Shown: positions 1-64,000 of the stretch, one piece after another
How positions within the stretch are numbered: position 1 is the stretch's first letter
Layout of the letters: every line of letters starts with the position of its first letter
Assembly: GCF_003113265.1 (NCBI RefSeq)
Contig: NZ_PUIV01000001.1
Coordinates: 310,001-374,000 of the forward strand
From: Methylosinus sporium
Lineage (GTDB): Bacteria; Pseudomonadota; Alphaproteobacteria; Rhizobiales; Beijerinckiaceae
Length of the DNA stretch: 64,000 nucleotides
Direction: 5' to 3'
Translations under genes and position numbers: made by a program
The notes under the pieces: generated by a model
Told to the model about the DNA's origin: nothing
The model's database searches: none
The model's input: the letters and a program-made list of their open reading frames with translations, nothing else

Positions 1-636
1 TGGTATGCGGCCGATATCGCCGCCGTCGCGGCCGCGGGGCCGGACGCCATCGTCGTCCCCAAGGCCAATAGCCGGGACGATATTCTGCGCGCCGCGCGCG
101 ATATGAAAGCCGCCGGCGCCCCCGCCCACACCACGCTCTGGGCGATGATCGAGACGCCGCGCGCGCTCTTCGACATAGAGAAGATCGCGAGCGCCACGCA
201 GGAGGCGCCGCTCTCCGCCATGATGCTGGGGCCGAACGACATCGCCAAATCGACGCGCGCGAGACTGACGCCGGGCCGGCCGGCGCTCGTCGCCTGGCTC
301 TCCGCCTCGGTGCTGGCGGCGCGTCTGCACAATGTCGATATCATCGACGGCATCTACAATGATTTCAACGATCTCGAAGGGCTGCGCCGCGAGGCCGAGC
401 AGGGCCGCGACCTCGGCATGGACGGCAAAATGCTGATCCATCCGGGCCAGATCGCCACGGTCAACGAGGTATTCGCGCCCTCGCCGGCCGAGATCGAATT
501 CGCGCGCAAGATCGTCGAGCTGTTCGACGCGCCCGAGAATACGGCGATCGGCGTCGCGCAGATCGACGGGCGCATGGTGGAGCGCCTGCATCTCGACGGC
601 GCGCGGCGGACATTGGCGCTTTCCGGCGCGCCGTGA
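1..636 (+). CDS. HpcH/HpaI aldolase / citrate lyase family protein (CitE-like), 5' end missing
   Basis: The reading frame is open from the first base, so the gene begins upstream of the window; 211 codons remain before TGA at 634-636. The product looks like a CitE/malyl-CoA lyase-type TIM-barrel enzyme, which cleaves or forms C-C bonds in acyl-CoA esters such as malyl-CoA or citramalyl-CoA. Visible family marks are an IETP strand in the middle of the barrel, GPNDIA, and a C-terminal GMDGKMLIHPGQI block that resembles the GFEGKWAIHPSQI block of malyl-CoA lyases. A serine-cycle role would suit a methanotroph, but the sequence is closer to generic CitE-like proteins than to MclA as I recall it, so the substrate is left open. 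Family confident, substrate not. Confidence 0.85.
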   Translation, partial: WYAADIAAVAAAGPDAIVVPKANSRDDILRAARDMKAAGAPAHTTLWAMIETPRALFDIEKIASATQEAPLSAMMLGPNDIAKSTRARLTPGRPALVAWLSASVLAARLHNVDIIDGIYNDFNDLEGLRREAEQGRDLGMDGKMLIHPGQIATVNEVFAPSPAEIEFARKIVELFDAPENTAIGVAQIDGRMVERLHLDGARRTLALSGAP

Positions 637-736
637 GCGCTAAATTCCCGGCGCGATGAGCCTGGAACGAAGCGGCGGATGTTTCGCGGAATGTCCGCCT
701 CGTCTATAAGGGGCTGCGGCGAGGAGCCCCCGAAAC

Positions 737-2203
737 ATGGCGCAGCACGACAAAGACCCCGCAGCAGATGGCCACGAAGCCTCGGAAAGGGCGTCCGACG
801 ACGTCTGGACGACGACGAGCGTCGCTCGTCCCGCCGAACCCGAGCGCCCCGAGGGGGAAGCAATTTCGGCGCCCGCGAGCGAGGCCGCGCCGGCGCCGAA
901 ACCGCGCCGCAAGAACTGGCATCGCTTCACTCTGCTGGCGGCGACGCTCGGCCTGCTGGCGACCGCGGGGTCGATCGCCGCCTATCGCTTCCGCGACAAG
1001 CATGAGAAGCTCGCCGCCTTCGCCACGATCGTGGACGAAACATTCGCGCGGCCGGAGAAGCTCGTCACAGCGCTGCGCGAGACCGTCGTGAAATGGACGG
1101 GCAAGGCCGCAAAGCCCGCTGCGCCTACGAGTCCCCCTGCCCCGATCGCGCGCCGTGAAATCGAGGCGCCCGCGAAGCCGGCTCCGGTCGAGGCGAAGCC
1201 GCCGGAGCCGATCCCCCCGCCGCGCGCTCCCGCAGAGGCTGTCGTCACCCGGTCTGCGCCCGCGGCGGCCCCGGTCGCGCCTCCCGAGCCGCCGGCCCGA
1301 ACGCCCGTGGCGGAGCCCGCCGCCCCGGCCTCCGTCCCAGACGCTCGCATCGAGGCGCTGACGCAGCGCATCGAGGAATTGGAGCGGATCGCACGCTCGG
1401 CCCTGGCGCTGGCCGAACAGGCGGGCGCCGGCGCCCGGCCCGCTCGCTCGGAGCCGCCGGCTCAGGATCAAAAGGCGCAAGACCAGAAGATAAGAGACGC
1501 CGAGGATAATGTCGCCGGCCTCGAAGGCCGTATCGACTGGCTCTCGGACGAGGTGAAATCGCTGCGCGAGAAGCTCGAAACCGCCAAGGACGAGACCCGC
1601 GCCCCACGCGAAGTGGAGCCGCCGCCGCCGCCCACGCCGGAGCCGCCCGCTCCCGTGGCCGCCGCGCCGGAAGAGGCCAAAGGCCCCAATCCCGCGACCA
1701 TCGTCGTCGTCGCGCATTCGCTGCAACGGGCGCTCGATCGCGGCGGTCCCTTCGCCTCCGAATACGCCGTTCTCGCCGCCCATGGCGCGGACCCGGGCGC
1801 GCTCGCCGCTCTCGCGCCTTCGGCCGAGAAAGGCGCGCCGGACGCGCGGGCGCTGCGCGCCTCCTTCCATCCGCTGATTCGTAAACTCGAAGCCTCCGTC
1901 GAGCTGAAACCCGACGCGCCTCTGGCCGACCGGCTGCTGCAGGGCGCCTCGAAGCTGGTGAAGGTGCGCACTGCGGCGGAGAAGGAAAAAGCCTCGATCG
2001 GCGACATTGCCGCCAAACTGGAGGCGGCGCTCGATCGCGGCGAGATCGAGACGGCGCTCGCCGCCTTCGCGGAATTCCCGGACGACGCCAAAACGGTCGC
2101 GCGCGAGTGGGAAGAGGCGGCCCGCCGCCGCGTGGAGGCCGAGAAGGCTGCGGCTTCCATTCTCGCCGGCGCCCTGGACGCGCTGGCCAAATCCAAGAAC
2201 TGA
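737..2203 (+). CDS. Mitofilin/Mic60-like inner-membrane protein (COG4223 type)
   Basis: 488 residues. A short cytoplasmic N-terminus precedes one membrane helix at about 63-82. A long Pro/Ala/Glu-rich linker follows (about 110-205), then a predicted coiled coil (about 205-290), a second proline-rich linker, and a helical C-terminal domain (about 320-488). This is the architecture of bacterial Mic60/mitofilin homologues, which shape the inner membrane; in methanotrophs that could matter for intracytoplasmic membranes, which is inference. The gene directly precedes hemY, the usual alphaproteobacterial arrangement, although hemC and hemD are not visible upstream. Start ATG 737 has GAGGAG at 719-724. 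Low-complexity linkers make homology by eye weak; the call rests on layout plus neighbour. Confidence 0.75.
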   Translation: MAQHDKDPAADGHEASERASDDVWTTTSVARPAEPERPEGEAISAPASEAAPAPKPRRKNWHRFTLLAATLGLLATAGSIAAYRFRDKHEKLAAFATIVDETFARPEKLVTALRETVVKWTGKAAKPAAPTSPPAPIARREIEAPAKPAPVEAKPPEPIPPPRAPAEAVVTRSAPAAAPVAPPEPPARTPVAEPAAPASVPDARIEALTQRIEELERIARSALALAEQAGAGARPARSEPPAQDQKAQDQKIRDAEDNVAGLEGRIDWLSDEVKSLREKLETAKDETRAPREVEPPPPPTPEPPAPVAAAPEEAKGPNPATIVVVAHSLQRALDRGGPFASEYAVLAAHGADPGALAALAPSAEKGAPDARALRASFHPLIRKLEASVELKPDAPLADRLLQGASKLVKVRTAAEKEKASIGDIAAKLEAALDRGEIETALAAFAEFPDDAKTVAREWEEAARRRVEAEKAAASILAGALDALAKSKN

Positions 2204-2305
2204 GCGGGGTTTACGACGATCGGAAGCTGTTTTTCCGATGGGAAATCCTGCTGAAACAAAAGTCTGGGCAGAAGCGCTCAGAACCGAGGCGAGGATCGAC
2301 GACCC

Positions 2306-3697
2306 ATGATTCTGCTGCTCTTTTTCATTGCGGCGCTGGCCGCTCTGTCCATCGGCCTGCATTGGCTCATCGAGCAGCCGGGTTCGATAACGCTCGACTG
2401 GGGCGGCTATCACATAGAGACGTCGCTCGTCGTCGGGGCGGCGGCGCTGATCGCGACGATCGCGGCGATCATCATCGCCTGGGCGATCATCGTCTATTTC
2501 TTCCAGGCGCCGGCGCGGCTGAAGCAGGGCTCGCGCGCCAAACGCCGCGAAAGAGGTTTTCAGGCGCTCTCGCGCGGCATTGTGGCGGCCGGCGCCGGCC
2601 ATCTCGCCGAGGCCAAACGCGCCGCCAGGGAAGCGGTCAAAAATCTCGACAAGGAGCCGCTGACCTATCTGCTGCGCGCGCAAGTGGCGCAGCTCGAGGG
2701 CGATCGCGTCGGCGCCGAAACCGCCTTTCACGAAATGACGCAGCTCTCCGAAACGCGGCTGCTCGGCCTGCGCGGGCTGCACATAGAGGCCAAGCGCCGC
2801 AAGGACGAAGAGGCCGCCCATCATTTCGCCGATCAGGCGCATCAGCTCACGCCGCTGCCCTGGGCCGGCCATGCGCTGCTCGAGCATCATGGCGCGCAGG
2901 CCAATTGGGAAGAGGCGCGCATAGCCATCGAAGCCAATCTGAAAGCCAAGGCCATCGATCTGCCGACAGCGCAGCGTCTGCGCGCCGTGGTGGAAACCGC
3001 GTTGGCGCTGGAGAAACAGGCGGAGCATCCGAGCGAAGCGCTGCATCTCGCCCGGCAGGCGGTGAAGCGCGCGCCCGATCTTACGCCCGCCGTCGCGCTG
3101 ATCGGGCGGCTGCTCGCCCATCATGGCGACAGCGCCAAAGCGTTGAAGCTTCTCGAGAAGGCCTATGCCGAACAGCCGCACCCCGACATCGCCGAGGCGT
3201 TTCTCGAAGTGGCGCCGAGCGAATCCAACGCCGAGCGTCTGGCGCGGGTGAAGAAATTCGTCGCCGCCGCCTCGCATTCGCCGGAAGCGGGAATTCTGGT
3301 CGCCCGCGCAGCGCTGGCGGCGCGCGATTTCGCTTCGGCGCGCAAGGCGCTCGCCCCCCTCGTCGCCGAGGGCAAGACGCCGACCGCTCAGGTCTGCCTG
3401 CTGATGGCGGAGCTCGAGGACGCCGAGAACGGCCCCAGCGGACCGGTGCGCGAATGGCTGGCCCGTGGCTCGCGCGCGCCGCGGGATCCGGCCTGGATCG
3501 CCGATGGCGTCATCTCGCGGCGCTGGGCGCCGGCCTCGCCGGTCACGGGAAAGCTCGACGCCTTCGTCTGGGCGACGCCGCCCGAGCCCGTCCGCGGCCC
3601 GACCGAGGACGCCCGCGCCGATATTCCCGCCGCTTTTTTGACCCGGCCGGAACGGCTGCTGGAGGCGAAAGCGGAAGAGGAAGGCGCGACCGCCTGA
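2306..3697 (+). CDS. hemY: HemY-like TPR inner-membrane protein of the haem locus
   Basis: 463 residues. Two N-terminal membrane helices (about 1-20 and 41-66) are followed by a cytoplasmic HemY_N region and a long series of TPR-like helical pairs, ending in a short tail rich in Glu and Ala. This is the alphaproteobacterial and E. coli HemY, whose role in late haem synthesis is poorly defined; it is not the FAD-containing protoporphyrinogen oxidase that shares the name in Gram-positives. The oxidase step here can be done by HemJ at 12806-13225. GAGGA at about 2291 precedes the ATG. It sits about 100 bp behind the Mic60-like gene, in the same orientation, so co-transcription is likely. Confidence 0.88.
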   Translation: MILLLFFIAALAALSIGLHWLIEQPGSITLDWGGYHIETSLVVGAAALIATIAAIIIAWAIIVYFFQAPARLKQGSRAKRRERGFQALSRGIVAAGAGHLAEAKRAAREAVKNLDKEPLTYLLRAQVAQLEGDRVGAETAFHEMTQLSETRLLGLRGLHIEAKRRKDEEAAHHFADQAHQLTPLPWAGHALLEHHGAQANWEEARIAIEANLKAKAIDLPTAQRLRAVVETALALEKQAEHPSEALHLARQAVKRAPDLTPAVALIGRLLAHHGDSAKALKLLEKAYAEQPHPDIAEAFLEVAPSESNAERLARVKKFVAAASHSPEAGILVARAALAARDFASARKALAPLVAEGKTPTAQVCLLMAELEDAENGPSGPVREWLARGSRAPRDPAWIADGVISRRWAPASPVTGKLDAFVWATPPEPVRGPTEDARADIPAAFLTRPERLLEAKAEEEGATA

Positions 3698-3715
3698 TTG
3701 CGAACGTGGGCGATA

Positions 3716-3731
3716 CGAGCCTTCCGGCTCG
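3716..3731. terminator. Hairpin between convergent hemY and smr genes
   Basis: CGAGCC-TTCC-GGCTCG forms a 6-bp stem with a 4-nt loop in the 49-bp space between two convergent genes. There is no long T-run on either side, so a bidirectional terminator role is plausible but unproved. Confidence 0.4.
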
Positions 3732-3746
3732 CGTCGTCGCCTGCTG

Positions 3747-4313
3747 CTATTTCATCCCGCGCGGGCGCCTGATCTGCACATAGAGCGCGCCCTCGCCGCC
3801 GTGATTGCGCGCCGCCTCGCCGAAACCGACGACGAGATCGCGCATGGCCGGCGCGCTCAGCCACATTGGCGCGAGCCGGCGCAGCACGCCGCCCTCCTCG
3901 CTGCGAACGCCCTTGCCCGTCACCACGATCGCCATGCGCGCGCCCGCCGCCTGAGCGCGGCGCAGAAAATCATAGAGCGCGGTCTGCGCCTCGGCCTGGC
4001 GCAGGCCGTGGAGATCGAGCTTGGCCTCCACCTCCAGCCGGCCGCGACGCAATTTCGTGCGCGTGCGGTGATCGATTTCCGCCGGCGGCGGCGCCGGACG
4101 GGGCCGCTGCTTTTTCTCGGCCGGCGGCGAGACCGGAACGGCCGGCGTCGCGGCGGCGCCCTTCTTCGACTCGGGAGCGTCGATGGGCTGCTCCTCGGGC
4201 GGTCGGCGCCGCGCGCGGGTCGGCCGAACATCGGCCGTCACCTTGTTCCACAGCTCGATCTCTTCCTTGGACAAAAAACGCGAGCGGCGCGAGTCGCGCG
4301 GCGGATCAGCCAT
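3747..4313 (-). CDS. Smr domain protein (MutS2 C-terminal-like nuclease domain)
   Basis: 188 residues. The first ~90 are charged and proline-rich. The Smr domain follows, with LDLHGL at 99-104, VVTGKG at about 131-135 and HGGEGALYV at 171-179, the three hallmark blocks of this small endonuclease/RNA-binding fold. It is the standalone Smr protein that in Hyphomicrobiales follows mltA; here the two coding regions overlap by 8 bp (4306-4313), which suggests translational coupling. Cellular role not established for the family in these bacteria. Confidence 0.9.
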   Translation of the reverse strand: MADPPRDSRRSRFLSKEEIELWNKVTADVRPTRARRRPPEEQPIDAPESKKGAAATPAVPVSPPAEKKQRPRPAPPPAEIDHRTRTKLRRGRLEVEAKLDLHGLRQAEAQTALYDFLRRAQAAGARMAIVVTGKGVRSEEGGVLRRLAPMWLSAPAMRDLVVGFGEAARNHGGEGALYVQIRRPRGMK

Positions 4314-5418
4314 CGCCGCGCTCCGCGGCCCGCGGCAGCAGCACGGTGAATTCGGCGCCGTGGCGCACCAGCCCGGCGAGCGCGCCGGCCTCGTCCCCGG
4401 CGCCGAAAAAAAGATCGGCGCGGGCCGGTCCCAAAATCGCCGAGCCCGTATCCTGCGCGATCATCAGCCGCTCGAAAGGTTCGGGCGTCGCGCCGCGCCG
4501 GGGCAATGTCGCGCCGATCCAGAAGGGCAGGCCATAGCTCCACAGCGAGCGATCCACCGCGATGGAGCGCAGCGGCGTCAGCGCGCAGCCTTCGCCGCCG
4601 ATCGGCCCATCGCGCCGCTCCGGCGAGCGATCGGCGCGGAAGAAGACATAGGAGCGATTCTCCTGCATCAGCCGCGCGCCGGGCTCGCCCTCTTCCTGGC
4701 CGAGCGCGCGGATTTCCGCCTTCAGCCGATCGAGCGACATTTCGCTCTGCGGCACGCGCCCGCGCTCGACGAGCAGGCGGCCGATCGACGTATAGGGCCG
4801 GCCATTGCGGCCGTCATAGGTGAGCGGCAATTCGCGGCCGTCTGGAAAACGCAGCCGCGCCGAACCCTGCACCTGAATGAGAAACAGCTCGACCCTGTCG
4901 CGCACGAAGGCGATGGGCTTCGGCCGAATGTCGAGCGGGCCCTCCTCCAATGCGCGGCGATCGGGATAGGGCTCGAGGCCCCCATCCGCGCGGCGCCGGG
5001 CGGAGGTGAGCGTTTCGCCCGCCTCGCCGCGAATGGGCGTCTCGTTCAAAGTGACGAGATCGGCGGGACGGGCGGGAACGGGCGTGCGGAACGCGGCGTC
5101 GGGCGCTTCGCGCGCCTCGATCACAGGCTCGTAATAGGCGGTGACGAATCCCGGCGCGCGCAGGCGAAACGGCCGGAACTGCGCAACGAAAAAATCGCGC
5201 GCGGCGTCTTGCGAGAGTGTGTCCGCATTTATCGACAGAGCGATGCGGCAGACGCGGACCAGAGCGTCATCGGCCGGCAGCGCCGGGCGCATCGGCGGCG
5301 CCCCAGAAAGAGTGACGGCGGCCGAGCGTCGGAAGACGTGGAAGACCTCGCGCAGATCGTCCCGAAAGAGGGCGTCGATCGAATCGAAACCGATCGGATC
5401 GATATCGTCGGACGCCAC
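4306..5418 (-). CDS. mltA: Membrane-bound lytic murein transglycosylase A
   Basis: Cleaves the MurNAc-GlcNAc bond of peptidoglycan, making 1,6-anhydro-MurNAc ends. Family blocks: YYEP near the start of the catalytic domain, VQGSARL, and the C-terminal AQDTGSAI with the presumed catalytic Asp at about residue 323, followed by ARADLFFG (3D domain). I chose GTG at 5418 (370 residues) because AGGCGGA lies 7 bases upstream and overlaps the TAG of the tim44-like gene; a longer frame from 5463 would overlap that gene by 34 bp. No signal peptide or lipobox is visible with either start, unlike E. coli MltA. Order tim44-mltA-smr is conserved in the group. Confidence 0.9.
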   Translation of the reverse strand: MASDDIDPIGFDSIDALFRDDLREVFHVFRRSAAVTLSGAPPMRPALPADDALVRVCRIALSINADTLSQDAARDFFVAQFRPFRLRAPGFVTAYYEPVIEAREAPDAAFRTPVPARPADLVTLNETPIRGEAGETLTSARRRADGGLEPYPDRRALEEGPLDIRPKPIAFVRDRVELFLIQVQGSARLRFPDGRELPLTYDGRNGRPYTSIGRLLVERGRVPQSEMSLDRLKAEIRALGQEEGEPGARLMQENRSYVFFRADRSPERRDGPIGGEGCALTPLRSIAVDRSLWSYGLPFWIGATLPRRGATPEPFERLMIAQDTGSAILGPARADLFFGAGDEAGALAGLVRHGAEFTVLLPRAAERGDG

Positions 5419-5429
5419 TCTCGATCCGC

Positions 5430-6119
5430 CTAATGGACCGTTTCGGTCGCCACGAGCTTCCAATTCGGATCACGCGACGCGACATCGCGCGCGAAAGTCC
5501 AGAGGTCGACGATTGCGAGCGGACGCTCGGGGTCGCCTTCGATCACGGCGCCGGCGCTGTCGCGGCGGACCGATTGGAGCTTGACGACGAAACGAAGCGT
5601 GATCTGCGCCTTGCCGAACTCGACCTTGGCGTCCTCCACCGTCGCCGAATCTATGGAGACGACATGGGCCTCGGCCGTTTCATTGCGCCGCTCGCGCGCG
5701 GCAATCTCGCCGGCGAAACTGTCGAAGACTTCGGTCGAGAGAAGATTTCGCAGCGTGTCGCGATCGCCCTTGGCGAAAGCCTCGACGACCATGCCATAGG
5801 CTTTCTTTGCGCCATCGACGAAAGCCGGGGCGAAGAAGCCGCGATCGGAAGCGGCGATCTGGTCCAGCCCGCGCCAGCCGTTGCTGCCGGATTCGGCGAG
5901 GCCTTTCCAGCGGTCGGCGTCGAGCGGGCCGGAAGCCGGCGCCGGAGCGAAGGCCGAATTTTGCGGCGCGGGGCCGATCCGCCGGGCGGGCCCGGCGCGA
6001 TCGGAAGCGGGACCTTCCCGATCGACGCGAACGCCGAGGACGGACCACAATTTCCACACGACGAAAGCCGCCAGAGCGGCGAAGACCAAGATGGAGGGGT
6101 CGAAATCGGATCCCGACAA
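5430..6119 (-). CDS. Tim44-like domain protein
   Basis: 229 residues. One N-terminal membrane helix (about residues 10-27) is followed by a Pro/Ala-rich linker and a C-terminal Tim44-like domain containing AFAKGDRDTLRNLLS and the IDSATVEDAKVEFGKAQITLRF-type strands. In mitochondria Tim44 tethers Hsp70 to the translocase; the bacterial relatives are inner-membrane proteins linked to envelope protein handling, exact role uncertain. It heads the minus-strand tim44-mltA-smr operon and is divergent from fxsA, as in other Hyphomicrobiales. Confidence 0.85.
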   Translation of the reverse strand: MSGSDFDPSILVFAALAAFVVWKLWSVLGVRVDREGPASDRAGPARRIGPAPQNSAFAPAPASGPLDADRWKGLAESGSNGWRGLDQIAASDRGFFAPAFVDGAKKAYGMVVEAFAKGDRDTLRNLLSTEVFDSFAGEIAARERRNETAEAHVVSIDSATVEDAKVEFGKAQITLRFVVKLQSVRRDSAGAVIEGDPERPLAIVDLWTFARDVASRDPNWKLVATETVH

Positions 6120-6225
6120 AGGGCGTCTCCCAGTCGCAGGGATTGTCCGGTATCATGTCGCGTCCCAGATGTCACGAATCAACCCCTCGCCGGACCATCG
6201 GCGATGGGATGGAGGGCGCAGCGAC

Positions 6226-6693
6226 GTGAACAAGTCGAAACTCCTCGCCTATGTGCTGACCGGCTGGCTCTTCGTCGAGATCGTCGCCTTCGTGCTCGTC
6301 GTGCAATTTCTCGGCGTGCTGGCGGCGGTCGCGCTCGGGGTCGGCACGACGCTGTTGGGACTGGCCGACGTCAAGCGTCTGTTCGTCTATCTGCGCGGCC
6401 GCATCGGACAGCCCCGCGAGGAGCTGAAATCGGGCGTCGCTCTGCTGGACGGAGGGCTCGAGGCGGTCGGCTCGCTGCTGCTGATCCTGCCCGGCTTCGC
6501 CTCCGATCTCGTCGGACTGGCGCTGAAATCGCCGTCGGTGCGCGCCCATGTCGCCGATCGCATTCGCGGTAAGACCGAGCGCAAGGGTCCGCAGACGATC
6601 GATCTTTCGCCCGGCGAATGGAAAGCGATCGTCGATGAAGGCCCCAAGCGCCGCGTCCGCGCGCGGCGCGCGCCATCCGCGAAAGTCGTTTGA
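6226..6693 (+). CDS. fxsA: FxsA family membrane protein
   Basis: 155 residues from GTG 6226, which has GGAGG at 6211-6215. Small inner-membrane protein with hydrophobic segments near residues 8-45 and 75-100, including the FxsA-typical VEIVAFVLV and LLILPGFASDLVGL blocks. In E. coli FxsA relieves exclusion of phage T7 by the F plasmid when overproduced; its normal role is unknown. In related genomes fxsA is followed directly by secB; here about 2.1 kb lies between them. Confidence 0.88.
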   Translation: MNKSKLLAYVLTGWLFVEIVAFVLVVQFLGVLAAVALGVGTTLLGLADVKRLFVYLRGRIGQPREELKSGVALLDGGLEAVGSLLLILPGFASDLVGLALKSPSVRAHVADRIRGKTERKGPQTIDLSPGEWKAIVDEGPKRRVRARRAPSAKVV

Positions 6694-6707
6694 TCGGGTG
6701 AGACGCC

Positions 6708-6748
6708 GCGGCCGTCCGGGCCGGGACAAGCTCGGCCAGGACGGCCGC
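6708..6748. repeat. REP-like palindrome, GGCCGGGACAAG family (degenerate copy)
   Basis: Outer arms GCGGCCGTCC and GGACGGCCGC are exact complements, with GGGCCGGGACAAGCTCGGCCA between them. It shares the GGCCGGGACAAG core with the copy at 20790-20812, so both belong to one dispersed palindrome family. It lies 15 bp after the fxsA stop and could act as a transcript end. Confidence 0.6.
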
Positions 6749-7452
6749 AACGTTTCCGATATGCGCCTCGAGGTAGGACGATCGTCCGGCCGCGCCGAAG
6801 CGCCCGGCGCCTCGCGGCGGCGGGGGGGAGGAGGGGCGTTTCGGGACGCTCCGGCCCCTTTGGCCGCAGCGCTATAAAAATTCTGTCGGTTCCGGAGCAT
6901 CCCGAAACGCGGCTTTGCCTTCTCGTCGACGTCCCGAGGCGCATTCGGACCCGCGAATCCTGGGCTTTCGCATTCAAGATCCGATCGCTTCCGAAGGCTT
7001 GGGCTCACGGAACGGCTCTCGCTCTTCCCTGTGGACGGGAGAGAAACACCGATCCGGCGACGCGCCGCCTGTCCATGGACGGGGGTCGCCGTCCCGGATG
7101 GAGCCGCCCCCGCCCGCGTTCCCTGACCCGAGAAACGCGCCCTTGCGTCAGCGGGAGCGAGGGAGAGATAGGAATATTTTCAGAATGTGTCAAGGGCCGA
7201 CAATGGCGGACGCCGGCGGATCTCTTTTTCCGTTCGAGGGGCGCGAATGCGCACATCCTCCTCGCCCCGGCGTCCTGGCCGGGCTTGTCTACGCCAGCGC
7301 GCACCGAAGCGTGATGGAAGCTTGGCGCAACGCCGAAGCTCCGGCGTCGTCCGAGGTTTCAACTTCGAAGGCGGGGCTTCCAGTGCGCGCGAAACTTGCG
7401 CTTCTGCTCGCCTCCTGTCTTGATGCCAGTCTACACCATGCGAGACATTTCA
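6749..7452. other. About 0.7 kb without a recognisable gene
   Basis: No open frame here has family motifs or a convincing start. There is a small AT-rich patch near 6870-6885 and a second fragment reminiscent of the REP family near 7273-7285. The short overlapping frames on both strands look like composition effects. With the PmoB-like gene downstream, this stretch forms an accessory insert between fxsA and secB. Confidence 0.5.
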
Positions 7453-8496
7453 ATGCGCGCCAAACTAGTTGCAAAGACGTTTTTCCTTCTCACCATCTTT
7501 TTCGGAATTGTCCCGACGACGCCTGGTGACGCGCAAACGTCGAAAGGCTCGGCATTGGCCGACGAACAACAGGTAAAGCAATTCCTTTCTAGCCTGATGT
7601 CCAGCGACGCGGCGGGAAAGATAAAGGTCGTCGTTCGCGACGCCAAATATTCTCCATCGACACACGAGCTCGTCATCGCCTTATCGGTCACCAACGCCGG
7701 TGTGGAAGCGGTGCGCTTCGGGGAACTGGTCGCGGACGGTTTCCGTTTTCTCGACCCGGCGCTTTTCAAGCTCCCTGTGCCCTATCCCGAAAAATTCGTT
7801 GTCCAGTCGGCCAGCCTCGATAACGAGGTTCCGATTTACCCGAGCGGCACGCGGGAGACGACGTTGAAGATCGGCGAGTTCGATCGTCTCCTCCAGAGCA
7901 AACGCAACGCACGTTCCCGCCGAGGCTCCTCGATAAGGATAAACGGATATCTCGCGTTTTTTTCATCCACGGGACGCCGCTACGCCGTCCGCATCGATAA
8001 AGCCGTCGAAACGCCGGCCTCCGAAACAGCGGAGACAGCGCAAGAACAAAAGCTCAAGCGCCAGTTTCTCGACGCGCTCGACCCCGTTCATGCGGCGCCG
8101 GCCATTCAGGCCATCGTCAAGGACGCCGCTTACGACGCGACGGCGAAAACGCTCACGCTCGAATTTCAGGCCCGCAACGTCGGCGACGAAATGGTCAAAT
8201 TCGGGGAACTGATCGTCGACGAACGCCGCTTTCTAAATCCCAGGATCTATACTGCGCCGGTGAGAAACTATCCTCTGCAACTCGTCTACACGTCGGCCGC
8301 GTCTATCGACTCGGATAACGCATTGACGAGCGGAGAAACGAGAGAGGTAAAGCTCGTCGTCTCGGACTTCGACAGCGTTATGAATGCAAGAAAAGACAAG
8401 ATGCCGGCGGCATTAGATGCTTTTCTCGAATTCTGGTCCCCGGTGGGACATCGTTTCGTGACGCGGATCAACGCCAAATTTCGCGCCACCAATTAG
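7453..8496 (+). CDS. Exported protein with two PmoB C-terminal (cupredoxin-like) domains
   Basis: 347 residues. A signal peptide (about 1-27, cleavage after GDA) is followed by two homologous domains at about 57-182 and 218-340. Each has the same order of blocks: KDA-x-Y at the start, a conserved V(R/K)FGEL, RFL(D/N)P, YP, a GTRET/GETRE turn, an acidic FD, and a final [13 protein letters not shown] or [14 protein letters not shown] strand. This series resembles the C-terminal cupredoxin domain of PmoB/AmoB (RLGEF, VRFL, YP, PGET, LFFF..GNR), from memory of that family. The N-terminal copper-site domain of PmoB is absent and histidines are few, so catalysis is not expected; a periplasmic binding or assembly role is speculation. 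Start ATG 7453 is favoured by the signal peptide and a weak GAGAC; ATG 7438 is possible. Confidence 0.7.
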
Positions 8497-8782
8497 GCGA
8501 GGCGATTATCGTGAAGGCAGCGGGTCGGTTGGAACCTCCGCTCCCGGCGCATCGGCGAAATTCGAGCCGAGGCGCTACCCGCCGTCGGATTCCTATGGTT
8601 TCCGGGTGATCGCATCGCGAAGGTGGAACGCCTTTCCGGGAGCCGCTTCTCTTTCACCCGATCGCTCGGCTCGACGGCAAATCCCGTTGTCGCAGGCGAG
8701 GGGACGTGTTAGGCGGGCGCCGTGGCAGGCGCCGCCATTCCGTCGGGCCTGTCGGGAGCCGAAATCGGCAGGGAGTTCGACG

Positions 8783-9262
8783 ATGACCGATACGAATGGA
8801 AACGGCTCCGGCCCGACCGGCGCCCCGGCGCTCAATGTGCTCGTGCAATATGTGAAAGATCTCTCCTTCGAGAATCCCAATGCGCCGCGCTCCTTGCAGC
8901 CGCGCCAGAATCCGCCGGACATCGGCATTCAGGTCAATGTGAACGCCAAGCAGCTGTCGCCCGAGGATTTCGAAGTCTCGGTGACGCTGGAAGCCTCCGC
9001 CACCGAGGGCGGCGAGGCGCTGTTCAAGCTCGAGGTCGATTACGGTGGCGTGTTCCGCCTCGTGAATATTCCCGCCGAGCAAATTCATCCGATCGTGATG
9101 ATCGAATGCCCGCGGCTTCTGTTCCCCTTTCTGCGCCAGGTCGTCGCCGACGCCACGCGCAATGGCGGCTTCCCGCCCCTCTATGTCGATCCGATCGACT
9201 TTTTCGCGCTCTATCAGCAGCGCGCAGCCCAGGAGCAGCAGGCTCCCGCCAACGCCAACTGA
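8783..9262 (+). CDS. secB: Protein-export chaperone SecB
   Basis: 159 residues. Homotetrameric cytosolic chaperone that keeps preproteins unfolded and hands them to SecA. Typical blocks are [15 protein letters not shown] near the N-terminus, the mid-protein [10 protein letters not shown], and the C-terminal [32 protein letters not shown]. Start ATG 8783 has GGGAG about 8 bases upstream; longer in-frame starts from 8606 would add residues with no family counterpart. The tail is Gln/Ala-rich, normal for the group. The 286 bp upstream hold no gene I can support. It converges with dnaQ. Confidence 0.96.
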
Positions 9263-9281
9263 GTTTACGGGAGCGAGCCGC

Positions 9282-10022
9282 TCAGGCTCGCTTCTCTATT
9301 CCCGAGGCAAATCCCGCCTCCATCTCTTCCGGCTGCGCGAAATAGCGCAGCCACATCGGCTCCTTGCCCAGCTTGGCGATGAAGGCCTCATGGGCGGCGC
9401 GCTCCGCCTCGGTGAGCAGCGGCGCGAGCTTTTGCGGACGGCTGCGCAGCAATTCGCCGCCGCCCGCTTCCGCCAGAGTCGCAGCGTCCGCTTGCAATAT
9501 CAGCGCGGATTGGCGGCCGCCCATCAGCTCCGCATAGACTTCCGCCAGCAGGCCGGCGTCCAGCAGCGCGCCATGCTTGTCGCGGCGCGTGAGATCGACG
9601 CCATAACGCTGGCAGAGCGCGTCCAGCGTGTTGGAGGCGCCCGGATGCCGGCGGCGGGCGAGGGTCAGCGTATCGACGACGCGATCGAAGGGGATCGCCT
9701 CCATCCCCAACAGGCCGAGCTCGAAATTGACGAAGCGCATGTCGAATTCGGCATTGTGCGCGACGAGGGCGGCGTCGCCGACGAATTCGAGAAAGCTCTG
9801 CGCGATTTCGCGAAATTTCTTCTGGCCGGTGAGAAAGGCCGAGGAGAGGCCATGCACGCGAAACGCCTCCTCCGGCATGTCGCGTTCTGGATCGAGATAG
9901 AAATGGAACGTGCGGCCGGAAGGGATCAGATTGGAGATCTCGACGGCGCCGATCTCGACGATGCGATGACCTTTGGTCGGGTCGAGACCGGTCGTCTCCG
10001 TGTCGAAGACGATCTCACGCAT
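9282..10022 (-). CDS. dnaQ: DNA polymerase III epsilon subunit (3'-5' proofreading exonuclease)
   Basis: 246 residues. DEDDh exonuclease that proofreads for the replicative polymerase. The metal-binding and catalytic residues are all present: Asp7 and Glu9 in FDTETTG, Asp94 in HNAEFD, His150 and Asp155 in HGALLDA. The C-terminal third is the tether that binds the alpha subunit. It follows coaE by 21 bp in a maf-coaE-dnaQ minus-strand operon, which is the standard gene order on this side of the alphaproteobacterial origin. Confidence 0.96.
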   Translation of the reverse strand: MREIVFDTETTGLDPTKGHRIVEIGAVEISNLIPSGRTFHFYLDPERDMPEEAFRVHGLSSAFLTGQKKFREIAQSFLEFVGDAALVAHNAEFDMRFVNFELGLLGMEAIPFDRVVDTLTLARRRHPGASNTLDALCQRYGVDLTRRDKHGALLDAGLLAEVYAELMGGRQSALILQADAATLAEAGGGELLRSRPQKLAPLLTEAERAAHEAFIAKLGKEPMWLRYFAQPEEMEAGFASGIEKRA

Positions 10023-10043
10023 TGCTCGCCTCTCTCGAAAGGA

Positions 10044-10664
10044 TCAGCGCGACGGCTCTCGCCGCGCCAGCTCCTCGAGAATTAGCCGAACTTCCCGCCG
10101 AGCGGAATCCAAACCGCGCTCGCTATGCACCACGAAATCGGCGCCGGCGCGCTTTTCGGCGTCCGGCGTCTGCTTGGCGAGAATAGCCGCGAATTTTTCC
10201 TCCGTCATGCCGGGACGCGCGAGCACGCGCGAACGCTGGACGTCCGGCGGGGCGGAGACGACGACGACGGCATCGACATCCTTTTGCGCGCCGATTTCGA
10301 AGAGCAGCGGAATGTCGAAGACGACGAAACGCTCGCCGGCGCGGCGGCAATCCTCTAGGAATTCGTCGCGGCCGGCGGCGACGAGCGGATGCACCAATGC
10401 TTCGAGACGGCGGAGCGCCTCCGAATCGCCGAGCACGCGGGCGGCGAGGCGGGCGCGATCGACGACGCCGTCGACAGTGGTTCCGGGAAACATCTCTTCT
10501 ATGCGCGCCGCTGCGGGACCACGATAAATTTCATGTACGGCGCGATCGGAATCATAGACGGGGACGCCTTCGGCGCGGAAGAGATCGGCGGTTGTCGATT
10601 TGCCCATGCCGATCGAGCCGGTGAGGCCGATGACGAGAGGGCGGGTCGAGGTTTCGGCCTTCAT
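10044..10664 (-). CDS. coaE: Dephospho-CoA kinase
   Basis: 206 residues. Last step of coenzyme A synthesis: phosphorylates the 3'-OH of dephospho-CoA with ATP. P-loop [12 protein letters not shown] at 13-24, the [12 protein letters not shown] substrate block, and the VFDIPLLFE block of the family are all visible. Its start overlaps the stop of maf by 4 bp (ATGA at 10661-10664), so translation is probably coupled. Confidence 0.96.
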
Positions 10665-11293
10665 GAGAGAAGCGCGCCTTCACGGCGGAGCGCCGCGAGC
10701 AAGGGCAGCATCGGCAATCCGACGATCGTCCAATGATCCCCGGCGACGCACTCGAAGAGATGCACGCCGAGACCTTCGATCTGATAGGCGCCGGCGCTGG
10801 TCGTCGCTTCCTCGGCGACGCTGTCGAGATAGCGGGCGAGAAACTCGCTCGAAACGGCGCGCATCGTCAAATCCGCATGGGCGAGGGTTTCGAAGATTAT
10901 GTGTCCGTCGCGCGCTAGGGCGATCGCGGAATGCAGGCGATGAGTGCGGCCGGACAGATAGCGCAGCTGCTCGGCGGCGGCGGCGACAGTCGCGGGCTTG
11001 CCGAATCGGCGGCCCTCGCAGCTCGCCACCTGATCGGCGCCGACGACCAGCGCGCCGGGCCGCGTGCGCGACACGAGCGAGGCCTTGTCGCGCGCCAATC
11101 GCGCAGCCACCGCGTCCGCGTCGCCGCCCGCCGCGACGACCTCCGTCTCGATGGCGCGCTCGTCGATCTCGGCCGGATGAATGAGAAAGGGGAGGCCGCT
11201 CTGCTCCAGCGCCATGCGTCGGCCTTTGCTCTTGGAGGCGAGAATCAGCGGCTCGGCGGCGAGCCAGAAAGCGGCGGAACCATCCTGCGACAC
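10661..11293 (-). CDS. maf: Maf family nucleotide pyrophosphatase
   Basis: 210 residues from GTG 11293, chosen because GGAGGAGG lies about 5 bases upstream; an in-frame ATG at 11452 would add 53 residues with no family counterpart. Maf proteins hydrolyse non-canonical or specific nucleoside triphosphates to monophosphates. Visible are the N-terminal [11 protein letters not shown] phosphate loop, [18 protein letters not shown] with the catalytic Asp, and GAYQIEGLG near the C-terminus. In other alphaproteobacteria a maf gene also sits between the origin and coaE; the aroE often found between them is absent here. Confidence 0.9.
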
Positions 11294-11763
11294 CGAAGCC
11301 TCCTCCGCTTCGCAGCCCACAGCCCGAGCGCGATCACGGGCATTATGGGGAAAAATAGCGCCGCCGACCGGAGGCGTGTGGACAGCTGCGCATATCGTGG
11401 CGCGCCGATCAACAGTCGTAAATCGGCGGGGGATAAACGTCAGCGCGGCCATTGGAAGGCTAGATTCTCCGCCATCAAAAGGACAGCATGTGGGAATCAG
11501 CGCGCAAGCATTTGTTCATAAATCATTTACCGTCTTGTCCACAAAGACGCCGGGAATCGCTCTACAGCTGTGCTCACGCTCCGTAACATGTGGATAAAAG
11601 GTTGACGAAAATTAACTTCCGTTAACGAACCGTCAATAAAATCAAAAAATCTCTTAAAGATTGAATTTTCTTTTTGTGTCGTTTTGGGTTAGCTCCAATG
11701 ACAGGACGAGCGCCAGACGTCGCTTCCCCAACCGTTTCCCGACCTTGCCGGAGCCAAAGCGCA
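11294..11763. other. oriC: Predicted chromosome replication origin (oriC) region
   Basis: This 470-bp gene-free gap lies between maf and hemE, the location of the mapped Caulobacter origin and of the conserved origin cluster in alphaproteobacteria. It contains an exact DnaA box in reverse (TGTGGATAA, 11589-11597), a one-mismatch box TTGTCCACA (11535-11543) and weaker TGTGGACAG (11377-11385). A strongly AT-rich tract, unusual for this GC-rich sequence, runs from about 11597 to 11680 and could be the unwinding element. TTAAC-TTCCG-TTAAC at 11612-11626 resembles a CtrA site but has a 6- rather than 7-nt gap between TTAA halves. Origin function is inference. Confidence 0.7.
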
Positions 11764-12801
11764 ATGAGTGATCGTAAGCCGCTCCTCGATGTTCTACGCG
11801 GCGAAGCGCGCGCCATTCCGCCGATTTGGCTGATGCGGCAGGCTGGCCGTTATCTCCCGGAATATCAGGAGCTGCGCGCCAAGGCCGGCAGTTTTCTCGA
11901 CACCTGCTACAATCCGCGGACGGCGGCGCGGATCACTTTGCAGCCGATCGAGCGCTTCGGCTTCGACGCGGCGATTTTGTTCAGCGATATTCTCGTCGTG
12001 CCGGACGCGCTGGGGCAGAAGGTCTGGTTCGAGTCGGGCCATGGCCCGCGGCTCGTTCCCCTCGAGAACGACAGCGACGTCGACGCGCTTTCGGGTAGCT
12101 TCGACATCGGCAAGCTCGCGCCCGTTTTCGAGACGATCGATCGGGTGAAGGGCGAGCTGCCGAGCTCTGTGGCCTTCATCGGCTTTTGTGGCGCGCCTTG
12201 GACGGTTGCGAGCTATATGATCGCCGGCCGCGGCACGCCGGATCAGGCGCCGGCGCGGCTCTTCGCCTATCGCCGGCCGGAGGCTTTCGCGCGGCTCATC
12301 GATATATTGGTCGAAGCCTCGGTCGCTTATCTCATTCGGCAGATCGACGCCGGCGTCGAGACGCTACAGATTTTCGACAGCTGGGCGGGCGTGCTGCCGC
12401 CGCAGGAATTCGAGCGCTGGGTGGCGGCGCCGCTGAAAAAGATCATCGACAAGGTGAAGGAAGCCCGTCCTGGCGTTCCGATCATCGCTTTCGCGCGTGG
12501 CGGGGCGACGCATCTGCCGCGTCTCGCGGAAACGCTCGGCGCCGACGCGCTGGGGCTGGATACGGCGATCGATCCCGTTTGGGCGGCGAAGCATATTCCC
12601 GCCGGGCCGGCGCTACAGGGAAATCTCGATCCGCTCGCTCTTCTCGCCGGCGGAGCGGCGCTCGATCGCGAGATCGATTCGATCTTGCGGAGCTTCGCGG
12701 GGCGCCCGCATATTTTCAACCTGGGCCACGGCGTTTTGCCGGAGACCCCGCTAGAGCATGTCTCGCAATTGATCGAGCGCGTTCGCAGAGCAGGAAATTG
12801 A
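11764..12801 (+). CDS. hemE: Uroporphyrinogen decarboxylase
   Basis: 345 residues. Decarboxylates the four acetate side chains of uroporphyrinogen III to give coproporphyrinogen III. Family signature PPIWLMRQAGRYLPEY near the N-terminus, GFCGAPWTVASYM in the middle and FNLGHGVLPETP near the C-terminus are complete. ATG 11764 gives the usual length; the upstream in-frame start at 11674 would lie in the AT-rich origin tract. It is the origin-flanking gene of the cluster, so expression may respond to gene dosage and to origin activity. Confidence 0.97.
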   Translation: MSDRKPLLDVLRGEARAIPPIWLMRQAGRYLPEYQELRAKAGSFLDTCYNPRTAARITLQPIERFGFDAAILFSDILVVPDALGQKVWFESGHGPRLVPLENDSDVDALSGSFDIGKLAPVFETIDRVKGELPSSVAFIGFCGAPWTVASYMIAGRGTPDQAPARLFAYRRPEAFARLIDILVEASVAYLIRQIDAGVETLQIFDSWAGVLPPQEFERWVAAPLKKIIDKVKEARPGVPIIAFARGGATHLPRLAETLGADALGLDTAIDPVWAAKHIPAGPALQGNLDPLALLAGGAALDREIDSILRSFAGRPHIFNLGHGVLPETPLEHVSQLIERVRRAGN

Positions 12802-12805
12802 CGTC

Positions 12806-13225
12806 ATGTATCTCTGGATCAAAGCTCTACATGTGATCGCCATTATCGGCTGGATGGCGGGGCTGCTCTATCTGCCGCGGCTCTTCGTCTATCACACGGA
12901 AGTCGGGCAGGGTGCGCCCTCGGCCTTGTTCAAGAAGATGGAGCGCCGGCTCGCTCTCTACATCATGGCGCCGATGATGATCGTTGCTTGGGCGGCGGGA
13001 CTGGCGCTGATCTATTTCGGCTCCTTTCATGGAGCCGGCTGGCTGCACGCGAAACTGGCGCTCGTCGTGCTGCTCACCGGCGTCCACTTTTATTTCGGCG
13101 TGACGCAGCGCGCTTTCGAGCGCGACGAGAATCGCAGGCCGGCGCGATTCTTTCGATTCATCAATGAGGTTCCGACGCTGCTGATGATCGGCATCGTCAT
13201 ATTGGTGATCGTCAAGCCGTTCTGA
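12806..13225 (+). CDS. hemJ: Protoporphyrinogen oxidase HemJ
   Basis: 139 residues, four hydrophobic helices. Oxidises protoporphyrinogen IX to protoporphyrin IX in the membrane. The N-terminal ALHVIAIIGWMAGLLYLPRLFVYH block carries the conserved His and Arg/Tyr positions of HemJ, and the end motif EVPTLLMIGIVILVIVKPF is typical. It follows hemE by 4 bp, so both are co-translated. It supplies the oxidase step, consistent with the TPR-type HemY upstream having another role. Confidence 0.93.
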   Translation: MYLWIKALHVIAIIGWMAGLLYLPRLFVYHTEVGQGAPSALFKKMERRLALYIMAPMMIVAWAAGLALIYFGSFHGAGWLHAKLALVVLLTGVHFYFGVTQRAFERDENRRPARFFRFINEVPTLLMIGIVILVIVKPF

Positions 13226-13226
13226 A

Positions 13227-13245
13227 GACAGGGGGTTTTCCCCGT
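13227..13245 (+). terminator. Hairpin just after hemJ
   Basis: GAC-A-GGGG-G-TTTT-CCCC-GTC lies directly after the hemJ stop. The G4/C4 core with a T-rich loop could end the hemE-hemJ transcript, but no T-run follows the stem. Confidence 0.4.
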
Positions 13246-13266
13246 CCTTCACGCAAATGTCATAGG

Positions 13267-13299
13267 TTTCGGGCGGATGGCTTGCGTTTCCGCCCGAAA
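13267..13299. promoter_or_regulatory. Strong hairpin in the hemJ-rho gap (rho leader or terminator)
   Basis: TTTCGGGCGGA (13267-13277) and TCCGCCCGAAA (13289-13299) are perfect 11-bp complements around an 11-nt loop. It lies about 155 bp upstream of the rho start. It may terminate the hem transcript or sit in a rho leader, where Rho autoregulation by attenuation is known in other bacteria; which applies here cannot be told from sequence. Confidence 0.45.
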
Positions 13300-13455
13300 G
13301 GGATTAATTGCTGAGTCACTCACCTCAAGGCAGATCGTCGTTTCACGCGACAGCCGGATCAAAACCGGCGCACCGGGGCATCGGCTCCGCATCCCTTCTG
13401 CCCATCCCGCGCCCTAGCCCGCGTTTCATCCGAATATCGTCGAGGATTGTCCCAA

Positions 13456-14724
13456 ATGGGGGAAATCAAGCTTCAGGACCTGAAGTCCAAATCGGCCGCC
13501 GAATTGCTCGCCTTCGCAGAGGAGCATGAGGTCGAGGGCGCGTCGCTCATGCGGCGCCAGGAACTGCTCTTTGCAATATTGAAGCAATTCGCCGGTCGCG
13601 ACGTCGAGATCGTCGGCGAAGGCGTCGTCGAAGTGCTGCAGGACGGCTTCGCTTTCCTGCGTTCGCCAGACGCCAATTATCTCGCCGGCCCAGACGATAT
13701 TTATGTGTCGCCCTCGCAGATTCGCCGTTTCGGCCTGCGCACCGGCGACACGGTCGAGGGCATGATCCGCAGCCCCAAGGAGGGCGAGCGTTATTTCGCG
13801 CTTCTCAAGGTCAATTCGATCAATTTCGAAGATCCGGAGAAGGTGCGGCACAAGGTCCCCTTCGACAATCTGACGCCGCTCTATCCCGATGAGCGTTTGA
13901 AGCTCGAGATCGACGATCCGACGCGCAAGGACCTTTCCGCCCGCGTCATCGATCTCGTCGCGCCGATCGGCAAGGGCCAGCGCGCTCTGGTCGTCGCGCC
14001 GCCGCGCACCGGCAAGACCGTGCTGTTGCAGAATATCGCGCAGTCGATCACCACCAATCATCCCGAGTGCTATCTGATCGTTCTGCTGATCGACGAGCGC
14101 CCGGAAGAAGTGACCGATATGCAGCGCTCGGTGAAGGGCGAGGTGGTCTCCTCCACCTTCGATGAGCCGGCGGTGCGCCATGTGCAGGTCGCCGAAATGG
14201 TGATCGAGAAAGCCAAGCGCCTCGTCGAGCATCGCCGCGATGTGGTGATCCTGCTCGATTCGATCACCCGTCTCGGCCGCGCCTACAACACGGTCGTCCC
14301 GTCCTCCGGCAAGGTGCTGACCGGTGGTGTGGACGCCAATGCTCTGCAGCGGCCGAAGCGCTTCTTCGGCGCCGCGCGCAATATCGAGGAAGGCGGCTCG
14401 CTGACCATCATCGCCACGGCGCTGATCGACACCGGCTCGCGCATGGACGAGGTGATTTTCGAGGAGTTCAAGGGAACGGGCAATTCGGAGATTATTCTCG
14501 ATCGCAAGGTCTCCGACAAGCGCGTCTTCCCGGCGATCGATATCACCCGCTCCGGCACCCGCAAGGAAGAGCTGCTGGTGCCCTCCGACATACTCAAAAA
14601 GATGTATGTGCTACGCCGCATCCTCAATCCGATGGGCACGGTGGACGCCATCGAATTCCTGCTCGGCAAGCTTCGCGAGACGCCGAAGGGCAACGCCAGC
14701 TTCTTCGATTCGATGAACACCTGA
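13456..14724 (+). CDS. rho: Transcription termination factor Rho
   Basis: 422 residues. Hexameric RNA-dependent ATPase/helicase. N-terminal Rho_N helices (about 1-45), the cold-shock-type RNA-binding domain with GFAFLRS and [20 protein letters not shown] (about 62-97), Walker [12 protein letters not shown] at 181-191, Walker [14 protein letters not shown], then the Q and R loops. ATG 13456 is preferred because GAGGA at 13442-13446 is correctly spaced; a TTG at 13447 would be too close to it. Position between hemE/hemJ and mnmE is the standard origin-proximal order. Confidence 0.97.
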
Positions 14725-14774
14725 GGCGAGGCCCGCGGACGCGCTGTCCGAGGGCTCCCGCATTTCGGGAGAAT

Positions 14775-14807
14775 AAGGCCGAGCCTCTGTCGCTCGGCCT
14801 TTGCTTT
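14775..14807 (+). terminator. Intrinsic terminator after rho
   Basis: AAGGCCGAGC (14775-14784) pairs exactly with GCTCGGCCTT (14792-14801) around a 7-nt loop, followed by a T-rich run (TGCTTTT). A classical Rho-independent terminator about 50 bp behind the rho gene. Confidence 0.75.
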
Positions 14808-14871
14808 TGGTGGGGCCTGAACAGAAAAGCATGTCGCCGCCAGGCAATCGGGTGAAGGATAAAATCCCCGA

Positions 14872-14993
14872 CCCTCGTCCCTGAGGAGCCGCCGCAGGCG
14901 GCGTCTCGAAGGACGTTTGCGGGCGGAAATCTCGGGATTCTCGCCGTGGCCGTCCTTCGAGACGCCCGCTTCGCGGGCTCCTCGGGACGAGGG
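14872..14993. repeat. Paired REP-like inverted repeat upstream of mnmE
   Basis: Two arms of about 43 nt (14872-14915 and 14951-14993) are imperfect complements: each carries CCTCGTCC, AGGAGCC and CGTCTCGAAGGACG or their complements. Each arm also has its own small hairpin (GCCGCCGCAGGCGGC and GCCCGCTTCGCGGGC). This head-to-head arrangement is like a REP doublet (BIME). A decayed relative sits near 24590-24690. Confidence 0.7.
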
Positions 14994-15091
14994 TTCGGAA
15001 TATCGTCCCTCACCTGATCGCCCTGATGTCGCGCTATCTCCCGCGCTGAAATTCGCGTAGAGCGATCCGGTGTTCCGTCGGATGTGCAGCT

Positions 15092-16396
15092 ATGTCGATT
15101 GAAACGATCTTTGCCTCGGCCACAGGGGCGGGGCGCGCGGCGATCGCGGTGATTCGGCTGTCCGGCCCGATAGTCGGCGCTGTGTTGGAGCGGATCGCAG
15201 GACGGCTTCCCGAGCCGAGATCGGCGCATTATGCGCGTCTCGCCGACCCGCGAAGCGGCGAGACGATCGATCGCGGCCTCATTCTCTATTTTCCGGCGCC
15301 CAATTCCCCGACGGGCGAGGATTACGCCGAATTGCAGATTCACGGCGGCCGCGCAGTGATGCGCGCGGTTCTGACGGCTCTGAGCGCGTTTTCGGGCCTG
15401 CGGGAAGCGCAGCCGGGAGAGTTTGCGCGGCGCAGCCTCGCCAATGGCAAAATGGATCTGTCGCAGGTCGAAGGCCTCGCCGATCTCATCGAGGCGGAGA
15501 CGGAGTGTCAGCGCCGTCAGGCGATCCGGGCGCTGGGCGGGGCTTTGCGCAAGCAGGTCGAGAGCTGGCGCGAGATTCTGATCCGCGCCCTGGCTTTGGT
15601 GGAGGCGGAGCTCGATTTCTCTGACGAAGGCGATGTGTTCGAGCCGGCGACCGCGCTCCATCCTCTGCTCGCGCCTCTGCTCGAGGACATGTCGGCCGTA
15701 TTGGCGAATGGCGCGGCGAGCGAACGGCTCCGCGATGGTTTCGTCGTGCTGCTGCTCGGCCAGCCGAATGCGGGGAAATCGACGCTGCTCAACGCGCTGG
15801 CGCGGCGCGACGTCGCGATCGTCTCCCCGGTTCCCGGAACGACGCGCGACATGATCGAGGTTCATCTCGATCTCGGCGGCGTTCCGGTGACTTTGGTCGA
15901 TACGGCCGGCCTGCGTGAGGCGAAGGACGAGATCGAACGTATCGGGGTCGAGCGGACGCGGGCGCGAATCGCCGAGGCCGATCTGCTGCTCTGGCTCTCC
16001 GAAAAAGGGGCGGACGCTCCCGAATTGGCGGCCGCCGAGGGGGCGGAGCTCATTCGCGTCGCGACCAAGGCGGATTTGGGGAATTGCACATCAGATGACC
16101 TTGCAATTTCTGCTCGAACAGGGTTTGGAATAGAGCGACTCCTGGATGAAATGGCGGCGCGCGCCAGGCAGCGGCTGGGCGATGGCTCGACGGCTGTGCT
16201 GACGCGCGAGCGGCATCGGCGGCTCATTCAGGAGGCGAGAGATGCGATCGAGGCAAGCCTCGATCTAGGTAAGCCGCTCGAATTCGTCGCAGACGATCTG
16301 CGCGTCACGGGCCGCGCGCTCGGGCGGATCGTCGGCGCCGTCGATGTCGAGGATGTGCTGGATGCGATTTTCTCGCAATTTTGCATCGGCAAATGA
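15092..16396 (+). CDS. mnmE: tRNA uridine-5-carboxymethylaminomethyl(34) synthesis GTPase MnmE
   Basis: 434 residues. With MnmG it installs the cmnm5 group on U34 of certain tRNAs. N-terminal tetrahydrofolate-binding domain (to about 115), helical domain, inserted G domain with P-loop GQPNAGKS at 223-230 and DTAGLRE at 270-276, and the C-terminal CIGK with the conserved Cys431. All landmarks are intact. Followed immediately by mnmG; an ATG of the mnmG frame overlaps its TGA. Confidence 0.97.
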
Positions 16397-16412
16397 TGTT
16401 TCACGTGAAACA
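16397..16412. promoter_or_regulatory. parS: parS site 1 (perfect 16-bp palindrome)
   Basis: TGTTTCACGTGAAACA, the exact consensus bound by chromosomal ParB. It lies at the mnmE-mnmG junction. parA and parB are about 2.5 kb downstream, so a complete parABS segregation system is present beside the predicted origin. Confidence 0.93.
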
Positions 16413-16437
16413 GGATAGCAGGACCGAGGACGGGAAA

Positions 16438-18285
16438 TTGAGTCGAGTGGCCTATGACGTGATCGTGATCGGCGGCGGCCATGCCGGCTGCGAGGCGGCC
16501 GCTGCGGCTGCGCGTCGGGGCGCGCGCACAGCGCTCGTCACCCATTCTCGCGCGACGATCGGCGCCATGTCCTGCAATCCGGCGATCGGCGGGCTCGGCA
16601 AGGGCCAGCTCGTTCGCGAGATCGACGCGCTGGACGGGCTCATGGGCCGCGTCGCCGACGCCGCCGGAATCCAGTTTCGCCTGCTCAATCGCTCCAAGGG
16701 CCCGGCGGTGCGCGGCCCGCGCGCCCAGGCCGATCGCAAGCTCTATCGCGCCGCGATGCAAGAAGCGATCGCCGAGGTCGCAAATTTCGACGTCATCGAA
16801 GGCTCGGCCGAAGGTTTGGATGTCCAGCAGGGACGTGTCGTCGGCGTGACCCTGGATGGCGCGACGTTCGCCGCCGGCGCTGTGGTGGTGACGACCGGCA
16901 CTTTCTTGAACGGCGTCATTCATATCGGCGCAACGCAATATTCGGCGGGGCGGATGGGCGAGCGCCCGTCGCTCGGCCTCGCCGAGAATTTGCGCAGCAT
17001 GGGCTTTGCGACGAGCCGGCTCAAGACCGGAACGCCGCCGCGCCTCGACGGCCGCACGATCGACTGGGCCCGTCTCGAGGAACAAAAGGGTGACGAGACG
17101 CCGGAGCCTTTCTCCTATCTGACGACATCGATCGCCAATCCGCAGATCGCCTGCCATATCACCCGCACCAACGCCGCCGCGCATAAGGTCATTCTCGACA
17201 ATCTCGAGCATTCGCCGATGCGCAGCGGCGCGATCTCCGGGCCCGGCCCGCGCTATTGTCCTTCGATCGAGGATAAGGTCACGCGCTTCGGCGACCGCGA
17301 CGCCCATCAGATTTTTCTCGAGCCGGAAGGGCTCGACGACGACACTGTCTATCCCAATGGGATTTCGACCTCGCTGCCGGAAGAGGTCCAGCGCGCTTTC
17401 ATCCAAAAGATCGAGGGGCTCGAAAACACGCGCATTTTGCGGCCGGGCTATGCGATCGAATATGATTTCATAGATCCGCGCGAGCTCGACGCCACTCTGG
17501 AAACAAAGCGTGTCCGAGGCCTGTTCTTCGGCGGTCAGATCAATGGCACGACAGGATATGAGGAGGCGGCGGCTCAGGGATTGGTCGCTGGACTCAACGC
17601 CGCCGCTCGAGCGGGCGGCGCGGCGGCGGTGGTCTTCGATCGCGCCGAGGCCTATCTCGGCGTGATGATCGACGATCTCGTCACCCGCGGCGTCAGCGAG
17701 CCCTATCGCATGTTCACCTCGCGCGCCGAATATCGACTGTCGCTGCGCGCGGACAATGCGGATGAGCGGTTGACGGGCAAGGGACTCGAGATCGGCTGTA
17801 TCGGACGGGAGCGCGCGCGGGTTCATGAGGAACGGATGGCGCGGCTCGGCGGCGCGCGCACTCTGCTCCAGCAATTGTCTCTGACCTCGGCGGCGGCCGC
17901 CCGCGCCGGCCTGCCGATCAATCAGGATGGGCAGAGGCGCAGCGGCTATGCTCTGCTGTCCTTTCCGGGAATCGATCTGGCGCGGCTCGCATCGATTTGG
18001 CCGCAACTTCTCGAGATCGATTCGGAGACGGCGGCCCGGGTCGAGACCGACGCGCGCTACGCCGTTTATCTCGATCGGCAGAGCGCCGACATCGATTCCT
18101 ATCGCCGAGACGAGCAGCTCGCTCTCCCCTCGACGCTCGACTATCGGGAAATCGGCGGTCTCTCCGCCGAGCTCTGCGCCAAACTGTCGGCGCTGCGTCC
18201 GCGCACGCTGGGACAGGCGCAGCGCATAGAGGGCGTCACTCCTGCCGCGCTCACCCTTTTGGCGGCGCGGGCGCGGCGCGGGTGA
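16438..18285 (+). CDS. mnmG: tRNA uridine-5-carboxymethylaminomethyl(34) synthesis enzyme MnmG
   Basis: FAD enzyme partner of MnmE, 615 residues from TTG 16438. Dinucleotide-binding [14 protein letters not shown], then [64 protein letters not shown] and the C-terminal [11 protein letters not shown] are intact. TTG 16438 has CGAGGA 7 bases upstream and gives the short N-terminus usual in relatives. The alternative ATG at 16396, overlapping the mnmE stop, lacks a ribosome site and would encode MFHVKQ from the parS palindrome; it cannot be excluded. Confidence 0.95.
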
Positions 18286-18293
18286 TCGATAAA

Positions 18294-18944
18294 ATGGGGG
18301 GGAAGCGAGAGGATCGCGTCAGCGATCGTGACAATGCGCTGCAAATCGCGCCGGCGCTGCGTCGCTATATTCGCGAATTCGAAATCTACGAATCGCTGCT
18401 GCGGAAATGGCAGAAGTCCATCAATCTCGTCGCCGGCGGCACGTTGGATGAATTATGGACCCGTCATTTCGCCGATTCGGCGCAGATCAGGGAGTTTTTT
18501 CCGAGCCTGGAAAACTGGGTCGATCTCGGCTCGGGCGCGGGATTTCCGGGCATGGTGCTGGCGATCTGCCTGAAGGATCGTCCGGGCGCCAAAGTGCATC
18601 TGATCGAAAGCGATCAGCGCAAGGCGGCGTTTCTGCGCGCTGTTTCACGTGAAACAGGGGCGGCGGCGGAAATTCACATCGGCCGAATCGAAAATGAATT
18701 GCCGCTCATCGCCGATTCATTGACCGGCGTCACGGCGCGCGCGCTCGCGCCTATGCCGCAATTAATCGAGTGGTCGCACGAACTTCTGTTGAAAAACGTC
18801 AAAGGCGTGTTTTTGAAGGGCGAAGATTGGGCTGCCGAATTGACCGGCTCGAGCGCCGCAGATAGTTTCCAGATCTGGACATTGCAGAGCCGCACGCATT
18901 CGTCCGGCCGCATTATCGCCCTTGCGCGGGATTTTGGAGCTTGA
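18294..18944 (+). CDS. rsmG: 16S rRNA (guanine(527)-N7)-methyltransferase RsmG
   Basis: 216 residues. SAM-dependent methylation of G527 of 16S rRNA. Motif I WVDLGSGAGFPGMVLAI, then HLIESDQRKAAFLR and the VTARALAPMPQL block are typical. Start ATG 18294 lies 9 bp after the mnmG stop; GTG 18282 overlapping that stop is an alternative. Unusually, the second parS palindrome is inside this gene and is translated as part of AVSRETG. Confidence 0.94.
   Translation: MGGKREDRVSDRDNALQIAPALRRYIREFEIYESLLRKWQKSINLVAGGTLDELWTRHFADSAQIREFFPSLENWVDLGSGAGFPGMVLAICLKDRPGAKVHLIESDQRKAAFLRAVSRETGAAAEIHIGRIENELPLIADSLTGVTARALAPMPQLIEWSHELLLKNVKGVFLKGEDWAAELTGSSAADSFQIWTLQSRTHSSGRIIALARDFGA
18641..18656. promoter_or_regulatory. 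parS: parS site 2 (perfect 16-bp palindrome inside rsmG)
   Basis: Second exact TGTTTCACGTGAAACA, 2.24 kb from the first. It is embedded in rsmG coding sequence, just upstream of parA. Two sites flanking mnmG give ParB a short loading zone next to its own gene. Confidence 0.93.
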
Positions 18945-18945
18945 C

Positions 18946-19764
18946 GTGACCGACGTTCCGCCGCCCCGAATTCTCGTCCTCGCCAATCAAAAGGGCGGCG
19001 TCGGCAAAACGACGACCGCCATTAATCTCGGCACGGCGCTCGCCGCCGTGGGCGAGACAGTGCTGGTCATCGACCTCGACCCGCAGGGGAACGCCTCCAC
19101 CGGCCTCGGCGTCGACCGCAAGGCGCGCCGGATTTCGACCTATGACGTGCTGCTCGCGGAGAGCAGTCTCGCCGAGGCGATCGTCGCCACCGCCGTGCCG
19201 CGTCTCTCGATCGCGCCGTCGACGCTCGATCTGCTCGGCGTCGAGCTGGAAATCGCCGGCGATAAGGACCGCGCCTTTCGCCTGAAGCGCGCCGTGGCCG
19301 AGCTGATCGCGGCGGAACGCCATGAGCAGGCTCCGGCCTTCAGCTATGTTCTGATCGATTGCCCGCCCTCGCTCAATCTGCTGACCATCAATGCGCTCGC
19401 TTGCGCTGACGCGGTTCTCGTGCCGCTGCAATGCGAGTTCTTCGCGCTCGAAGGTCTGTCGCAGCTGCTGTCGACCGTGGATCAGGTGAAGCGCTCGCTA
19501 AATCCGCGGCTGTCGATCCATGGCATTGTTCTGACCATGTTCGATCCGCGCAATAATCTCGCGACCCAGGTCGTCGCCGATGTGCGCCGCTTCATGGGCG
19601 ACAAGGTCTATGAGACGGTGATCCCGCGCAATGTGCGCGTGTCGGAAGCGCCGTCGCATGGCAAGCCGGTGCTGCTCTATGATCTCAAATGCAGCGGCAG
19701 CCAAGCCTATCTGAAGCTCGCTACGGAAGTCATTCAGCGCGAGAAGCAGCTGCGGGCAGCCTGA
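18946..19764 (+). CDS. parA: Chromosome-partitioning ATPase ParA
   Basis: 272 residues from GTG 18946, with GGAG at 18936-18939. Deviant Walker A QKGGVGKTT at about 14-22, Walker A' VIDLDPQGN, and YVLIDCPPSLNLLT as Walker B. Short N-terminus without an extra HTH marks a chromosomal (type Ia-like, small) ParA/Soj. Drives movement of ParB-parS complexes over the nucleoid. Starts 2 bp after rsmG and is followed by parB. Confidence 0.96.
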   Translation: MTDVPPPRILVLANQKGGVGKTTTAINLGTALAAVGETVLVIDLDPQGNASTGLGVDRKARRISTYDVLLAESSLAEAIVATAVPRLSIAPSTLDLLGVELEIAGDKDRAFRLKRAVAELIAAERHEQAPAFSYVLIDCPPSLNLLTINALACADAVLVPLQCEFFALEGLSQLLSTVDQVKRSLNPRLSIHGIVLTMFDPRNNLATQVVADVRRFMGDKVYETVIPRNVRVSEAPSHGKPVLLYDLKCSGSQAYLKLATEVIQREKQLRAA

Positions 19765-19821
19765 GGCAGGGTTTCGTCGCGCGCTGCGAGCGCGCCTCTC
19801 GTTTGAAGGACATCTCTCGAA

Positions 19822-20697
19822 ATGGCCGAAGAAGCGACGCGCAGAAGATTGGGGCGGGGGCTGGCGGCTCTGATCGGCGATGCGGGCGAGGAAGCGCCGG
19901 CGGTGGAGCGCGCACGCGGCCAACGCCGGGCGCCGATCGAATTTCTGCGGCCCAATCCGCGCAATCCGCGCGTTTCTTTCCGCGAGGAGGAGCTCGCCGA
20001 TCTCGCGGCCTCCATCCGCGAGAAGGGCATTATTCAGCCGATCGTCGTGCGCACAGTGCCCGGCGTCGCCGACGCTTATGAGATCATCGCCGGCGAGCGC
20101 CGCTGGCGCGCCGCCCAGCTCGCCAATCTCGCCGATGTGCCGATCATCGTGCATGAGGCGGATGACCGCGAGGCGCTCGAGCTGGCCATTATCGAGAATG
20201 TCCAGCGCGCCGATCTCAATGCGATCGAAGAGGCGCGCGGCTATGAACGGCTGGGCAAGGAGTTCGGCTATTCGCAAACCGATCTCGCCAAGATCATCGG
20301 CAAGAGCCGTTCGCATGTGGCCAATACGCTGCGGCTGCTCAATCTGCCGGAGGCGAGCCGTCGCCTGGTGACGGAAGGCGCGATTTCCGCCGGCCATGCG
20401 CGCGCGCTGCTCGCGGTGGACAATCCCGATTCGGTGGCGCGCCGCGTCGTCGAGGAGGGCCTCACCGTGCGCGACGTCGAGCGCCTCGCGCAGGAGGATT
20501 CCGGCGCCAAGCTGGAGACGAAGTCGCGCAAGCCGCGTGTCGAGAAGGACGCGGATACGGTGGCGATGGAAAAGCTGCTGACCGACGCGCTCGGCCTCTA
20601 TGTCTCGATCCACCATCATGGCGAGAGCGGCGAATTGCGCATCCGCTATACGACGTTGGAGCAGCTCGACGGATTGTGCAGAAGATTGACGGGGTGA
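19822..20697 (+). CDS. parB: Chromosome-partitioning protein ParB
   Basis: 291 residues. N-terminal RRRLGRGLAALIG (the region known to touch ParA), CTP-binding ParB/Srx domain with GERRWRA at 91-97 and ENVQRADLN at 125-133, helix-turn-helix around 151-170 (QTDLAKIIGKSRSHVANTL) that reads parS, and a C-terminal dimer domain. As a CTP-dependent clamp it would load at the two parS sites and spread. GAAGGA precedes the start. Confidence 0.96.
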   Translation: MAEEATRRRLGRGLAALIGDAGEEAPAVERARGQRRAPIEFLRPNPRNPRVSFREEELADLAASIREKGIIQPIVVRTVPGVADAYEIIAGERRWRAAQLANLADVPIIVHEADDREALELAIIENVQRADLNAIEEARGYERLGKEFGYSQTDLAKIIGKSRSHVANTLRLLNLPEASRRLVTEGAISAGHARALLAVDNPDSVARRVVEEGLTVRDVERLAQEDSGAKLETKSRKPRVEKDADTVAMEKLLTDALGLYVSIHHHGESGELRIRYTTLEQLDGLCRRLTG

Positions 20698-20789
20698 GGG
20701 GGAAGTCGTCGGCGCTCGAGAAGCTCTCGCCGGGAGACAATCCGTCGATGGTGGGCTCTTTCATATGATTTATCAGCCGTTTGGCGTGG

Positions 20790-20812
20790 ATGGCCGGGAC
20801 AAGCCCGGCCAT
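20790..20812. repeat. REP-like palindrome, GGCCGGGACAAG family
   Basis: ATGGCCGGG-ACAAG-CCCGGCCAT: a perfect 9-bp stem with a 5-nt loop, between the convergent parB and mgtC-like genes. Same family as 6708-6748. Such palindromes are common in Hyphomicrobiales intergenic DNA and often lie at transcript ends. Confidence 0.7.
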
Positions 20813-20871
20813 GACGGCGATATTTCGTGACGTGTGAATCCGATAGCCTGCAAGCTATGGAATTCATTGTT

Positions 20872-21588
20872 TCACTCGCTCGTCTGCGCGGTCCAGCTCG
20901 CATGTTCGACGCCGGCGATCTTCTCGAGATCGGCGGCGACGGCGTCGAGTTCTTTGGGGTCGACGCTGGTCGAGGTCAATATTGCGATGAGCTCCACCTC
21001 CCCTTCGCCACGCTCCAATTCCTCGATTTCGCGCACCGGATAATCCGCCGCTTCGAGCTTCTCGACCAGCAGATCGCGCAAGGCGTCGCGTCGCGTTTGC
21101 GAGACAGTGACATGCAGACGGTAGATCGCCTCGGTGGCGCGCTCGTCGATCGGCGCGCGCTCGATGAGATGGACCAGCGGGCGCAGCAGCATATTGCCGG
21201 TCAGCGTGAAGATCGCCATCAATATCGCCTCCGCGGGGCGGTCGGCGCCGGAGAAGGCGCCCGTGACGGCCGAGCACCAGATGGTCGCGGCGGTGTTGAG
21301 CCCGCTGATGTTGGCGCCGTCCTTGATGATGACGCCGGCGCCCAGAAAGCCGACGCCGGAGGCGATATAGGCGAGCACCTGAGTGGCGCCGAGATTGCCG
21401 TTGAGCCGCATCCCCAGATCGACGAAGGCGGCTGCGCCGAGCGCGACCAGCGCATTGGTGCGCAACCCCGCAGTGCGTTGCCGATATTGCCGCTCGGCCC
21501 CGATCAGCGTGCCGAGAAGAAGCGCAACCAGAAGAGAAATCAAGGAATTGAGAAATTCCGGCGCGTTGAAGTTCGCAATGGCCGCCAT
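20872..21588 (-). CDS. MgtC/SapB family membrane protein
   Basis: About 238 residues from ATG 21588 (ATG 21633 would add 15). Four or five N-terminal membrane helices with the MgtC signature GTLIGAERQYRQRTAGLRTNALVALGAA and GVGFLGAGVIIKDG, then a soluble C-terminal ACT-like domain (VEKLEAADYPVREIEE...). MgtC relatives inhibit F-type ATPase or help survive low magnesium in some pathogens; function outside them is not settled. Convergent with parB, divergent from csp1. Confidence 0.9.
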   Translation of the reverse strand: MAAIANFNAPEFLNSLISLLVALLLGTLIGAERQYRQRTAGLRTNALVALGAAAFVDLGMRLNGNLGATQVLAYIASGVGFLGAGVIIKDGANISGLNTAATIWCSAVTGAFSGADRPAEAILMAIFTLTGNMLLRPLVHLIERAPIDERATEAIYRLHVTVSQTRRDALRDLLVEKLEAADYPVREIEELERGEGEVELIAILTSTSVDPKELDAVAADLEKIAGVEHASWTAQTSE

Positions 21589-21772
21589 TGTCCTGTCCGT
21601 GTCTTTGTCCGATAGGGCCCTCGCGCCGTCCATCGAATCAGAGTTGTCGATCTGTCACAGTTTCAGAGCATCGCGACAAATTTTACTCGCCGAATAATCG
21701 CTGTGATTGAATCTCGCTCGAAAAAGCTTAAACCAGAAAATGTTGTTGTTCCTAAAACTCAGGGGGAGATTC

Positions 21773-22204
21773 ATGGAACGTCGGCAATTTGTAACCGCAA
21801 TCGGCGCGTTGGCCGCCGCAACCGCCGCCACGGGGACTTTGGCGGCCGAAGATCATGCGCATCATCATAGCGCGGCAAAATACAAGGCGCTGTTCGAGTC
21901 GAGCACCAAATGCGTGGCCGCCGGCGAGGAATGCCTGCGTCATTGCTTCGAAATGCTCGCCGCGAATGACGCCAGCATGGGCGCCTGCACCAAGTCCACC
22001 TTCGACGTCGTCGCCGCCTGCAAGGCCATGGCCTCGCTCGCGGGCACGAGCTCGACGCTCACTCCGGCCTTCGCCAAGGCCGTGGGGGAGGCTTGCCTCG
22101 CCTGCAAGAAGGAATGCGACAAATTTCCGAATATCGTCGAATGCAAAGCTTGCGGCGACGCCTGCAAAGCCTGCGCCGACGAGTGCCAGAAGGTTGCGGC
22201 CTAA
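21773..22204 (+). CDS. csp1: Copper storage protein Csp1 (Tat-exported four-helix bundle)
   Basis: 143 residues. N-terminal RRQFV twin-arginine signal followed by an Ala-rich hydrophobic core and cleavage near LAA. The mature part is a four-helix bundle whose core faces carry exactly 13 cysteines, in CxxxC and related spacings (CVAAGEEC, CLACKKEC, CKACGDACKACADEC). This matches Csp1 of Methylosinus trichosporium OB3b, a tetramer that stores many Cu(I) ions for particulate methane monooxygenase. A His-rich AEDHAHHH segment starts the mature protein. Strong ribosome site AGGGGGAG at 21761-21768. Its 139-bp upstream gap is divergent with the mgtC-like gene. Confidence 0.93.
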   Translation: MERRQFVTAIGALAAATAATGTLAAEDHAHHHSAAKYKALFESSTKCVAAGEECLRHCFEMLAANDASMGACTKSTFDVVAACKAMASLAGTSSTLTPAFAKAVGEACLACKKECDKFPNIVECKACGDACKACADECQKVAA

Positions 22205-22230
22205 AGGGGAAGGGCCCGACCGATGTGCGG

Positions 22231-22256
22231 GACGCGCCACGGCGCGTCTCGTTTTG
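22231..22256 (+). terminator. Intrinsic terminator after csp1
   Basis: GACGCGCC-AC-GGCGCGTC gives an 8-bp GC stem followed by TCGTTTT, 27 bp behind the csp1 stop. csp1 is therefore probably monocistronic. Confidence 0.75.
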
Positions 22257-22364
22257 GACGATCGGGCGATTATATTGAGCATAGCGCGCCGAAGCGGCCG
22301 AAGGCGCGAATTTCGAGGCGAGATTTTCTCGGAGAGCCGGCCGAACTCCCGTGTGAACTCCCAT

Positions 22365-22414
22365 GTGTCGCTCGCGACACGGTCGATAAATCTGCCATGT
22401 GTCGCTCGCGACAC
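22365..22414. promoter_or_regulatory. Doubled 16-bp near-palindrome, candidate operator pair
   Basis: GTGTCGCTCGCGACAC occurs at 22365-22380 and again, identical, at 22399-22414; both are preceded by CCAT. Arms GTGTCGC and GCGACAC are perfect complements. The 34-bp spacing is about three helical turns, fitting two regulator dimers on one face. They lie 22-71 bp upstream of the membrane-protein start at 22436. The regulator is not identifiable from here. Confidence 0.6.
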
Positions 22415-22435
22415 GTTCGAGACGGAGCCTGCAAA

Positions 22436-22993
22436 GTGACCGAGCGCGCGCCGGAAATCCTTTCGCACGAGACGCAGCATCACGGCGTCCTGTCCTTCCT
22501 TCTGCGGCAATGGCCCTATTTCGCCATGCTGGGGCTGGCGCTGTTCGGCGTCGCCTATACGAGCATGACGCGCCAGGGCATGACGACCTATTGGATCGTG
22601 CTCGCGCCGATCTTCGGCCTGATCAGCATCGCCGCCGGCTGGCCCGAGGCGGAAAACGCCGAAGAAAAATGGCGGCTCGTGCGCACGCAGATTTTGCATT
22701 GGGGCGCGGTGCTCGCGGCCATGTGCCTCATCTTCATCGGCGATGTGAAGCAGATGATGAATTCTGACAGCAGCGCGCTCACAGTGCTCACTGTGCTGGC
22801 GCTCGGCTCCTTCACCGCGGGCATTCATGCGGAGGCTTGGCGCGTGTCGCTCGTCGGCCTGCTGCTCGGCCTTGCCGTTCCGGCGATCGCCTGGCTCGAG
22901 GAATCGACGCTGCTGATCCTGCTGATCGTCGCCGTGATCGCGGTTTTCGCCGCTTTCGTCCTTCTGAGGGACCGTCGGCCCTCGCTCACATAA
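22436..22993 (+). CDS. Membrane protein of unknown function (about five to six helices)
   Basis: 185 residues from GTG 22436, with CGGAG about 9 bases upstream. After a short polar start (TERAPEILSHETQHHG) there are hydrophobic segments near 24-40, 45-60, 80-100, 107-125, 130-148 and 150-172, ending in a basic tail. One acidic, Trp-containing loop (WPEAENAEEKWRLVRTQ) lies after the second helix. I do not recognise the family. It sits between csp1 and ahcY behind the doubled palindrome; its stop overlaps an inverted repeat that may belong to the ahcY promoter. Confidence 0.75.
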   Translation: MTERAPEILSHETQHHGVLSFLLRQWPYFAMLGLALFGVAYTSMTRQGMTTYWIVLAPIFGLISIAAGWPEAENAEEKWRLVRTQILHWGAVLAAMCLIFIGDVKQMMNSDSSALTVLTVLALGSFTAGIHAEAWRVSLVGLLLGLAVPAIAWLEESTLLILLIVAVIAVFAAFVLLRDRRPSLT

Positions 22994-23013
22994 AGACTTG
23001 TTTATATCTTTAT
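22990..23013. promoter_or_regulatory. Inverted repeat ATAAAGA-N10-TCTTTAT upstream of ahcY
   Basis: ATAAAGA at 22990-22996 and TCTTTAT at 23007-23013 are exact complements, 86 bp before the ahcY start, in an AT-rich island. ArsR-type SAM/SAH-cycle regulators in alphaproteobacteria are reported to use ATAAAGAT..ATCTTTAT-like palindromes upstream of ahcY and metK; this assignment is from memory and tentative. Confidence 0.4.
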
Positions 23014-23098
23014 TGCATCTGCTCCGCCGCCTTGCTATAGGCGGCCAGGCCCGCGCGCTCGCCTCAGCCAAGGCGAGACAACGCCTGAAGGGAGCGTC

Positions 23099-24505
23099 AT
23101 GACCACCCATTTCAATGATTATGTCGTCGCCGACATCGGCCTCGCCGATTGGGGCCGCAAGGAACTGAACATCGCCGAGACCGAGATGCCCGGCCTCATG
23201 GCGACGCGCGCCGAATACGGTCCGTCGCAGCCGCTGAAGGGCGCGCGCGTCGCCGGCTCGCTGCATATGACCATTCAAACGGCCGTGCTGATCGAGACGC
23301 TGAAGGCGCTGGGCGCCGATGTGCGCTGGGCCTCCTGCAATATTTATTCGACGCAGGACCACGCCGCCGCCGCCATCGCCGCCGCCGGCACGCCGGTCTT
23401 CGCTATCAAGGGCGAGAGCCTCGAGGATTATTGGGACTACACCCACCGCATCTTCGAATGGGGCGACGGCGGCACGCCGAACATGATTCTCGACGACGGC
23501 GGCGACGCCACGCTGCTCATCCATCTCGGCCTGCGCGCCGAGAATGGCGACACGGCTTTTCTCGACAAGGCCACCAATGAGGAGGAGGAAGTCCTCTTCG
23601 CCGCGATCAAGAAGCGCCTCAAGGCCAATCCGGGCTTCTACAAGCGCAATGCCGAGGCCATCAAGGGCGTGACCGAGGAGACCACCACCGGCGTGCATCG
23701 TCTCTATGTGATGCACAAGGAAGGCAAGTTGCTCTGGCCGGCGATCAACGTCAATGATTCGGTCACCAAGTCGAAGTTCGACAATCTCTATGGCTGCCGC
23801 GAATCGCTGGTCGACGGCATTCGCCGCGCGACCGACGTGATGATGGCCGGCAAGGTCGCCTGCATCGCGGGCTATGGCGATGTGGGCAAGGGCTCGGCCG
23901 CTTCGCTGCGCAACGCCGGCTGCCGCGTGCTGGTCACCGAGATCGATCCGATCTGCGCCCTGCAGGCCGCGATGGAAGGCTATGAGGTCACGACGATGGA
24001 AGACGCCGCGTCGCGCGCGGATATCTTCTGCACCGCGACCGGTAATGTCGACGTCATCACGACCGAGCACATGCGCGTCATGAAGGACCGCGCCATCGTC
24101 TGCAACATCGGCCATTTCGACAGCGAGATTCAGGTCGCCGGCCTGCGCAATCTCAAATGGCACAATGTGAAGCCGCAGGTCGACGAGATCGAGTTCGCCG
24201 ACGGCAAGCGCATCATCCTGCTCGCCGAAGGGCGCCTCGTGAATCTCGGCTGCGCGACCGGACATCCGTCCTTCGTGATGTCCGCCTCCTTCACCAATCA
24301 GACGCTGGCGCAGATCGAGCTCTACACCAAGCAGGGCCAGTATCCGGTCGGCGTCTACACGCTGCCCAAGCATTTGGATGAAAAGGTCGCCTCGCTGCAT
24401 CTTTCCAAGATCGGCGTGAAGCTCACCAAAATGACCGAGCAGCAGTCCGCCTATCTCAACGTGCCGCAGAACGGCCCGTTCAAGCCGGAACATTATCGGT
24501 ATTGA
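23099..24505 (+). CDS. ahcY: Adenosylhomocysteinase (S-adenosyl-L-homocysteine hydrolase)
   Basis: 468 residues, full length. NAD-dependent hydrolysis of S-adenosylhomocysteine to adenosine and homocysteine, keeping methylation running. Visible are [32 protein letters not shown] with the substrate-binding Lys and Asp, the NAD motif [11 protein letters not shown], and the C-terminal [10 protein letters not shown] ending in the invariant Lys-Pro-x-His-Tyr-Arg-Tyr. GGGAG precedes the ATG. Confidence 0.97.
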
Positions 24506-24530
24506 TCCGACGGCTCGGCGAAAAAGTTCA

Positions 24531-24560
24531 GGCCTCGCTCTCCGTGAAGAGGGCGAGGCC
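24531..24560 (+). terminator. Hairpin after ahcY
   Basis: GGCCTCGC (24531-24538) pairs with GCGAGGCC (24553-24560). No T-run follows, so termination is possible but not certain. Confidence 0.45.
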
Positions 24561-24967
24561 GTAATCTGGATATGCTTCCGGGCCGATCGCTCCGGCGGCG
24601 CGGGAAGGATGCTCCAAAACGCGCAGCGGCGCCCTTCGAGACGCGAAACGCCCCTTCGGGCCTCGCCAGGACGAGGAGGCCGGCTCGCCGCGTGACAATA
24701 CGCGGCAGAAATCCCCCGAGAGCCGCGTCTTTTCGAGCAAGATCAACGACTAGGAACTGCGACGCGATCCACCCCGTACGCGATTTCGATCTTTTTGTCG
24801 TACGTCTGCAATGTTCGAGGCTAAGCTGAGAGCCTGGACTCGTTCCTGAAGCGAGCCCTTCGATCTCGTGAGCGCAGCAGGAGATGCAGGCTGACGCTCA
24901 TGGGGATGAGCACATGGACCGAGGTCCTCGCTCGAGCGCTCATTCAAGCGCCAGTCAGGAGAATAAT
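24561..24967. other. Gene-free stretch with a decayed REP-like repeat
   Basis: About 400 bp with no supportable gene. From about 24590 to 24690 it holds fragments (CCTTCGAGACG, CCTTCGGGCCTCG, GGACGAGGA) of the inverted-repeat family seen intact at 14872-14993. The rest shows nothing I can name. Confidence 0.5.
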
Positions 24968-25498
24968 ATGAAGATCGATTTTCTAGGAGCGACCGCTCTG
25001 GCGACCTTTGTCGCTTTTTCAGCGTCGACGGCGCTCGCCGACACTGCGACATTTACCGCGGCGGCGCCTTTGACCGGGTGTCCCAACTGCACTGCGACGG
25101 ACGGAACTGGCCTTGTCGTATCCGCCCTCGGTCATCTTCTCCCCAACGGTTGGGACGTGCGAACGGGAAACGGCGGGCTTTATTTCGCCAATCGCACCGG
25201 CGGCGTCTTTACGATTCCCGCCTCGAACTTCCCCGGCAAGTCCTTCGATTTGACCGGTCTGAAGCTGTTCGCCTATGGCGCCTCGAGCATGTCGACGCCC
25301 GTCACCTTTACTCTTTACGCTTATCATTTCGGCATTCCGACCGCAGACACGGTACTGGTGACGGTCGATTCACAAGCCATTCAGGACGTCACTCTGTCCG
25401 ACCCTCGTCTGCAGAACATCGATACGCTCGTTGTTCGGTATGATCCGTTGCAGGTTCGGTACGTCTATTTCATCGAAACACGTTTTACACCTCACTAA
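24968..25498 (+). CDS. Exported protein of unknown function
   Basis: 176 residues from ATG 24968 with AGGAG 6 bases upstream. Signal peptide about 1-24 (hydrophobic core, cleavage after ALA). The mature part is beta-strand rich with alternating Thr/Val/Phe, only one CPNC motif early, and resembles a small beta-sandwich of the exported PEP-CTERM or YjbF sort only in general texture. No lipobox or membrane anchor. I do not recognise the family. AT-richer codon use than its neighbours and flanking gene-free DNA suggest an accessory gene. Confidence 0.7.
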   Translation: MKIDFLGATALATFVAFSASTALADTATFTAAAPLTGCPNCTATDGTGLVVSALGHLLPNGWDVRTGNGGLYFANRTGGVFTIPASNFPGKSFDLTGLKLFAYGASSMSTPVTFTLYAYHFGIPTADTVLVTVDSQAIQDVTLSDPRLQNIDTLVVRYDPLQVRYVYFIETRFTPH

Positions 25499-26095
25499 TT
25501 TCGGAGCGCTTGTTCGGGCTCGCATGATTCCGTGCGCGCTCCGACGTCGGGAAACGCCGCGAATCGAGCTTTCTGGAGAGGGCGCGATCTCGCGGCGACC
25601 CGGGGGGATGCGCGGATCATTCCAGCGCGGAGCATGACGACGCACGATCGAGCGGGCAAGGAGAAGACGATGGATCGCGCTCGAATGGGCGAGGTCGGAA
25701 TCGCCTCGAGGAACGTCTCTCTCGCCACGCCTCGTCGTCGATAGAGCGCGTTCCGATCGAACGATTCCGTTCGATCGATCAGAATTCGCTCCAAACCAAA
25801 AATACTGTACCGGTCGAGGTCGCGAGCGCTTTCCATACCAAAATTGCTTTGAAAGACCGATGCGCCCGACGGTCGGCGCGGAACTGCGGCCGCGGCGAAT
25901 TTTTCCCGCAGCAGCGCCGACGCCAGTTCGGCGAAACCCCTAGGCGCCAATCTCCCGGTCACGATCCGCGTTTCACTTTTCGACGGCGCGTTTTAGATTA
26001 GACGCGATTCGAGACGGCGCCACGGTGGCGCGCGGACGGCTTGCGGCGTTTGTTTGCGATGAGCCTTTGCAAATCGAACGTGGAGACCGGTTCGC
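25499..26095. other. About 0.6 kb without a convincing gene
   Basis: Open frames on both strands here lack family motifs and good starts. The stretch contains a dispersed repeat at 25742-25791 and a moderately AT-rich zone near 25790-25850 and 25975-26000. The last 100 bp presumably hold the divL promoter. Confidence 0.5.
25742..25791. repeat. Dispersed repeat, copy 1 (TAGAGCGCGTTCCG family)
   Basis: Contains TAGAGCGCGTTCCG, then a GATCGAACG...CGTTCGATC inverted repeat, then GATCGATCAGA and TTCGCTC. The same blocks in the same order occur on the opposite strand at 53789-53842, with different spacer bases, so the two are copies of one intergenic element. Confidence 0.6.
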
Positions 26096-28630
26096 ATGTT
26101 TCACAATACGGCCTTCGGGCCGAAAGCGTTGCCGCCTGCGCGACGTCGGGGAGCGTCGTCGTCGCTCGTTCGCGGCATGGCGCGCGGGCTCGCGACGGCC
26201 GGCCTATTGCCGCTCGGCGGGCCGGCGCGAGCGGAGACGCTCGCCGATCTTCTCACCACCACCAATAATGCGGAATTCGTCAGTCTCGCTCTGACCGGCG
26301 GCCTCGCGCTTTTCGCCGTCGTCGTCGCTTTCACGCATCTCGGCGAGCGCAAGGCGTGGAGCCGCCGCGAGGCGAGGCTCGCGGCCGAGCTGGAGGCGAC
26401 GCGCAAGCGGCTCGATCGCGCCGAGATTTTTCTCTCCAGCGAGCCGCAGCTCTTCGTCTCCTGGGACAATGCCGCCGGCGAGCCGGACATAGAGAACGGC
26501 CTCAATGATCCGGCCTTCGCGCGGCGCGTGCTCGCCTTCGGCTCCTGGCTCGGGCCGGAGGAGGCGGGCGCTCTGCAAGAGCGCGTCGATCGCCTGCGCC
26601 AGAATGGCGAGGGCTTTCATCTGTCGCTCGCCAGCCTGCAAGGCCGACGCTTCGACGCCGAAGGCCGCGCCGTCGCCGGCCGCGCCGTGCTGCGCATACG
26701 TGAAGTCTCCGGCGAGCGGCTCGAGCTGCTCTCCTTACGCGAGCGCCACACGCGCAGCGTCGGCGAGGTGGAGACGTTGCGCGCTCTGCTCGAGGCGCTG
26801 CCGACGCCGGTGTGGATGCGCGACACGGAGGGTCGGCTCGTTTTCGTGAACTCCGCCTATGCGCACGCAGTGGAGGCGGAGAATTCGGCCGACGCCCTGC
26901 GGCGCCAGATCGAGCTGCTCGACAATGACGCGCGTCTGCGAGCGCAGACGGCGCGCGGGCGCGACGAGGTTTGGCGCGCACGCGTGACGGCGGTGGTCGC
27001 CGGGGAGCGGCATCGTCTCGATGTCGTCGAGGCGCCCTGTCACGGCGCCGGCGCCGCGCTCGCCATCGACCGCCAGGAGATCGACAAGACGCGCGCCGAT
27101 CTCGAGCAGCAGATGCAGGCGCATTCGCGCACGCTGGATCAACTGCCCATCGCCGTCGCCATTTTCGATCGCAGCAAGCGTCTCGTCTATCGCAACGCAG
27201 CCTATGAGACTCTCTGGCCGCTCGACCGCGCCTATCTCGATCAAGGGCCGAGCGACGGCGAGATTCTCGATCGTCTGCGCGCCGAGCAGCGCCTGCCGGT
27301 GGAAGCCGATTACAAGGATTGGAAGGCGCGCCTGCTCGATGCCTATCAATCCTCGGAAGAGCATCACGAGCATGTCTGGCACATGCCGAACGGGCGCACA
27401 TTGCGCGTCGTGGTGAACGCCAATCCGCAAGGCGGCGTCACCTATCTCTACGACGATGTGAGCGAGCGCTATTTCCTCGAATCGCGTTTCCATGCGCTCG
27501 ACCGAATGCAGAACGAGACGCTGGAGAATTTGCGCGAGGGCGTCGCCGTCTTCGGCGCCGACGGCCGCTTGCGCTTCTGCAATCCGGCCTTTCTCGCGCT
27601 CTGGGCGCTGGAAAAAAGCATTCTCGACGACAAGCCGCGTTTCGACGCCGTCGCCAATCTCTGCCGGCCGCTGCATCTCAACGAAGAGACCTGGAGCGAG
27701 CTGCGCGGCTTCGTCACCGGGCTGCAGGACATGCGGCAGGGCTTCACGCGGCGCATCGAGCGTTCGGACGGCGTCGTGGTCGATTGCACCGCGCAGCCGC
27801 TGCCGGAAGGCGCGGCGCTGCTCACCTTCGTCGATGTGACGGCGGGCGTGAATGTCGAGCGTGCGCTCACCGAGCGCAATCAGGCGCTGATCGCGGCGGA
27901 GAAGATCCGCAACGATTTCGTCCATCATGTGTCGTACGAGCTGCGCTCGCCGCTCAACAACATCATCGGCTTCATCCATCTGCTCGGCGAAAAGACGACC
28001 GGCGATCTCAACGCCAAGCAGCTCGAATATCTAGGCTATGTCGGCAAATCCTCGGCGGCGCTGCTCGCCATCATCAATGATATTCTCGATCTCGCCACAA
28101 TCGACAGCGACGCCATGGAGCTCGAGCTCGAGGAGGTGGACGCGGCCGACGCCATGCGCGCCGCGGCGGAGGGCGTGCAGGATCGCCTCGCGGAGAACGA
28201 CATAGAGCTGCAGATCGTCGCCACCGGCGAGGTCGGCCGCTTCCCCGGCGACGCCAAGCGCATCCGCCAGATCCTGTTCAATCTGCTCGCCAATGCGATC
28301 GGCTTTTCTCGGCCGGGACAAAGCATTACCCTCGCGGCGATGCGTCGGGAGGGGGAAATCGTGTTCAAGGTCGCCGATCGGGGGCGGGGCATCGCCCCGG
28401 AGGTCCTCGAGAAAGTCTTCGACCGTTTCGAGTCGCACACCTCGGGCTCGCGCCACAGGGGCGTCGGGCTCGGCCTCTCCATCGTGCGCGCCTTCACCGA
28501 GCTGCATGGCGGGCGCGTGCTCATCGATTCCGCGCTCGGCGAGGGCACCACGGTCACTTGCATCTTCCCGGCGCGCGAGAGCGGCGGCCAGCAGGGTCTC
28601 GCCCCGCGTGAAAAAGGACAGGCCTCATGA
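26096..28630 (+). CDS. divL: DivL-like PAS sensor kinase with Tyr in the H-box
   Basis: 844 residues. N-terminal hydrophobic segments (about 25-47 and 61-81), several PAS-type domains (about 255-340, 365-480, 500-600), then a DHp and HATPase_c domain. The phospho-acceptor box reads SYELRSPLNN: Tyr614 stands where a histidine kinase has His, the defining feature of Caulobacter DivL, a scaffold that gates CckA-CtrA signalling through DivK. The ATPase boxes (NLLANAIGFS, DRGRGIAP, GVGLGLSIV) are intact. Start ATG 26096 has GGAG about 11 bases upstream. The divL-tsaE-amgK-murU order is typical of the class. It overlaps the next gene by 4 bp. Confidence 0.9.
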   Translation: MFHNTAFGPKALPPARRRGASSSLVRGMARGLATAGLLPLGGPARAETLADLLTTTNNAEFVSLALTGGLALFAVVVAFTHLGERKAWSRREARLAAELEATRKRLDRAEIFLSSEPQLFVSWDNAAGEPDIENGLNDPAFARRVLAFGSWLGPEEAGALQERVDRLRQNGEGFHLSLASLQGRRFDAEGRAVAGRAVLRIREVSGERLELLSLRERHTRSVGEVETLRALLEALPTPVWMRDTEGRLVFVNSAYAHAVEAENSADALRRQIELLDNDARLRAQTARGRDEVWRARVTAVVAGERHRLDVVEAPCHGAGAALAIDRQEIDKTRADLEQQMQAHSRTLDQLPIAVAIFDRSKRLVYRNAAYETLWPLDRAYLDQGPSDGEILDRLRAEQRLPVEADYKDWKARLLDAYQSSEEHHEHVWHMPNGRTLRVVVNANPQGGVTYLYDDVSERYFLESRFHALDRMQNETLENLREGVAVFGADGRLRFCNPAFLALWALEKSILDDKPRFDAVANLCRPLHLNEETWSELRGFVTGLQDMRQGFTRRIERSDGVVVDCTAQPLPEGAALLTFVDVTAGVNVERALTERNQALIAAEKIRNDFVHHVSYELRSPLNNIIGFIHLLGEKTTGDLNAKQLEYLGYVGKSSAALLAIINDILDLATIDSDAMELELEEVDAADAMRAAAEGVQDRLAENDIELQIVATGEVGRFPGDAKRIRQILFNLLANAIGFSRPGQSITLAAMRREGEIVFKVADRGRGIAPEVLEKVFDRFESHTSGSRHRGVGLGLSIVRAFTELHGGRVLIDSALGEGTTVTCIFPARESGGQQGLAPREKGQAS

Positions 28631-30159
28631 GTGAAGAGGCCGAATGGCTGATCGACGTCGCCGACGAGGCGCAGACCGCCGCGCTCGCCGCCAAGCTCGC
28701 CCCGCTCATTCGCGACACGGTGCGGCTCGTCACCCTTTCTGGCGATCTCGGCGCCGGCAAGACGGCCTTCGCGCGCGCGCTGATCCGCGCCCTGGCGCAG
28801 GATCCGGCGCTGGAGGCGCCGAGCCCCACCTTCACGCTGATGCAGATCTACGAGACTCCCGGCTGCCGCATATTGCACGCCGATCTCTACCGCATAGCGG
28901 GGGGCGAGGCGGAGCTCGAGGCCATGGGCTTCGACGAGGCCAGCGAGGATGCTCTGGTGCTGGTCGAATGGCCCGAGCGCGCGCCGAGCCTCTTTGCCGG
29001 CGAGCGGCTGGAGGTGCGGCTCTCCTTCGCCTCCCCGGAGACGCCCGACGCGCGCCGCATCGGCATTCTCGCCCATGGCAAGGCGGCGGGGCGGCTCAAG
29101 GCCTTTCGCACCATGCGGGAGTTTCTGGAGCGCGCCGGGTGGAGCGACGCCGCGCGCGATTATCTGCAGGGCGACGCCTCCTCGCGCATCTATGAGGCGC
29201 TGCGTCGACCGGATGGCGCCCAGGCCATATTGATGATCTCGCCGGCGCGGCCGGACGGCCCGCCCATTCGCTACGGCAAGCCCTATAGCGCCATCGCGCG
29301 GCTCGCCGAGACAGTGAAGCCCTTCGTCGCCATGGCGGAGGCGCTGCGCGCACAAGGCCTCTCCGCGCCGCAAATCTATGCTTATGATCTCTCGGCCGGC
29401 TTCGTGCTGCTGGAGGATCTCGGCCGCGACGGCGTCGTGGCCGGCGGCGCGCCGATCGCCGATCGCTATGTCGAGGCGCTGTCGGCGCTCGCGCCGCTCC
29501 ATGCCCGCCGTCTGCCGGACGTTCTTCCGGTCGAAGGCTCCGGCCCTTACCACATCCCGCCCTATGATCTCGACGCGCTGCTCATAGAGGTGGAGCTGCT
29601 GCTGGAATGGTATGCGGCGCGGGTCGGCGGCGGCGGCATCTCGTCGGGCTCCAAGGCGACCTTCGTCAACCTCTGGCGCCAGGCGCTGATCGAGATCGTG
29701 ATGTCGGCGCCGACCTGGACCTTGCGCGATTTCCACTCGCCCAATCTCATCTGGCTGCCGGACCGCGAGGGAACCGCGCGCGTCGGCGTCATCGATTTTC
29801 AGGACACTGTGCTCGGCCATCCGGCCTATGACGTGGTGTCGCTGACGCAGGACGCGCGCGTCGACGTGCCGGACGAATTGGAGATGCGGCTGCTCGGCCA
29901 TTATGCGCGCAAACGCCGCGAGGCCGATCCGCTGTTCGACATGGCGGCTTTCGCGCGCGCCTACGCCATTCTCGGCGCCCAGCGCGCGACCAAAATCCTC
30001 GGCATTTTCGCGCGGCTCGACCAGCGCGACCACAAGCCGCAATATCTCGTCCATCTGCCGCGCGTGGAAACCTATCTGCGCAAGGGCCTGCGCCATCCCG
30101 CGCTCGCCGATCTCGAGGCCTGGTATGTCGCCAACCTCCCCGCGCTCTTCCGTGCCTGA
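28627..30159 (+). CDS. Fused TsaE ATPase / AmgK-type sugar kinase
   Basis: 510 residues, two proteins in one. Residues 1 to about 155: TsaE, the ATPase for t6A37 tRNA modification, with P-loop SGDLGAGKT at 38-46, SPTFTLMQIYE and HADLYR. Residues about 165-510: aminoglycoside-phosphotransferase-fold kinase of the AmgK type, which phosphorylates MurNAc/GlcNAc at the anomeric position; catalytic LRDFHSPN (Asp368, Asn373) and VIDFQD (Asp390). The junction is continuous with no stop or slippery site. ATGA overlap with divL. murU follows, so the kinase half fits cell-wall sugar recycling. Confidence 0.93.
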   Translation: MSEEAEWLIDVADEAQTAALAAKLAPLIRDTVRLVTLSGDLGAGKTAFARALIRALAQDPALEAPSPTFTLMQIYETPGCRILHADLYRIAGGEAELEAMGFDEASEDALVLVEWPERAPSLFAGERLEVRLSFASPETPDARRIGILAHGKAAGRLKAFRTMREFLERAGWSDAARDYLQGDASSRIYEALRRPDGAQAILMISPARPDGPPIRYGKPYSAIARLAETVKPFVAMAEALRAQGLSAPQIYAYDLSAGFVLLEDLGRDGVVAGGAPIADRYVEALSALAPLHARRLPDVLPVEGSGPYHIPPYDLDALLIEVELLLEWYAARVGGGGISSGSKATFVNLWRQALIEIVMSAPTWTLRDFHSPNLIWLPDREGTARVGVIDFQDTVLGHPAYDVVSLTQDARVDVPDELEMRLLGHYARKRREADPLFDMAAFARAYAILGAQRATKILGIFARLDQRDHKPQYLVHLPRVETYLRKGLRHPALADLEAWYVANLPALFRA

Positions 30160-30862
30160 CGCGGCCTTCGTCTTCGCGGCCGGGCTCGGCTCGCGCATGA
30201 GGCCGCTGACCGACCGGCTGCCGAAGCCGCTGGTCGCGATCGCCGGCGTCACTCTGCTCGATCGCACGCTGAACGCTTTCGACGAGGCCGGCGTCGCGAC
30301 GGCGGTCGTCAATGTCCATCACCTCGCCGATCAGATCGAGACGCATCTCGAGGGCCGGCGGACTCCGCGCATAATCCTCTCGGACGAGCGCGAGAAGCTG
30401 CTCGACCAGGGCGGCGGCGTCAAAAAAGTGCTGGCGCTGTTCGAGGGCCGTCCTTTCTTCATCGCCAATACGGACGCCTTTTGGATCGGCGCGGGCTGCG
30501 ACAATCTGCAGCGCCTCGCCGCGCTGTGGAATCCGGAAATCATGGATATCGCTCTGCTGCTGGCGCCGCGACTGGGCAGCGTCGGCGTCGACTGGGACGG
30601 CGATTTCCACCGCGCCGCAGACGGTCGGCTGACGAAGCGCGCCGCCGGCGAGACGGCCGATTACGTCTATGCCGGCGTCGGCGTCGTCAAGCCGCAATTG
30701 TTCGAGAGCGTGGAGCAGGAAGCGTTTCCGCTCGCGCCTTTCTTTTTCCGGGCGGCGGAGCAGGGACGGCTCTTCGGCGTTCCGCTCGACGGCAAATGGC
30801 TGCATGTCGGCACGATGGCGGCGATAGAGGAAGCCGAGCGCGCCGTCGCCGCGGCGGGCTGA
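30125..30862 (+). CDS. murU: Nucleotidyltransferase, MurU-type (MurNAc-1-phosphate uridylyltransferase)
   Basis: 245 residues from ATG 30125, which has GAGG about 7 bases upstream; GTG 30152 is possible. It overlaps the fusion gene by 35 bp. Sugar-phosphate nucleotidyltransferase fold: FAAGLGSRMRPLTDRLPKPLV as the nucleotide-binding loop, HHLADQIETHL, and NTDAFW with a metal-binding Asp. Next to an AmgK-type kinase, the likely reaction is MurNAc-1-P plus UTP to UDP-MurNAc, bypassing de novo synthesis. A mannose-1-phosphate guanylyltransferase reading is the alternative. Confidence 0.87.
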   Translation: MSPTSPRSSVPDAAFVFAAGLGSRMRPLTDRLPKPLVAIAGVTLLDRTLNAFDEAGVATAVVNVHHLADQIETHLEGRRTPRIILSDEREKLLDQGGGVKKVLALFEGRPFFIANTDAFWIGAGCDNLQRLAALWNPEIMDIALLLAPRLGSVGVDWDGDFHRAADGRLTKRAAGETADYVYAGVGVVKPQLFESVEQEAFPLAPFFFRAAEQGRLFGVPLDGKWLHVGTMAAIEEAERAVAAAG

Positions 30863-31077
30863 TCGCGCCGAATTCGTCGCAGCCGAAAGGCGACGACGCC
30901 AAGTCGAAGGAGACGGCGGGACCCGCCGGAATTTCTTTACCCCGATGCGTCTTCGCCGGCTCGGAGCGCGAAGACTCGGCTTTTTATGACTTCGAGAGCA
31001 TGGCATAGTCGATGCTACGCTCCAGCTGGATTCTGCCGCCCCCCACATTTTTGAAGCTCACGGGACCGTGAACCGCG

Positions 31078-32244
31078 ATGATCGAATTGGCGCCGACCTT
31101 GTTTTTATTCGGCGCCTTCATGCTGTCGCTGCTGGGCGTCTTTCTCTATGCGATCTGGCGAGGAGACGAAGAGGCGCAAGAGCTCTGGTGGTGGTCCGCC
31201 GTTTTCGCGACGGCCGGCGCCGCGGCGCTCACCTACGCCTTCCGCAACGAGGCCGAATGGCTGTCGATCATTTTCGGCAATGCGCTCAATATGTGGTCCT
31301 GCGGCCTGCTCTGGACGGGCGTCGTCGTCTTCGTCGAGAAGCCTGTTCGGCTGCCGCTCGCGCTTCTCGGCGGCGCGATCTGGATCGCCGGCCTCTGGCA
31401 GGCCGACCTCAACATGCGCATCGCCGAAACTGCGGCGATCTCGGCGGTCTATGAAGCCGCCGCCGCCTGGGAATTGTTCCGCTACAATCAGATCCGCGAG
31501 CAGCGTCTCGTCTCGTCGCGCGTGACGGCCTGGATCATCGCTCTCCAGGCCGCGCTCGATTTCGCGCTCGCGGTCGCCGCGCCCTTTCTCGTGGTGGACA
31601 ATGAGAGCTTTCTCACCAGCCCTTACCTCAAGGCTCGTTTTCTCGAGCTCTCGGGCTTCGTCGCCATTCTCGGCTTTCTGGTGGCGACCCTGTCCAAGGA
31701 GCGCTTGGCGAGCCGACGAGAAGTGGCCGCGCTGATCGATCCGCTGACCGGTCTTCCCAATCGCCGCGCATTCGATCGCGCGGTCGAGCGCGCGAGGCGC
31801 GGGGCCACGCCGCGCGCCACGGCCGTGCTGGTCTTCGATCTCGACAATTTCAAATTCATCAACGATCGCTTCGGCCATGCGGTCGGCGACCGCGTGCTGG
31901 CGGCCTTCGGCGCCGCGGCGTCGCGAAGCATCCGCGCCAACGACTTGCTGGCGCGGATCGGCGGAGAGGAATTCGTCGCCATTCTCTCGCCGGCCGACCG
32001 AACGAGCGCTTTGGCGATCGCCGAGCGCATTCGCGCGGCTTTCGTTCGCGAGGCGAAGCATCTCGCCGACGGCGCGGCGACGGTCAGCGTCGGCGTCACG
32101 GTCATAGAGGGTGAGACGCCCGATCTCGCCGCTATGACGCGCGTCGCCGACGACGCGCTCTATCGCGCCAAGGCGGAGGGGCGCAATCGCGTCATTTTCG
32201 CCGGCGAGCAGCATGAGCAGACGTCGCTCGCCTCGCGTGCGTAA
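31078..32244 (+). CDS. Membrane diguanylate cyclase (GGDEF domain)
   Basis: 388 residues. About six N-terminal membrane helices (residues ~5-210), then a GGDEF domain. The active-site motif is GGEEF at 295-299, and an RxxD inhibitory site (RAND, 286-289) sits exactly five residues before it, so the enzyme should make c-di-GMP and be product-inhibited. LTGLPNRRAFD starts the domain and DDALYRAKAEGRNRV ends it. No output or PAS domain is present; the sensory input must come through the membrane part. Monocistronic by spacing. Confidence 0.92.
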   Translation: MIELAPTLFLFGAFMLSLLGVFLYAIWRGDEEAQELWWWSAVFATAGAAALTYAFRNEAEWLSIIFGNALNMWSCGLLWTGVVVFVEKPVRLPLALLGGAIWIAGLWQADLNMRIAETAAISAVYEAAAAWELFRYNQIREQRLVSSRVTAWIIALQAALDFALAVAAPFLVVDNESFLTSPYLKARFLELSGFVAILGFLVATLSKERLASRREVAALIDPLTGLPNRRAFDRAVERARRGATPRATAVLVFDLDNFKFINDRFGHAVGDRVLAAFGAAASRSIRANDLLARIGGEEFVAILSPADRTSALAIAERIRAAFVREAKHLADGAATVSVGVTVIEGETPDLAAMTRVADDALYRAKAEGRNRVIFAGEQHEQTSLASRA

Positions 32245-32344
32245 CAGCGCATTAACCAAAGCGCGTCCATAGTGCCCCTAAGTGCCGTGAGCCTCGCTGC
32301 GTGACGCGGCCGGCCGGCGCACGCCACGCAGTTTCAGGGCCGTC

Positions 32345-33835
32345 ATGGGCGAGATTATCGAATCCATCGTGATCGGCGCGGGGCCCGCCGGCCTCACCGC
32401 CGCTCATATTCTGGCGAAAAACGGACGCGAGGTTCTCGTTCTCGAGCAGGACGAGACTTATGTCGGCGGCATCAGCCGCACCGCGAGCTACAAGGGATTT
32501 CTCTTCGACATAGGCGGACACCGCTTCTTCTCGAAATCGAAAGAGATCGTCGATCTGTGGGACGAACTGCTTCCGCATGATTTCATCGAGCGTCCGCGCC
32601 TGTCGCGCATCTTCTATCGCGAAAAATTCTACGCCTATCCGCTGAAGGCCTTCGAAGCGCTGAAGAATCTCGGGCTCTTCGAGAGCGCGCGCTGCATGGC
32701 TTCCTTCGCCTTCGCCAAGGCTTTTCCGGTGAAGGAGCCGCGCTCCTTCCATCAATGGGTGCGCAATCAATTCGGCGAGCGGCTGTTCGGCATTTTCTTC
32801 AAGACCTATACGGAAAAGGTCTGGGGCATGAGCTGCGACGATATCTCCGCCGATTGGGCGGCGCAGCGCATCAAGGGTCTCAGCCTCGGCGCCGCGATCA
32901 TCGACGGCTTGCGCCGCTCTTTGAAGCTCCGCAAATCCAGCAGCGCCGCGAAGACGCTGATCGAATCCTTCCGCTATCCGCGTCGCGGTCCCGGCATGAT
33001 GTGGGAAGCCGCCGCGCGCAAGATGCAGAAGCTCGGCGGCCGTCTGCGAATGGGCTGCAAGGTCGAGCAACTCGCCTTCGATGAAGCGAGCGGAATTTGG
33101 ACCGTCACGACGCGCGACGTCAATGGCGCGAGCGAGACTCATCGCGCGCGCAATGTGCTCTCCTCCGCGCCGCTGCGCGAGGTGATGAATGCGCTGACGC
33201 CGACGCCGCTCAGCCTGTTCAACGCGCGCGCGCTGGCCTATCGCGATTTTCTCACCGTCGTGCTGATCGGACGGCCGCAGGAGGAGTTCCCCGACAATTG
33301 GATCTACATTCATGATCCGTCGGTGAAGGTCGGCCGCGTGCAGAATTTCAAATCCTGGTCGCCGGAGATGATCGCCGATGGCGTCTCCATTTGTCTCGGC
33401 CTCGAATATTTCTGTTTCGAGGGCGATGGATTGTGGAACGCCGCGGACGCCGATCTCATCGCGCTCGCCAAAGACGAGATCGAAAAGATCGGCCTCATGA
33501 CGGCGGAGGATGTGCGCGACGCCTGCGTCGTGCGTCAGGCCAAGGCCTATCCCGTCTATGACGATTCCTACGCCGCCAATGTGCAGGCCATTCGTCTCGA
33601 GCTCGCGGCGCGCTATCCCGGCCTGCATCTCGTCGGCCGCAATGGGATGCATAAATACAACAACCAGGATCATGCGATGATGACCGGCATGTTGACGGCG
33701 CTCAACATCATCGCCGGACGCGCGCTCTATGACGTCTGGGGCGTGAACGAGGACGCCGAATATACGGAAGCCGGCGTGTCCGGCGCCGAGCAGGCGCTGG
33801 CGAGCGAGCGTCTCGTGCCGAAGCGGGTCGCTTGA
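32345..33835 (+). CDS. NAD(P)/FAD-dependent oxidoreductase, UDP-galactopyranose-mutase/amine-oxidase-like
   Basis: 496 residues. N-terminal FAD-binding VIGAGPAGLTAAHILAKNG and second loop EQDETYVGGISRT, then FDIGGHRFFSK, as in the flavin amine-oxidase/Glf-like superfamily. The C-terminal region GRNGMHKYNNQDHAM is the substrate/FAD closing block of this subgroup. Such enzymes are often found with GtrA and membrane glycosyltransferases, as here, which suggests a sugar-nucleotide or lipid-linked-sugar substrate; that is inference from context. First gene of a five-gene run. Confidence 0.85.
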   Translation: MGEIIESIVIGAGPAGLTAAHILAKNGREVLVLEQDETYVGGISRTASYKGFLFDIGGHRFFSKSKEIVDLWDELLPHDFIERPRLSRIFYREKFYAYPLKAFEALKNLGLFESARCMASFAFAKAFPVKEPRSFHQWVRNQFGERLFGIFFKTYTEKVWGMSCDDISADWAAQRIKGLSLGAAIIDGLRRSLKLRKSSSAAKTLIESFRYPRRGPGMMWEAAARKMQKLGGRLRMGCKVEQLAFDEASGIWTVTTRDVNGASETHRARNVLSSAPLREVMNALTPTPLSLFNARALAYRDFLTVVLIGRPQEEFPDNWIYIHDPSVKVGRVQNFKSWSPEMIADGVSICLGLEYFCFEGDGLWNAADADLIALAKDEIEKIGLMTAEDVRDACVVRQAKAYPVYDDSYAANVQAIRLELAARYPGLHLVGRNGMHKYNNQDHAMMTGMLTALNIIAGRALYDVWGVNEDAEYTEAGVSGAEQALASERLVPKRVA

Positions 33836-33836
33836 C

Positions 33837-34268
33837 GTGTCGACGCATCGCGTCTTCGCGGCGACGCGCTTGCTGCGCGATCTCGTCGCCTATGGGCTGG
33901 CGAGCGGCGCGGCGCTGGCGCTCGATTATGGGCTGCTGCTGCTCTTCCACAAGACGCTCGGCGCGCCCTATCTCATTGCTGCGGCGATCGGCTTTTGCGG
34001 CGGGCTCGCGCTCGTCTATGCGCTCAGCATCGCAGTGGTGTTCCGCGATCGGCGCCGCGTGCGGCCGGCGTCGGAATTCACGCTCTTCTGCGTCATCGGC
34101 CTCGCCGGCTTGCTCGTCACCGAGGCGCTGATGCTCCTCCTCGTCGGCCGTCTCGGCTTCGATCCCGCCTTTGCGAAAATTCCGACGGCGGGCGTCGTCT
34201 TCCTGTTCAATTTCACCGCGCGCCGCGCGCTTCTGTTCTCGGCGCCGGCCGCGAAGGCCGCTGCGTGA
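33837..34268 (+). CDS. GtrA family membrane protein
   Basis: 143 residues from GTG 33837, 1 bp after the previous stop. Four hydrophobic helices with the GtrA/DPMS-like spacing and a C-terminal FNFTARRALLF block. GtrA-like proteins are thought to flip polyprenyl-phosphate-linked sugars across the inner membrane. No GtrB-type glycosyltransferase is adjacent. It shares a GTGA overlap with the next gene. Confidence 0.88.
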   Translation: MSTHRVFAATRLLRDLVAYGLASGAALALDYGLLLLFHKTLGAPYLIAAAIGFCGGLALVYALSIAVVFRDRRRVRPASEFTLFCVIGLAGLLVTEALMLLLVGRLGFDPAFAKIPTAGVVFLFNFTARRALLFSAPAAKAAA

Positions 34269-36067
34269 GCGCGCTCGCCGGCGAGGCGGCGGAGCTTCCC
34301 GCGCGCGCGTGTCGCGAAATTCCGCTTCTCGCCGCCATTGTCCCGGCGCTCGCCGGCGCCGCGCTATTGACGCTCCCTCGCGCGCGCGCCGTGTGGAGCG
34401 CCGGCGAATTCTACGATTCCGACGACGCCATGCGCGCCGTGCAGCTGCGCGATCTCCTCGCCGGCCAAGCCTGGTTCGATATGACGGCGCGACGGCTCGA
34501 TCCGCCGGACGGGCTCTTCATGCATTGGTCGCGCGTCGTCGATACGCCGCTCGCCGCGCTCGATCTGTTGTTCGGGCTGTTTCTCGCGCCGGAGATGGCG
34601 GAGCGCGTGACGCGGCTCGCCTTTCCCTTTCTCTGCCTCGCTCTGCTCTTCGCGCTCGCCGCTTTTACCGCGCGGGTCTTCGCCGATCGCTCGGCGCGGA
34701 TGTTCGCCGTCTGGCTCGTCTTTCTTTCGGCCCCGATGTTCGTGCAATTCACGCCCGGCCGCATCGATCATCATGCGCCGCAGATTCTGCTGCTGATGGC
34801 GACTTTCGGCCTCGTCGCGTTCGGCCTCCATCCCAAGCGTCCTCTGGCGCTCGCGGCCGCCGCCGCGCCTCTTGCTCTGTCGCTCGCCATCAGCCTCGAA
34901 AATATTCCTTTCTTCATCGTGGCGCTCGCAACGCCGGCGATCCTCTTTCTCGTCGAAGGAAAGACCGCCGCGCGGAGATTGCTGTCATTCGCGCTCGGCC
35001 TGCTCATCTTCGCGCCGCTGACTTTCGCGGCGACCGTCGCGCCCTCGCGCTATGGCCTCTCGGCCTGCGACGCCTATTCGGCGGTCCATATTCGCGCCGT
35101 GCTCGTCGGCGCGCTCGGCTTCGCGGCGTTGGCCGCCGCCGCGCCGCGCCTCGAGACGCTTCCGCGCCGCATCGTTGGACTCGGACTTGTCGGCGCGGCG
35201 GCGCTCGGCGCTTTTCTCGCCAGCGCGCCGCATTGTCTCGGTGATCCGCTCGTCGCGCTCGATCCGCTGCTGCGCGATCTCTGGCTCTCCCATGTCACCG
35301 AGGCCAAGCCGTTGAAGGCGTTCGTCTCCGATCCGGCCCTGCTGGTCTCCACCGCCGCGCCGGTGCTGCTCGGCCTCGTCGCGGCGCTCGCTCTCGCCTG
35401 GCGGGAGCGCGGCCTCGCGCGGGGCCGCTGGGCGATTCTAGCGGCGGCGATCCTCATCGGTTTCACCGCGGCGCTCTGGCAGATTCGCGTCTTCTCTTCC
35501 GTAACGCCGCTGGCCATGGTCGCGCTCGCCGGCGCAGCCGCCGCTCTATCGGCGCGCCTCGCTCACGTCATGCCGCTGCTGCGCTGGCTCACGATCGGCC
35601 TGCTCTGCGTTTTCGTCTCGCCCATGGGCCTCGCTCTGGCGCTGCAATCGGACGGCGAGGCCGCGCCGCGCGAGACCCGCCGCGCCTGCCTCGAGGCGAG
35701 CGCCTTCTCGGGCCTCGCGGCGCTGCCGCCGGCGCGCATCGTCGCGCCGGTCGATATGGGCGCGCATATTCTCGCCTTCACGCCGCATCATGTCTTCGCC
35801 GCGCCCTATCATCGCGACAATCGCGGCAATCGCCTCGCGGTCGACGCATTTCTGGCCGAGCCCGCCGCGGCCGAGCGCCTGCTGCGCGCGGCGGGCGCCG
35901 AGCTGCTGCTCTGGTGCGACGGCGGCGAGACCGGCGACGCCCTCATCGAACGTGCGCCCCAAGGGCTGGCGGCCGCCCTCGCGCGCGGCGAGAGCCTCCC
36001 CTTCCTCGAGAAAATCCCACTCGAGCGCTCGCCTTTCCATGTTTTCGCCCTGCGTCCTGCGCAATAA
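34265..36067 (+). CDS. Polytopic GT-C-type glycosyltransferase-like membrane protein
   Basis: 600 residues from GTG 34265. About ten to twelve membrane helices and a soluble C-terminal domain after about residue 470. The first periplasmic loop has DSDDAMRAVQLRDLLAGQAWFD and LDPPDGLFMHWSRVVD; an acidic pair early in the first loop is typical of lipid-phosphate-dependent GT-C enzymes. GRIDHHAPQ is a second conserved-looking loop. Substrate unknown. With the GtrA protein it would move and then transfer a lipid-linked sugar on the periplasmic side. Confidence 0.8.
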   Translation: MSALAGEAAELPARACREIPLLAAIVPALAGAALLTLPRARAVWSAGEFYDSDDAMRAVQLRDLLAGQAWFDMTARRLDPPDGLFMHWSRVVDTPLAALDLLFGLFLAPEMAERVTRLAFPFLCLALLFALAAFTARVFADRSARMFAVWLVFLSAPMFVQFTPGRIDHHAPQILLLMATFGLVAFGLHPKRPLALAAAAAPLALSLAISLENIPFFIVALATPAILFLVEGKTAARRLLSFALGLLIFAPLTFAATVAPSRYGLSACDAYSAVHIRAVLVGALGFAALAAAAPRLETLPRRIVGLGLVGAAALGAFLASAPHCLGDPLVALDPLLRDLWLSHVTEAKPLKAFVSDPALLVSTAAPVLLGLVAALALAWRERGLARGRWAILAAAILIGFTAALWQIRVFSSVTPLAMVALAGAAAALSARLAHVMPLLRWLTIGLLCVFVSPMGLALALQSDGEAAPRETRRACLEASAFSGLAALPPARIVAPVDMGAHILAFTPHHVFAAPYHRDNRGNRLAVDAFLAEPAAAERLLRAAGAELLLWCDGGETGDALIERAPQGLAAALARGESLPFLEKIPLERSPFHVFALRPAQ

Positions 36068-36102
36068 TATCCGACGCCCACAACAGGAATCCGATACCGC
36101 CC

Positions 36103-37089
36103 ATGTCCGCATCGCTGATCGATCGCCGCCGGCTTCTCCTCGCCGCTTCCAGCCTGCCTTTCGCCCGGCCGTCCTTCGCGCAGCAGCCGCTGGAGGCGGA
36201 GGAGGATCTGCAAGTGCGGATCGAGAACCGATCCACGCCCGAGCTCTGCGCGGAGAAGGACAATATCGAGCTGGATTTCGTCTCGCCGCAGGTGCGGCGG
36301 ATGCGCGTGCAGGCGATTCATCCCTCCTATATCGGCATGATCGGCTCCGATCGCTGGGCGCCGGATTGGACGAGCTGCGATCTCTCGCATGATCCGAAAT
36401 TCGCCGCCGACGCGCGCCGCCTCACCTTTTGGGAGACGCCGGAATTCTGGCTCGTCGGCTATACTTTCCCCTCTTTCTGGCGGCCCAATGACGTGCCCGT
36501 GCGCGTCGGCGACCGGGTGGAGAAGGGCTTTCATCTCGTGCAGCTGTGGATGACCTATCGCGAGCGCGCGGAGGAAATCCTGGTCTTCTACCCGCCGGAC
36601 GGCTATTGGCGCGCGCGCCCGCTGCCTTTCGAGGATATGCGCTGGACGGCCTATGGCTCCTCCTTCCTCATCGGCCCGGTGGAGGTGCAGGAGCGCCCCA
36701 TCGTCGCGCTGAAGGAGATCGTTTTCGATCCGCAGACGCGCAGCTTCACCCTGCGCTTCCGCCGCGGCGGCGAGGCGAAGATTCGTCTCGGCTCCATCGA
36801 TCAGGATCGCATCGTGCTCGACGTCTCCTATAGCGACGGAATGCCGGACGGCCTGCCCTTCGCCTCACTGCGGTCCATGTACACCACGCAATCGATGAGC
36901 GACGCGGCGCTGGTCGCCTGGCGCACCAAGCGCGGCATAGGCTGGCAGGAGGCGCCGGTCATCGGCTTTCCCGGCGCGCCGGCGACGGAGATATGGCTCG
37001 GCCGGCATATGCCCTCGCGGCACAATCTCTCGGCGCCCGATATGGTGTTCGGCAAGTTCCAATCGACGGCGGCCACGGCGGTCAAATGA
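36103..37089 (+). CDS. Exported protein of unknown function, probable Tat substrate
   Basis: 328 residues. N-terminus IDRRRLLLAAS followed by a short hydrophobic core and FAQQ reads as a twin-arginine signal. The mature protein is rich in Trp and aromatic residues (SDRWAPDWTSCDLSHD, PSFWRPNDVPVRVGD, FYPPDGYWRARPLPFEDMRW), suggesting a beta-rich, ligand-binding fold. I do not recognise the family. It is flanked by the GT-C protein (36 bp upstream) and a DUF1624 acyltransferase (ATGA overlap), so a role in envelope glycan handling is plausible. Confidence 0.75.
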   Translation: MSASLIDRRRLLLAASSLPFARPSFAQQPLEAEEDLQVRIENRSTPELCAEKDNIELDFVSPQVRRMRVQAIHPSYIGMIGSDRWAPDWTSCDLSHDPKFAADARRLTFWETPEFWLVGYTFPSFWRPNDVPVRVGDRVEKGFHLVQLWMTYRERAEEILVFYPPDGYWRARPLPFEDMRWTAYGSSFLIGPVEVQERPIVALKEIVFDPQTRSFTLRFRRGGEAKIRLGSIDQDRIVLDVSYSDGMPDGLPFASLRSMYTTQSMSDAALVAWRTKRGIGWQEAPVIGFPGAPATEIWLGRHMPSRHNLSAPDMVFGKFQSTAATAVK

Positions 37090-37991
37090 CCGCGCGGCTC
37101 CTGTGGCTGGACGTCGCGCGCGGCCTCGCCGTGCTGGCGATGTTCGCCTTTCACTTCGGCTGGGACCTCGGCCATTTCGGCCATATCGACCCCGACATCC
37201 CCTATACGGACGCCTATAAGGCGTTCGGCCATGCGATCGCGGCGAGCTTTCTCGTCATCGCCGGGCTCTCGCTGACGCTCGCGCATGGGACGGTTTTTCG
37301 CGCGCGCGCTTATTGGCGCAGGCTCGCTCTGCTCATCGGCGCCGCGCTGCTGGTGAGCGGCGGGACCTATATCGCTTTCCCGTCGAGCTTCGTCTTTTTC
37401 GGCATTCTGCATTGCATAGCGGCGGCGAGCCTGCTCGCCCTGCCGTTTTTGTTTCTGCCCTGGCCGGCGGCTTTCGCCGCGGGCTTCGCGCTGGTCGCCG
37501 CGTCTTTCTTCGCGCGCGCCTCTGTCTTCGATGCGCCTTGGCTCTGGTGGACGGGGCTTTCGACCTTCGAGCCGATGACCAATGATTATCGCCCGCTCGC
37601 GCCTTGGGCGGGCGCGCTGTTCTTCGGCGTCGGCGCGGCGAAGCTGGCGCGTCTATGCCCGGCCGCGGTCGCCAATTCGCCGCACAACATCGCGACGCGC
37701 AGCGTCGCCTTTCTCGGGAGGCATAGCCTCGCGCTCTATCTCGTCCATCAGCCTTTGTTCTTCGCGGGCTTCACCGCCGTCGCCATGCTGACCGCGCCGA
37801 TGCACAATGCGCGTTTCGAGGAAGCCTGCCGCGCGCAATGCGTCGCCTCGGGAGCGAGCGCTCAGAAATGCGAGACGGCTTGCGATTGCGCCGCGCGCGA
37901 GGCGGCGCGAGAAGATGCGTTGCCCGACGCTGCGACCGACGAAGGCCGCGCGCGTCTCGAGCGCATCGCGCGCGCCTGCGTGATAAAATAG
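37086..37991 (+). CDS. Heparan-alpha-glucosaminide N-acetyltransferase-like membrane protein (DUF1624)
   Basis: 301 residues. RLLWLDVARGLAVLAMFAFHFGWDL at the N-terminus with the conserved His in the first helix region, seven to eight membrane helices, then HSLALYLVHQPLFF near the end of the core: the DUF1624/HGSNAT-like acyltransferase layout. The cytoplasmic or periplasmic tail has a cysteine cluster (CRAQC, KCETACDC, AC) that could bind metal or form disulfides. Start overlaps the previous stop (ATGA). Probably acetylates a sugar made or moved by the upstream genes; inference. Confidence 0.85.
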   Translation: MTARLLWLDVARGLAVLAMFAFHFGWDLGHFGHIDPDIPYTDAYKAFGHAIAASFLVIAGLSLTLAHGTVFRARAYWRRLALLIGAALLVSGGTYIAFPSSFVFFGILHCIAAASLLALPFLFLPWPAAFAAGFALVAASFFARASVFDAPWLWWTGLSTFEPMTNDYRPLAPWAGALFFGVGAAKLARLCPAAVANSPHNIATRSVAFLGRHSLALYLVHQPLFFAGFTAVAMLTAPMHNARFEEACRAQCVASGASAQKCETACDCAAREAAREDALPDAATDEGRARLERIARACVIK

Positions 37992-38004
37992 TTTTTGTTC
38001 AGGG

Positions 38005-38089
38005 CCGTCATTGCGAGCGGAGCGAAGCAATCCTTCAGCCGTGACGCGGCCCCTGGATTGCTTCGTCGCTGCGCTCCTCGCAATGACGG
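38005..38089. repeat. Long imperfect palindrome (TCATTGCGAGCGAAGC family)
   Basis: Arm 1 (38005-38033) and arm 2 (38055-38089) are near-complements carrying CCGTCATTGCGAG, GCGAAGCAATCC and their complements, around a short centre. It lies between convergent genes. This is a second, distinct REP-like family in the window, one widely seen in alphaproteobacterial intergenic DNA. Confidence 0.7.
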
Positions 38090-38117
38090 AAAAGTACGGG
38101 GCGCTCTCGCGCCGCCC

Positions 38118-39521
38118 TCAATCATTCGGCGCGAGCATATTCTCCGGCCGCACCAGCGCGTCGAATTCCGCATCCGTCACCTTGCCGGACTTCAACGCCT
38201 CCTCGCGCAAAGTCGTGCCATTGCGATGGGCGGCGCGGGCGATCTTGGAGGCGGCGTCATAGCCGATCTTGGGCGCGAGCGCCGTCACCAGCATCAGCGA
38301 GCGCTCCAAGAAATTCTTGATGTTCGCCTCGTCCGGCTCGATCCCGTCGACGCAGCGAGTGATGAAGCTGTCGATGCCGTCGGCGAGCAATATCGTCGAT
38401 TCGAGCAGCGCCGCGGCGATGACCGGCTTCAAGACGTTCAGCTCGAGATGGCCCTGCGAGGCGGCGAAGGTGATGGTCGCATTATTGCCGAAGACTCGCG
38501 TGCAGACCATGGTCAGCGCTTCGACCTGGGTCGGATTGACCTTGCCCGGCATGATGGAGGAGCCGGGTTCGTTCTCCGGCAGCTTCAGCTCGGCGAGGCC
38601 GGCGCGAGGGCCGCAGCCGAGCAGACGAATGTCGCAGCCGATCTTATAGAGCCCGGCGGCGAGCGCGTTCAGCGCGCCATGAGCGAAGACGGCGGCGTCA
38701 TGGGCGGCGAGCGCCTCGAATTTATTCGGCGCCGTTTTGAACGGCAGGCCGGTCTGCGCCGCGATCTTGGCCGCGACGGCCTCGGCGAAGCCTTTGTATG
38801 TGTTGACGCCCGTGCCGACGGCGGTGCCGCCCTGGGCGAGCAGGAACAAATCCTCGAGACCCTGGCGGATGCGCTTGGCGCCGAACTCGGCCTGCGCCGC
38901 ATAGCCGGAAAATTCCTGGCCGAGCGTCACCGGCGTCGCATCCTGCAAATGGGTGCGGCCGATCTTGACGATATGCTCGAACGCCTTGGACTTGGCGGCC
39001 AGCGCCGCGTGCAGCCGCTCCACCGCCGGCAGCAGGCGCTGCGAGATGGTGATCGCCGCGGCGACGTGAATGGCGGTCGGGAAGCTGTCGTTGGAGGATT
39101 GGCCGAGATTGACGTGATCGTTCGGGTGGACCGGCGCCTTGGCGCCGCGGCCTGCGCCCAGCGCCTCATTGGCGCGATTGGCGATCACCTCATTGACGTT
39201 CATATTGGACTGCGTGCCGGAGCCGGTCTGCCAGACGACGAGTGGGAAATGCTCGTCGAGCTTTCCGTCGATCACGTCGCGGGCGGCGGCGGAAATGGCG
39301 GCGGCGACGTCGCTCTTCAGCAGGCCCTTCTCGAGATTGGCCTCGGCGGCGGCGAGCTTCACCCGCGCGAGCGCATGGACGATCTCGATCGGCATCCGGC
39401 CGACGCCGATCGGGAAATTCTGCCGCGACCGTTCCGTCTGAGCGCCCCAATAGGCGGAGGCAGGAACCTCTATGTCGCCGAAGGAATCGCGCTCGGTTCG
39501 GAATTCGGTCTTCTCGGTCAT
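38118..39521 (-). CDS. fumC: Class II fumarate hydratase
   Basis: 467 residues from ATG 39521. Iron-independent fumarase of the TCA cycle (fumarate to malate). [14 protein letters not shown], the [14 protein letters not shown] block, [16 protein letters not shown] and the signature [11 protein letters not shown] are complete, as is the C-terminal GTTLREEAL. An in-frame TTG at 39587 would overlap the ecfG end and adds nothing conserved. Confidence 0.97.
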
Positions 39522-39583
39522 TGGTCTCGCTCGCGGAAAATTATCGGGCTCGAGCTTCCCTATGGGGCATTTCCGCCCGTCTA

Positions 39584-40162
39584 TCAATCATTGCCCGTGC
39601 GCGGGAGAATCGACTGATCGCCGATGTAATAGGAATCGCCGATGTCGCTCGTCGAGCGCAGCGCCAGAACCTCGGCGAGGCGGTTGCGGGCGCGATTGAC
39701 CCGGCTTTTCATCGTGCCCGGCGCGCAATTGCAGATGGCCGCGGCTTCCTCATAGGAGAGGCCCGAGGCGGCGACCAGGATCAGCGCCTCGCGCTGATCG
39801 AGCGGCAGCTTCTGCAGCGCGCTGCGAAAATCGAGAAAATCCATATGCGCGTTCTGCGCCGGCAGCGAGACGAGCCGCGCGGCTATGGCGCCGTCCGGGT
39901 CGGGCGCCTCGCGGCGCCGCTTGCGATAGTCGCTGTAGTGGATGTTACGGAGAATGGTGAACAGCCAGGCCGTGAGATTGGTGCCTTCGGTGAAGGAGGC
40001 GAGGCTGCTCCAAGCCTTGACCAAGGTCTCCTGGACCAGATCGTCGGCGCGGTCGGCGTTGCCGCAGAGCGAAACCGCGAATGCGCGCAGATTGGGGATC
40101 GCCGCGACGAGATCGGCTTTGGTCCCCTTTCCTTGGGCTTTCGCCGCTTCGAATGTCGACAC
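39584..40162 (-). CDS. ecfG: RNA polymerase sigma factor EcfG (general stress response)
   Basis: 192 residues from GTG 40162 behind GGAGGG. Region 2 has [29 protein letters not shown] and [13 protein letters not shown]; region 4 has [25 protein letters not shown] and [11 protein letters not shown]. This is the ECF sigma that runs the alphaproteobacterial general stress response. It follows nepR directly (stop and start abut) and is divergent from phyR, the canonical locus. A sigma-EcfG-type promoter precedes nepR, so the factor probably drives its own operon. Confidence 0.94.
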
Positions 40163-40509
40163 TATCCCTCCCCGGGCGCCTTCGACCGCTGCGGGGATAT
40201 CGGGTCGCTCTCGAGCCTGTTCAAGAGCTCTAGGAAACGATCCGGAATAGGCTGATTGAGGATGTCGTCGTAAAGACCGCGGAGCTGCTCGCCGATCTGC
40301 TCGCCGACGTCATTGTGCGGCGGCGTCTCGGAGTCCGGCTGCGCTTCGGCGGGCCGCGCCCGCCGCGGGCGGTGGGAGCTCAACACCACCAGCCCTTCGC
40401 CATCGTGCGGCGGCGGCGCGAAAACGCCGTCGCTGATCCTGTCTTCCATGTTCGGAGATTCGCTCGTGCTCGAGGCGGCTGCAATGGACTTCCGGCTGCT
40501 TTTTCCCAT
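40162..40509 (-). CDS. nepR: Anti-sigma factor NepR
   Basis: 115 residues from ATG 40509, which follows GAGGAG at short spacing; ATG 40449 (95 residues) is possible. The only conserved part is the C-terminal IGEQLRGLYDDILNQPIPDRFLELLNRLE, the two-helix NepR element that clamps EcfG and is released to phosphorylated PhyR. The long disordered N-terminus is normal for the family. Confidence 0.93.
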   Translation of the reverse strand: MGKSSRKSIAAASSTSESPNMEDRISDGVFAPPPHDGEGLVVLSSHRPRRARPAEAQPDSETPPHNDVGEQIGEQLRGLYDDILNQPIPDRFLELLNRLESDPISPQRSKAPGEG

Positions 40510-40592
40510 CTGCTCCTCGAGAATTCTCGTGAGGCCCGACTCTGGCGAGCGGACGCGGCCGCGCTAGTACTGCATTGCGGCGACCAACTCAC

Positions 40593-40618
40593 AACGCTTA
40601 ATTTTACCAATTCGTTCC
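40593..40618 (-). promoter_or_regulatory. Sigma-EcfG promoter for nepR-ecfG
   Basis: On the minus strand, GGAAC (40618-40614) and CGTT (40596-40593) are 17 nt apart, a full match to the GGAAC-N16/17-CGTT consensus of this sigma family. It faces nepR, with the start codon about 85 bp downstream. Autoregulation follows. Confidence 0.75.
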
Positions 40619-40693
40619 CAAATATAACGCGACGATTTGACGCAGCAGAACGCGCCATGATGGCGCGACATTCGCAACTCGCAAACGAGGGAC

Positions 40694-41512
40694 ATGATGT
40701 CCATTTCTCAGGCGATTCTAAGGCATGTGCCCTATTTGCGGCGCTTCTCCCGCGCTCTATCGGGCAGCCGCGAAGGGGGCGACGCCTATGTGCTGGCGAC
40801 GCTCGAGACCGCCGTCGCCGATCCGACCCGCCTCGTCGCCGACGAGGATCTGAAAATCTCCCTCTATCGGCTGTTCCTGGAAATCTGGACCTCGAGCCCG
40901 ATCAATGCCCATACCGACCACTCCGGGGTCGCGCCCGGCGATGAGGCGAGCGCGCGGCGCAATCTCGACGCGATCTCGCTACAGCCTCGCATCGCCTTTC
41001 TGCTCCATGCGCTGGAAGGTTTCTCGCTCGGCGAAATCGCCCGGGCGCTCGCCGTCTCGGAGGCGCGCGCGGCGGCGCTCATCGACACGGCGAGCGTCGA
41101 GATCGCCGGCCAATTGGCGACGGATGTATTGATCATAGAAGACGAGCCGCTGATCGCGCTCGATTTGCGTGGGCTGGTCGAGGAACTCGGCCATAACGTC
41201 GTCGCTGTGGCGCGCACGCATAAAGAGGCGGTCGAGGCCATATCCAAGACTCCCCCCGGCCTGATTCTGGCCGATATTCAACTGGCGGACGGCAGCTCGG
41301 GGCTGGAGGCGGTGAATGAAATATTGGGCTCGCTCTCGACCCCGGTGATTTTCGTGACCGCCTATCCCGAGCGGTTTTTGACCGGAGAGCCGCCGGAGCC
41401 GGCGTTTCTCATCGCCAAGCCTTTCAGCGTCGACAGTCTGAAGGCGATCATCAGCCAAGCTTTATTTTTCGACAGACGGTCCCATCTCAAATACAATGAT
41501 AAGCACAAGTGA
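40694..41512 (+). CDS. phyR: Response regulator PhyR (sigma-mimic anti-anti-sigma)
   Basis: 272 residues. N-terminal sigma-like domain (about 1-130, region-2-like PYLRRFSRALSGSREGGDAYV and region-4-like GFSLGEIARALAVSEARAAALI), then a receiver domain with VLIIEDEPLIALDL, phospho-acceptor Asp194 in LILADIQLADGSSG, and AKPFS at the end. Phosphorylation exposes the sigma mimic, which sequesters NepR and frees EcfG. No PhyK-type kinase lies next to it, although one often does; it must be elsewhere. Confidence 0.95.
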   Translation: MMSISQAILRHVPYLRRFSRALSGSREGGDAYVLATLETAVADPTRLVADEDLKISLYRLFLEIWTSSPINAHTDHSGVAPGDEASARRNLDAISLQPRIAFLLHALEGFSLGEIARALAVSEARAAALIDTASVEIAGQLATDVLIIEDEPLIALDLRGLVEELGHNVVAVARTHKEAVEAISKTPPGLILADIQLADGSSGLEAVNEILGSLSTPVIFVTAYPERFLTGEPPEPAFLIAKPFSVDSLKAIISQALFFDRRSHLKYNDKHK

Positions 41513-41609
41513 ATAATTAGACCATAGCGAAGGTAATGGCTACTTTTCGTACGTAAAGACCACAGGCCGAATTGCGGCAAAAAAAACTTCTATCCGAAGC
41601 GAATAGAGC

Positions 41610-41634
41610 GCAACCTTGTCTTGACTCGGGCGTT
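41610..41634 (+). promoter_or_regulatory. Near-consensus sigma-EcfG promoter upstream of KGG protein
   Basis: GCAAC (41610-41614) and CGTT (41631-41634) are 16 nt apart, one mismatch (C for G) from GGAAC-N16-CGTT. The KGG gene starts 32 bp downstream. The match plus the stress-protein target and the adjacent phyR make this worth testing, but one mismatch leaves it tentative. Confidence 0.45.
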
Positions 41635-41665
41635 GACTCCCGGGGGACAAGAGAAGGTAGACAAT

Positions 41666-41944
41666 ATGACGGCGATCCATGAACCGAAAAAGTCGAACCG
41701 TGGCTTTGCTTCGATGGACCCTGAGAAGCAGCGGGCGATCGCGCGCAAGGGCGGCCAGAACGTCCCCGATGAAAAGCGCAGCTTCTCCCAGAACCCCGAG
41801 CTCGCGGCCAAGGCGGGACGCAAGGGCGGGCAGAGCGTCGACCCGACGAAGCGGAGCTTTTCCCGCGATCACCAGCTCGCGTCCGAGGCCGGACGCAAGG
41901 GCGGCCACGCCTCCCACAGCAAGCCGAGAACAGCCGCGGAGTAA
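41666..41944 (+). CDS. KGG-repeat stress protein (GsiB/YciG-like)
   Basis: 92 residues. Three copies of a hydrophilic Gly-rich repeat, each ending in (R/A)RKGG (IARKGGQ, AGRKGGQ, AGRKGGH), separated by SVDPTKRSFS-like linkers: the KGG/stress-induced family, desiccation-linked and intrinsically disordered. In other alphaproteobacteria such genes belong to the EcfG regulon. Start ATG 41666 was chosen because an upstream in-frame TTG would fall inside the promoter. Confidence 0.85.
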   Translation: MTAIHEPKKSNRGFASMDPEKQRAIARKGGQNVPDEKRSFSQNPELAAKAGRKGGQSVDPTKRSFSRDHQLASEAGRKGGHASHSKPRTAAE

Positions 41945-42004
41945 TCCGCGGCCTTTTCTCTCGCCGTAAATCGCGGCCGGCTGACGTCAGCGGCGCGAAA
42001 AGCC

Positions 42005-42469
42005 TCAGGCGGCGTGGGGCGTAGAGGTTTGCGCGATGATCGAGTAGAGGGCGGAAGCGTCTCTCGTCGCGCGAATCGTCGCGACGATCGATGGATCACG
42101 CAGCACGCGCGCCGCGCAGGCCAGCGCTTTCAAATGATCGGCGCCGGAGGCTTCCGGCGTCACGAGAAGAAACACCAGATCGACCGGCGCGCCATCGAGC
42201 GCGTCGAAGTCGATCGGCCGCTCGAGCCGCGCGAAAATCCCGAAAATCGTCTTGATCCGCGCCAGCTTGCCATGCGGAATGGCGACGCCGTCGCCTATGC
42301 CAGTCGAGCCGAGGCGCTCGCGCTGCAGCAGCGCGTCGAAGATCTCGCGGGCCGGCAGACCGGAAATCTCGGCCGCCTTCTCGCTCAGCTCCTGGAGCGC
42401 CTGCTTCTTGTTGTTCGCCTTGAGCGAGGGAATGACCGCTTCGGTGGAGAGCAAATCCGCGAGCCGCAT
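42005..42469 (-). CDS. ptsN: PTS IIA-like nitrogen regulatory protein PtsN
   Basis: 154 residues from ATG 42469. Phosphotransfer protein of the nitrogen PTS branch; the phosphorylated residue is His66 in GVAIPHGKL. LKANNKKQALQELSEKAAEISGL begins the domain and FLLVTPEASGADHLKALA is the second landmark. ATG 42628 would add 53 Arg-rich residues without counterpart. It closes the lptB-rpoN-hpf-ptsN run on the minus strand, the standard alphaproteobacterial order. Confidence 0.93.
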   Translation of the reverse strand: MRLADLLSTEAVIPSLKANNKKQALQELSEKAAEISGLPAREIFDALLQRERLGSTGIGDGVAIPHGKLARIKTIFGIFARLERPIDFDALDGAPVDLVFLLVTPEASGADHLKALACAARVLRDPSIVATIRATRDASALYSIIAQTSTPHAA

Positions 42470-42692
42470 GTGGCGTCTATCCCATTCGAGGCCCTGTCCG
42501 GGCCGAGCTCCGCCGCCGCGCGAATCGCGGCGCGCCAGGTCGCTGTTCATCAATGGACGCATCGTGTCGCGCTGTCGCGACGCGGCCCGCGGCCGGGGCC
42601 GTTCTTCGGGCCGCAGAGCGAATTCCAATCGCGCAAAATGAGCATAGCCGCCCTCACAGCTGCATTCGATCTAAAGGCAAGATATATGCCGC

Positions 42693-43256
42693 CTATTCGC
42701 CGCCCGGCGCATCGATCCAGCCGATATGGTCGTCGTTGCGTCGGTAGACAACATTGAGCCGACCCGTATCGGCGTTGCGGAAAACGACGACCGGCGCGCC
42801 GGTCAGATCGAGGTCCAAAACCGCGGCCGAGACCGTCAGCCGACGCAGCCGCGACGTCGCCTCGGCGACGATCGTCGGCGCGAATTCCTTGGGCGCGTCC
42901 TGCTCCTGATCCGGCGCCTCGAGCACATAGCTCTGCGCCACCTCGCCCTCGCTCTCGCGCGGGCCGTGATGGTCTTTCAGCCGGCTCTTGTAGCGGCGCA
43001 GGCGCTTTTCGATGCGCTCGGCTGCCTGATCGAAGGAGGCGTAGGGTTCCTGCGCGCGGCCGTCGGCCTGCACGTCGATTCCCGCGAGATGCAGGCTGCA
43101 ATCGGCGCGAAAGCCAGAGCCTTCCGGCGAAATCGTCACATGGCCGCCGAGCTCGCCGTCGAAATATTTGCGGGCGGCCGCGGTCAGCCGCTCGGCGACG
43201 TGAGTCCGCAAGGCTTCGCCGATATTGATGTTCTTACCGGACACTCGCAGCGACAT
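42693..43256 (-). CDS. hpf: Ribosome hibernation promoting factor, long form
   Basis: 187 residues from ATG 43256. N-terminal S30AE domain (VSGKNINIGEALRTHVAERL, then DQAAERIEKRLRRYKSRLKDHH) and a C-terminal dimerisation domain ending in VVYRRNDDHIGWIDAP. The long form dimerises ribosomes into 100S particles on its own. In-frame ATG 43277 is possible. Gene order rpoN-hpf-ptsN is conserved. Confidence 0.94.
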   Translation of the reverse strand: MSLRVSGKNINIGEALRTHVAERLTAAARKYFDGELGGHVTISPEGSGFRADCSLHLAGIDVQADGRAQEPYASFDQAAERIEKRLRRYKSRLKDHHGPRESEGEVAQSYVLEAPDQEQDAPKEFAPTIVAEATSRLRRLTVSAAVLDLDLTGAPVVVFRNADTGRLNVVYRRNDDHIGWIDAPGGE

Positions 43257-43647
43257 ATCGGGTCTGCCCTCGTCCATTGGAGCGCTCGCGCCGGACGCGG
43301 CAGCGCTTCCCTTTTAAAAAAATCCCATGATGGCTTCGTGAGCGTCGCTTTCGACCGTCCCCCTACGGTCTTCGCCGCGGCGCCGGCGAAATTCCTGGTC
43401 CAGCGTCCGAGCGTCACTCTGCCGTTCGAACGTGGCGGAAGACGGGCCGAGGAGGCGTTCGCGCCCGGCCCGCTTCGGCGACAGGCTCTAAGTGGACCGG
43501 CGATCGAAGTCAATGGGCGAGCGGTTTGCTCATTCCCACGGCGCCGAGGCGCCTCCGTTTTGATACGGAGCCGAAGGTCTGCGCGATTCGAGCGAAAGGG
43601 CGCCGTCATTCCCGGCAGGCCCGACGCGCGCGCGTCGACGTTCCGCC
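43257..43647. other. Gene-free gap between rpoN and hpf
   Basis: About 390 bp, unusually long for this conserved junction. A short A/T run (TTTTAAAAAAAT) lies near 43313-43324, possibly part of an hpf promoter. No coding frame, repeat or palindrome stands out. Confidence 0.5.
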
Positions 43648-45222
43648 CTACAGCGCCGGCGCGCTTTCCCGCGCCATCGCCTGCTTGGCGCGGCGGCGGT
43701 CGACGGAGGAGGGAATGCGCAGGCTGTCGCGATATTTGGCGACGGTGCGCCGGGCGATGTCGATGTCGATCTCTTTCAGACGCGCGACGATGGCGTCGTC
43801 GGAGAGCACGTCGAAAGGGCTCTCCTTGTCGATCATCTGCTTGATCTTGTAGCGCACCGCCTCGGCCGAATGGGCTTCGCCGCCGCTCGTCGTGGCGATG
43901 GAGGCGGAGAAGAAATATTTGAGCTCGAATATGCCGCGAGGCGTCATCATATATTTGTTCGAGGTGACGCGGGAGACGGTCGATTCGTGCATTCCGATCG
44001 CGTCGGCGATGGTGCGCAGATTGAGCGGCCGCAAATGCTCCACGCCTTTGGCGAGGAAGGCGTCCTGTAGCCGCACGATCTCCGAGGCGACCTTCAAGAT
44101 CGTGCGCGAGCGCTGCTCGAGGCTCTTGGTCAGCCAATTGGCGTTCTGCAGGCAGCTCGAGATGAAGGTCTTGTCGCCGTCGCGCTTGGCGCCGGCGCTC
44201 ACCTTCGCGGCATAGGAGTGGTTGACCAGCACGCGCGGCAGAGCGTCGGAGTTCAGCTCCACCATCCAGCCGCCGTCGCTCGCCGGCCGCACGATGACGT
44301 CGGCGACCAGAGGCTGGATCGGCGCGCCGCCGAAGGCGCGGCCGGGCTTGGGATCGAGCCGGCGAACCTCCGACGCCATATCGGCGATGTCGTCCTCGTC
44401 CACGCCGCAGAGCCGCGCCAGAGCGGAAAAATCGCGCTTGGCCAGCAGCGGCAGATTGGCGACGAAGACCTGCATGGCCGGATCGAAGCGGTCGCGCTCG
44501 CGCAGCTGAATGGCGAGACATTCCTGCAGGTCGCGCGCGCCGACGCCGGAAGGATCGAAGCTCTGGATCACCGCCAGCACGGCGACGGCGCGATCGGGGT
44601 CCGCCTCGAGCCGCGCGGCGATCTCGGCGATGTCCTCGCGCAGATAGCCGGCCTCGTCTATCGCGTCGATGATGGCGTGGCCGATCAGCCGGTCGCGCGG
44701 ATCGGCGGAGGCGAGGGCGAGCTGCTCGGCGAGATGATCGTGCAGATTGGCGTCCGCGGCGACATAGGCCTCGAGATTGGGCGTCTCGCCATCGCCGCCG
44801 ACGCCGCTGGCGCCGGTCCAGGAATTGGCCGAGAGGCCCGCGCCCTCGAGCGAGCCGGACGTATCGGCGCCGGGACGCTGACCCTCGAGCTCGAAGGCGT
44901 TGCCGATCTCCGTGCCGAGCTCGGCCGCCAGCTGGCCGGCGTCCACCGCGAGGCTCTCCTGCGCCCAATCGCCTTCGCGCGGCTCGCCGACCCCGTCGAA
45001 ACTCGCCTCGCCGCCATCGCTGTCGCTGCCGCGCTCCTGCGGGGCGTCCGGGAAATCGTCGGCCTCCACCGCCTCGAGCAGCGGATTTCGTTCCAGCTCC
45101 TCATGCAGGAATGCGGAAAGTTCGAGATTGGAGAATTGCAGCAGCTTGATCGCCTGCAGCAGCTGGGGCGTCATCACCAGGGCCTGGCCCTGACGCATCA
45201 TCAGTTTGGTGGAAATAGCCAT
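43648..45222 (-). CDS. rpoN: RNA polymerase sigma-54 factor RpoN
   Basis: 524 residues. Region I with glutamine-rich RQGQALVMTPQLLQAIKLLQFSNLELSAFL, an acidic region II (about 55-130), the core-binding domain, the HTH with AIGMHESTVSR, and the RpoN box ARRTVAKYRD at 490-499 that reads the -24 element. Full length. Serves nitrogen and other activator-dependent promoters. It is 175 bp behind lptB. Confidence 0.97.
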   Translation of the reverse strand: MAISTKLMMRQGQALVMTPQLLQAIKLLQFSNLELSAFLHEELERNPLLEAVEADDFPDAPQERGSDSDGGEASFDGVGEPREGDWAQESLAVDAGQLAAELGTEIGNAFELEGQRPGADTSGSLEGAGLSANSWTGASGVGGDGETPNLEAYVAADANLHDHLAEQLALASADPRDRLIGHAIIDAIDEAGYLREDIAEIAARLEADPDRAVAVLAVIQSFDPSGVGARDLQECLAIQLRERDRFDPAMQVFVANLPLLAKRDFSALARLCGVDEDDIADMASEVRRLDPKPGRAFGGAPIQPLVADVIVRPASDGGWMVELNSDALPRVLVNHSYAAKVSAGAKRDGDKTFISSCLQNANWLTKSLEQRSRTILKVASEIVRLQDAFLAKGVEHLRPLNLRTIADAIGMHESTVSRVTSNKYMMTPRGIFELKYFFSASIATTSGGEAHSAEAVRYKIKQMIDKESPFDVLSDDAIVARLKEIDIDIARRTVAKYRDSLRIPSSVDRRRAKQAMARESAPAL

Positions 45223-45397
45223 TTTCCGCCTACTCGAAACTTTCCGCCTGCACGCGCGGCATTGCGCCGTCGCAATGGCTGTTCTCGGCCTGTTTCTTGC
45301 TTATAGCACGGGGAGGAATTTGGCGCAGGACCATTTATTCGGCGCCCCCCGGAAATTCCGCCTAGCAGTTAATCGCCGCGACGCTTCCGGTCCGAAA

Positions 45398-46333
45398 TCA
45401 CATCCTGAAATCTTCGCCGAGATAGATGCGCCGCACATCGGGGTGCGCGACGATTTCCTCGGGCGTTCCTTCGGTCAGGACATGGCCGTTGTAGATGATG
45501 TAGGCGCGGTCGGTGAGGCCCAATGTCTCGCGCACGCTGTGGTCGGTGATCAGCACGCCGATTCCGCGGGCTTTCAAATGCCGCACGAGGTCCTGAATGC
45601 CGCCGACGGCGATCGGATCGATGCCGGCGAAAGGCTCGTCCAGCAGCATGAAAGAGGGGCGTCCGGCCAGGGCGCGGGCGATCTCGCAGCGCCGCCGCTC
45701 GCCGCCCGACAGCGCCACCGCGGGCGAGCGGCGCAGGCGCTCGAGCTTGAACTCCTCGAGCAGCGCATCGAGCTCCTGTTCGCGCAGGCGCTTGTCCGGC
45801 TGGGTGATCTCCAGCACGGCGCGAATATTGTCCTCGACCGTGAGGCCGCGAAAAATCGACGCTTCTTGCGGCAGATAGCCGATGCCGAGCCGCGCCCGCC
45901 GATACATGGGCAGGCCGGTGACGTCATAGCCGTCGAGCGCGATGACGCCGCGATCGGGTTTCACCAGCCCGGTGATCATGTAGAAGACCGTGGTCTTGCC
46001 GGCGCCATTGGGGCCGAGCAATCCCACCGCCTCGCCGCGCGCCACATGCAGGCTCACATCCTCGACGACGCGCCGGGTCTTATAGGCCTTGGCGAGATGC
46101 TGGATCGCCAGCACGCCCTTATGCGCCGCGGCTGCGGATTCCTCCCCTTCGTCGGCGCCTAAATTTTCGGCGCCGCCCCCCGTCCAAGGCGCGTTTTCGG
46201 GGTCGGATTCCGCGGAAAAGCGCGGCGACGCCCTCCCTCCGGCCGGCGGCCGTCGCAAGCGCAGGCGCTCGGCGATCCGGCTCAGCAGGCCGGGTCGCGC
46301 GTCGCTCGCGGATGGGTAGGAACGGAAGCTCAA
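45398..46333 (-). CDS. lptB: LPS export ABC transporter ATP-binding protein LptB
   Basis: 311 residues, ATPase of the lipopolysaccharide extraction complex LptB2FGC. Walker A LLGPNGAGKTT around 106-115, signature LSGGERRRCEIARALA, Walker B FMLLDEPFAGID, switch His in TDHSVRET. The first ~72 residues are a hydrophilic Arg/Pro/Ala-rich extension not found in E. coli LptB. lptC and lptA, which usually precede lptB, are absent; leuD is upstream instead. Confidence 0.95.
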   Translation of the reverse strand: MSFRSYPSASDARPGLLSRIAERLRLRRPPAGGRASPRFSAESDPENAPWTGGGAENLGADEGEESAAAAHKGVLAIQHLAKAYKTRRVVEDVSLHVARGEAVGLLGPNGAGKTTVFYMITGLVKPDRGVIALDGYDVTGLPMYRRARLGIGYLPQEASIFRGLTVEDNIRAVLEITQPDKRLREQELDALLEEFKLERLRRSPAVALSGGERRRCEIARALAGRPSFMLLDEPFAGIDPIAVGGIQDLVRHLKARGIGVLITDHSVRETLGLTDRAYIIYNGHVLTEGTPEEIVAHPDVRRIYLGEDFRM

Positions 46334-46449
46334 GTCTGGCGCCCTGGAGAAGAGAGACGGACAGCGAAGATCGCGCGCCGCCCCGCCGCGATCCTAAGCC
46401 TTACCGAGCAAAAACCATCGTTACTTTTTTGCAATCCGGTAGACCGCGA

Positions 46450-47055
46450 TCAGGCCCAGGGCCGCGCCGCGGCCGTTTTGGCCTCGAAAGCGTCGATCGT
46501 GCCGGCCTTTTGCAGCGTGAGGCCGATATCGTCCAGCCCCTCGAGCAGGCAGTGCTTGCGGAAAGGATCGATGTCGAATTTGACGACGCCGCCGTCCGGG
46601 CCGCGAATCTCCTGAGCCGGCAGGTCGATCGTCAGCGTGGCGTTGGCGCCGCGCGCGGCGTCGTCCATCAGCTCCTCGAGCTCGGCCTGCGAGACCTTGA
46701 TCGGCAGAATGCCGTTCTTGAAGCAGTTATTGTAGAAGATGTCGGCGAAGCTGGTGGAGATCACCGCCTTCACGCCATAATCGAGTAGCGCCCAGGGGGC
46801 GTGCTCGCGCGACGAGCCGCAGCCGAAATTATCGCCCGCCACCAGAATCTTGACGTCGCGATAGGCCGGCTTGTTGAGCACGAAATCGGGATTGTCGGAG
46901 CCGTCGTCCTTATAGCGCAGCTCCGAGAAGAGACCCTTGCCGAGGCCGGTGCGGGCAATCGTCTTCAGATATTGCTTCGGGATGATCATGTCCGTGTCGA
47001 TGTTCATGATCGGCAGCGGCGCGGCGACGCCGGTGAGGGTGACGAATTTTTCCAT
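46450..47055 (-). CDS. leuD: 3-isopropylmalate dehydratase small subunit
   Basis: 201 residues. With LeuC it isomerises 2- to 3-isopropylmalate in leucine synthesis. N-terminal [44 protein letters not shown] in the swivel domain, and the [21 protein letters not shown] block are complete. Divergent from the TetR gene at 47210. Confidence 0.96.
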
Positions 47056-47183
47056 GCGGATGGGTCCTACAGGGCCTCGGGCGCGCGGGGCGCTTTCCGG
47101 CGCCCTTTAGCAAATCGTCGCAAAAGGCGCAAAGCAGGCAATCCTGTGGCGGCGGCGGTCGCGCCGACAGCCGCTTGCTGTAC

Positions 47184-47205
47184 GAGACGATCGGTCGTAT
47201 AAAAC
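47184..47205. promoter_or_regulatory. Candidate TetR operator O1 (upstream of the TetR gene)
   Basis: GAGACGATCGGTCGTATAAAAC, with an inverted core (ACGA..TCGGTCGT), lies just before the regulator start codon at 47210. A closely similar sequence follows the gene at 47820-47841. TetR proteins commonly repress themselves and a neighbour through such paired sites. Confidence 0.6.
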
Positions 47206-47209
47206 CGTC

Positions 47210-47803
47210 ATGAGCAGACGGGACGTGAACGATATTCGGCGCAAGCTCCTGGATCAGGGCGTCGCTTTGCTGATGGAGCAGGGCTATCACGGCACCGGCC
47301 TGCACGAGCTGGTGCAGAGCGTCGGCGTGCCCAAGGGCTCGTTCTACAATTACTTCCCCAGCAAGGAAGCGTTCAGCGCCGAGGTGGTGAAGCATTATAT
47401 CGACCCCTTCATCGCCCAGCTCGACGCGCATCTCGCGCGCACCGACGTCGGCGCAGATGCGGCGCTCCGGGCATATTTCGACGAGCTGATCGCCGATACG
47501 GAGCGTCGGGATTTCAAAGGCGGCTGCCTGCTCGGCAATCTGATCGGCGAGATCGGCGACACCAGCGATCTGTGCCAGACATCGCTGCGCGAGGCGGTGC
47601 GGCGCTATAGAGACAAGCTGCGGGAGGGAGTCGCGCGCGGCCAGGCGGAGGGCTGCTTCCGCCGCGATCTCGACGCCAAGGAAATGGCCGACTTTCTCGT
47701 GGACGCGTGGCAGGGCTCGCTTCTGCGCATGAAGATCGAGCGCTCCGTCCGTCCGCTGACCCAGTTCCGCGACATGCTGCTGAACGGCTATTTCCGCGCC
47801 TGA
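47210..47803 (+). CDS. TetR family transcriptional regulator
   Basis: 197 residues. N-terminal HTH (about 5-52) with GYHGTGLHELVQSVGVPKGSFYNYFPSKEAF, the classic TetR DNA-reading block, then an all-helical ligand domain with FKGGCLLGNLIGEIGD containing a Cys (Cys105-like position) that could sense electrophiles, as in NemR/AcuR relatives. Operator-like sites lie on both sides of the gene. Likely represses itself and the downstream three-gene cassette. Confidence 0.9.
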   Translation: MSRRDVNDIRRKLLDQGVALLMEQGYHGTGLHELVQSVGVPKGSFYNYFPSKEAFSAEVVKHYIDPFIAQLDAHLARTDVGADAALRAYFDELIADTERRDFKGGCLLGNLIGEIGDTSDLCQTSLREAVRRYRDKLREGVARGQAEGCFRRDLDAKEMADFLVDAWQGSLLRMKIERSVRPLTQFRDMLLNGYFRA

Positions 47804-47819
47804 TTTTTTGCCCGGATTT

Positions 47820-47841
47820 GAGACGACCGGTCATTTTAAAA
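47820..47841. promoter_or_regulatory. Candidate TetR operator O2 (upstream of the SQR-like gene)
   Basis: GAGACGACCGGTCATTTTAAAA matches O1 in GAGACGA-Y-CGGTC-R-T and the A-rich end, with GACCGGTC as a perfect palindrome. It lies 105 bp before the SQR-like start, in the only gap of the cassette. Confidence 0.6.
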
Positions 47842-47945
47842 GAGGTCGAGTCCGAGGCGAACGACCGCCCCGGAGGAGCCGCCGCGCCCAGAGCGCGTCG
47901 AAAAACCGTGGGCGCAAAAGCCCTGCGGAAAAAAGGGAGGAAGCA

Positions 47946-49136
47946 GTGGCCAAGCGCATACTCGTCGTCGGCGGCGGCATAGGCGGAACGATGACCGCCA
48001 ATAGCATCGTCGCGAAGCTCTACCCCGAGATATCGGACGGCTCGGTCCAGGTGACCATGCTCTCCGATTCGCCCTGGCATTTTTACAAGCCGGCTTTCAT
48101 GTATGTCGCCTTCGACATGTTCTTCGAGGGCGAGCTGCGCCGCAAGCAGAGCTCCTTGCTGCGACCGGAGATCGAGTTCATCGTCGACAAGGTGGACCGA
48201 TTCGATTTCGTCGGCTCCAGCGTGACGACGAAGAGCGGCCGGAAAATCGGCTATGACTATATCGTCGTCTCGACCGGATGCCTGCCGGCGCCCGAACGCA
48301 TCCCGGGACTGAAAGAGGCGGGCGATTATTTCTATCAATATGAGCCGGCGCGTCGCCTCGCCGACAAGCTCCGCGGCTTCGAGAAGGGCCGCATCTTCAT
48401 CACCGTCAATTTTCCCAAGACGCCCAATGTTCCGCATCAATGCGGCATAGCGCCGATCGAGACGACGCTGATGCTCGACGAATATCTGCGCCGCAAAGGC
48501 GTGCGCGATCAGGTCGAGATCGTCTACACCTATCCCACCGTCTCGCAGCTTTTGCGCAATTGCCTCTTCCTCCAGCAGGAGGTCTGCGAGGTGCTGCCCT
48601 CCGTCTTCGAGAGCAAGGGAATCAAATTCCAGCGCGGATTCACGCTGGATTCGGTCGATCCCGATCGCAAGATCGCGCGCTCCGCGGAAGGACAAGAGGA
48701 AAATTTCGATCTGCTGATGTGCACGCCGCCGATTCGTGCGGTCGATGCGGTGATCGAAAGCGGCGTCTCGCAGGCGATGAACAATGAAGGCTGGCTGCCC
48801 ACCGACCGCCGAACGTTGCAGATCGAAGGCTACGCCAACGCCTATGTGATGGGCGACACGGTCGATCTGCCGATCAGCAAGGCCGGCGGCTCCTGTCACA
48901 ACCAATGCCCGGTCATCGCCAATAATATCGCCGGCGACATTCGCATCGGCCGCACGGTCGACGCCTATGACGGCAAGGTCCAGGCCGTGGCGCAAATGGG
49001 CCTCGAGCTCGGAATGCCGCTCTGGTACGACTATGACGAGGACGTTCATCCGACGCCGCCCACCAAGCTCGGCGGGCTTCTCCGCAAGGCTTTCAACCGC
49101 GGAATCTATTGGTCCGTCGCGCGCGGCGTGATCTGA
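47946..49136 (+). CDS. SQR-like FAD oxidoreductase (sulfide:quinone reductase family)
   Basis: 396 residues from GTG 47946 behind GGGAGG. N-terminal VVGGGIGGT FAD motif and a VMGD block in the C-terminal half. Three cysteines occupy SQR-type positions: Cys112 in STGC, Cys166 in PHQCGIAP (like the PYKCPPAP block) and Cys317 in GSCHNQ, with further Cys321. The end has an amphipathic membrane-binding tail. It should move electrons to quinone, from sulfide or another thiol/persulfide; the substrate is unproved. DUF1641 and IscU-like genes follow, with the same TetR control. Confidence 0.82.
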   Translation: MAKRILVVGGGIGGTMTANSIVAKLYPEISDGSVQVTMLSDSPWHFYKPAFMYVAFDMFFEGELRRKQSSLLRPEIEFIVDKVDRFDFVGSSVTTKSGRKIGYDYIVVSTGCLPAPERIPGLKEAGDYFYQYEPARRLADKLRGFEKGRIFITVNFPKTPNVPHQCGIAPIETTLMLDEYLRRKGVRDQVEIVYTYPTVSQLLRNCLFLQQEVCEVLPSVFESKGIKFQRGFTLDSVDPDRKIARSAEGQEENFDLLMCTPPIRAVDAVIESGVSQAMNNEGWLPTDRRTLQIEGYANAYVMGDTVDLPISKAGGSCHNQCPVIANNIAGDIRIGRTVDAYDGKVQAVAQMGLELGMPLWYDYDEDVHPTPPTKLGGLLRKAFNRGIYWSVARGVI

Positions 49137-49154
49137 AAAAGCGAGGGATGAGCG

Positions 49155-49559
49155 ATGAGCACGACCGAACTCGACATGCGCAATGAAAGCGCCTCGCCGA
49201 CGCTCGACGAGGCGACGCGAAAGGGAATCGCCGATCTTCTCGAGAAAGCCTCGCCTCTGCTTCAGGGCCGGCGCTTTCACAATATCGTCGACCTTCTCTC
49301 TCTCGCTTCCGACGCTGTGGACATGGCCGACGACGCGATGATCCAAAAGCTGATGAAAGCCTATGAGGAGTCGATCGGCGCCGCCTGGACGCTCGGCAAC
49401 GCCGCCCGCTTCGCCGCCAATGAGGCGTCGCGCAAGCCGACTCCGTCCCTGCTCGGCCTGCTGCGCGCGGCGGGCGACGAGGATGTGCGGCGCGGGCTGC
49501 ATTTCGCGCTGCTGTTCCTCGCCGTGCTCGGGCGGCAGACGCGCGACGAGCCGGCATGA
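49155..49559 (+). CDS. DUF1641 domain protein
   Basis: 134 residues, hydrophilic then helical. LLQGRRFHNIVDLLSLASDAVDMADD is the recognisable DUF1641 block, and a long C-terminal hydrophobic patch (GLHFALLFLAVLG) follows. Such genes accompany SQR-like and formate dehydrogenase genes; function unknown. 18 bp after the SQR-like stop and overlapping the next gene by 4 bp. Confidence 0.78.
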   Translation: MSTTELDMRNESASPTLDEATRKGIADLLEKASPLLQGRRFHNIVDLLSLASDAVDMADDAMIQKLMKAYEESIGAAWTLGNAARFAANEASRKPTPSLLGLLRAAGDEDVRRGLHFALLFLAVLGRQTRDEPA

Positions 49560-49993
49560 CCGACATAGCGCTCGCCGCGCTCTATGAGCGACGCGTGCGC
49601 GATTGGGCGCGGCGAGCGCGCGACGATTTGCGCCTCGCCGACGCCGACGTCTCCGTCACGCGGACGAGCCCGATCTGCGGCAGCAGGCTGACGCTCGATC
49701 TGCGTTGCGAGAACGGCCGCATCGTCGCTCTCGGCCATCGCGCGCGGGCCTGCACGCTCGGAATGGCCGCGACGGCGATCGTCGTCGTGGGGGCGATCGG
49801 CGAAACGCTCGCCGATGTCTTCATGGCCGGCGAAGCGCTGGTGCAGCTTCTGGACGGCGCCGACGTCGGCTTTCCCGAGAAGTGGCGGGAGCTGGAGATA
49901 TTCGCTGCGGCGCGCGCCTTCCCGATGCGGCGCGGGTCTATCCTGCTGCCCTTCGACGCGCTCGCCGAGGCCTCGTCGCGCCTTACTCCGTGA
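49556..49993 (+). CDS. IscU/SufU-like scaffold with the third Cys ligand replaced by Ser
   Basis: 145 residues. Iron-sulfur cluster scaffold fold: first ligand Cys41 in SPICGSRL, second Cys66 in RARACTLGMAA. At the usual third position the sequence is RRGSILLPFDAL, with Ser128 where IscU/SufU relatives have Cys. It may carry a cluster with other ligands, or serve as a persulfide/sulfur carrier rather than a standard scaffold. Third gene of the TetR-linked cassette. Its end overlaps the convergent gene at 49983 by 11 bp. Confidence 0.82.
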   Translation: MTDIALAALYERRVRDWARRARDDLRLADADVSVTRTSPICGSRLTLDLRCENGRIVALGHRARACTLGMAATAIVVVGAIGETLADVFMAGEALVQLLDGADVGFPEKWRELEIFAAARAFPMRRGSILLPFDALAEASSRLTP

Positions 49994-50711
49994 GCGGGAG
50001 CAGAATATCGGCGTACCAGGCGCAGTTGAGGCCCAGCGCCTCGTCCTGCTGGAGGTCGCGGCCGACGTCCAGCCGCGCCGAATGGACGCCGAGCAGCGTC
50101 CAGGGAAGATCGCCCTGGCGCGCCTCCAGCGCCGGCACGCGGGCCACCACGGGCGCGCCGCTCGCGCCTCTGTGGGTGCGCGCGTCGGTGAGAAAATAGC
50201 CCTGGCCCTGAAAGCGCAGGCCGAAGGAGGAGGCGACGACCCCCTGCCGCGCCACCGGCATATGATGCAGCGTGTCGTGGAAGCCCAGGGGAAAGCCGAG
50301 AATCAGCAGCGAGGAGCCGACCTCCACCGTGTCGAACTCACCGCAGAGATGCGCCGGCGTGAAGGCCCGATAGACGGTCGACTCCGGCAGAGCCTGCCGC
50401 TCGATCTCTATGACGGCCACATCGATTTCGCCGCCGGCGTCGAGGCCCTGGCGCCAGACGCTCTTGCCGTCCTCGTAGAGCAGCATCGAGAAGCCGGTCG
50501 ATTGGGTCATATTCTCGGCGTCGATATGCAGCTCGATCTCGATACGGTCGGGGCAATGCCCGGTCGCCGCGTCGCTCAGCACATGGCGGCTCGTCACCAG
50601 GAAAAGCCGTTCGTCGCGCGCGAAGAAGAAGCCGCTGGCGTTGGTGAGCGGGGCGTCGCCTTTGAATGTGCCCACGCGCGCCGTGGTGAGAAGCAGAGGT
50701 TCGATCGTCAT
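49983..50711 (-). CDS. Trypsin-like serine protease domain protein
   Basis: 242 residues from ATG 50711, with AAAGG upstream; ATG 50732 would add seven residues. Chymotrypsin-like catalytic triad: His43 in VTSRHVL, Asp97 in IDVAVIE, Ser184 in RGASGAPVV. No signal peptide, so it may be cytosolic. Lacks a PDZ domain, unlike DegP. Substrate unknown. Tail overlaps the IscU-like gene by 11 bp, convergent. Confidence 0.82.
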   Translation of the reverse strand: MTIEPLLLTTARVGTFKGDAPLTNASGFFFARDERLFLVTSRHVLSDAATGHCPDRIEIELHIDAENMTQSTGFSMLLYEDGKSVWRQGLDAGGEIDVAVIEIERQALPESTVYRAFTPAHLCGEFDTVEVGSSLLILGFPLGFHDTLHHMPVARQGVVASSFGLRFQGQGYFLTDARTHRGASGAPVVARVPALEARQGDLPWTLLGVHSARLDVGRDLQQDEALGLNCAWYADILLPLTE

Positions 50712-50797
50712 CGGCCGGCCTTTCTCCTCCATGGGAGATTCTCCCCCAACGGCGACATGGCTGCTCGGTTCCGCCCCGGCAAGTCGGGGGGCGCCGC

Positions 50798-51934
50798 TCA
50801 GGGGCCGTGATAATCGGGGTCCGGCTTCGCCAGCAGAATGCTGGCGACGATCGGCATAGGATTGCTCAGCAGGCGGAAGCGGCCGAAGCCCGCCTTTTTG
50901 GCGAGCTTTTGCAGCTCGGCGACAGTTCGCGGCTCGCCGCGGCCCATGGCCAGCGTGTAGAATCCGTAATAGGCGTCGAGCGGCTCCGCGCCCTCGACGC
51001 CGGACATGGCTTCTATGATCAGCAGCGTCCCGTCGCGCGGCAGGGCGCGGCGCACATTGCGCAGCAGCTCCAGCGCGGAGGCGTCGTCGTGATCATGGAC
51101 GATGCGAATCAAGGTTATCACATCCGCGCCCTTGGGCAGCGGATCGGTGAGGAAATTCCCGGAGAAGAAGGTCGTGCGCTCGGCGAGCCTCGCTTCCTCG
51201 AGCCGGGCGCGGGCGCGCTCGACCACCGCCGGCAGATCGAACAGCATCAGTTGCAGCCGAGGCGCCCGCGCCGCCGCGGCGATGAGAAAGGCGCCCTCGC
51301 CGCCGCCGACGTCGAGCAGCTTCTTATGCCGGCGGATCGGATAGACGTCGAGGACTTCCTGCGCCACCAGCGGCTGCGAGGCGGCCATCAGCGCGCTATA
51401 GGGCGCGACCTCCTCGGCCGAGAGCGCGGCGGGATTTTCCGCCGCCGAATAGGGCCAGTAATCGGCGAGCCGCGGCTCCGCCGATTCGTCGCCGCGCAGC
51501 AGCGCGACCGGATCGGCGAGATCGGCGTAGAGCATGGGCTGATGCGAAACGAGCGAGAGCGCGGCTTTGTTGCCGATGAGCGCCGCGCCGAGCTCGCCGA
51601 GGCCGAAGCGCTCTCCGCCGCGCCGCTCGACGAGGCCGAGCGAAGCGGCGGCGTCGAGCAGCCGCGCTACGGCGTCCGGCGAGAGATCGAGCTTCTCGGC
51701 GATTTGCTCCACATTGCGCGGCTGCTCGAGCAGAAGCTCCAGCAGCTTCAGCCGCACGCAGGCGAGCAGCACCTGCGAATAGACGAAGCCGGCGCAAAGA
51801 TCGAGCATCTCCCGCGCGCGGCGCCGCGCCTTCGCGCGGGTCAGCGGGTGAGCGGCGGCGAGGCGCTGGAAGCGCGGACTGGAGATCAGCCGATCGCGAA
51901 GACGCCGCAGCCTGTCTCGAAAGAACTGCCCCAT
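50798..51934 (-). CDS. SAM-dependent O-methyltransferase (CrtF/hydroxyneurosporene-type)
   Basis: 378 residues. N-terminal winged-helix dimerisation domain (about 50-120, LSPDAVARLLDAAASLGLVER), then a Rossmann domain with LLDVGGGEGAFLIA (motif I), FDLPAVVERAR and IRIVHDHDD. This is the plant-COMT-like/CrtF family; carotenoid O-methylation is possible in a methanotroph but no carotenoid genes are adjacent, so the substrate stays open. Confidence 0.83.
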   Translation of the reverse strand: MGQFFRDRLRRLRDRLISSPRFQRLAAAHPLTRAKARRRAREMLDLCAGFVYSQVLLACVRLKLLELLLEQPRNVEQIAEKLDLSPDAVARLLDAAASLGLVERRGGERFGLGELGAALIGNKAALSLVSHQPMLYADLADPVALLRGDESAEPRLADYWPYSAAENPAALSAEEVAPYSALMAASQPLVAQEVLDVYPIRRHKKLLDVGGGEGAFLIAAAARAPRLQLMLFDLPAVVERARARLEEARLAERTTFFSGNFLTDPLPKGADVITLIRIVHDHDDASALELLRNVRRALPRDGTLLIIEAMSGVEGAEPLDAYYGFYTLAMGRGEPRTVAELQKLAKKAGFGRFRLLSNPMPIVASILLAKPDPDYHGP

Positions 51935-52035
51935 ACGCCGCCCCTCCGCCTGCTCGATAGTCGCTCCTAGCCCAAAAGCGCAGTTTCGGAAACGGCGATT
52001 ATCCCGGGCCCGGGCGTTTGCCCTGAGGAGAATCT

Positions 52036-53241
52036 GTGGGGACGATCGCCGTCATGCGCTTCGACGCTCTCGATCGGCTGAATTTTTTTCTCGCCGATGT
52101 GCGCGGCGGGCTCGGACCTTTCGTCGGCGTGTTTTTGTTCACGCAGGCGCATTGGAGCCAGGCCGAGATCGGCGCCGTGCTGACAGTGAGCGGGCTCGTC
52201 GGCATAGCGGCGCATCCGGCCGTCGGCGCCTTCATCGATCGCACGCGCGCCAAGCGCCAGCTTCTCGTCGTCGCGAGCTTCGTGCTCTGCGGCTGCGGCC
52301 TCGCCATCATTCATGCGCCGAGCATTCCCGTCGTCGTCGCGGCCGACATCGTCATGGCGACGCTCGGCGCCGTCTTCGCGCCCACAGTGGCGGCGATCAC
52401 GCTCGGCCTCTATGGCCGCGACAGGCTCGCCGAGAGGCTCGGCCGCAACGCCGCCTTCGATCGCGCAGGGAATATTTTTATCGCGGGAATCGTCGGGTTC
52501 GTCGGCGTGCTGGCGTCGCAGACCGCGCCCTTCTATCTCACGCCGATCTTCGCCGCGCTCGCGGCGCGCGCGGCCTTCGCCATTCCGGCCGAGGCTATAG
52601 ATCATAACCGCGCCCGCGGGCTCGAGGATGTCGATCTCGCGCATCCGCCGCAGCCGGGCAAGCTGCGCGATCTCCTGCATTACCGCACGCTGCTCGTCTA
52701 TGCGGCGGCGGCGGCGCTGTTCAATTTCGCCAATGCGCCGACATTGTCGTTGATCGCGCAGAAGCTCGCTTCGGAAAATCCGGGCTTCGAGAGCGGCGTC
52801 ACCTCGGCGGCGATCATTCTGGCTCAGCTCTCGACGATCGGCATGGCGCTCATCGTCGAGCGCGCCGATCTCATCGGCCGAAAGCCGCTCATCGTCCTCG
52901 CTTTCGCGGCGCTGTTCGCGCGCGATCTCGCTTGCGTCTTCGCGGAGACGCCGCTGCATCTGCTCGCGGCGCAATTGCTGGACGGCGTCGGCGGCGGTCT
53001 TTTCGATGCGTTGCTGCCGCTCGTGCTCGCGGACATTATGCGCGGCACGGGCCATTACAGCCTCGCGCGCGGCGGGCTCGGCTTCGTGCAGGGCGTGGGC
53101 GGCGCGACGAGCCTGTCCGTCGCCGGTTTCATCGTCACCTCGGTCGGCTATGCGCCGACCTTTCTGGCGCTCGCCGCGGTCGCGCTCGCGGGCCTCGCGC
53201 TGGTCCTCGTCGCCATGCCCGAGACGGGGCCGAAGCGCTGA
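52036..53241 (+). CDS. MFS transporter
   Basis: 401 residues from GTG 52036, which has GAGGAG 6 bases upstream; ATG 52054 is possible. About twelve hydrophobic helices in two halves, with the cytoplasmic loop 2-3 reading AFIDRTRAKRQLL (MFS motif A-like) and a mid-loop rich in charge. Substrate unknown. Divergent from the methyltransferase (101 bp gap). Confidence 0.86.
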   Translation: MGTIAVMRFDALDRLNFFLADVRGGLGPFVGVFLFTQAHWSQAEIGAVLTVSGLVGIAAHPAVGAFIDRTRAKRQLLVVASFVLCGCGLAIIHAPSIPVVVAADIVMATLGAVFAPTVAAITLGLYGRDRLAERLGRNAAFDRAGNIFIAGIVGFVGVLASQTAPFYLTPIFAALAARAAFAIPAEAIDHNRARGLEDVDLAHPPQPGKLRDLLHYRTLLVYAAAAALFNFANAPTLSLIAQKLASENPGFESGVTSAAIILAQLSTIGMALIVERADLIGRKPLIVLAFAALFARDLACVFAETPLHLLAAQLLDGVGGGLFDALLPLVLADIMRGTGHYSLARGGLGFVQGVGGATSLSVAGFIVTSVGYAPTFLALAAVALAGLALVLVAMPETGPKR

Positions 53242-53250
53242 CTCCTCCGC

Positions 53251-53748
53251 TCAAGCCGTTCCGGGCGCGAAGCCCTCCTCGAGGCCGAGACGCTCGAGCA
53301 GCGATTTGCGCCGCTTGCGGTCACGCTTCTGTGGCGGCTTGCGATTGTAATAATCGAACAGCACTTCGCGATAGAGTTTGATGACGCTCCTCTCGTCGAG
53401 CCCGACCAGAATATGGGCGGCGACACGCAGCAGCAGATAGACCGTGCATTCGAAGAGGAAGGAGCTCGGATGCGAGAACATCACCGGCAGAGCCGAAGCG
53501 ATGACGGCGCCGTAGAGCGAGGCGATCGCATAGCGCGGATTGACGCGCGCCCACAGGAAGAGGCGCAGCAATTCGCGATAGCCGACGATGTTCACCAAGG
53601 TCGAGTAGAGCTCGAGGCTGAGGGCGCCGTTCTGGAAATCGACGATCGCGCGGGCGAAGGCGACGATGGCGACGAGGGAATAGAAAATCGTGTCGCAACG
53701 GCGAAGGCAGAGTTCACGAACATCGTCGAACAACAGTTTTTTCCTCAT
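53251..53748 (-). CDS. Membrane protein of unknown function
   Basis: 165 residues from ATG 53748, which has GAGGAG about 6 bases upstream; a longer frame from 53793 runs into the repeat at 53789-53842. Basic start (MRKKLLFDD), about three to four hydrophobic segments between 20 and 120, then a very basic C-terminal tail (PPQKRDRKRRKS). No family recognised. Convergent with the MFS gene 9 bp away. Confidence 0.7.
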   Translation of the reverse strand: MRKKLLFDDVRELCLRRCDTIFYSLVAIVAFARAIVDFQNGALSLELYSTLVNIVGYRELLRLFLWARVNPRYAIASLYGAVIASALPVMFSHPSSFLFECTVYLLLRVAAHILVGLDERSVIKLYREVLFDYYNRKPPQKRDRKRRKSLLERLGLEEGFAPGTA

Positions 53749-54117
53749 CTTCGCTCCTCGAGGGGTCGGGGTCGCGCTGTAGCATTCTTTCATTCGAGCG
53801 AATCTGATCGATCGAATCCGTTCGAGCGGAACGCGCTCTAAAAGAGCCGCAAATCCGGCGCCGACCAGTCCGGCGTCGATGAGAGATTCAGCTCGCGGTA
53901 TGCGCGCCGCTCCTGTAATACGTAGCAGTTCGAAGCGAGCTGCGACGTGATGTCGCGCCGGCGCGGCGCCTCGTCACAGAGCGCTCTGCGCGTTCGGGCG
54001 CCGAAATGGCGGGCGCCCCGGGCGAAGGACGCCATAGCCCGAGACGATGAAAAAGGTCATATTGCCGCCAAAGCGGACGGCGCGCCAAAGCGCCGCAGTC
54101 ACCCGAGGGAACGCTCG
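53749..54117. other. Gene-free region upstream of acs
   Basis: About 370 bp: the repeat at 53789-53842, then presumably the acs promoter. No clear sigma-70 or sigma-54 motif was convincing. In-frame codons upstream of the acs ATG are open back to 53947 but encode no Acs-like residues. Confidence 0.45.
53789..53842. repeat. Dispersed repeat, copy 2 (TAGAGCGCGTTCCG family, reverse)
   Basis: Read on the minus strand it has TAGAGCGCGTTCCG, CGAACG, GATCGATCAGA and TTCGCTC in the same order as 25742-25791. The two copies lie 28 kb apart in opposite orientation. Confidence 0.6.
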
Positions 54118-56052
54118 ATGTCGGAAAAGATCTATGCCGTGCCGGAAGCTTGGCGCAATGAAGCGCGCGTGAACGCCGAGAAATATGACGCGCTCTACCG
54201 GCGCTCCGTCGCCGACCCCGACGGCTTTTGGGGAGAGCAGGCGCAGCGCATCGAATGGATCGCGCCGTTCACGCGCGTGAAAGAGGTCAGCTTCGACACG
54301 CATAATGTCGCGATCGAATGGTTCGGCGACGGCTCCACCAATATTGCGATGAATTGCATCGATCGGCATCTTCCGCATCGCGCCGATCAAGTCGCGATCA
54401 TCTGGGAGGGCGACGATCCTTCGCTCTCGCGCCACATCACCTATCGCGAATTGCACGAGCAGGTGTGCCGCTTCGCCAATGTGCTGAAGGCGCATGGCGT
54501 GCGCAAAGGCGATCGCGTGACGATCTATCTGCCGATGATTCCGGAGGCCGCCTACGCCATGCTCGCCTGCGCGCGCATCGGCGCCGTGCATTCGGTGGTG
54601 TTCGGCGGCTTCTCGCCGGATGCGCTCGCCGGCCGCATCGAGGATGCGCAATCGGATGTCGTCATCACGGCGGATGAGGGCGTGCGCGGCGGCCGCAAAT
54701 CGCCGCTCAAGGACAATGTCGACGCCGCGCTGGAGAAGGTCTCGGCCAAGACCGTCATCGTCGTCACGCGCACTGGCGCCAAGGTGGATATGAAGCCCGG
54801 CCGCGATTTCCGTTACGAGGACGAGGCGAAGAAGGTTCCCGAGGATTGCCCTTACGCCGAGGTCGGCGCCGAGGATCCGCTGTTCATCCTCTACACATCG
54901 GGCTCGACCGGAAAGCCCAAGGGCGTGCTGCACACGACCGGCGGCTATCTCGTCCACGCCGCGCTCACCCATGAGCTGGTCTTCGATTATCGCGAGGGCG
55001 ATGTCTATTGGTGCACGGCGGATGTCGGCTGGGTGACGGGCCACAGCTATATCGTCTATGGCCCGCTCGCCAATGGCGCGACGACGCTGATGTTCGAAGG
55101 CGTGCCGAATTATCCGACCGTCTCGCGCTTCTGGGAAGTGATCGACAAGCACAAGGTCGACATCTTCTACACCGCGCCGACGGCGATCCGCGCGCTGATG
55201 GGCGCCGGCGAGGAGCCGGTGAAGAAGACCAGCCGCAAATCCATTCGCCTGCTCGGCTCGGTCGGCGAGCCGATCAATCCGGAAGCCTGGGAATGGTATC
55301 ACCGCGTCGTCGGCGAGGGCCGCTGCCCGATCGTCGACACATGGTGGCAGACGGAGACGGGCGGCATTCTGATTGCGCCGCTGCCGGGCGCGACGGCGCT
55401 GAAGCCGGGCTCGGCGACCAAGCCCTTCTTCGGCGTGCAGCCGGAGATCGTCGACGCGAACGGCAATGTGCTGGAGGGCGCCTGCGAGGGTAATCTCGTC
55501 ATCGCCGATAGCTGGCCGGGACAGGCGCGCACCGTGTTCGGCGATCACGAGCGTTTCGTGCAGACTTATTTCACCGCCTATCCGGGCAAATATTTCACCG
55601 GCGACGGCTGCCGGCGCGATTCCGACGGCTATTATTGGATCACCGGCCGCGTCGACGATGTCATCAATGTCTCTGGCCATCGTCTCGGCACGGCGGAGAT
55701 CGAGAGCGCGCTCGTCGCCCATGAGAAGGTCGCGGAGGCGGCCGTCGTCGGCTTCCCGCACGCGATCAAGGGCCAGGGCATCTACGCCTATGTGACCTTG
55801 ATGGGCGGAGTCGAGGCTTCCGAGCGTCTGCGCAAGGAGCTGGTCGATTTCGTGCGCAAGGAGATTTCCGCCATCGCCTCGCCGGATGTGATCCAATTCG
55901 CGCCCGGCCTGCCGAAGACGCGCTCCGGCAAGATCATGCGGCGTATTCTGCGCAAGATCGCCGAGAATGAATTCGGCGCGCTCGGGGATACGTCCACGCT
56001 CGCCGATCCGAGCGTTGTGGAGGATCTGATCAAGAACAGGCCGGCGGGGTGA
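54118..56052 (+). CDS. acs: Acetyl-CoA synthetase
   Basis: 644 residues from ATG 54118, with GAGGGA 7 bases upstream. Adenylate-forming enzyme: acetate + ATP + CoA to acetyl-CoA. [21 protein letters not shown], the P-loop-like [21 protein letters not shown], and the C-terminal [11 protein letters not shown] with Lys605, the site acetylated to switch the enzyme off in other bacteria. Full length. Confidence 0.97.
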
Positions 56053-56101
56053 TGTCGGCGCGCGCTGTGCCGGAGCGCACGGCGGCCGATCGTCGGCGCC
56101 T

Positions 56102-56141
56102 GATAGGGTCGTCTCGTCTCATCGAGAACGAGACGATCTAT
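56102..56141. promoter_or_regulatory. Long hairpin between acs and the small exported protein
   Basis: TCGTCTCGT (56109-56117) pairs with ACGAGACGA (56128-56136), with an outer GATAG/CTATC stem. No T-run. It may end acs transcription or act as an operator; ACGAGACGATC is shared with candidate operator O1 at 47182-47192. Confidence 0.5.
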
Positions 56142-56155
56142 CAGGAGCAATTTTC

Positions 56156-56410
56156 ATGAAAATGGCATTTTCTCTCGCCGTCGCGATCGCGGCGACTTCC
56201 CTGAACGTCGATGTGAACGCCGCGCCGGTGCGCAACGCCTCCATGAGCTTTCAGGGCGATGTGACCTCTCGGGGCGACGTGACGCCTCAGGGCGACGTGC
56301 AGCTGGCCGGTCTCGCTTGGCGATGCGGCAAGAAGAATCCCGCCGAATGGGGAACCTTCGGCAACGGCTGCCTCAAGCAGAAGCGCAAGGCGCGCCAGGG
56401 CAAAGCCTGA
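56156..56410 (+). CDS. Small exported protein with GDV repeats
   Basis: 84 residues from ATG 56156, with AGGAGC upstream. Signal peptide about 1-22 (cleavage after VNA). The mature part begins with three short repeats around GDV (FQGDVTSRGDVTPQGDVQ), then LAWRCGKKNPAEWGTFGNGCLKQ with two Cys that may form a disulfide, and a very basic tail. I do not recognise it. Confidence 0.65.
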   Translation: MKMAFSLAVAIAATSLNVDVNAAPVRNASMSFQGDVTSRGDVTPQGDVQLAGLAWRCGKKNPAEWGTFGNGCLKQKRKARQGKA

Positions 56411-56475
56411 TCCGGCTTCCGATGACGTGCTCGGAACGTGCCCGCCTCGACTCTCCGGGGCCGTCGTCGATCTCT

Positions 56476-56528
56476 GCCGCCAGCTCGCTCGCGGGGAGCG
56501 CTCGCTCGACTGCGAGCGAGCTGGCGGC
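56476..56528. repeat. Perfect 17-bp inverted repeat upstream of fabD
   Basis: Arms 56476-56492 (GCCGCCAGCTCGCTCGC) and 56512-56528 are exact complements around a 19-nt centre. No T-run follows. It could be a terminator of the short gene or a regulatory structure ahead of fabD. Confidence 0.6.
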
Positions 56529-56653
56529 TCGGGCAGGGATCGGGACGAGGGAAGCCCCCGATGCCCCGCCGAGCCCGCGTCTCTCGACTTGACAGGCTCT
56601 CGCGCCTGCGCCACTCGGCGCTCGTCAATCCAAAATGAGGGGACGAGCAGCGC

Positions 56654-57601
56654 ATGGCGAAGGCATTCGTGTTTCCGGGACAGGGGTCGCAGGCGGTCGG
56701 CATGGGCAAGGCGCTCGGCGAGGCCTTTCCTCAGGCGCGCGCCGTCTATGAGGAAGTTGACGCCGCGCTCGGCGCGCCGCTCTCCAACATCATGTTCGAA
56801 GGTCCGGAAGCCGAGTTGACGCTCACCGCCAACGCCCAGCCGGCGCTGATGGCGGTCTCGCTCGCCGCCATCCGCGTGCTGGAAGCCGAGGCCGGGCTCG
56901 ATCTCCCCCGCGACGCCAAATTCGTCGCCGGCCATTCGCTCGGCGAATATTCGGCGCTGGCCGCCGCCGGGGCGCTCTCCATAGCGGACACCGCGCGGCT
57001 GTTGCGGCTGCGCGGCCAGGCCATGCAGGCGGCGGTTCCGGTCGGTGCGGGCGCGATGGCGGCGCTCATCGGCGTCGAGTTCGACGCTGCGCGCGAGATC
57101 GCCGAGGCCGCCGCCGCGGCGGAAGGAAAAGTCTGCCAGATCGCAAATGACAATGGCGGCGGCCAGATCGTCGTCTCCGGCGCCAAGGCGGCGGTGGAAA
57201 AGGCGATTCTCATCGCCAAGGAGCGCGGCGTGAAGCGCGCCGTGCCGCTGCCCGTCTCCGCGCCCTTCCATTGCGCGCTGATGCAGCCGGCGGCCGAGGC
57301 CATGCGCGAGGCGCTGGCGACGACGACGATTCTCGCGCCCAAACTTCCCGTCGTCGCCAATGTGACCGCGAGCCCGATCGTGTCGCCGGACGATATTCGT
57401 CGTCTTCTGGTGGAGCAGGTGACGGGCACGGTTCGCTGGCGCGAATGCGTCGCCTATATGGCCGGCGAGGGCGTCGACCGATTCGTCGAATGCGGCGCCG
57501 GCAAGGTGCTGACCGGGCTTTTGAAGCGAATCGCTTCCGAGGCGAAAGGCGTCGCCGTCGGCGCGCCCGAGGATCTGGACGCTTTTCGCGCCTTCGTCTG
57601 A
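56654..57601 (+). CDS. fabD: Malonyl-CoA:ACP transacylase
   Basis: 315 residues. Loads malonate onto ACP to begin fatty-acid elongation. FPGQGSQAVGMG at the start, catalytic Ser95 in GHSLGEYSA, the SAPFHC His block and the closing ANVTASP block are intact. It starts a fab locus interrupted by an outer-membrane protein gene. Confidence 0.97.
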   Translation: MAKAFVFPGQGSQAVGMGKALGEAFPQARAVYEEVDAALGAPLSNIMFEGPEAELTLTANAQPALMAVSLAAIRVLEAEAGLDLPRDAKFVAGHSLGEYSALAAAGALSIADTARLLRLRGQAMQAAVPVGAGAMAALIGVEFDAAREIAEAAAAAEGKVCQIANDNGGGQIVVSGAKAAVEKAILIAKERGVKRAVPLPVSAPFHCALMQPAAEAMREALATTTILAPKLPVVANVTASPIVSPDDIRRLLVEQVTGTVRWRECVAYMAGEGVDRFVECGAGKVLTGLLKRIASEAKGVAVGAPEDLDAFRAFV

Positions 57602-57610
57602 TCGCGAAAA

Positions 57611-57636
57611 AGCCCGGCCGTAGGGGCCGGGCTCTT
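57611..57636. terminator. Terminator hairpin between fabD and the convergent OMP gene
   Basis: AGCCCGGCC-GTAGG-GGCCGGGCT: a perfect 9-bp stem, preceded by AAAA and followed by CTTC. Lies 10 bp behind fabD and 24 bp before the minus-strand stop, fitting a bidirectional terminator. Confidence 0.7.
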
Positions 57637-57659
57637 CGTCCGGGAGGGGAGGACGGTTT

Positions 57660-58454
57660 TTAGTATCTCGCCACCACGGGAGCGGGGTTGAAGAGATTGA
57701 AGTGGTAGTTGACGCCCGCGCGCACGGTGCTGATCTGGGTGCGGCGGTTCCAGGTCAGGCCGCCGATGCCGACGATACCCGGCTGGACGATCGGCGCGAG
57801 CAGCAGCCAATTATTGTTGTTGTTCGCATTGTCGTTCAGCTCGGTGTAGAGATATTCGACCTTGGCCGACCAATTGGGCAGGAAGGCCCATTCGACGCCG
57901 CCGCCGGCCGTCCAGCCGCTGCGCACGTCATTGCCATTATTGCCCCACCAGCCGATCGTGGGCCGGTTCACCTCGCCATAGGCGAAGCCGCCCGTGCCGT
58001 AGATCAGGAGCCGCGAATCGAGCAGCGCCAGGCCGACGCGGCCGCGCACCGTGCCGAACCAGGGCACGCGGACGCGATTGAAATCGCCCCAGCCCCACCA
58101 ATTGTTGTTGCCGCCGCCGCTGCCGATGCTGGTGCCCTGAATATCGGTCTCGAGACCGACGACGAAGAGCGGCGAGAGCTGATAGTTCCAGCCGAGCTGA
58201 GCGCCGCCGACCACGCCGCCGCTATTGTTGCCGTTGTTGTTGTTCCAACCCCAGCCCCAATTGTTGTTGTTGTTGTGGTTGCGGTCGATCCAGCCGCCGC
58301 CGATGTTGAGACCGATATAAGGCCCGGTCCAGGAAAAAGACGGCGGCGGGACAAAGGCGACGACAGGCGCCGTGCGCGCCGGAAGATCGGCCGCGAAGGC
58401 CGAGCCGCCGAACAGCGCCGAAAAGATCGCCAGAACGGAAATTGTGTTTTTCAT
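57660..58454 (-). CDS. Outer-membrane beta-barrel protein with Asn-rich loops
   Basis: 264 residues from ATG 58454 with AAGGAGCC 7 bases upstream. Signal peptide about 1-21, then a Hyphomicrobiales-type porin-like barrel (SWTGPYIGLNIGGGW, GGAQLGWNYQ, FVVGLETDIQGT, WTAGGGVEWAFLPNWSAKVEYLY, RAGVNYHFN). Extracellular loops are full of Asn and Trp (NNNNNWGWGWNNNNGNN), unusual but consistent with surface exposure. It ends in Tyr rather than Phe after a short tail. Confidence 0.88.
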   Translation of the reverse strand: MKNTISVLAIFSALFGGSAFAADLPARTAPVVAFVPPPSFSWTGPYIGLNIGGGWIDRNHNNNNNWGWGWNNNNGNNSGGVVGGAQLGWNYQLSPLFVVGLETDIQGTSIGSGGGNNNWWGWGDFNRVRVPWFGTVRGRVGLALLDSRLLIYGTGGFAYGEVNRPTIGWWGNNGNDVRSGWTAGGGVEWAFLPNWSAKVEYLYTELNDNANNNNNWLLLAPIVQPGIVGIGGLTWNRRTQISTVRAGVNYHFNLFNPAPVVARY

Positions 58455-58826
58455 CGATGGCTCCTTCAATTCTCTAAAATCCGGCGCAGCACGCCAATCC
58501 ACGCTGTTCGACCCCGCGAACGAAAGCATTCGACCGCCTGCAGACGAAGATTTCGTAAATCGCCGAGACTGTAAACGTCAAATATGCCCGTATAAGTCCC
58601 GCCGACGCGCTTATTTGCTGCGGTGTGATAAAAAAGCACCCTTACGTAGTCAGAAAACGCTGAATTTGTACTACAAATCGCAGCCGCTTTCTCTCCGCAA
58701 TACCACTTAATGCGACAAAGAAGGCCGCCGCGCCCTCCGATTGCGCGCTGCGCGGCCGGCGCCCTATAGAGACGCATTCATGTTTTCGCGAAGCTGCGCG
58801 ACGAAAGCGGCGGCGAGGGAGGAGAG
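58455..58826. other. Intergenic region between the OMP gene and fabG
   Basis: About 370 bp with an AT-rich middle (about 58545-58690), which probably holds the outward promoters of the divergent OMP and fabG genes. No gene or palindrome recognised. Confidence 0.5.
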
Positions 58827-59564
58827 ATGTTCGATCTGACCGGCAAGACGGCGCTGGTGACGGGCGCGAGCGGGGGCATCGGCCGGGACATCGCGCGCGC
58901 GCTGCATCAGAGCGGCGCGGTCGTGGCGCTGTCGGGCACGCGCGAAGAGGCGCTTTCGGCGCTCGCTTCCGAGCTCGGCGAGCGCGTCCATATCCTGCCT
59001 TGCGATCTGTCCGACAAGACGCAGGCCGAGGCGCTGGTCCCAGCGGCGGAAAAGGCCATGGGCGGGCTCGACATTCTCGTCAACAACGCCGGCATCACCC
59101 GCGACATGCTGTTCATGCGCCTCAAGGACGAGGATTGGGACGCGGTGCTGAACGTCAATCTCACCTCCGCCTTCCGCCTGTCGCGGGCGGCGCTGCGCGG
59201 CATGATGCGCAAGCGCTTCGGGCGAATCATCGGCATCACCTCGGTCGTCGGCGTCACCGGCAACGCCGGCCAGGGCAATTACGCCGCCGCCAAGGCGGGC
59301 ATGATCGGCATGACCAAATCTCTGGCGGCCGAGGTCGCCTCGCGCGGCATAACCGTCAATTGCGTGGCGCCCGGCTTTATCGAGAGCCCCATGACCGACG
59401 CGCTGAACGAGACGCAGAAGCAGACGATTCTGCGCGCCGTGCCGGCGGGTCGGCTGGGCACGGGCGCCGATGTCGCCGCCGCCGTCGTCTATCTCGCGAG
59501 TGACGAATCGGCCTATGTCACAGGCCAGACTCTGCATGTGAACGGCGGCATGGCGATGATTTGA
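58827..59564 (+). CDS. fabG: 3-oxoacyl-ACP reductase
   Basis: 245 residues. NADPH-dependent reduction of beta-ketoacyl-ACP. Short-chain dehydrogenase: TGASGGIGRDIA cofactor loop, NNAGITRD, active-site Tyr152 and Lys156 in YAAAKAG, with the Ser in GITSVVG. A strong GGAGGAGAG ribosome site precedes the start. Confidence 0.96.
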   Translation: MFDLTGKTALVTGASGGIGRDIARALHQSGAVVALSGTREEALSALASELGERVHILPCDLSDKTQAEALVPAAEKAMGGLDILVNNAGITRDMLFMRLKDEDWDAVLNVNLTSAFRLSRAALRGMMRKRFGRIIGITSVVGVTGNAGQGNYAAAKAGMIGMTKSLAAEVASRGITVNCVAPGFIESPMTDALNETQKQTILRAVPAGRLGTGADVAAAVVYLASDESAYVTGQTLHVNGGMAMI

Positions 59565-59578
59565 AAGCTCGGGATTTG

Positions 59579-59601
59579 CCGTGGGGCGCCCCTCGCCACG
59601 G
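59579..59601 (+). terminator. Hairpin after fabG
   Basis: CCGTGG and CCACGG arms with an 11-nt loop, 15 bp after fabG. Weak, no T-run; may separate fabG from acpP, which has its own upstream region of about 230 bp. Confidence 0.4.
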
Positions 59602-59828
59602 CGAATTAATTATGCTACCAGACGCGACGCTGGCCGGGGGCGACGCCGCGAGAGCAATTCGGGCCGGCGAAAAGCTCGCCTCCCGATGGCGACATTTCGG
59701 TGGATCGCGCGAGCGGAACCGCAGAAATGTGACGTAGTTTACCCCTGAAACGATCGAGCGTGGTCCGAGCCGAGCTATGGATCCGCCAAATCGGTGTCAG
59801 CAGATCGATCGAACGAGGATCAGAGAAG

Positions 59829-60068
59829 ATGAGCGATATCGCCCCGCGCGTTAAGAGTATCGTTGTCGAACATCTCGGCGTCAAAGAAGAAGAGGTGAAG
59901 CCGGAGGCGTCTTTCGTCGACGATCTCGGGGCCGATTCTCTCGATACCGTCGAGCTGGTCATGGCCTTCGAGGAGGAGTTCGGCGTCGAGATCCCGGACG
60001 AAGAGGCCGAGAAGATCAACACGGTCGGCGACGCCATCACCTATCTCGAAAAAGCCAAGGCGGCTTGA
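59829..60068 (+). CDS. acpP: Acyl carrier protein
   Basis: 79 residues, very acidic. The phosphopantetheine attachment Ser37 is in [10 protein letters not shown]. Start [17 protein letters not shown] is the family start; the upstream in-frame codons from 59760 add nothing conserved. fabF follows after about 100 bp. Confidence 0.97.
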
Positions 60069-60165
60069 GGCGAGACGCCTTCGCGACGCGGATCGTGGAA
60101 CGGTCCGCGCTGTCGCGACTTCGAGAAACCGACTGAAATATACGGCATAGCGTTCGAGAGAATCC

Positions 60166-61428
60166 ATGCGCAGGGTGGTGGTCACCGGACTCGGCATCGT
60201 TTCGCCGTTGGGCTGTGGCGTGGACGTCAATTGGCGGCGGCTGATCGCCGGAGAGCACGGCTTTCGCCGCATCGACACTTTCGAGGCGTCTGATCTCCCG
60301 TGTCAGATAGCAGGTTTCGTGCCGCGCGGCGACGGAACCAATGGAACCTTCGATCCCGACGGCTGGTTCGAGCCGAAGGAGCAGCGCAAGGTCGACGACT
60401 TCATCATCTATGGAGTCTCCGCGGCCACGCAGGCGCTGGCCGACGCCGGCTGGACGGCGGACACGCCCGAGAAGCAGAATTCGACCGGCGTGCTGATCGG
60501 CTCCGGCATCGGCGGGCTCGGCGGCATTTACGAGACCTCCATCACGCTGAAGGAGAAGGGCCCGCGACGCGTGTCGCCCTTCTTCATCTCCGGCCGAATC
60601 ATCAATCTGGCCTCCGGCTATGTGTCGATCATGCACGGCCTCAAAGGGCCCAATCACGCTGTCGTCACCGCCTGCTCCACCGGCGCGCACGCCATTGGCG
60701 ACGCGGGCCGGCTGATCGCGCTCGGCGAGGCGGAGGTGATGGTGGCGGGCGGCGCCGAATCGCCGGTCAATCGCATCGGCGTCGCGGGCTTCGCCGCCTG
60801 CAAGGCGCTGTCGACCGGCTTCAACGATCGTCCCGAGGCGGGCTCGCGTCCCTATGATCGCGATCGCGACGGCTTCGTGATGGGCGAGGGCGCCGGCTGC
60901 GTCGTGCTCGAATCCTATGAGCACGCCAAGGCGCGCGGCGCCAGAATCTACGCCGAGCTGATCGGCTATGGCATGTCCGGCGACGCCTATCACATCACGG
61001 CGCCCGCGCCGGACGGCGACGGCGCCTATCGCTGCATGGAGATCGCGCTGAAGCGCGCGGGCGTTCGCGTGTCGGATGTGGATTACGTGAACTCCCACGG
61101 CACCTCGACGCCGCTCGGCGACGAGATCGAGCTGCAGGCGGTGCAGCGCCTCGTCGGCAATGAAACGCCGAATCTGTCCATGTCCTCGACCAAATCGGCG
61201 ATCGGACATCTGCTCGGCGCGGCCGGAGCAGTGGAGGCGATCTATTCCATATTGGCGCTCACCCATGGCGTCGCGCCGCCGACGCGCAATCTGGACAATC
61301 CTTCGGTCGAGACCGACATAGATCTGGTCCCGCACGAGGCGCGGCGGCGTAAGATCGATATCGTCCTGTCCAATTCCTTCGGTTTCGGCGGCACGAACGC
61401 CTCTCTCGTTTTCCGGCGTCCGGAGTGA
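60166..61428 (+). CDS. fabF: 3-oxoacyl-ACP synthase II
   Basis: 420 residues. Condenses acyl-ACP with malonyl-ACP. Catalytic Cys170 in VTACSTG, His in NSHGTSTPLGD and the second His in SAIGHLLGAAG: the Cys-His-His triad of KAS II. The C-terminal SNSFGFGGTNASLVF is typical. Confidence 0.97.
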   Translation: MRRVVVTGLGIVSPLGCGVDVNWRRLIAGEHGFRRIDTFEASDLPCQIAGFVPRGDGTNGTFDPDGWFEPKEQRKVDDFIIYGVSAATQALADAGWTADTPEKQNSTGVLIGSGIGGLGGIYETSITLKEKGPRRVSPFFISGRIINLASGYVSIMHGLKGPNHAVVTACSTGAHAIGDAGRLIALGEAEVMVAGGAESPVNRIGVAGFAACKALSTGFNDRPEAGSRPYDRDRDGFVMGEGAGCVVLESYEHAKARGARIYAELIGYGMSGDAYHITAPAPDGDGAYRCMEIALKRAGVRVSDVDYVNSHGTSTPLGDEIELQAVQRLVGNETPNLSMSSTKSAIGHLLGAAGAVEAIYSILALTHGVAPPTRNLDNPSVETDIDLVPHEARRRKIDIVLSNSFGFGGTNASLVFRRPE

Positions 61429-61651
61429 TCGGCGCTTCGCGCCGCCGCTCGCGCCTGTGGACGAGAGGCCGTTCCTGATTTCGCCACAAAGAACGATAGG
61501 GTAGCGAGCGCCGCAAAGTCGTCGCAATCCTGTTCGGCGAGGCGGCTCTCGAAGCGTTTTGTTTGTCGGTCCGTCGCGTTTTTCTGGTCGGCGAATTTGG
61601 ATGTGATCCGAATCACGACACGGCCCGAAACCCAAGAGACGGAGTTTCCCG

Positions 61652-63484
61652 ATGAGCGATACTCCCCCTGATAATTTGCCGGAAGCGCCGAAGGACGGCG
61701 CGACCGAATCTCATTCCGATCCCAAAGGGCGCCCGCCCGAGGGACAGGCTTCCTCCTCCTTCTTCCGGCGCCGTGCGAGCTTGCGCAGCGCCGGCGAAGC
61801 CTTGCAGCCGGACGCGCCGCCGCCGCCCCCGCCGCGCCGCAAGCGGGAGGGAACGCTCTCCGCGCTCAGCAGCCTTCTCTCCCTGCTGCTGGTCTTCGCC
61901 GTGGCCGGCGTCTTCGGCCTCATCGCCGTGCTGCACAAGCTGCGCGAGCCCGGCCCGCTCGCCGCCGAGCGAATCGTCTATATCGCCCCGCACAGCGACG
62001 TTCCCGAGATTCTGGCGCAGCTCGAGCGCGACGGCGTCATCGACAATCCAATGCTGATGAATGTCGCCCTTTTGATCGAGGGCGTCCGCGGCAAGCTGAA
62101 GCCCGGCGAATATGCGTTCAAGCAGAACGCCAGCCTGCGCGAGGTGATGGACGAGCTGGTGAACGGCCGGCAGATTCTGCATGGCGTCACCATTCCCGAA
62201 GGGCTGACGACCGAGCAGGTGGTCTCGCGTCTGCGCGAGAACGACATTCTCGCCGGCGACATGTCGGAGTTGCCCAAGGAAGGGGCGCTGCTGCCGGAGA
62301 CCTATAAGGTCGCGCGCGGCTATCCGCGCGCCAAGCTGCTGGTAAAGATGCAGGAGGATCAGCGCAAGCTGCTGGATCAGATCTGGGCGCGCCGCCATTC
62401 CGACCTTCCGGTCAAGACGCCCTATGAGCTGGTGACGCTGGCCTCCATCGTCGAGAAAGAGACCGGCAAGGCCGATGAGCGCCCGCGCGTCGCCGCCGTG
62501 TTCATCAATCGCCTGCGCAAGGGAATGCGTCTGCAATCGGACCCCACCATCGTCTATGGCCTCGTCGGCGGGCGCGCCACGCTCGGCCGCGGCATTTTGA
62601 AGTCCGAGGTCGAGAAATGGACGCCTTATAACACCTATGCGATCGACGGCCTGCCGCCGGGGCCGATCGCCAATCCGGGCCGCGCGGCGTTGGAGGCGGT
62701 CGCCAATCCCTCGCGCACGCAAGAGCTCTATTTCGTCGCAGACGGCACGGGCGGCCATGTCTTCTCCGAGACGCTCGAGCAACATGCTCGTAACGTCCAG
62801 CGCTGGCGGCAGATCGAGAAGGATCGGGCTTCGGGCGTCGATCGGCTGGAGCCGGGCGCGGTGGTCGGGCCGACGCAGTCCGCCCCGCGGGAAAAGCGCG
62901 GCGACGCGGCTTTCGGCCGGCTCGTGGCGCTGGCCGATGCGGCCATGGAGCCGATCGCCGCCGCCGATCCGCGTCCTGGCGCGCTGAAGCGAATCGGCGC
63001 CGCTCTGCCTGCCATTCCGTTCGAATATGCCGGGGACAATGAGGCGAGCCTGCGTCTCGCCGCCGAGCGCGCCGCCGTGGCGGCTTCTGCGCCGCCGCTG
63101 TTCACCACGCCATTCGCCCAGCGCGCCCAGCCGGAGGCGCGCGCCGCGGTCGCTCTGCTGGCCAATGCCGCGCAAGAGGATTCGCAGGCGGCCGCCGACG
63201 ATCTCGCCGAGGACGAGGGGCTCGATTCGCCGACGAGCTATCCCGTCTCCGCCGCTCTGCGCGCCGAGCAGCGCGCTCGCGCGGCCCGGCTCGGCGTTTC
63301 CCCCGTCGAGGGCGGGCCCGAGGGACGGCCATTGCCGCTCTCGGCCTCTGCGGAGGCCGGCCGGCCGCCGCGCGCCGCCCGCGCCTTCGACGCTTCCGAG
63401 GGCACGCCGCTCGATCCGCTGCGCGACCGCGGCTGGGACTTGAACTCGGCGAAGATCGTGCCCGATGTGGCGAAATTTCGGTGA
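61652..63484 (+). CDS. mltG: Endolytic transglycosylase MltG, long form
   Basis: 610 residues. Cuts nascent glycan strands. Proline-rich cytoplasmic N-terminus, one helix (about 72-92), LysM-like region, and the YceG catalytic domain with Glu268 in ASIVEKETG, then RLRKGMRLQSDPT and NTYAIDGLPPGPI. About 200 residues after the domain are low-complexity Ala/Pro/Glu-rich, longer than in E. coli (340 residues). The acpP-fabF-mltG order is conserved. Confidence 0.95.
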   Translation: MSDTPPDNLPEAPKDGATESHSDPKGRPPEGQASSSFFRRRASLRSAGEALQPDAPPPPPPRRKREGTLSALSSLLSLLLVFAVAGVFGLIAVLHKLREPGPLAAERIVYIAPHSDVPEILAQLERDGVIDNPMLMNVALLIEGVRGKLKPGEYAFKQNASLREVMDELVNGRQILHGVTIPEGLTTEQVVSRLRENDILAGDMSELPKEGALLPETYKVARGYPRAKLLVKMQEDQRKLLDQIWARRHSDLPVKTPYELVTLASIVEKETGKADERPRVAAVFINRLRKGMRLQSDPTIVYGLVGGRATLGRGILKSEVEKWTPYNTYAIDGLPPGPIANPGRAALEAVANPSRTQELYFVADGTGGHVFSETLEQHARNVQRWRQIEKDRASGVDRLEPGAVVGPTQSAPREKRGDAAFGRLVALADAAMEPIAAADPRPGALKRIGAALPAIPFEYAGDNEASLRLAAERAAVAASAPPLFTTPFAQRAQPEARAAVALLANAAQEDSQAAADDLAEDEGLDSPTSYPVSAALRAEQRARAARLGVSPVEGGPEGRPLPLSASAEAGRPPRAARAFDASEGTPLDPLRDRGWDLNSAKIVPDVAKFR

Positions 63485-63489
63485 TGGAA

Positions 63490-63528
63490 GCGCGTAGCGA
63501 GTAGAGAGACAGTCTACTCGCCACGCGC
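63490..63528. repeat. Hairpin between mltG and yicC
   Basis: Arms 63490-63505 and 63513-63528 are complementary except one position out of 16, around a 7-nt loop (AGAGACAG region). It fills most of the 60-bp gap and may be a processing or REP-like element. Confidence 0.55.
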
Positions 63529-63544
63529 CCTAGCAAGGATCGCA

Positions 63545-64000
63545 ATGACTCTCGCCAGCATGACAGGCTTCGCCCGCGCCCATGACAATCTCGGGCCGTG
63601 GCGCTACGCCTGGGAGATCAAGACCGTCAATTCCAAAGGGCTGGATCTGCGGCTGCGCGTCCCGCCCAATTTCGACGCGGTGGAGGTCAAGGCGCGCGCG
63701 CTGATCGCCGGCCGCATCGCCCGCGGCTCCTGCTTCGCCAATCTCACCGCGCGGCGCGACGACGCGCTGGTCGAGACGCGCGTCAATCGCGCCGCGCTGG
63801 AGCGGCTGTTGAAAGCGCTCGACGACGTGCCCTTGCACGCATCCTTGCGGCCCGCCTCGCTCGACGGATTGCTCGCGGTGCGCGGCATTGTCGAGGTCAT
63901 CGAGCCGGAAGACGACGAAGAGCAGCGCAATGCGCTCGACGCAAAGGTGCTGGCGACATTGGCGCAGGCGCTCGACGCTCTCACCGCCTCGCGCGCCTCC
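63545..64000 (+). CDS. yicC: YicC family endoribonuclease, 3' end missing
   Basis: 152 codons to the window edge, all open. Start ATG 63545 with AAGGA 5 bases upstream. MTGFARA near the start and the WEIKTVNSKGLDLRLRVP block are the YicC N-terminal signature; the catalytic C-terminal domain (DUF1732) would lie beyond the window. In relatives gmk follows. Family members degrade small RNAs. Confidence 0.93.
   Translation, partial: MTLASMTGFARAHDNLGPWRYAWEIKTVNSKGLDLRLRVPPNFDAVEVKARALIAGRIARGSCFANLTARRDDALVETRVNRAALERLLKALDDVPLHASLRPASLDGLLAVRGIVEVIEPEDDEEQRNALDAKVLATLAQALDALTASRAS

Follow-up and report, generated by a model that had tools for sequence, protein, structure and literature searches.

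The job of the C-terminal domain of PmoB is disputed, the roles proposed for it being those of a copper sponge, a structural support or an array contact, and the domain does not normally occur apart from its membrane complex. A natural soluble, duplicated version would provide a handle on the binding of copper, pMMO or lipid. In the 64,000 nucleotides of Methylosinus sporium DNA that were analysed here (the window), a gene between fxsA and secB raises the question of what such a version might do, and of how it came to lie there. Its product is an exported, soluble protein made of tandem PmoB/AmoB C-terminal beta-sandwiches, with neither a copper-site domain nor a membrane anchor. The features of the locus are collected in Table 1.

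Table 1. Features of the locus, in window coordinates
Feature	Position	Strand	Basis
Insertion between fxsA and secB, ~1.97 kb, absent from nine Methylosinus relatives	6694..8671		empty-site alignments
10-bp inverted repeat near the insertion ends	6692-6701 GATCGGGTGA; 8654-8663 TCACCCGATC		repeat positions
Multi-copy intergenic element, about 0.4 kb	6765..7210		copies at 74-97% identity in Methylosinus genomes
Short dispersed repeat, REP-like, tens of copies in the genus	7244..7354		repeat search
Exported protein with two PmoB/AmoB C-terminal-type domains (P0001), 347 aa	7453..8496	+	intact ORF; PF04744 E 7.8e-29, two stretches
Predicted Sec signal peptide, residues 1-28, without a lipobox Cys	7453..7536	+	direct sequence reading; hydropathy maximum at residues 5-23
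Half 1, residues 34-189: short helix and PmoB-C sandwich	7552..8019	+	PF04744 alone 55.2 bits, E 8.9e-15, profile 244-376
Half 2, residues 194-347: short helix and PmoB-C sandwich	8032..8493	+	PF04744 alone 49.9 bits, E 3.6e-13, profile 240-374
Right-hand repeat, recurs beyond other cargo genes	8532..8616		L162:1726-1811, L163:4239-4296

One PmoB domain in two copies

Against Pfam, the whole protein matched a single family, PF04744 (Monooxygenase_B), at 101.5 bits, and each half searched separately lay above its gathering cut-off of 22.7 bits. The profile is 380 positions long and the halves match positions 240-376 only, which means that the C-terminal domain of PmoB alone is present, twice. 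The NCBIfam equivalogs for PmoB/AmoB, TIGR03079 and NF041640, were matched at C-terminal positions only, so that their cut-offs were missed (70.7 bits against 394.9 and 104 against 336, respectively). Aligned with each other over 159 columns, the two halves share 34% identity; the repeat unit takes in a short helix-like segment ahead of the sandwich (QVKQFLSSL in half 1). The motif order GE...RFL(N/D)P...YP...GT/ETR...FD...G.R is shared with the PmoB/AmoB C-domain. When the PDB sequences were searched with phmmer, the matches of low E-value were to PmoB/AmoB chains only, the best being residues 261-379 of 3chx_A at 9.5e-10.

The fold was approached with an AlphaFold2 model of half 1, for which half 2 served as the sole other alignment row (pLDDT 71.6, pTM 0.68); a single-sequence model of the whole protein reached a pLDDT of 34 and was discarded. 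The best eight Foldseek matches of the half 1 model were all PmoB/AmoB (E 1.2e-9), and VIA-align gave Z-scores of 10.9-12.2 to PmoB/AmoB, mostly over residues ~270-414, with 2.6-2.9 A over 117-121 residues for the trimmed rows. The next row that was not PmoB had a Z of 8.4, and the remainder graded into unrelated beta-sandwiches. As modelled, half 1 shares the beta-sandwich fold of PmoB residues ~270-414.

Export is predicted from a signal peptide whose hydrophobic core spans residues 5-23, with a plausible cleavage site between GDA and QT; in-frame alternative starts are possible upstream, as far as 7396. No further 19-residue stretch with a mean hydropathy above 1.05 was found in the whole protein, and the two transmembrane helices that PmoB/AmoB has between its soluble domains are absent. 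Also absent is the N-terminal copper-site domain (His33, His137, His139), the PF04744 matches being confined to the C-terminal part of the profile. The protein has no Cys and three His, which are isolated and none of them paired. The first-pass annotation had read the mature protein as one domain repeated behind a signal peptide, with no N-terminal copper domain, had called that domain the PmoB/AmoB C-terminal type, and had proposed a PF04744 search with each half and a structural overlay on the PmoB C-domain; the scores and the model bear it out in each of these respects, and the outcome that it named as refuting, a placement of both domains outside the PmoB/AmoB C-terminal family, did not occur.

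The divergence from PmoB was followed at 40 positions conserved at at least 80% in 44 PmoB C-domains, of which half 1 retains 16 and half 2 retains 14. What both halves keep is the core, namely the Asn of VTN, GE, RF, the Asp after the ETR strand, and the G and R of the last hairpin; what both have lost is the VPGR turn and the C-terminal end (G-P-x-x-F), and the conserved R-L...D.D loop is mostly gone. Glu316, the sole ligand of Cu504 in the structure 7ev9, is retained in both halves (E91 and E252), which says little because nearly all PmoB C-domains have it, and Asp395, the Cu505 ligand in that structure, is Ser in both. The equivalent of E338 is E113 in half 1 and L275 in half 2. Half 1 is basic (pI 9.6), whereas the host PmoB C-domain is acidic (pI about 5). 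Judged by its sequence, the protein contains PmoB domains and yet is not a PmoB; it is a new architecture of a known domain, of which one example was seen.

An insertion among repeats

The claim of the first-pass annotation that the gene interrupts the fxsA-secB pair holds, as both genes (PF04186 and PF02556) flank it here and are adjacent in all nine other Methylosinus genomes, from which the inserted segment is missing. The 347-aa protein gene is the sole recognisable gene of the insertion, in which no transposase gene was noticed, and no match to a sigma-70-type promoter was found upstream of it. The GC content here is 0.55-0.60 against about 0.65 in the surroundings, and the GC3 is 0.68 against 0.73-0.82; these lower values moderately favour a foreign origin. 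An assembly artefact was considered and is unlikely, since the contig is 448 kb long, the gene lies 317 kb into it, and the flanks are syntenic.

Copies of the ~0.4-kb element elsewhere adjoin single accessory genes, mostly defence-like (L158, L160, L162, L163, L170, L171). The neighbours are a TIR and CobT_C protein (G187, G174), a PD-T4-6 kinase and a GmrSD_N/NsnA-like protein in the host itself (G000:C15 and G000:C14), an AAA/OLD-like ATPase (G042) and an unassigned ORF with a GC3 of 0.39 (G146). In two of these loci, L162 and L163, the cargo is bordered on its other side by the right-hand repeat, in the same layout as in the window. The gene thus resembles one cargo of an accessory site bounded by repeats; the protein itself had no match to a PADLOC defence family at E 0.01. 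The element is possibly a non-autonomous cassette, or marks a place between ffh and the ETF-QO gene where insertions recur. Six Methylosinus genomes also have copies, about 81-83% identical to that of the window, ~0.7-2.2 kb downstream of pmoB2 (L157:8712-9115 and its equivalents in G042, G105, G146, G174 and G187). The joining of TIR to a CobT_C (VWA-type) domain is an unusual pairing, present in two Methylosinus genomes (L163:4509-6194, L170:4684-6339).

The gene lies on contig C11 of the host genome and the one assembled pmoB on C22, hence away from pmoCAB. Two other host contigs, C49 (L202, G000:C49:17678-19157) and C55 (L207, G000:C55:10342-10432), match the pmoCAB1 flank from the end of pmoB1 onward, so the host assembly probably lacks one or two pmoCAB1 operons. 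A loss of pmoCAB1 in the host was not concluded, since two identical operons that failed to assemble would be expected to leave this pattern.

Distribution and origin

No second protein with two such C-domains was found in the 10 genomes of the genus, in 39 and 15 genomes of the family's two other methanotroph genera, in 199 genomes of the family, 297 of the order and 398 of the phylum, in 369 genomes of the class of G333, or among the matches listed for 311 genomes of the order of G749 (presumably Methylococcales), these sets overlapping one another. In the last of them, almost all of the matches listed lay in frames of ~410-490 aa, and the scores did not exceed 62.5 bits against the half-1/half-2 model. 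Close relatives were likewise absent from GTDB genome contigs searched by peptide patterns, from IMG/VR searched with the protein, the alignment of the halves and the host PmoB, and from plasmids and phages searched by tblastn, and literature searches found no free-standing PmoB-like proteins. In the genomes searched (for the Methylococcales-type part, among the matches listed), the PF04744 C-domain was confined to B subunits of CuMMO or a direct derivative of one. C-terminal-only matches in genus g18 were considered as stand-alone C-domains and set aside, since the majority are at the end of a contig or close to one and, judged collectively, resemble broken PmoB.

Two further observations concern PmoB itself. 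The C-domain of one pmoB of the relative G128 (L041) is identical, over the stretch compared, to that of 3chx, from M. trichosporium OB3b, and the genus was taken as Methylosinus on this ground. The genome G1118 encodes a natural 339-aa PmoB-like protein (L155:910-1926, contig C73) in which an N-terminal copper-type domain is joined directly to the C-domain, without the transmembrane part; an AMP-binding ligase gene follows it, and the genome has four further PmoB-like genes.

In the tree, the halves are sisters (support 100/99) on a stem of 1.77 changes outside the PmoB sample, which places the tandem duplication within the protein's own lineage. Their best identity to any PmoB is 32-34%, scattered over several PmoB clades, and their distance to all PmoB is much the same. 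With at most about a third of their residues identical to PmoB and a long branch outside it, the halves are not a recent copy of the host pmoB, and a recent duplication of that gene is ruled out by tree and identity together, although the placing of long branches is difficult and calls for caution. Ancient divergence and fast evolution would both fit the long stem and are indistinguishable here. The gene probably came in from outside as cargo instead of arising from a copy of the host pmoB.

Possible functions

The leading mechanism, proposed with low confidence and likelier to be wrong than right, is that the protein is an exported, non-catalytic docking module acting on the periplasmic head of pMMO. 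The two sandwiches would serve as protein-protein docking modules in the periplasm or the lumen of the intracytoplasmic membranes, where they would imitate the PmoB C-domain and bind the head at the PmoB N-domain or at the trimer-trimer contact, and such binding might stabilise, cap or modulate pMMO assemblies. Docking is favoured because the domain is confined to a CuMMO context in the genomes searched and the host has a pmoB, and because the soluble domains of PmoB form the trimer-trimer contacts of pMMO arrays, including one of K60 with E338 (PMC9445010), a residue whose equivalent half 1 keeps. Moreover, archaeal AmoB has no C-domain, and AmoZ was proposed to support the N-domain instead (PMC10030591), which indicates that a separate protein can occupy that position. 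Against docking count the few conserved PmoB-C positions kept, the lost loop and C-terminal end, the basic charge of half 1, the missing promoter match, and a gene that lies away from pmoCAB, a position that gives no support, and that is carried by a single one of the ten Methylosinus genomes; the defence-like cargo of the same repeats points to an accessory function that is exchangeable and not necessarily tied to pMMO. The first-pass annotation had proposed an accessory of methane oxidation that binds PmoB partners or membranes or delivers copper: the binding of PmoB partners survives as this leading mechanism, while the distance from pmoCAB, the absence of the gene from nine sister species, all of them with pMMO, and the defence-linked repeats speak against the wider role.

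About equally probable is that the PmoB-C fold was repurposed as a generic exported binder (for the envelope, a ligand or inter-bacterial contact), unrelated to pMMO and carried as exchangeable cargo. Such a history would fit the loss of most PmoB-specific conserved positions outside the core, the long branch, and the cargo-like insertion with repeats that elsewhere flank a TIR protein, the kinase, a GmrSD_N protein and an OLD-like AAA ATPase; it sits less well with a domain found only alongside CuMMO in the genomes searched and with the lack of a defence-family match, and one sequence is too few to map a conserved surface of its own. Ranked below both, and unlikely, is a selfish or decaying relic without function in this host, as its restriction to a single species, its place among repeats and the missing promoter match might imply; the intact frame of 347 codons, the signal peptide and two halves well above the Pfam cut-off argue the other way. 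Least probable by far is a periplasmic copper store or chaperone, which would draw on two copies of a domain that was named a Cu(I) sponge by Yu et al. 2007 (as cited in PMC6572826) and on the retained Glu316. That residue is near-universal in PmoB C-domains, however, and Asp395 is replaced; native mass spectrometry found no copper in the PmoB C-domain (PMC6572826), quantum refinement left the sponge sites of 7ev9 unsupported (PMC12576850), and the structural matches of half 1 to copper chaperones (Z about 7.6) are indistinct from those to unrelated sandwiches. With no Cys, three isolated His and no copper-site domain, the delivery of copper proposed at first is unsupported and unlikely.

A bolder form of the docking proposal, and a rather improbable one, is that the protein is a horizontally moving exported mimic of the array-forming PmoB C-domain, which would bind pMMO from outside and control its arrays or activity as a trans-acting regulator. 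Should the protein act on pMMO, it would be a mobile protein modulator of methane oxidation.

Comparison with known systems

Engineered soluble PmoB, spmoB, consists of the N- and C-domains of PmoB. The protein described here resembles it in being a soluble derivative of PmoB domains, and differs in having two C-domains and no N-domain, in place of a single C-domain together with the copper-site N-domain. The anchor-less PmoB-like protein of G1118 likewise belongs to PF04744 and lacks a transmembrane part, but it retains an N-terminal domain (residues 39-172, profile 1-134) with its one C-domain. PmoD and the PCuAC proteins PmoF1/PmoF2 are also exported methanotroph accessory proteins, and PCuAC sandwiches reach a Z of about 7.6 to half 1; this is background level, and these proteins bind copper via specific ligands that are absent here. 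AmoZ of the ammonia-oxidising archaea is alike in being a separate protein, proposed to replace the missing C-domain of AmoB (PMC10030591), but it is helical and membrane-anchored, and non-homologous by anything tested here. The closest comparison is that with PmoB/AmoB itself (3chx, 3rgb, 9pxf, 9leg): although the protein has two C-domains, no N-terminal copper domain and no transmembrane helices, is encoded outside pmoCAB, and its halves are about a third identical at most to the PmoB/AmoB C-domain, with the conserved loop and C-terminal end lost, they have in common with that domain (PF04744 ~240-380) the profile, the motif order and, in the model of half 1, the fold.

Follow-up and report, generated by a model that had tools for sequence, protein, structure and literature searches.

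The window analyzed here, a 64,000-nucleotide stretch of Methylosinus sporium DNA, contains a tetR gene followed by genes for an SQR-like flavoprotein, a DUF1641 protein and an IscU-like protein, which raises the question of what such a gene set does in a genome that also carries a pmoA-family gene. A preliminary description regarded it as a sulfide, persulfide or electrophile-stress module and not as housekeeping genes. The sequence comparisons below lead us to assign a probability of roughly 60% to the reading that the cassette is a mobile, inducible system for the oxidation of sulfide (or persulfide) into the quinone pool.

Organization and Distribution of the Cassette

The genes and sites of the locus are collected in Table 1. 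The three genes downstream of tetR had been described as tightly packed with the last two overlapping, and this was borne out by an 18-bp gap between the SQR-like and DUF1641 genes and an ATGA overlap between the DUF1641 and IscU-like genes. In a blastn comparison with congener G105, the matches of the window ended at 47139 and restarted at 49987, with 12 bases between them in G105, where leuD and a trypsin-like gene lie approximately 130 bp apart with no cassette between. By this comparison, the cassette is a clean insertion between leuD and the trypsin-like gene. It is patchy in the family, being detected at ≥97% identity in 2 of 119 genomes. The co-occurrence expected in other genomes held for the SQR–DUF1641 core, which was found in every close relative, but conservation of the four genes as one set was not observed, the complete set being found only in the window and congener G042. 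The SQR–DUF1641–IscU-like arrangement was observed at 33 of 55 loci, and a NemR-like TetR accompanied SQR–DUF1641 at 11 of 55. Members of the flavoprotein family occur in Alpha-, Beta- and Gammaproteobacteria and in Campylobacterota, with more distant ones in haloarchaea, and plasmid-borne copies of the SQR–DUF1641 pair occur in Pseudomonas, Comamonas and Halobaculum. Because the patterns used to retrieve relatives were derived from the query, these counts under-represent distant members. Regarding viral spread, none of 600 viral_contigs stretches matching a pattern encoded a relative.

Table 1. Coordinates of the features of the cassette, numbered from the first base of the window.
Feature	Position	Strand	Description
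Inserted unit	47140..49986 (approximate limits)	.	blastn to congener G105
tetR promoter-like element	47175..47203	+	TTGCTG-17-TATAAA, operator 1 between hexamers
Operator 1 (candidate)	47184..47204	+	GAGACGATCGGTCGTATAAAA, near-palindrome ACGAyCGGTCGT; kept in G042 and, in relatives, ahead of tetR
NemR/AcuR-like TetR repressor	47210..47803	+	197 aa, Cys106 and Cys122; Pfam TetR_N, TetR_C_13
Operator 2 (candidate)	47820..47840	+	GAGACGACCGGTCATTTTAAA, ~105 bases before SQR start codon
SQR-fold flavoprotein	47946..49136	+	396 aa, GTG start after GGGAGG; Cys112 and Cys166 invariant, Ala347
DUF1641 protein, proposed quinone-coupling subunit	49155..49559	+	134 aa; PF07849 36 bits, cut-off 21
Degenerate SufU/IscU-like protein, proposed sulfane-sulfur carrier	49556..49993	+	145 aa; NifU_N 23.5 bits, cut-off 22

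SQR-Fold Flavoprotein

The flavoprotein carries the FAD motif GxGxxG as GGGIGG at residues 9–14, and its structural model (pLDDT 88, pTM 0.88) matched human SQR with Z 44.4 and an rmsd of 2.4 over 375 aligned residues, the A. ferrooxidans and Aquifex SQRs with Z of approximately 40, and NDH-2 with Z of approximately 36. As judged from this model, the protein has an SQR fold. Cys166 aligned with the first catalytic cysteine (VKCAGAP of human SQR) and was invariant in 57 of 57 sequences; the position of the second one (YTSC in human SQR, TIVC in the 3h8i SQR) was occupied by Ala347 in all 57, so that the flavoprotein is not classed as a canonical SQR and may not follow classic SQR chemistry. The best curated model was that of type III SQR (NCBIfam NF049943, selenoprotein subtype), at a score of 248.4 bits that lies under its cut-off of 525. 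The type III SQR operon of Methylacidiphilum (SQR–TusA–DsrE2), for which PMC10205796 gives an approximately 1.7-fold increase under H2S, resembles the cassette in its SQR fold, adjoining sulfur-carrier genes and methanotroph host, whereas the cassette has Ala347 for the second cysteine, a SufU-like protein for TusA/DsrE and a TetR of its own. Sulfur-handling genes near the SQR of the present family in other lineages encode TusA (in haloarchaea as well), DsrE-like proteins and rhodanese.

The cysteine pattern is also consistent with an alternative in which the flavoprotein feeds the quinone pool by oxidizing another sulfur compound (methanethiol, glutathione persulfide or an organic persulfide), with Cys166 acting together with Cys112 or Cys317 in place of the usual pair. 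Besides the invariant Ala347, Cys112 was present in 57 of 57 sequences and Cys206 and Cys317 in 55 of 57 each, none of which occurs in the sister family; an orthologue of the TetR stands before a methanethiol oxidase gene, and the MtoX product in one study was sulfane sulfur and not H2S, according to PMC10936201. However, the sister family, which keeps the usual catalytic cysteine pair, shares the DUF1641 partner and sulfurtransferase neighbors, and one common substrate class including sulfide is therefore favored. Moreover, the Arcobacter and Sulfurimonas members of the family lack both Cys206 and Cys317. Oxidation of another sulfur compound is considered unlikely, and oxidation of sulfide (or persulfide) remains the preferred reading.

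DUF1641 Protein

At all 56 close loci a DUF1641 gene was located immediately 3' of the SQR gene, as it was at 8 of the 9 sister loci, the remaining one being cut short by the end of its contig; of 48 distant SQR/NDH-like loci, 0 had this arrangement. These counts were made with a profile built from 36 sequences, some of them from the counted loci. Two plasmid loci, L204 and L206, were scored negative, probably owing to overlapping stop-to-stop frames, and their annotation places DUF1641 directly after SQR in both; locus L205 has no annotation, and at locus L082 the DUF1641 gene is split over two frames. When a DUF1641 profile was compared with the PDB, just four sequences gave E <0.01, namely 9snk (YjlC, 2e-5), 9pxk (4.4e-5), 8rqz (ForE1, 9e-5) and 7uus (HucM, 0.0087), followed by an unrelated one at 0.025. 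These matches, which include a protein named "NDH-2 membrane coupling protein" and are weak by sequence, are all electron-transfer coupling or membrane subunits. The DUF1641 model was helical (pTM 0.44), with no structural match in the PDB; chain B of the PDB YjlC–YjlD model matched the flavoprotein model. Neither this grouping of DUF1641 with quinone-coupling subunits nor the absence of the canonical second cysteine had been recognized in the preliminary description.

The YjlC–YjlD pair of Bacillus subtilis and the "NDH-2 membrane coupling protein", as named in the PDB, likewise join a DUF1641-like protein to an SQR-fold flavoprotein. YjlC–YjlD differs in that it oxidizes NADH; we take YjlD to be Ndh of B. 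subtilis, and we know of no sulfur-carrier gene for this pair. The ForCE formate dehydrogenase of B. subtilis is similarly a two-gene unit of an oxidoreductase and a DUF1641 protein that enables quinone reduction, ForE being needed for menaquinone reduction according to PMC8808070, but its catalytic subunit is a molybdoenzyme, whereas that of the cassette is a flavoprotein. In HucM, a hydrophobic tube leading to the membrane can hold menaquinone, according to PMC10017518. In the portions of the DUF1641 literature available to us, no mention of its pairing with SQR was found, and the available portion of the main text of PMC13047784 mentions neither DUF1641, NifU nor IscU. We propose, from these sequence relationships, that DUF1641 is a dedicated quinone-coupling subunit of the flavoprotein.

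SQRs are known as self-sufficient monotopic enzymes, and a C-terminal helix modeled at residues 374–392 of the flavoprotein could anchor it in the membrane. This suggests another alternative, in which the SQR detoxifies sulfide by itself and the DUF1641 and IscU-like proteins are accessories for folding or storage that stand outside electron and sulfur transfer. Against it, DUF1641 accompanies the flavoprotein at every close locus and at none of the distant ones, and its profile matches coupling subunits, so we regard a purely accessory DUF1641 as quite unlikely and retain the coupling role.

TetR Repressor and Operators

The TetR resembles the NemR/AcuR/CurR repressors in its TetR_C_13 domain, Cys106 and GACCGGTC-type palindrome; it differs from them in controlling sulfur genes and in scoring under the cut-offs of AcuR (NCBIfam, 149 bits against 247) and CurR (curated model, 112 bits against 300). 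The cysteine was kept in the alignment with NemR (4yze), and Cys106, known as the reactive residue in the TetR proteins of this kind, was present in all 13 aligned members of the NemR-like group.

Near-identical sites lie on either side of the TetR reading frame, in agreement with the preliminary description of a tetR gene bracketed by two similar sites. The tetR start codon is located just 6 bases past the −10 hexamer, and in relatives TTGACA-like and TATATT-like hexamers flank the same operator. The pattern GAGACGANCGGTCRTNTNAAA, which was written from both sites, gave exactly these 2 matches in the 3.79-Mb genome and 0 control matches. A 15-base core was found only at the two sites of the genome without mismatch and at 2 more places with one mismatch. 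Within the window, a 13-mer core with up to 2 mismatches occurred at 13 places against 6.9 expected by chance, an excess that is weak alone, and an exact match at 9986–9998 inside a minus-strand reading frame is taken as chance. Conservation among relatives is the stronger evidence for candidate operators: at each of the 10 loci where the SQR gene adjoins an intact NemR-like tetR, a core-like palindrome lay approximately 45 bp or less upstream of tetR (weak at L081, with 3 mismatches), the background being 44 loci without such a TetR and not random genomes. An operator unique to the cassette was ruled out, since the same core stands near many NemR/AcuR-like tetR genes.

Two relatives of the repressor have the same operators, one 82% identical that has the same twin sites before the methanethiol oxidase gene mtoX, and one 43% identical before N-ethylmaleimide reductase. 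Since relatives in the AcuR/CurR/NemR group share the operator, the latter among them, the inducer may be an electrophile, and electrophile sensing of the NemR/AcuR/CurR kind may be a property of this TetR. A whole electrophile-stress module of NemR type, with quinones or aldehydes both sensed by the repressor and detoxified by the flavoprotein, would fit Cys106 and the reductase neighbor. However, in the TetR tree, from which L073 with its truncated tetR was excluded, targets vary by lineage and those of the nearest relatives are sulfur genes (mtoX, SQR, rhodanese), which makes such a module improbable. Of the earlier sulfide, persulfide or electrophile proposal, a TetR-controlled sulfide/persulfide module outside housekeeping is thus what stands, on the basis of the patchy distribution, the insertion, the SQR fold and the TetR placed before methanethiol oxidase elsewhere.

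SufU-like Protein

SufU and IscU scaffolds bind their metal or cluster through three cysteines and one aspartate. The IscU-like protein keeps Cys41 and Cys66 but has Ser43 and Ser128 in place of Asp43 and the third cysteine; the latter was absent in 35 of 35 such proteins, and the Halomonas branch lacks Cys41 too. Its SufU score was 47 bits, under the cut-off of 92.5. The earlier label of IscU-like thus stands in so far as the NifU_N domain scores just above its cut-off and is corrected here to a degenerate SufU-like protein, while the scaffold-like role once suggested is not supported, given the loss of two of four cluster or zinc ligands; by its sequence, the protein is no normal scaffold. 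The NifU_N domain would fit a scaffold on which Fe–S clusters are built or repaired when sulfide is high, but such a role is very improbable given this ligand loss and a separate paralogue (28–31% identical) in 4 of 4 congeneric genomes, those read being likewise degenerate. The protein more probably accepts sulfane sulfur, because TusA, DsrE or rhodanese is encoded near this SQR in other lineages. The gene is absent from 22 of 55 loci and is therefore not essential to the core.

Proposed Function

The sequences show which genes are present and what neighbors them, the insertion, the conserved operators, the SQR fold with its cysteine pattern and the relationships of DUF1641; from these we infer the substrate, the SQR–DUF1641 complex, the sulfur hand-over and the inducer as follows. 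The thiol-bearing NemR/AcuR-like TetR would repress its own gene and the three-gene operon from the two operators until a build-up of sulfide or sulfane sulfur modifies it, probably at Cys106, and so turns on the operon. Electrons would then pass from sulfide through the flavoprotein to ubiquinone. DUF1641, as the permanent partner of the flavoprotein, would give the flavin access to quinone or to the membrane, a part that ForE, YjlC and HucM are reported or named to play for formate dehydrogenase, NDH-2 and Huc hydrogenase, respectively. Sulfur would be held as sulfane sulfur on Cys166 and passed to a carrier, namely the degenerate SufU-like protein here and TusA/DsrE or rhodanese in other lineages. 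In a methanotroph, respiration and methane oxidation would thereby be shielded from sulfide, with the electrons fed to the respiratory chain.

A wider reading, which we hold tentatively and at somewhat under even odds, is that DUF1641 is a general plug-in quinone coupler whose sulfide-oxidizing branch is seen here: a two-subunit SQR that would reach quinone via a DUF1641 oligomer, work without the second catalytic cysteine, export sulfane sulfur by exchangeable carriers (degenerate SufU, TusA/DsrE, rhodanese) and share its thiol-switch TetR with methanethiol oxidase. In the textbook view, an SQR consists of one subunit and has a redox center of two cysteines; in contrast, the present flavoprotein family was never seen without DUF1641 in this analysis, and its close members lack one catalytic cysteine. 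If DUF1641 is indeed a quinone-coupling subunit, one family would serve the oxidation of formate, NADH, hydrogen and sulfide. The degenerate SufU-like protein gains a testable role, and a likely sulfide defense can be named for methanotrophs, which live where methane meets sulfide.

Architecture and Insertion of the Cassette

The layout proposed in the preliminary description, namely a single TetR gene with twin operators plus three closely packed genes, was borne out by the window sequence. A 21-letter pattern derived from both operators gave two matches in the 3.79-Mb genome, both at the cassette, and no control match; the cassette is also the only place in this genome where the 15-base operator core occurs without mismatch. 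An exact copy of a 13-base core within another ORF of the window is taken as a chance occurrence. The tetR mRNA may have almost no leader, as its start codon lies six bases past a −10-like hexamer.

Coordinates of the cassette features (positions in the window) and of related loci (positions in each locus)
Feature	Position	Remark
Operator 1	47184-47204	between the hexamers TTGCTG and TATAAA, spaced by 17 bases; TATAAA lies six bases 5' of the tetR start codon
−10-like hexamer and tetR start	47198-47212	
tetR	47210-47803	
Operator 2	47820-47840	
SQR-like gene	47946-49136	
DUF1641 gene	49155-49559	
IscU-like gene	49556-49993	
13-base core copy	9986-9998	− strand, within ORF 9282-10022
L178 (G017), TetR orthologue locus	5954-9818	twin operators, mtoX, MauG-like gene
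L203, Pseudomonas aeruginosa pKLC102	5962-7594	SQR-DUF1641 pair
L206, Halobaculum plasmid	4762-6789	TusA-SQR-DUF1641

In a congener without the unit (G105), the flanking leuD and trypsin-like genes are 130 bp apart. Matches between the window and G105 end at 47139 and restart at 49987, and these insertion limits agree with the cassette coordinates. Of the 119 genomes from the host's taxonomic family, two carry the close family of this sulfide:quinone oxidoreductase (SQR): the one with the window and that of a congener. A pmoA-family gene in its genome makes the host a probable methanotroph.

Pairing of the SQR with DUF1641

The close SQR family comprised 55 loci in genome records (protein identity 56 to 89%), spanning Alpha-, Beta- and Gammaproteobacteria and Campylobacterota. 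DUF1641 stands immediately 3' of the SQR on the same strand at all of them (56/56 with the congener). Within the sister family (38 to 42% identity), DUF1641 adjoins in eight of nine cases, the ninth lying at a contig edge, and it was beside none of the 48 more distant SQR/NDH-like matches. The reverse search detected DUF1641 in 3/385 class genomes and 2/398 phylum genomes, together four distinct genomes; it adjoins this SQR type in three (the window, G145 and G665). The fourth, G229, carries an IscU-like gene after DUF1641 and an open frame that leaves the fetched stretch, which is taken as a contig end.

The pair also occurs as cargo amid conjugative-element genes of pKLC102, on a Comamonas plasmid record, and in a haloarchaeal operon on the Halobaculum plasmid. 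A record titled Bacillus subtilis SK6B4 (L039) holds a cassette of alphaproteobacterial type resembling that of Pseudochrobactrum; this assembly is probably mislabelled or mixed. The component families are each already known. An SQR paired with DUF1641 as a subunit was not found in the literature searched, a body that misses most subscription papers.

Structural Features of the Three Proteins

The AlphaFold model of the flavoprotein (pLDDT 88, pTM 0.88) matched human SQR with Z 44.4 and an rmsd of 2.4 over 375 residues, the A. ferrooxidans and Aquifex SQRs with Z of about 40, and NDH-2 with about 36. Of the two catalytic cysteines, the first is matched by Cys166, and Ala347 takes the place of the second in alignments with human SQR and 3h8i. 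Because this alanine is present in 57/57 members, the flavoprotein is described here as SQR-like and not classed as a canonical SQR; the sister family has cysteine there. Cys112 is found in all members, and Cys206 and Cys317 in 55/57. The Arcobacter and Sulfurimonas sequences (L083, L084) are without Cys206, Cys214 and Cys317 and retain Cys112, Cys166 and Ala347, making Cys112 a possible partner of Cys166.

A DUF1641 profile built from 36 proteins was searched against solved structures, and its top matches were YjlC (2e-5), an "NDH-2 membrane coupling protein" (4.4e-5) and ForE1 (9e-5), followed by the Huc membrane-associated subunit (0.0087); the first unrelated entry scored 0.025. A YjlC-YjlD complex is among the structure matches of the SQR model. 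The DUF1641 model itself was helical (pTM 0.44) and had no structural match. Formate:menadione activity and menaquinone binding are reported to require ForE (PMC8808070), and HucM to form a hydrophobic tube reaching the membrane (PMC10017518). Family membership suggests a quinone-coupling role for DUF1641.

In the 35-row IscU-like alignment, Cys66 is invariant, Cys41 is present in 31 rows and the third cysteine in none, and position 43 is Ser (31/35) or Asp (4/35). The four rows without Cys41 form the Halomonas-type branch. The same degeneration is seen in a NifU-like protein of solved structure, 5uft, and in the inspected examples of a separate paralogue carried by the host and three congeners; judged from these sequences, ligand loss therefore predates the cassette. 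The IscU-like gene follows DUF1641 in one group and precedes the SQR in another. At other loci, TusA and DsrE-like genes, or rhodanese, stand near the SQR-DUF1641 core in its stead, for which reason the IscU-like protein is proposed to be a sulfur carrier.

Regulators and Proposed Physiology

Three unrelated regulators serve the core among the 55 loci: a winged-helix protein, mostly divergent (26/55), a NemR-like TetR (11/55) and another TetR (4/55). Operator matches with ≤2 mismatches at the NemR-like loci all lie 5' of tetR, rhodanese or an SCO4226-like gene; the only sites at L081, a Nitrotoga locus, have 3 mismatches. The background of 576 kb, consisting of loci without NemR-like TetR instead of random genomes, gave 1 match at ≤1 mismatch and 10 at ≤2. 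At L072-L079, L081, L082 and L085, loci of Nitrotoga and Methylococcaceae, tetR and SQR are separated by the SCO4226-like gene (PF14026), which in most cases has an operator of its own and may take part in the response to sulfide.

In the tree, the window TetR groups with an orthologue of 82% identity from another genus (99/95), both within a 14-row clade (100/99) containing SQR-linked TetRs of Methylococcaceae and Nitrotoga. The orthologue's locus has the same twin operators, followed by mtoX and a MauG-like gene; the methanethiol oxidase MtoX scored 755 bits vs a curated cut-off of 650, and the NemR-like TetR is a candidate regulator of mtoX there. More distant TetR relatives share the core operator, one of them before an N-ethylmaleimide reductase, so that the operator denotes the NemR/AcuR kind, not sulfide as such.

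The architecture, the insertion, the fold, the residues and the conservation, including that of the operators, are established by the analysis itself. In the proposed mechanism, sulfide would be the substrate, the DUF1641 protein would serve as quinone-coupling partner of the SQR-like flavoprotein, the IscU/SufU-like protein would accept sulfane sulfur, and induction of the cassette would be thiol-based. Such a sulfide physiology is plausible, because H2S is reported to raise a type III SQR operon about 1.7-fold in a methanotroph (PMC10205796).
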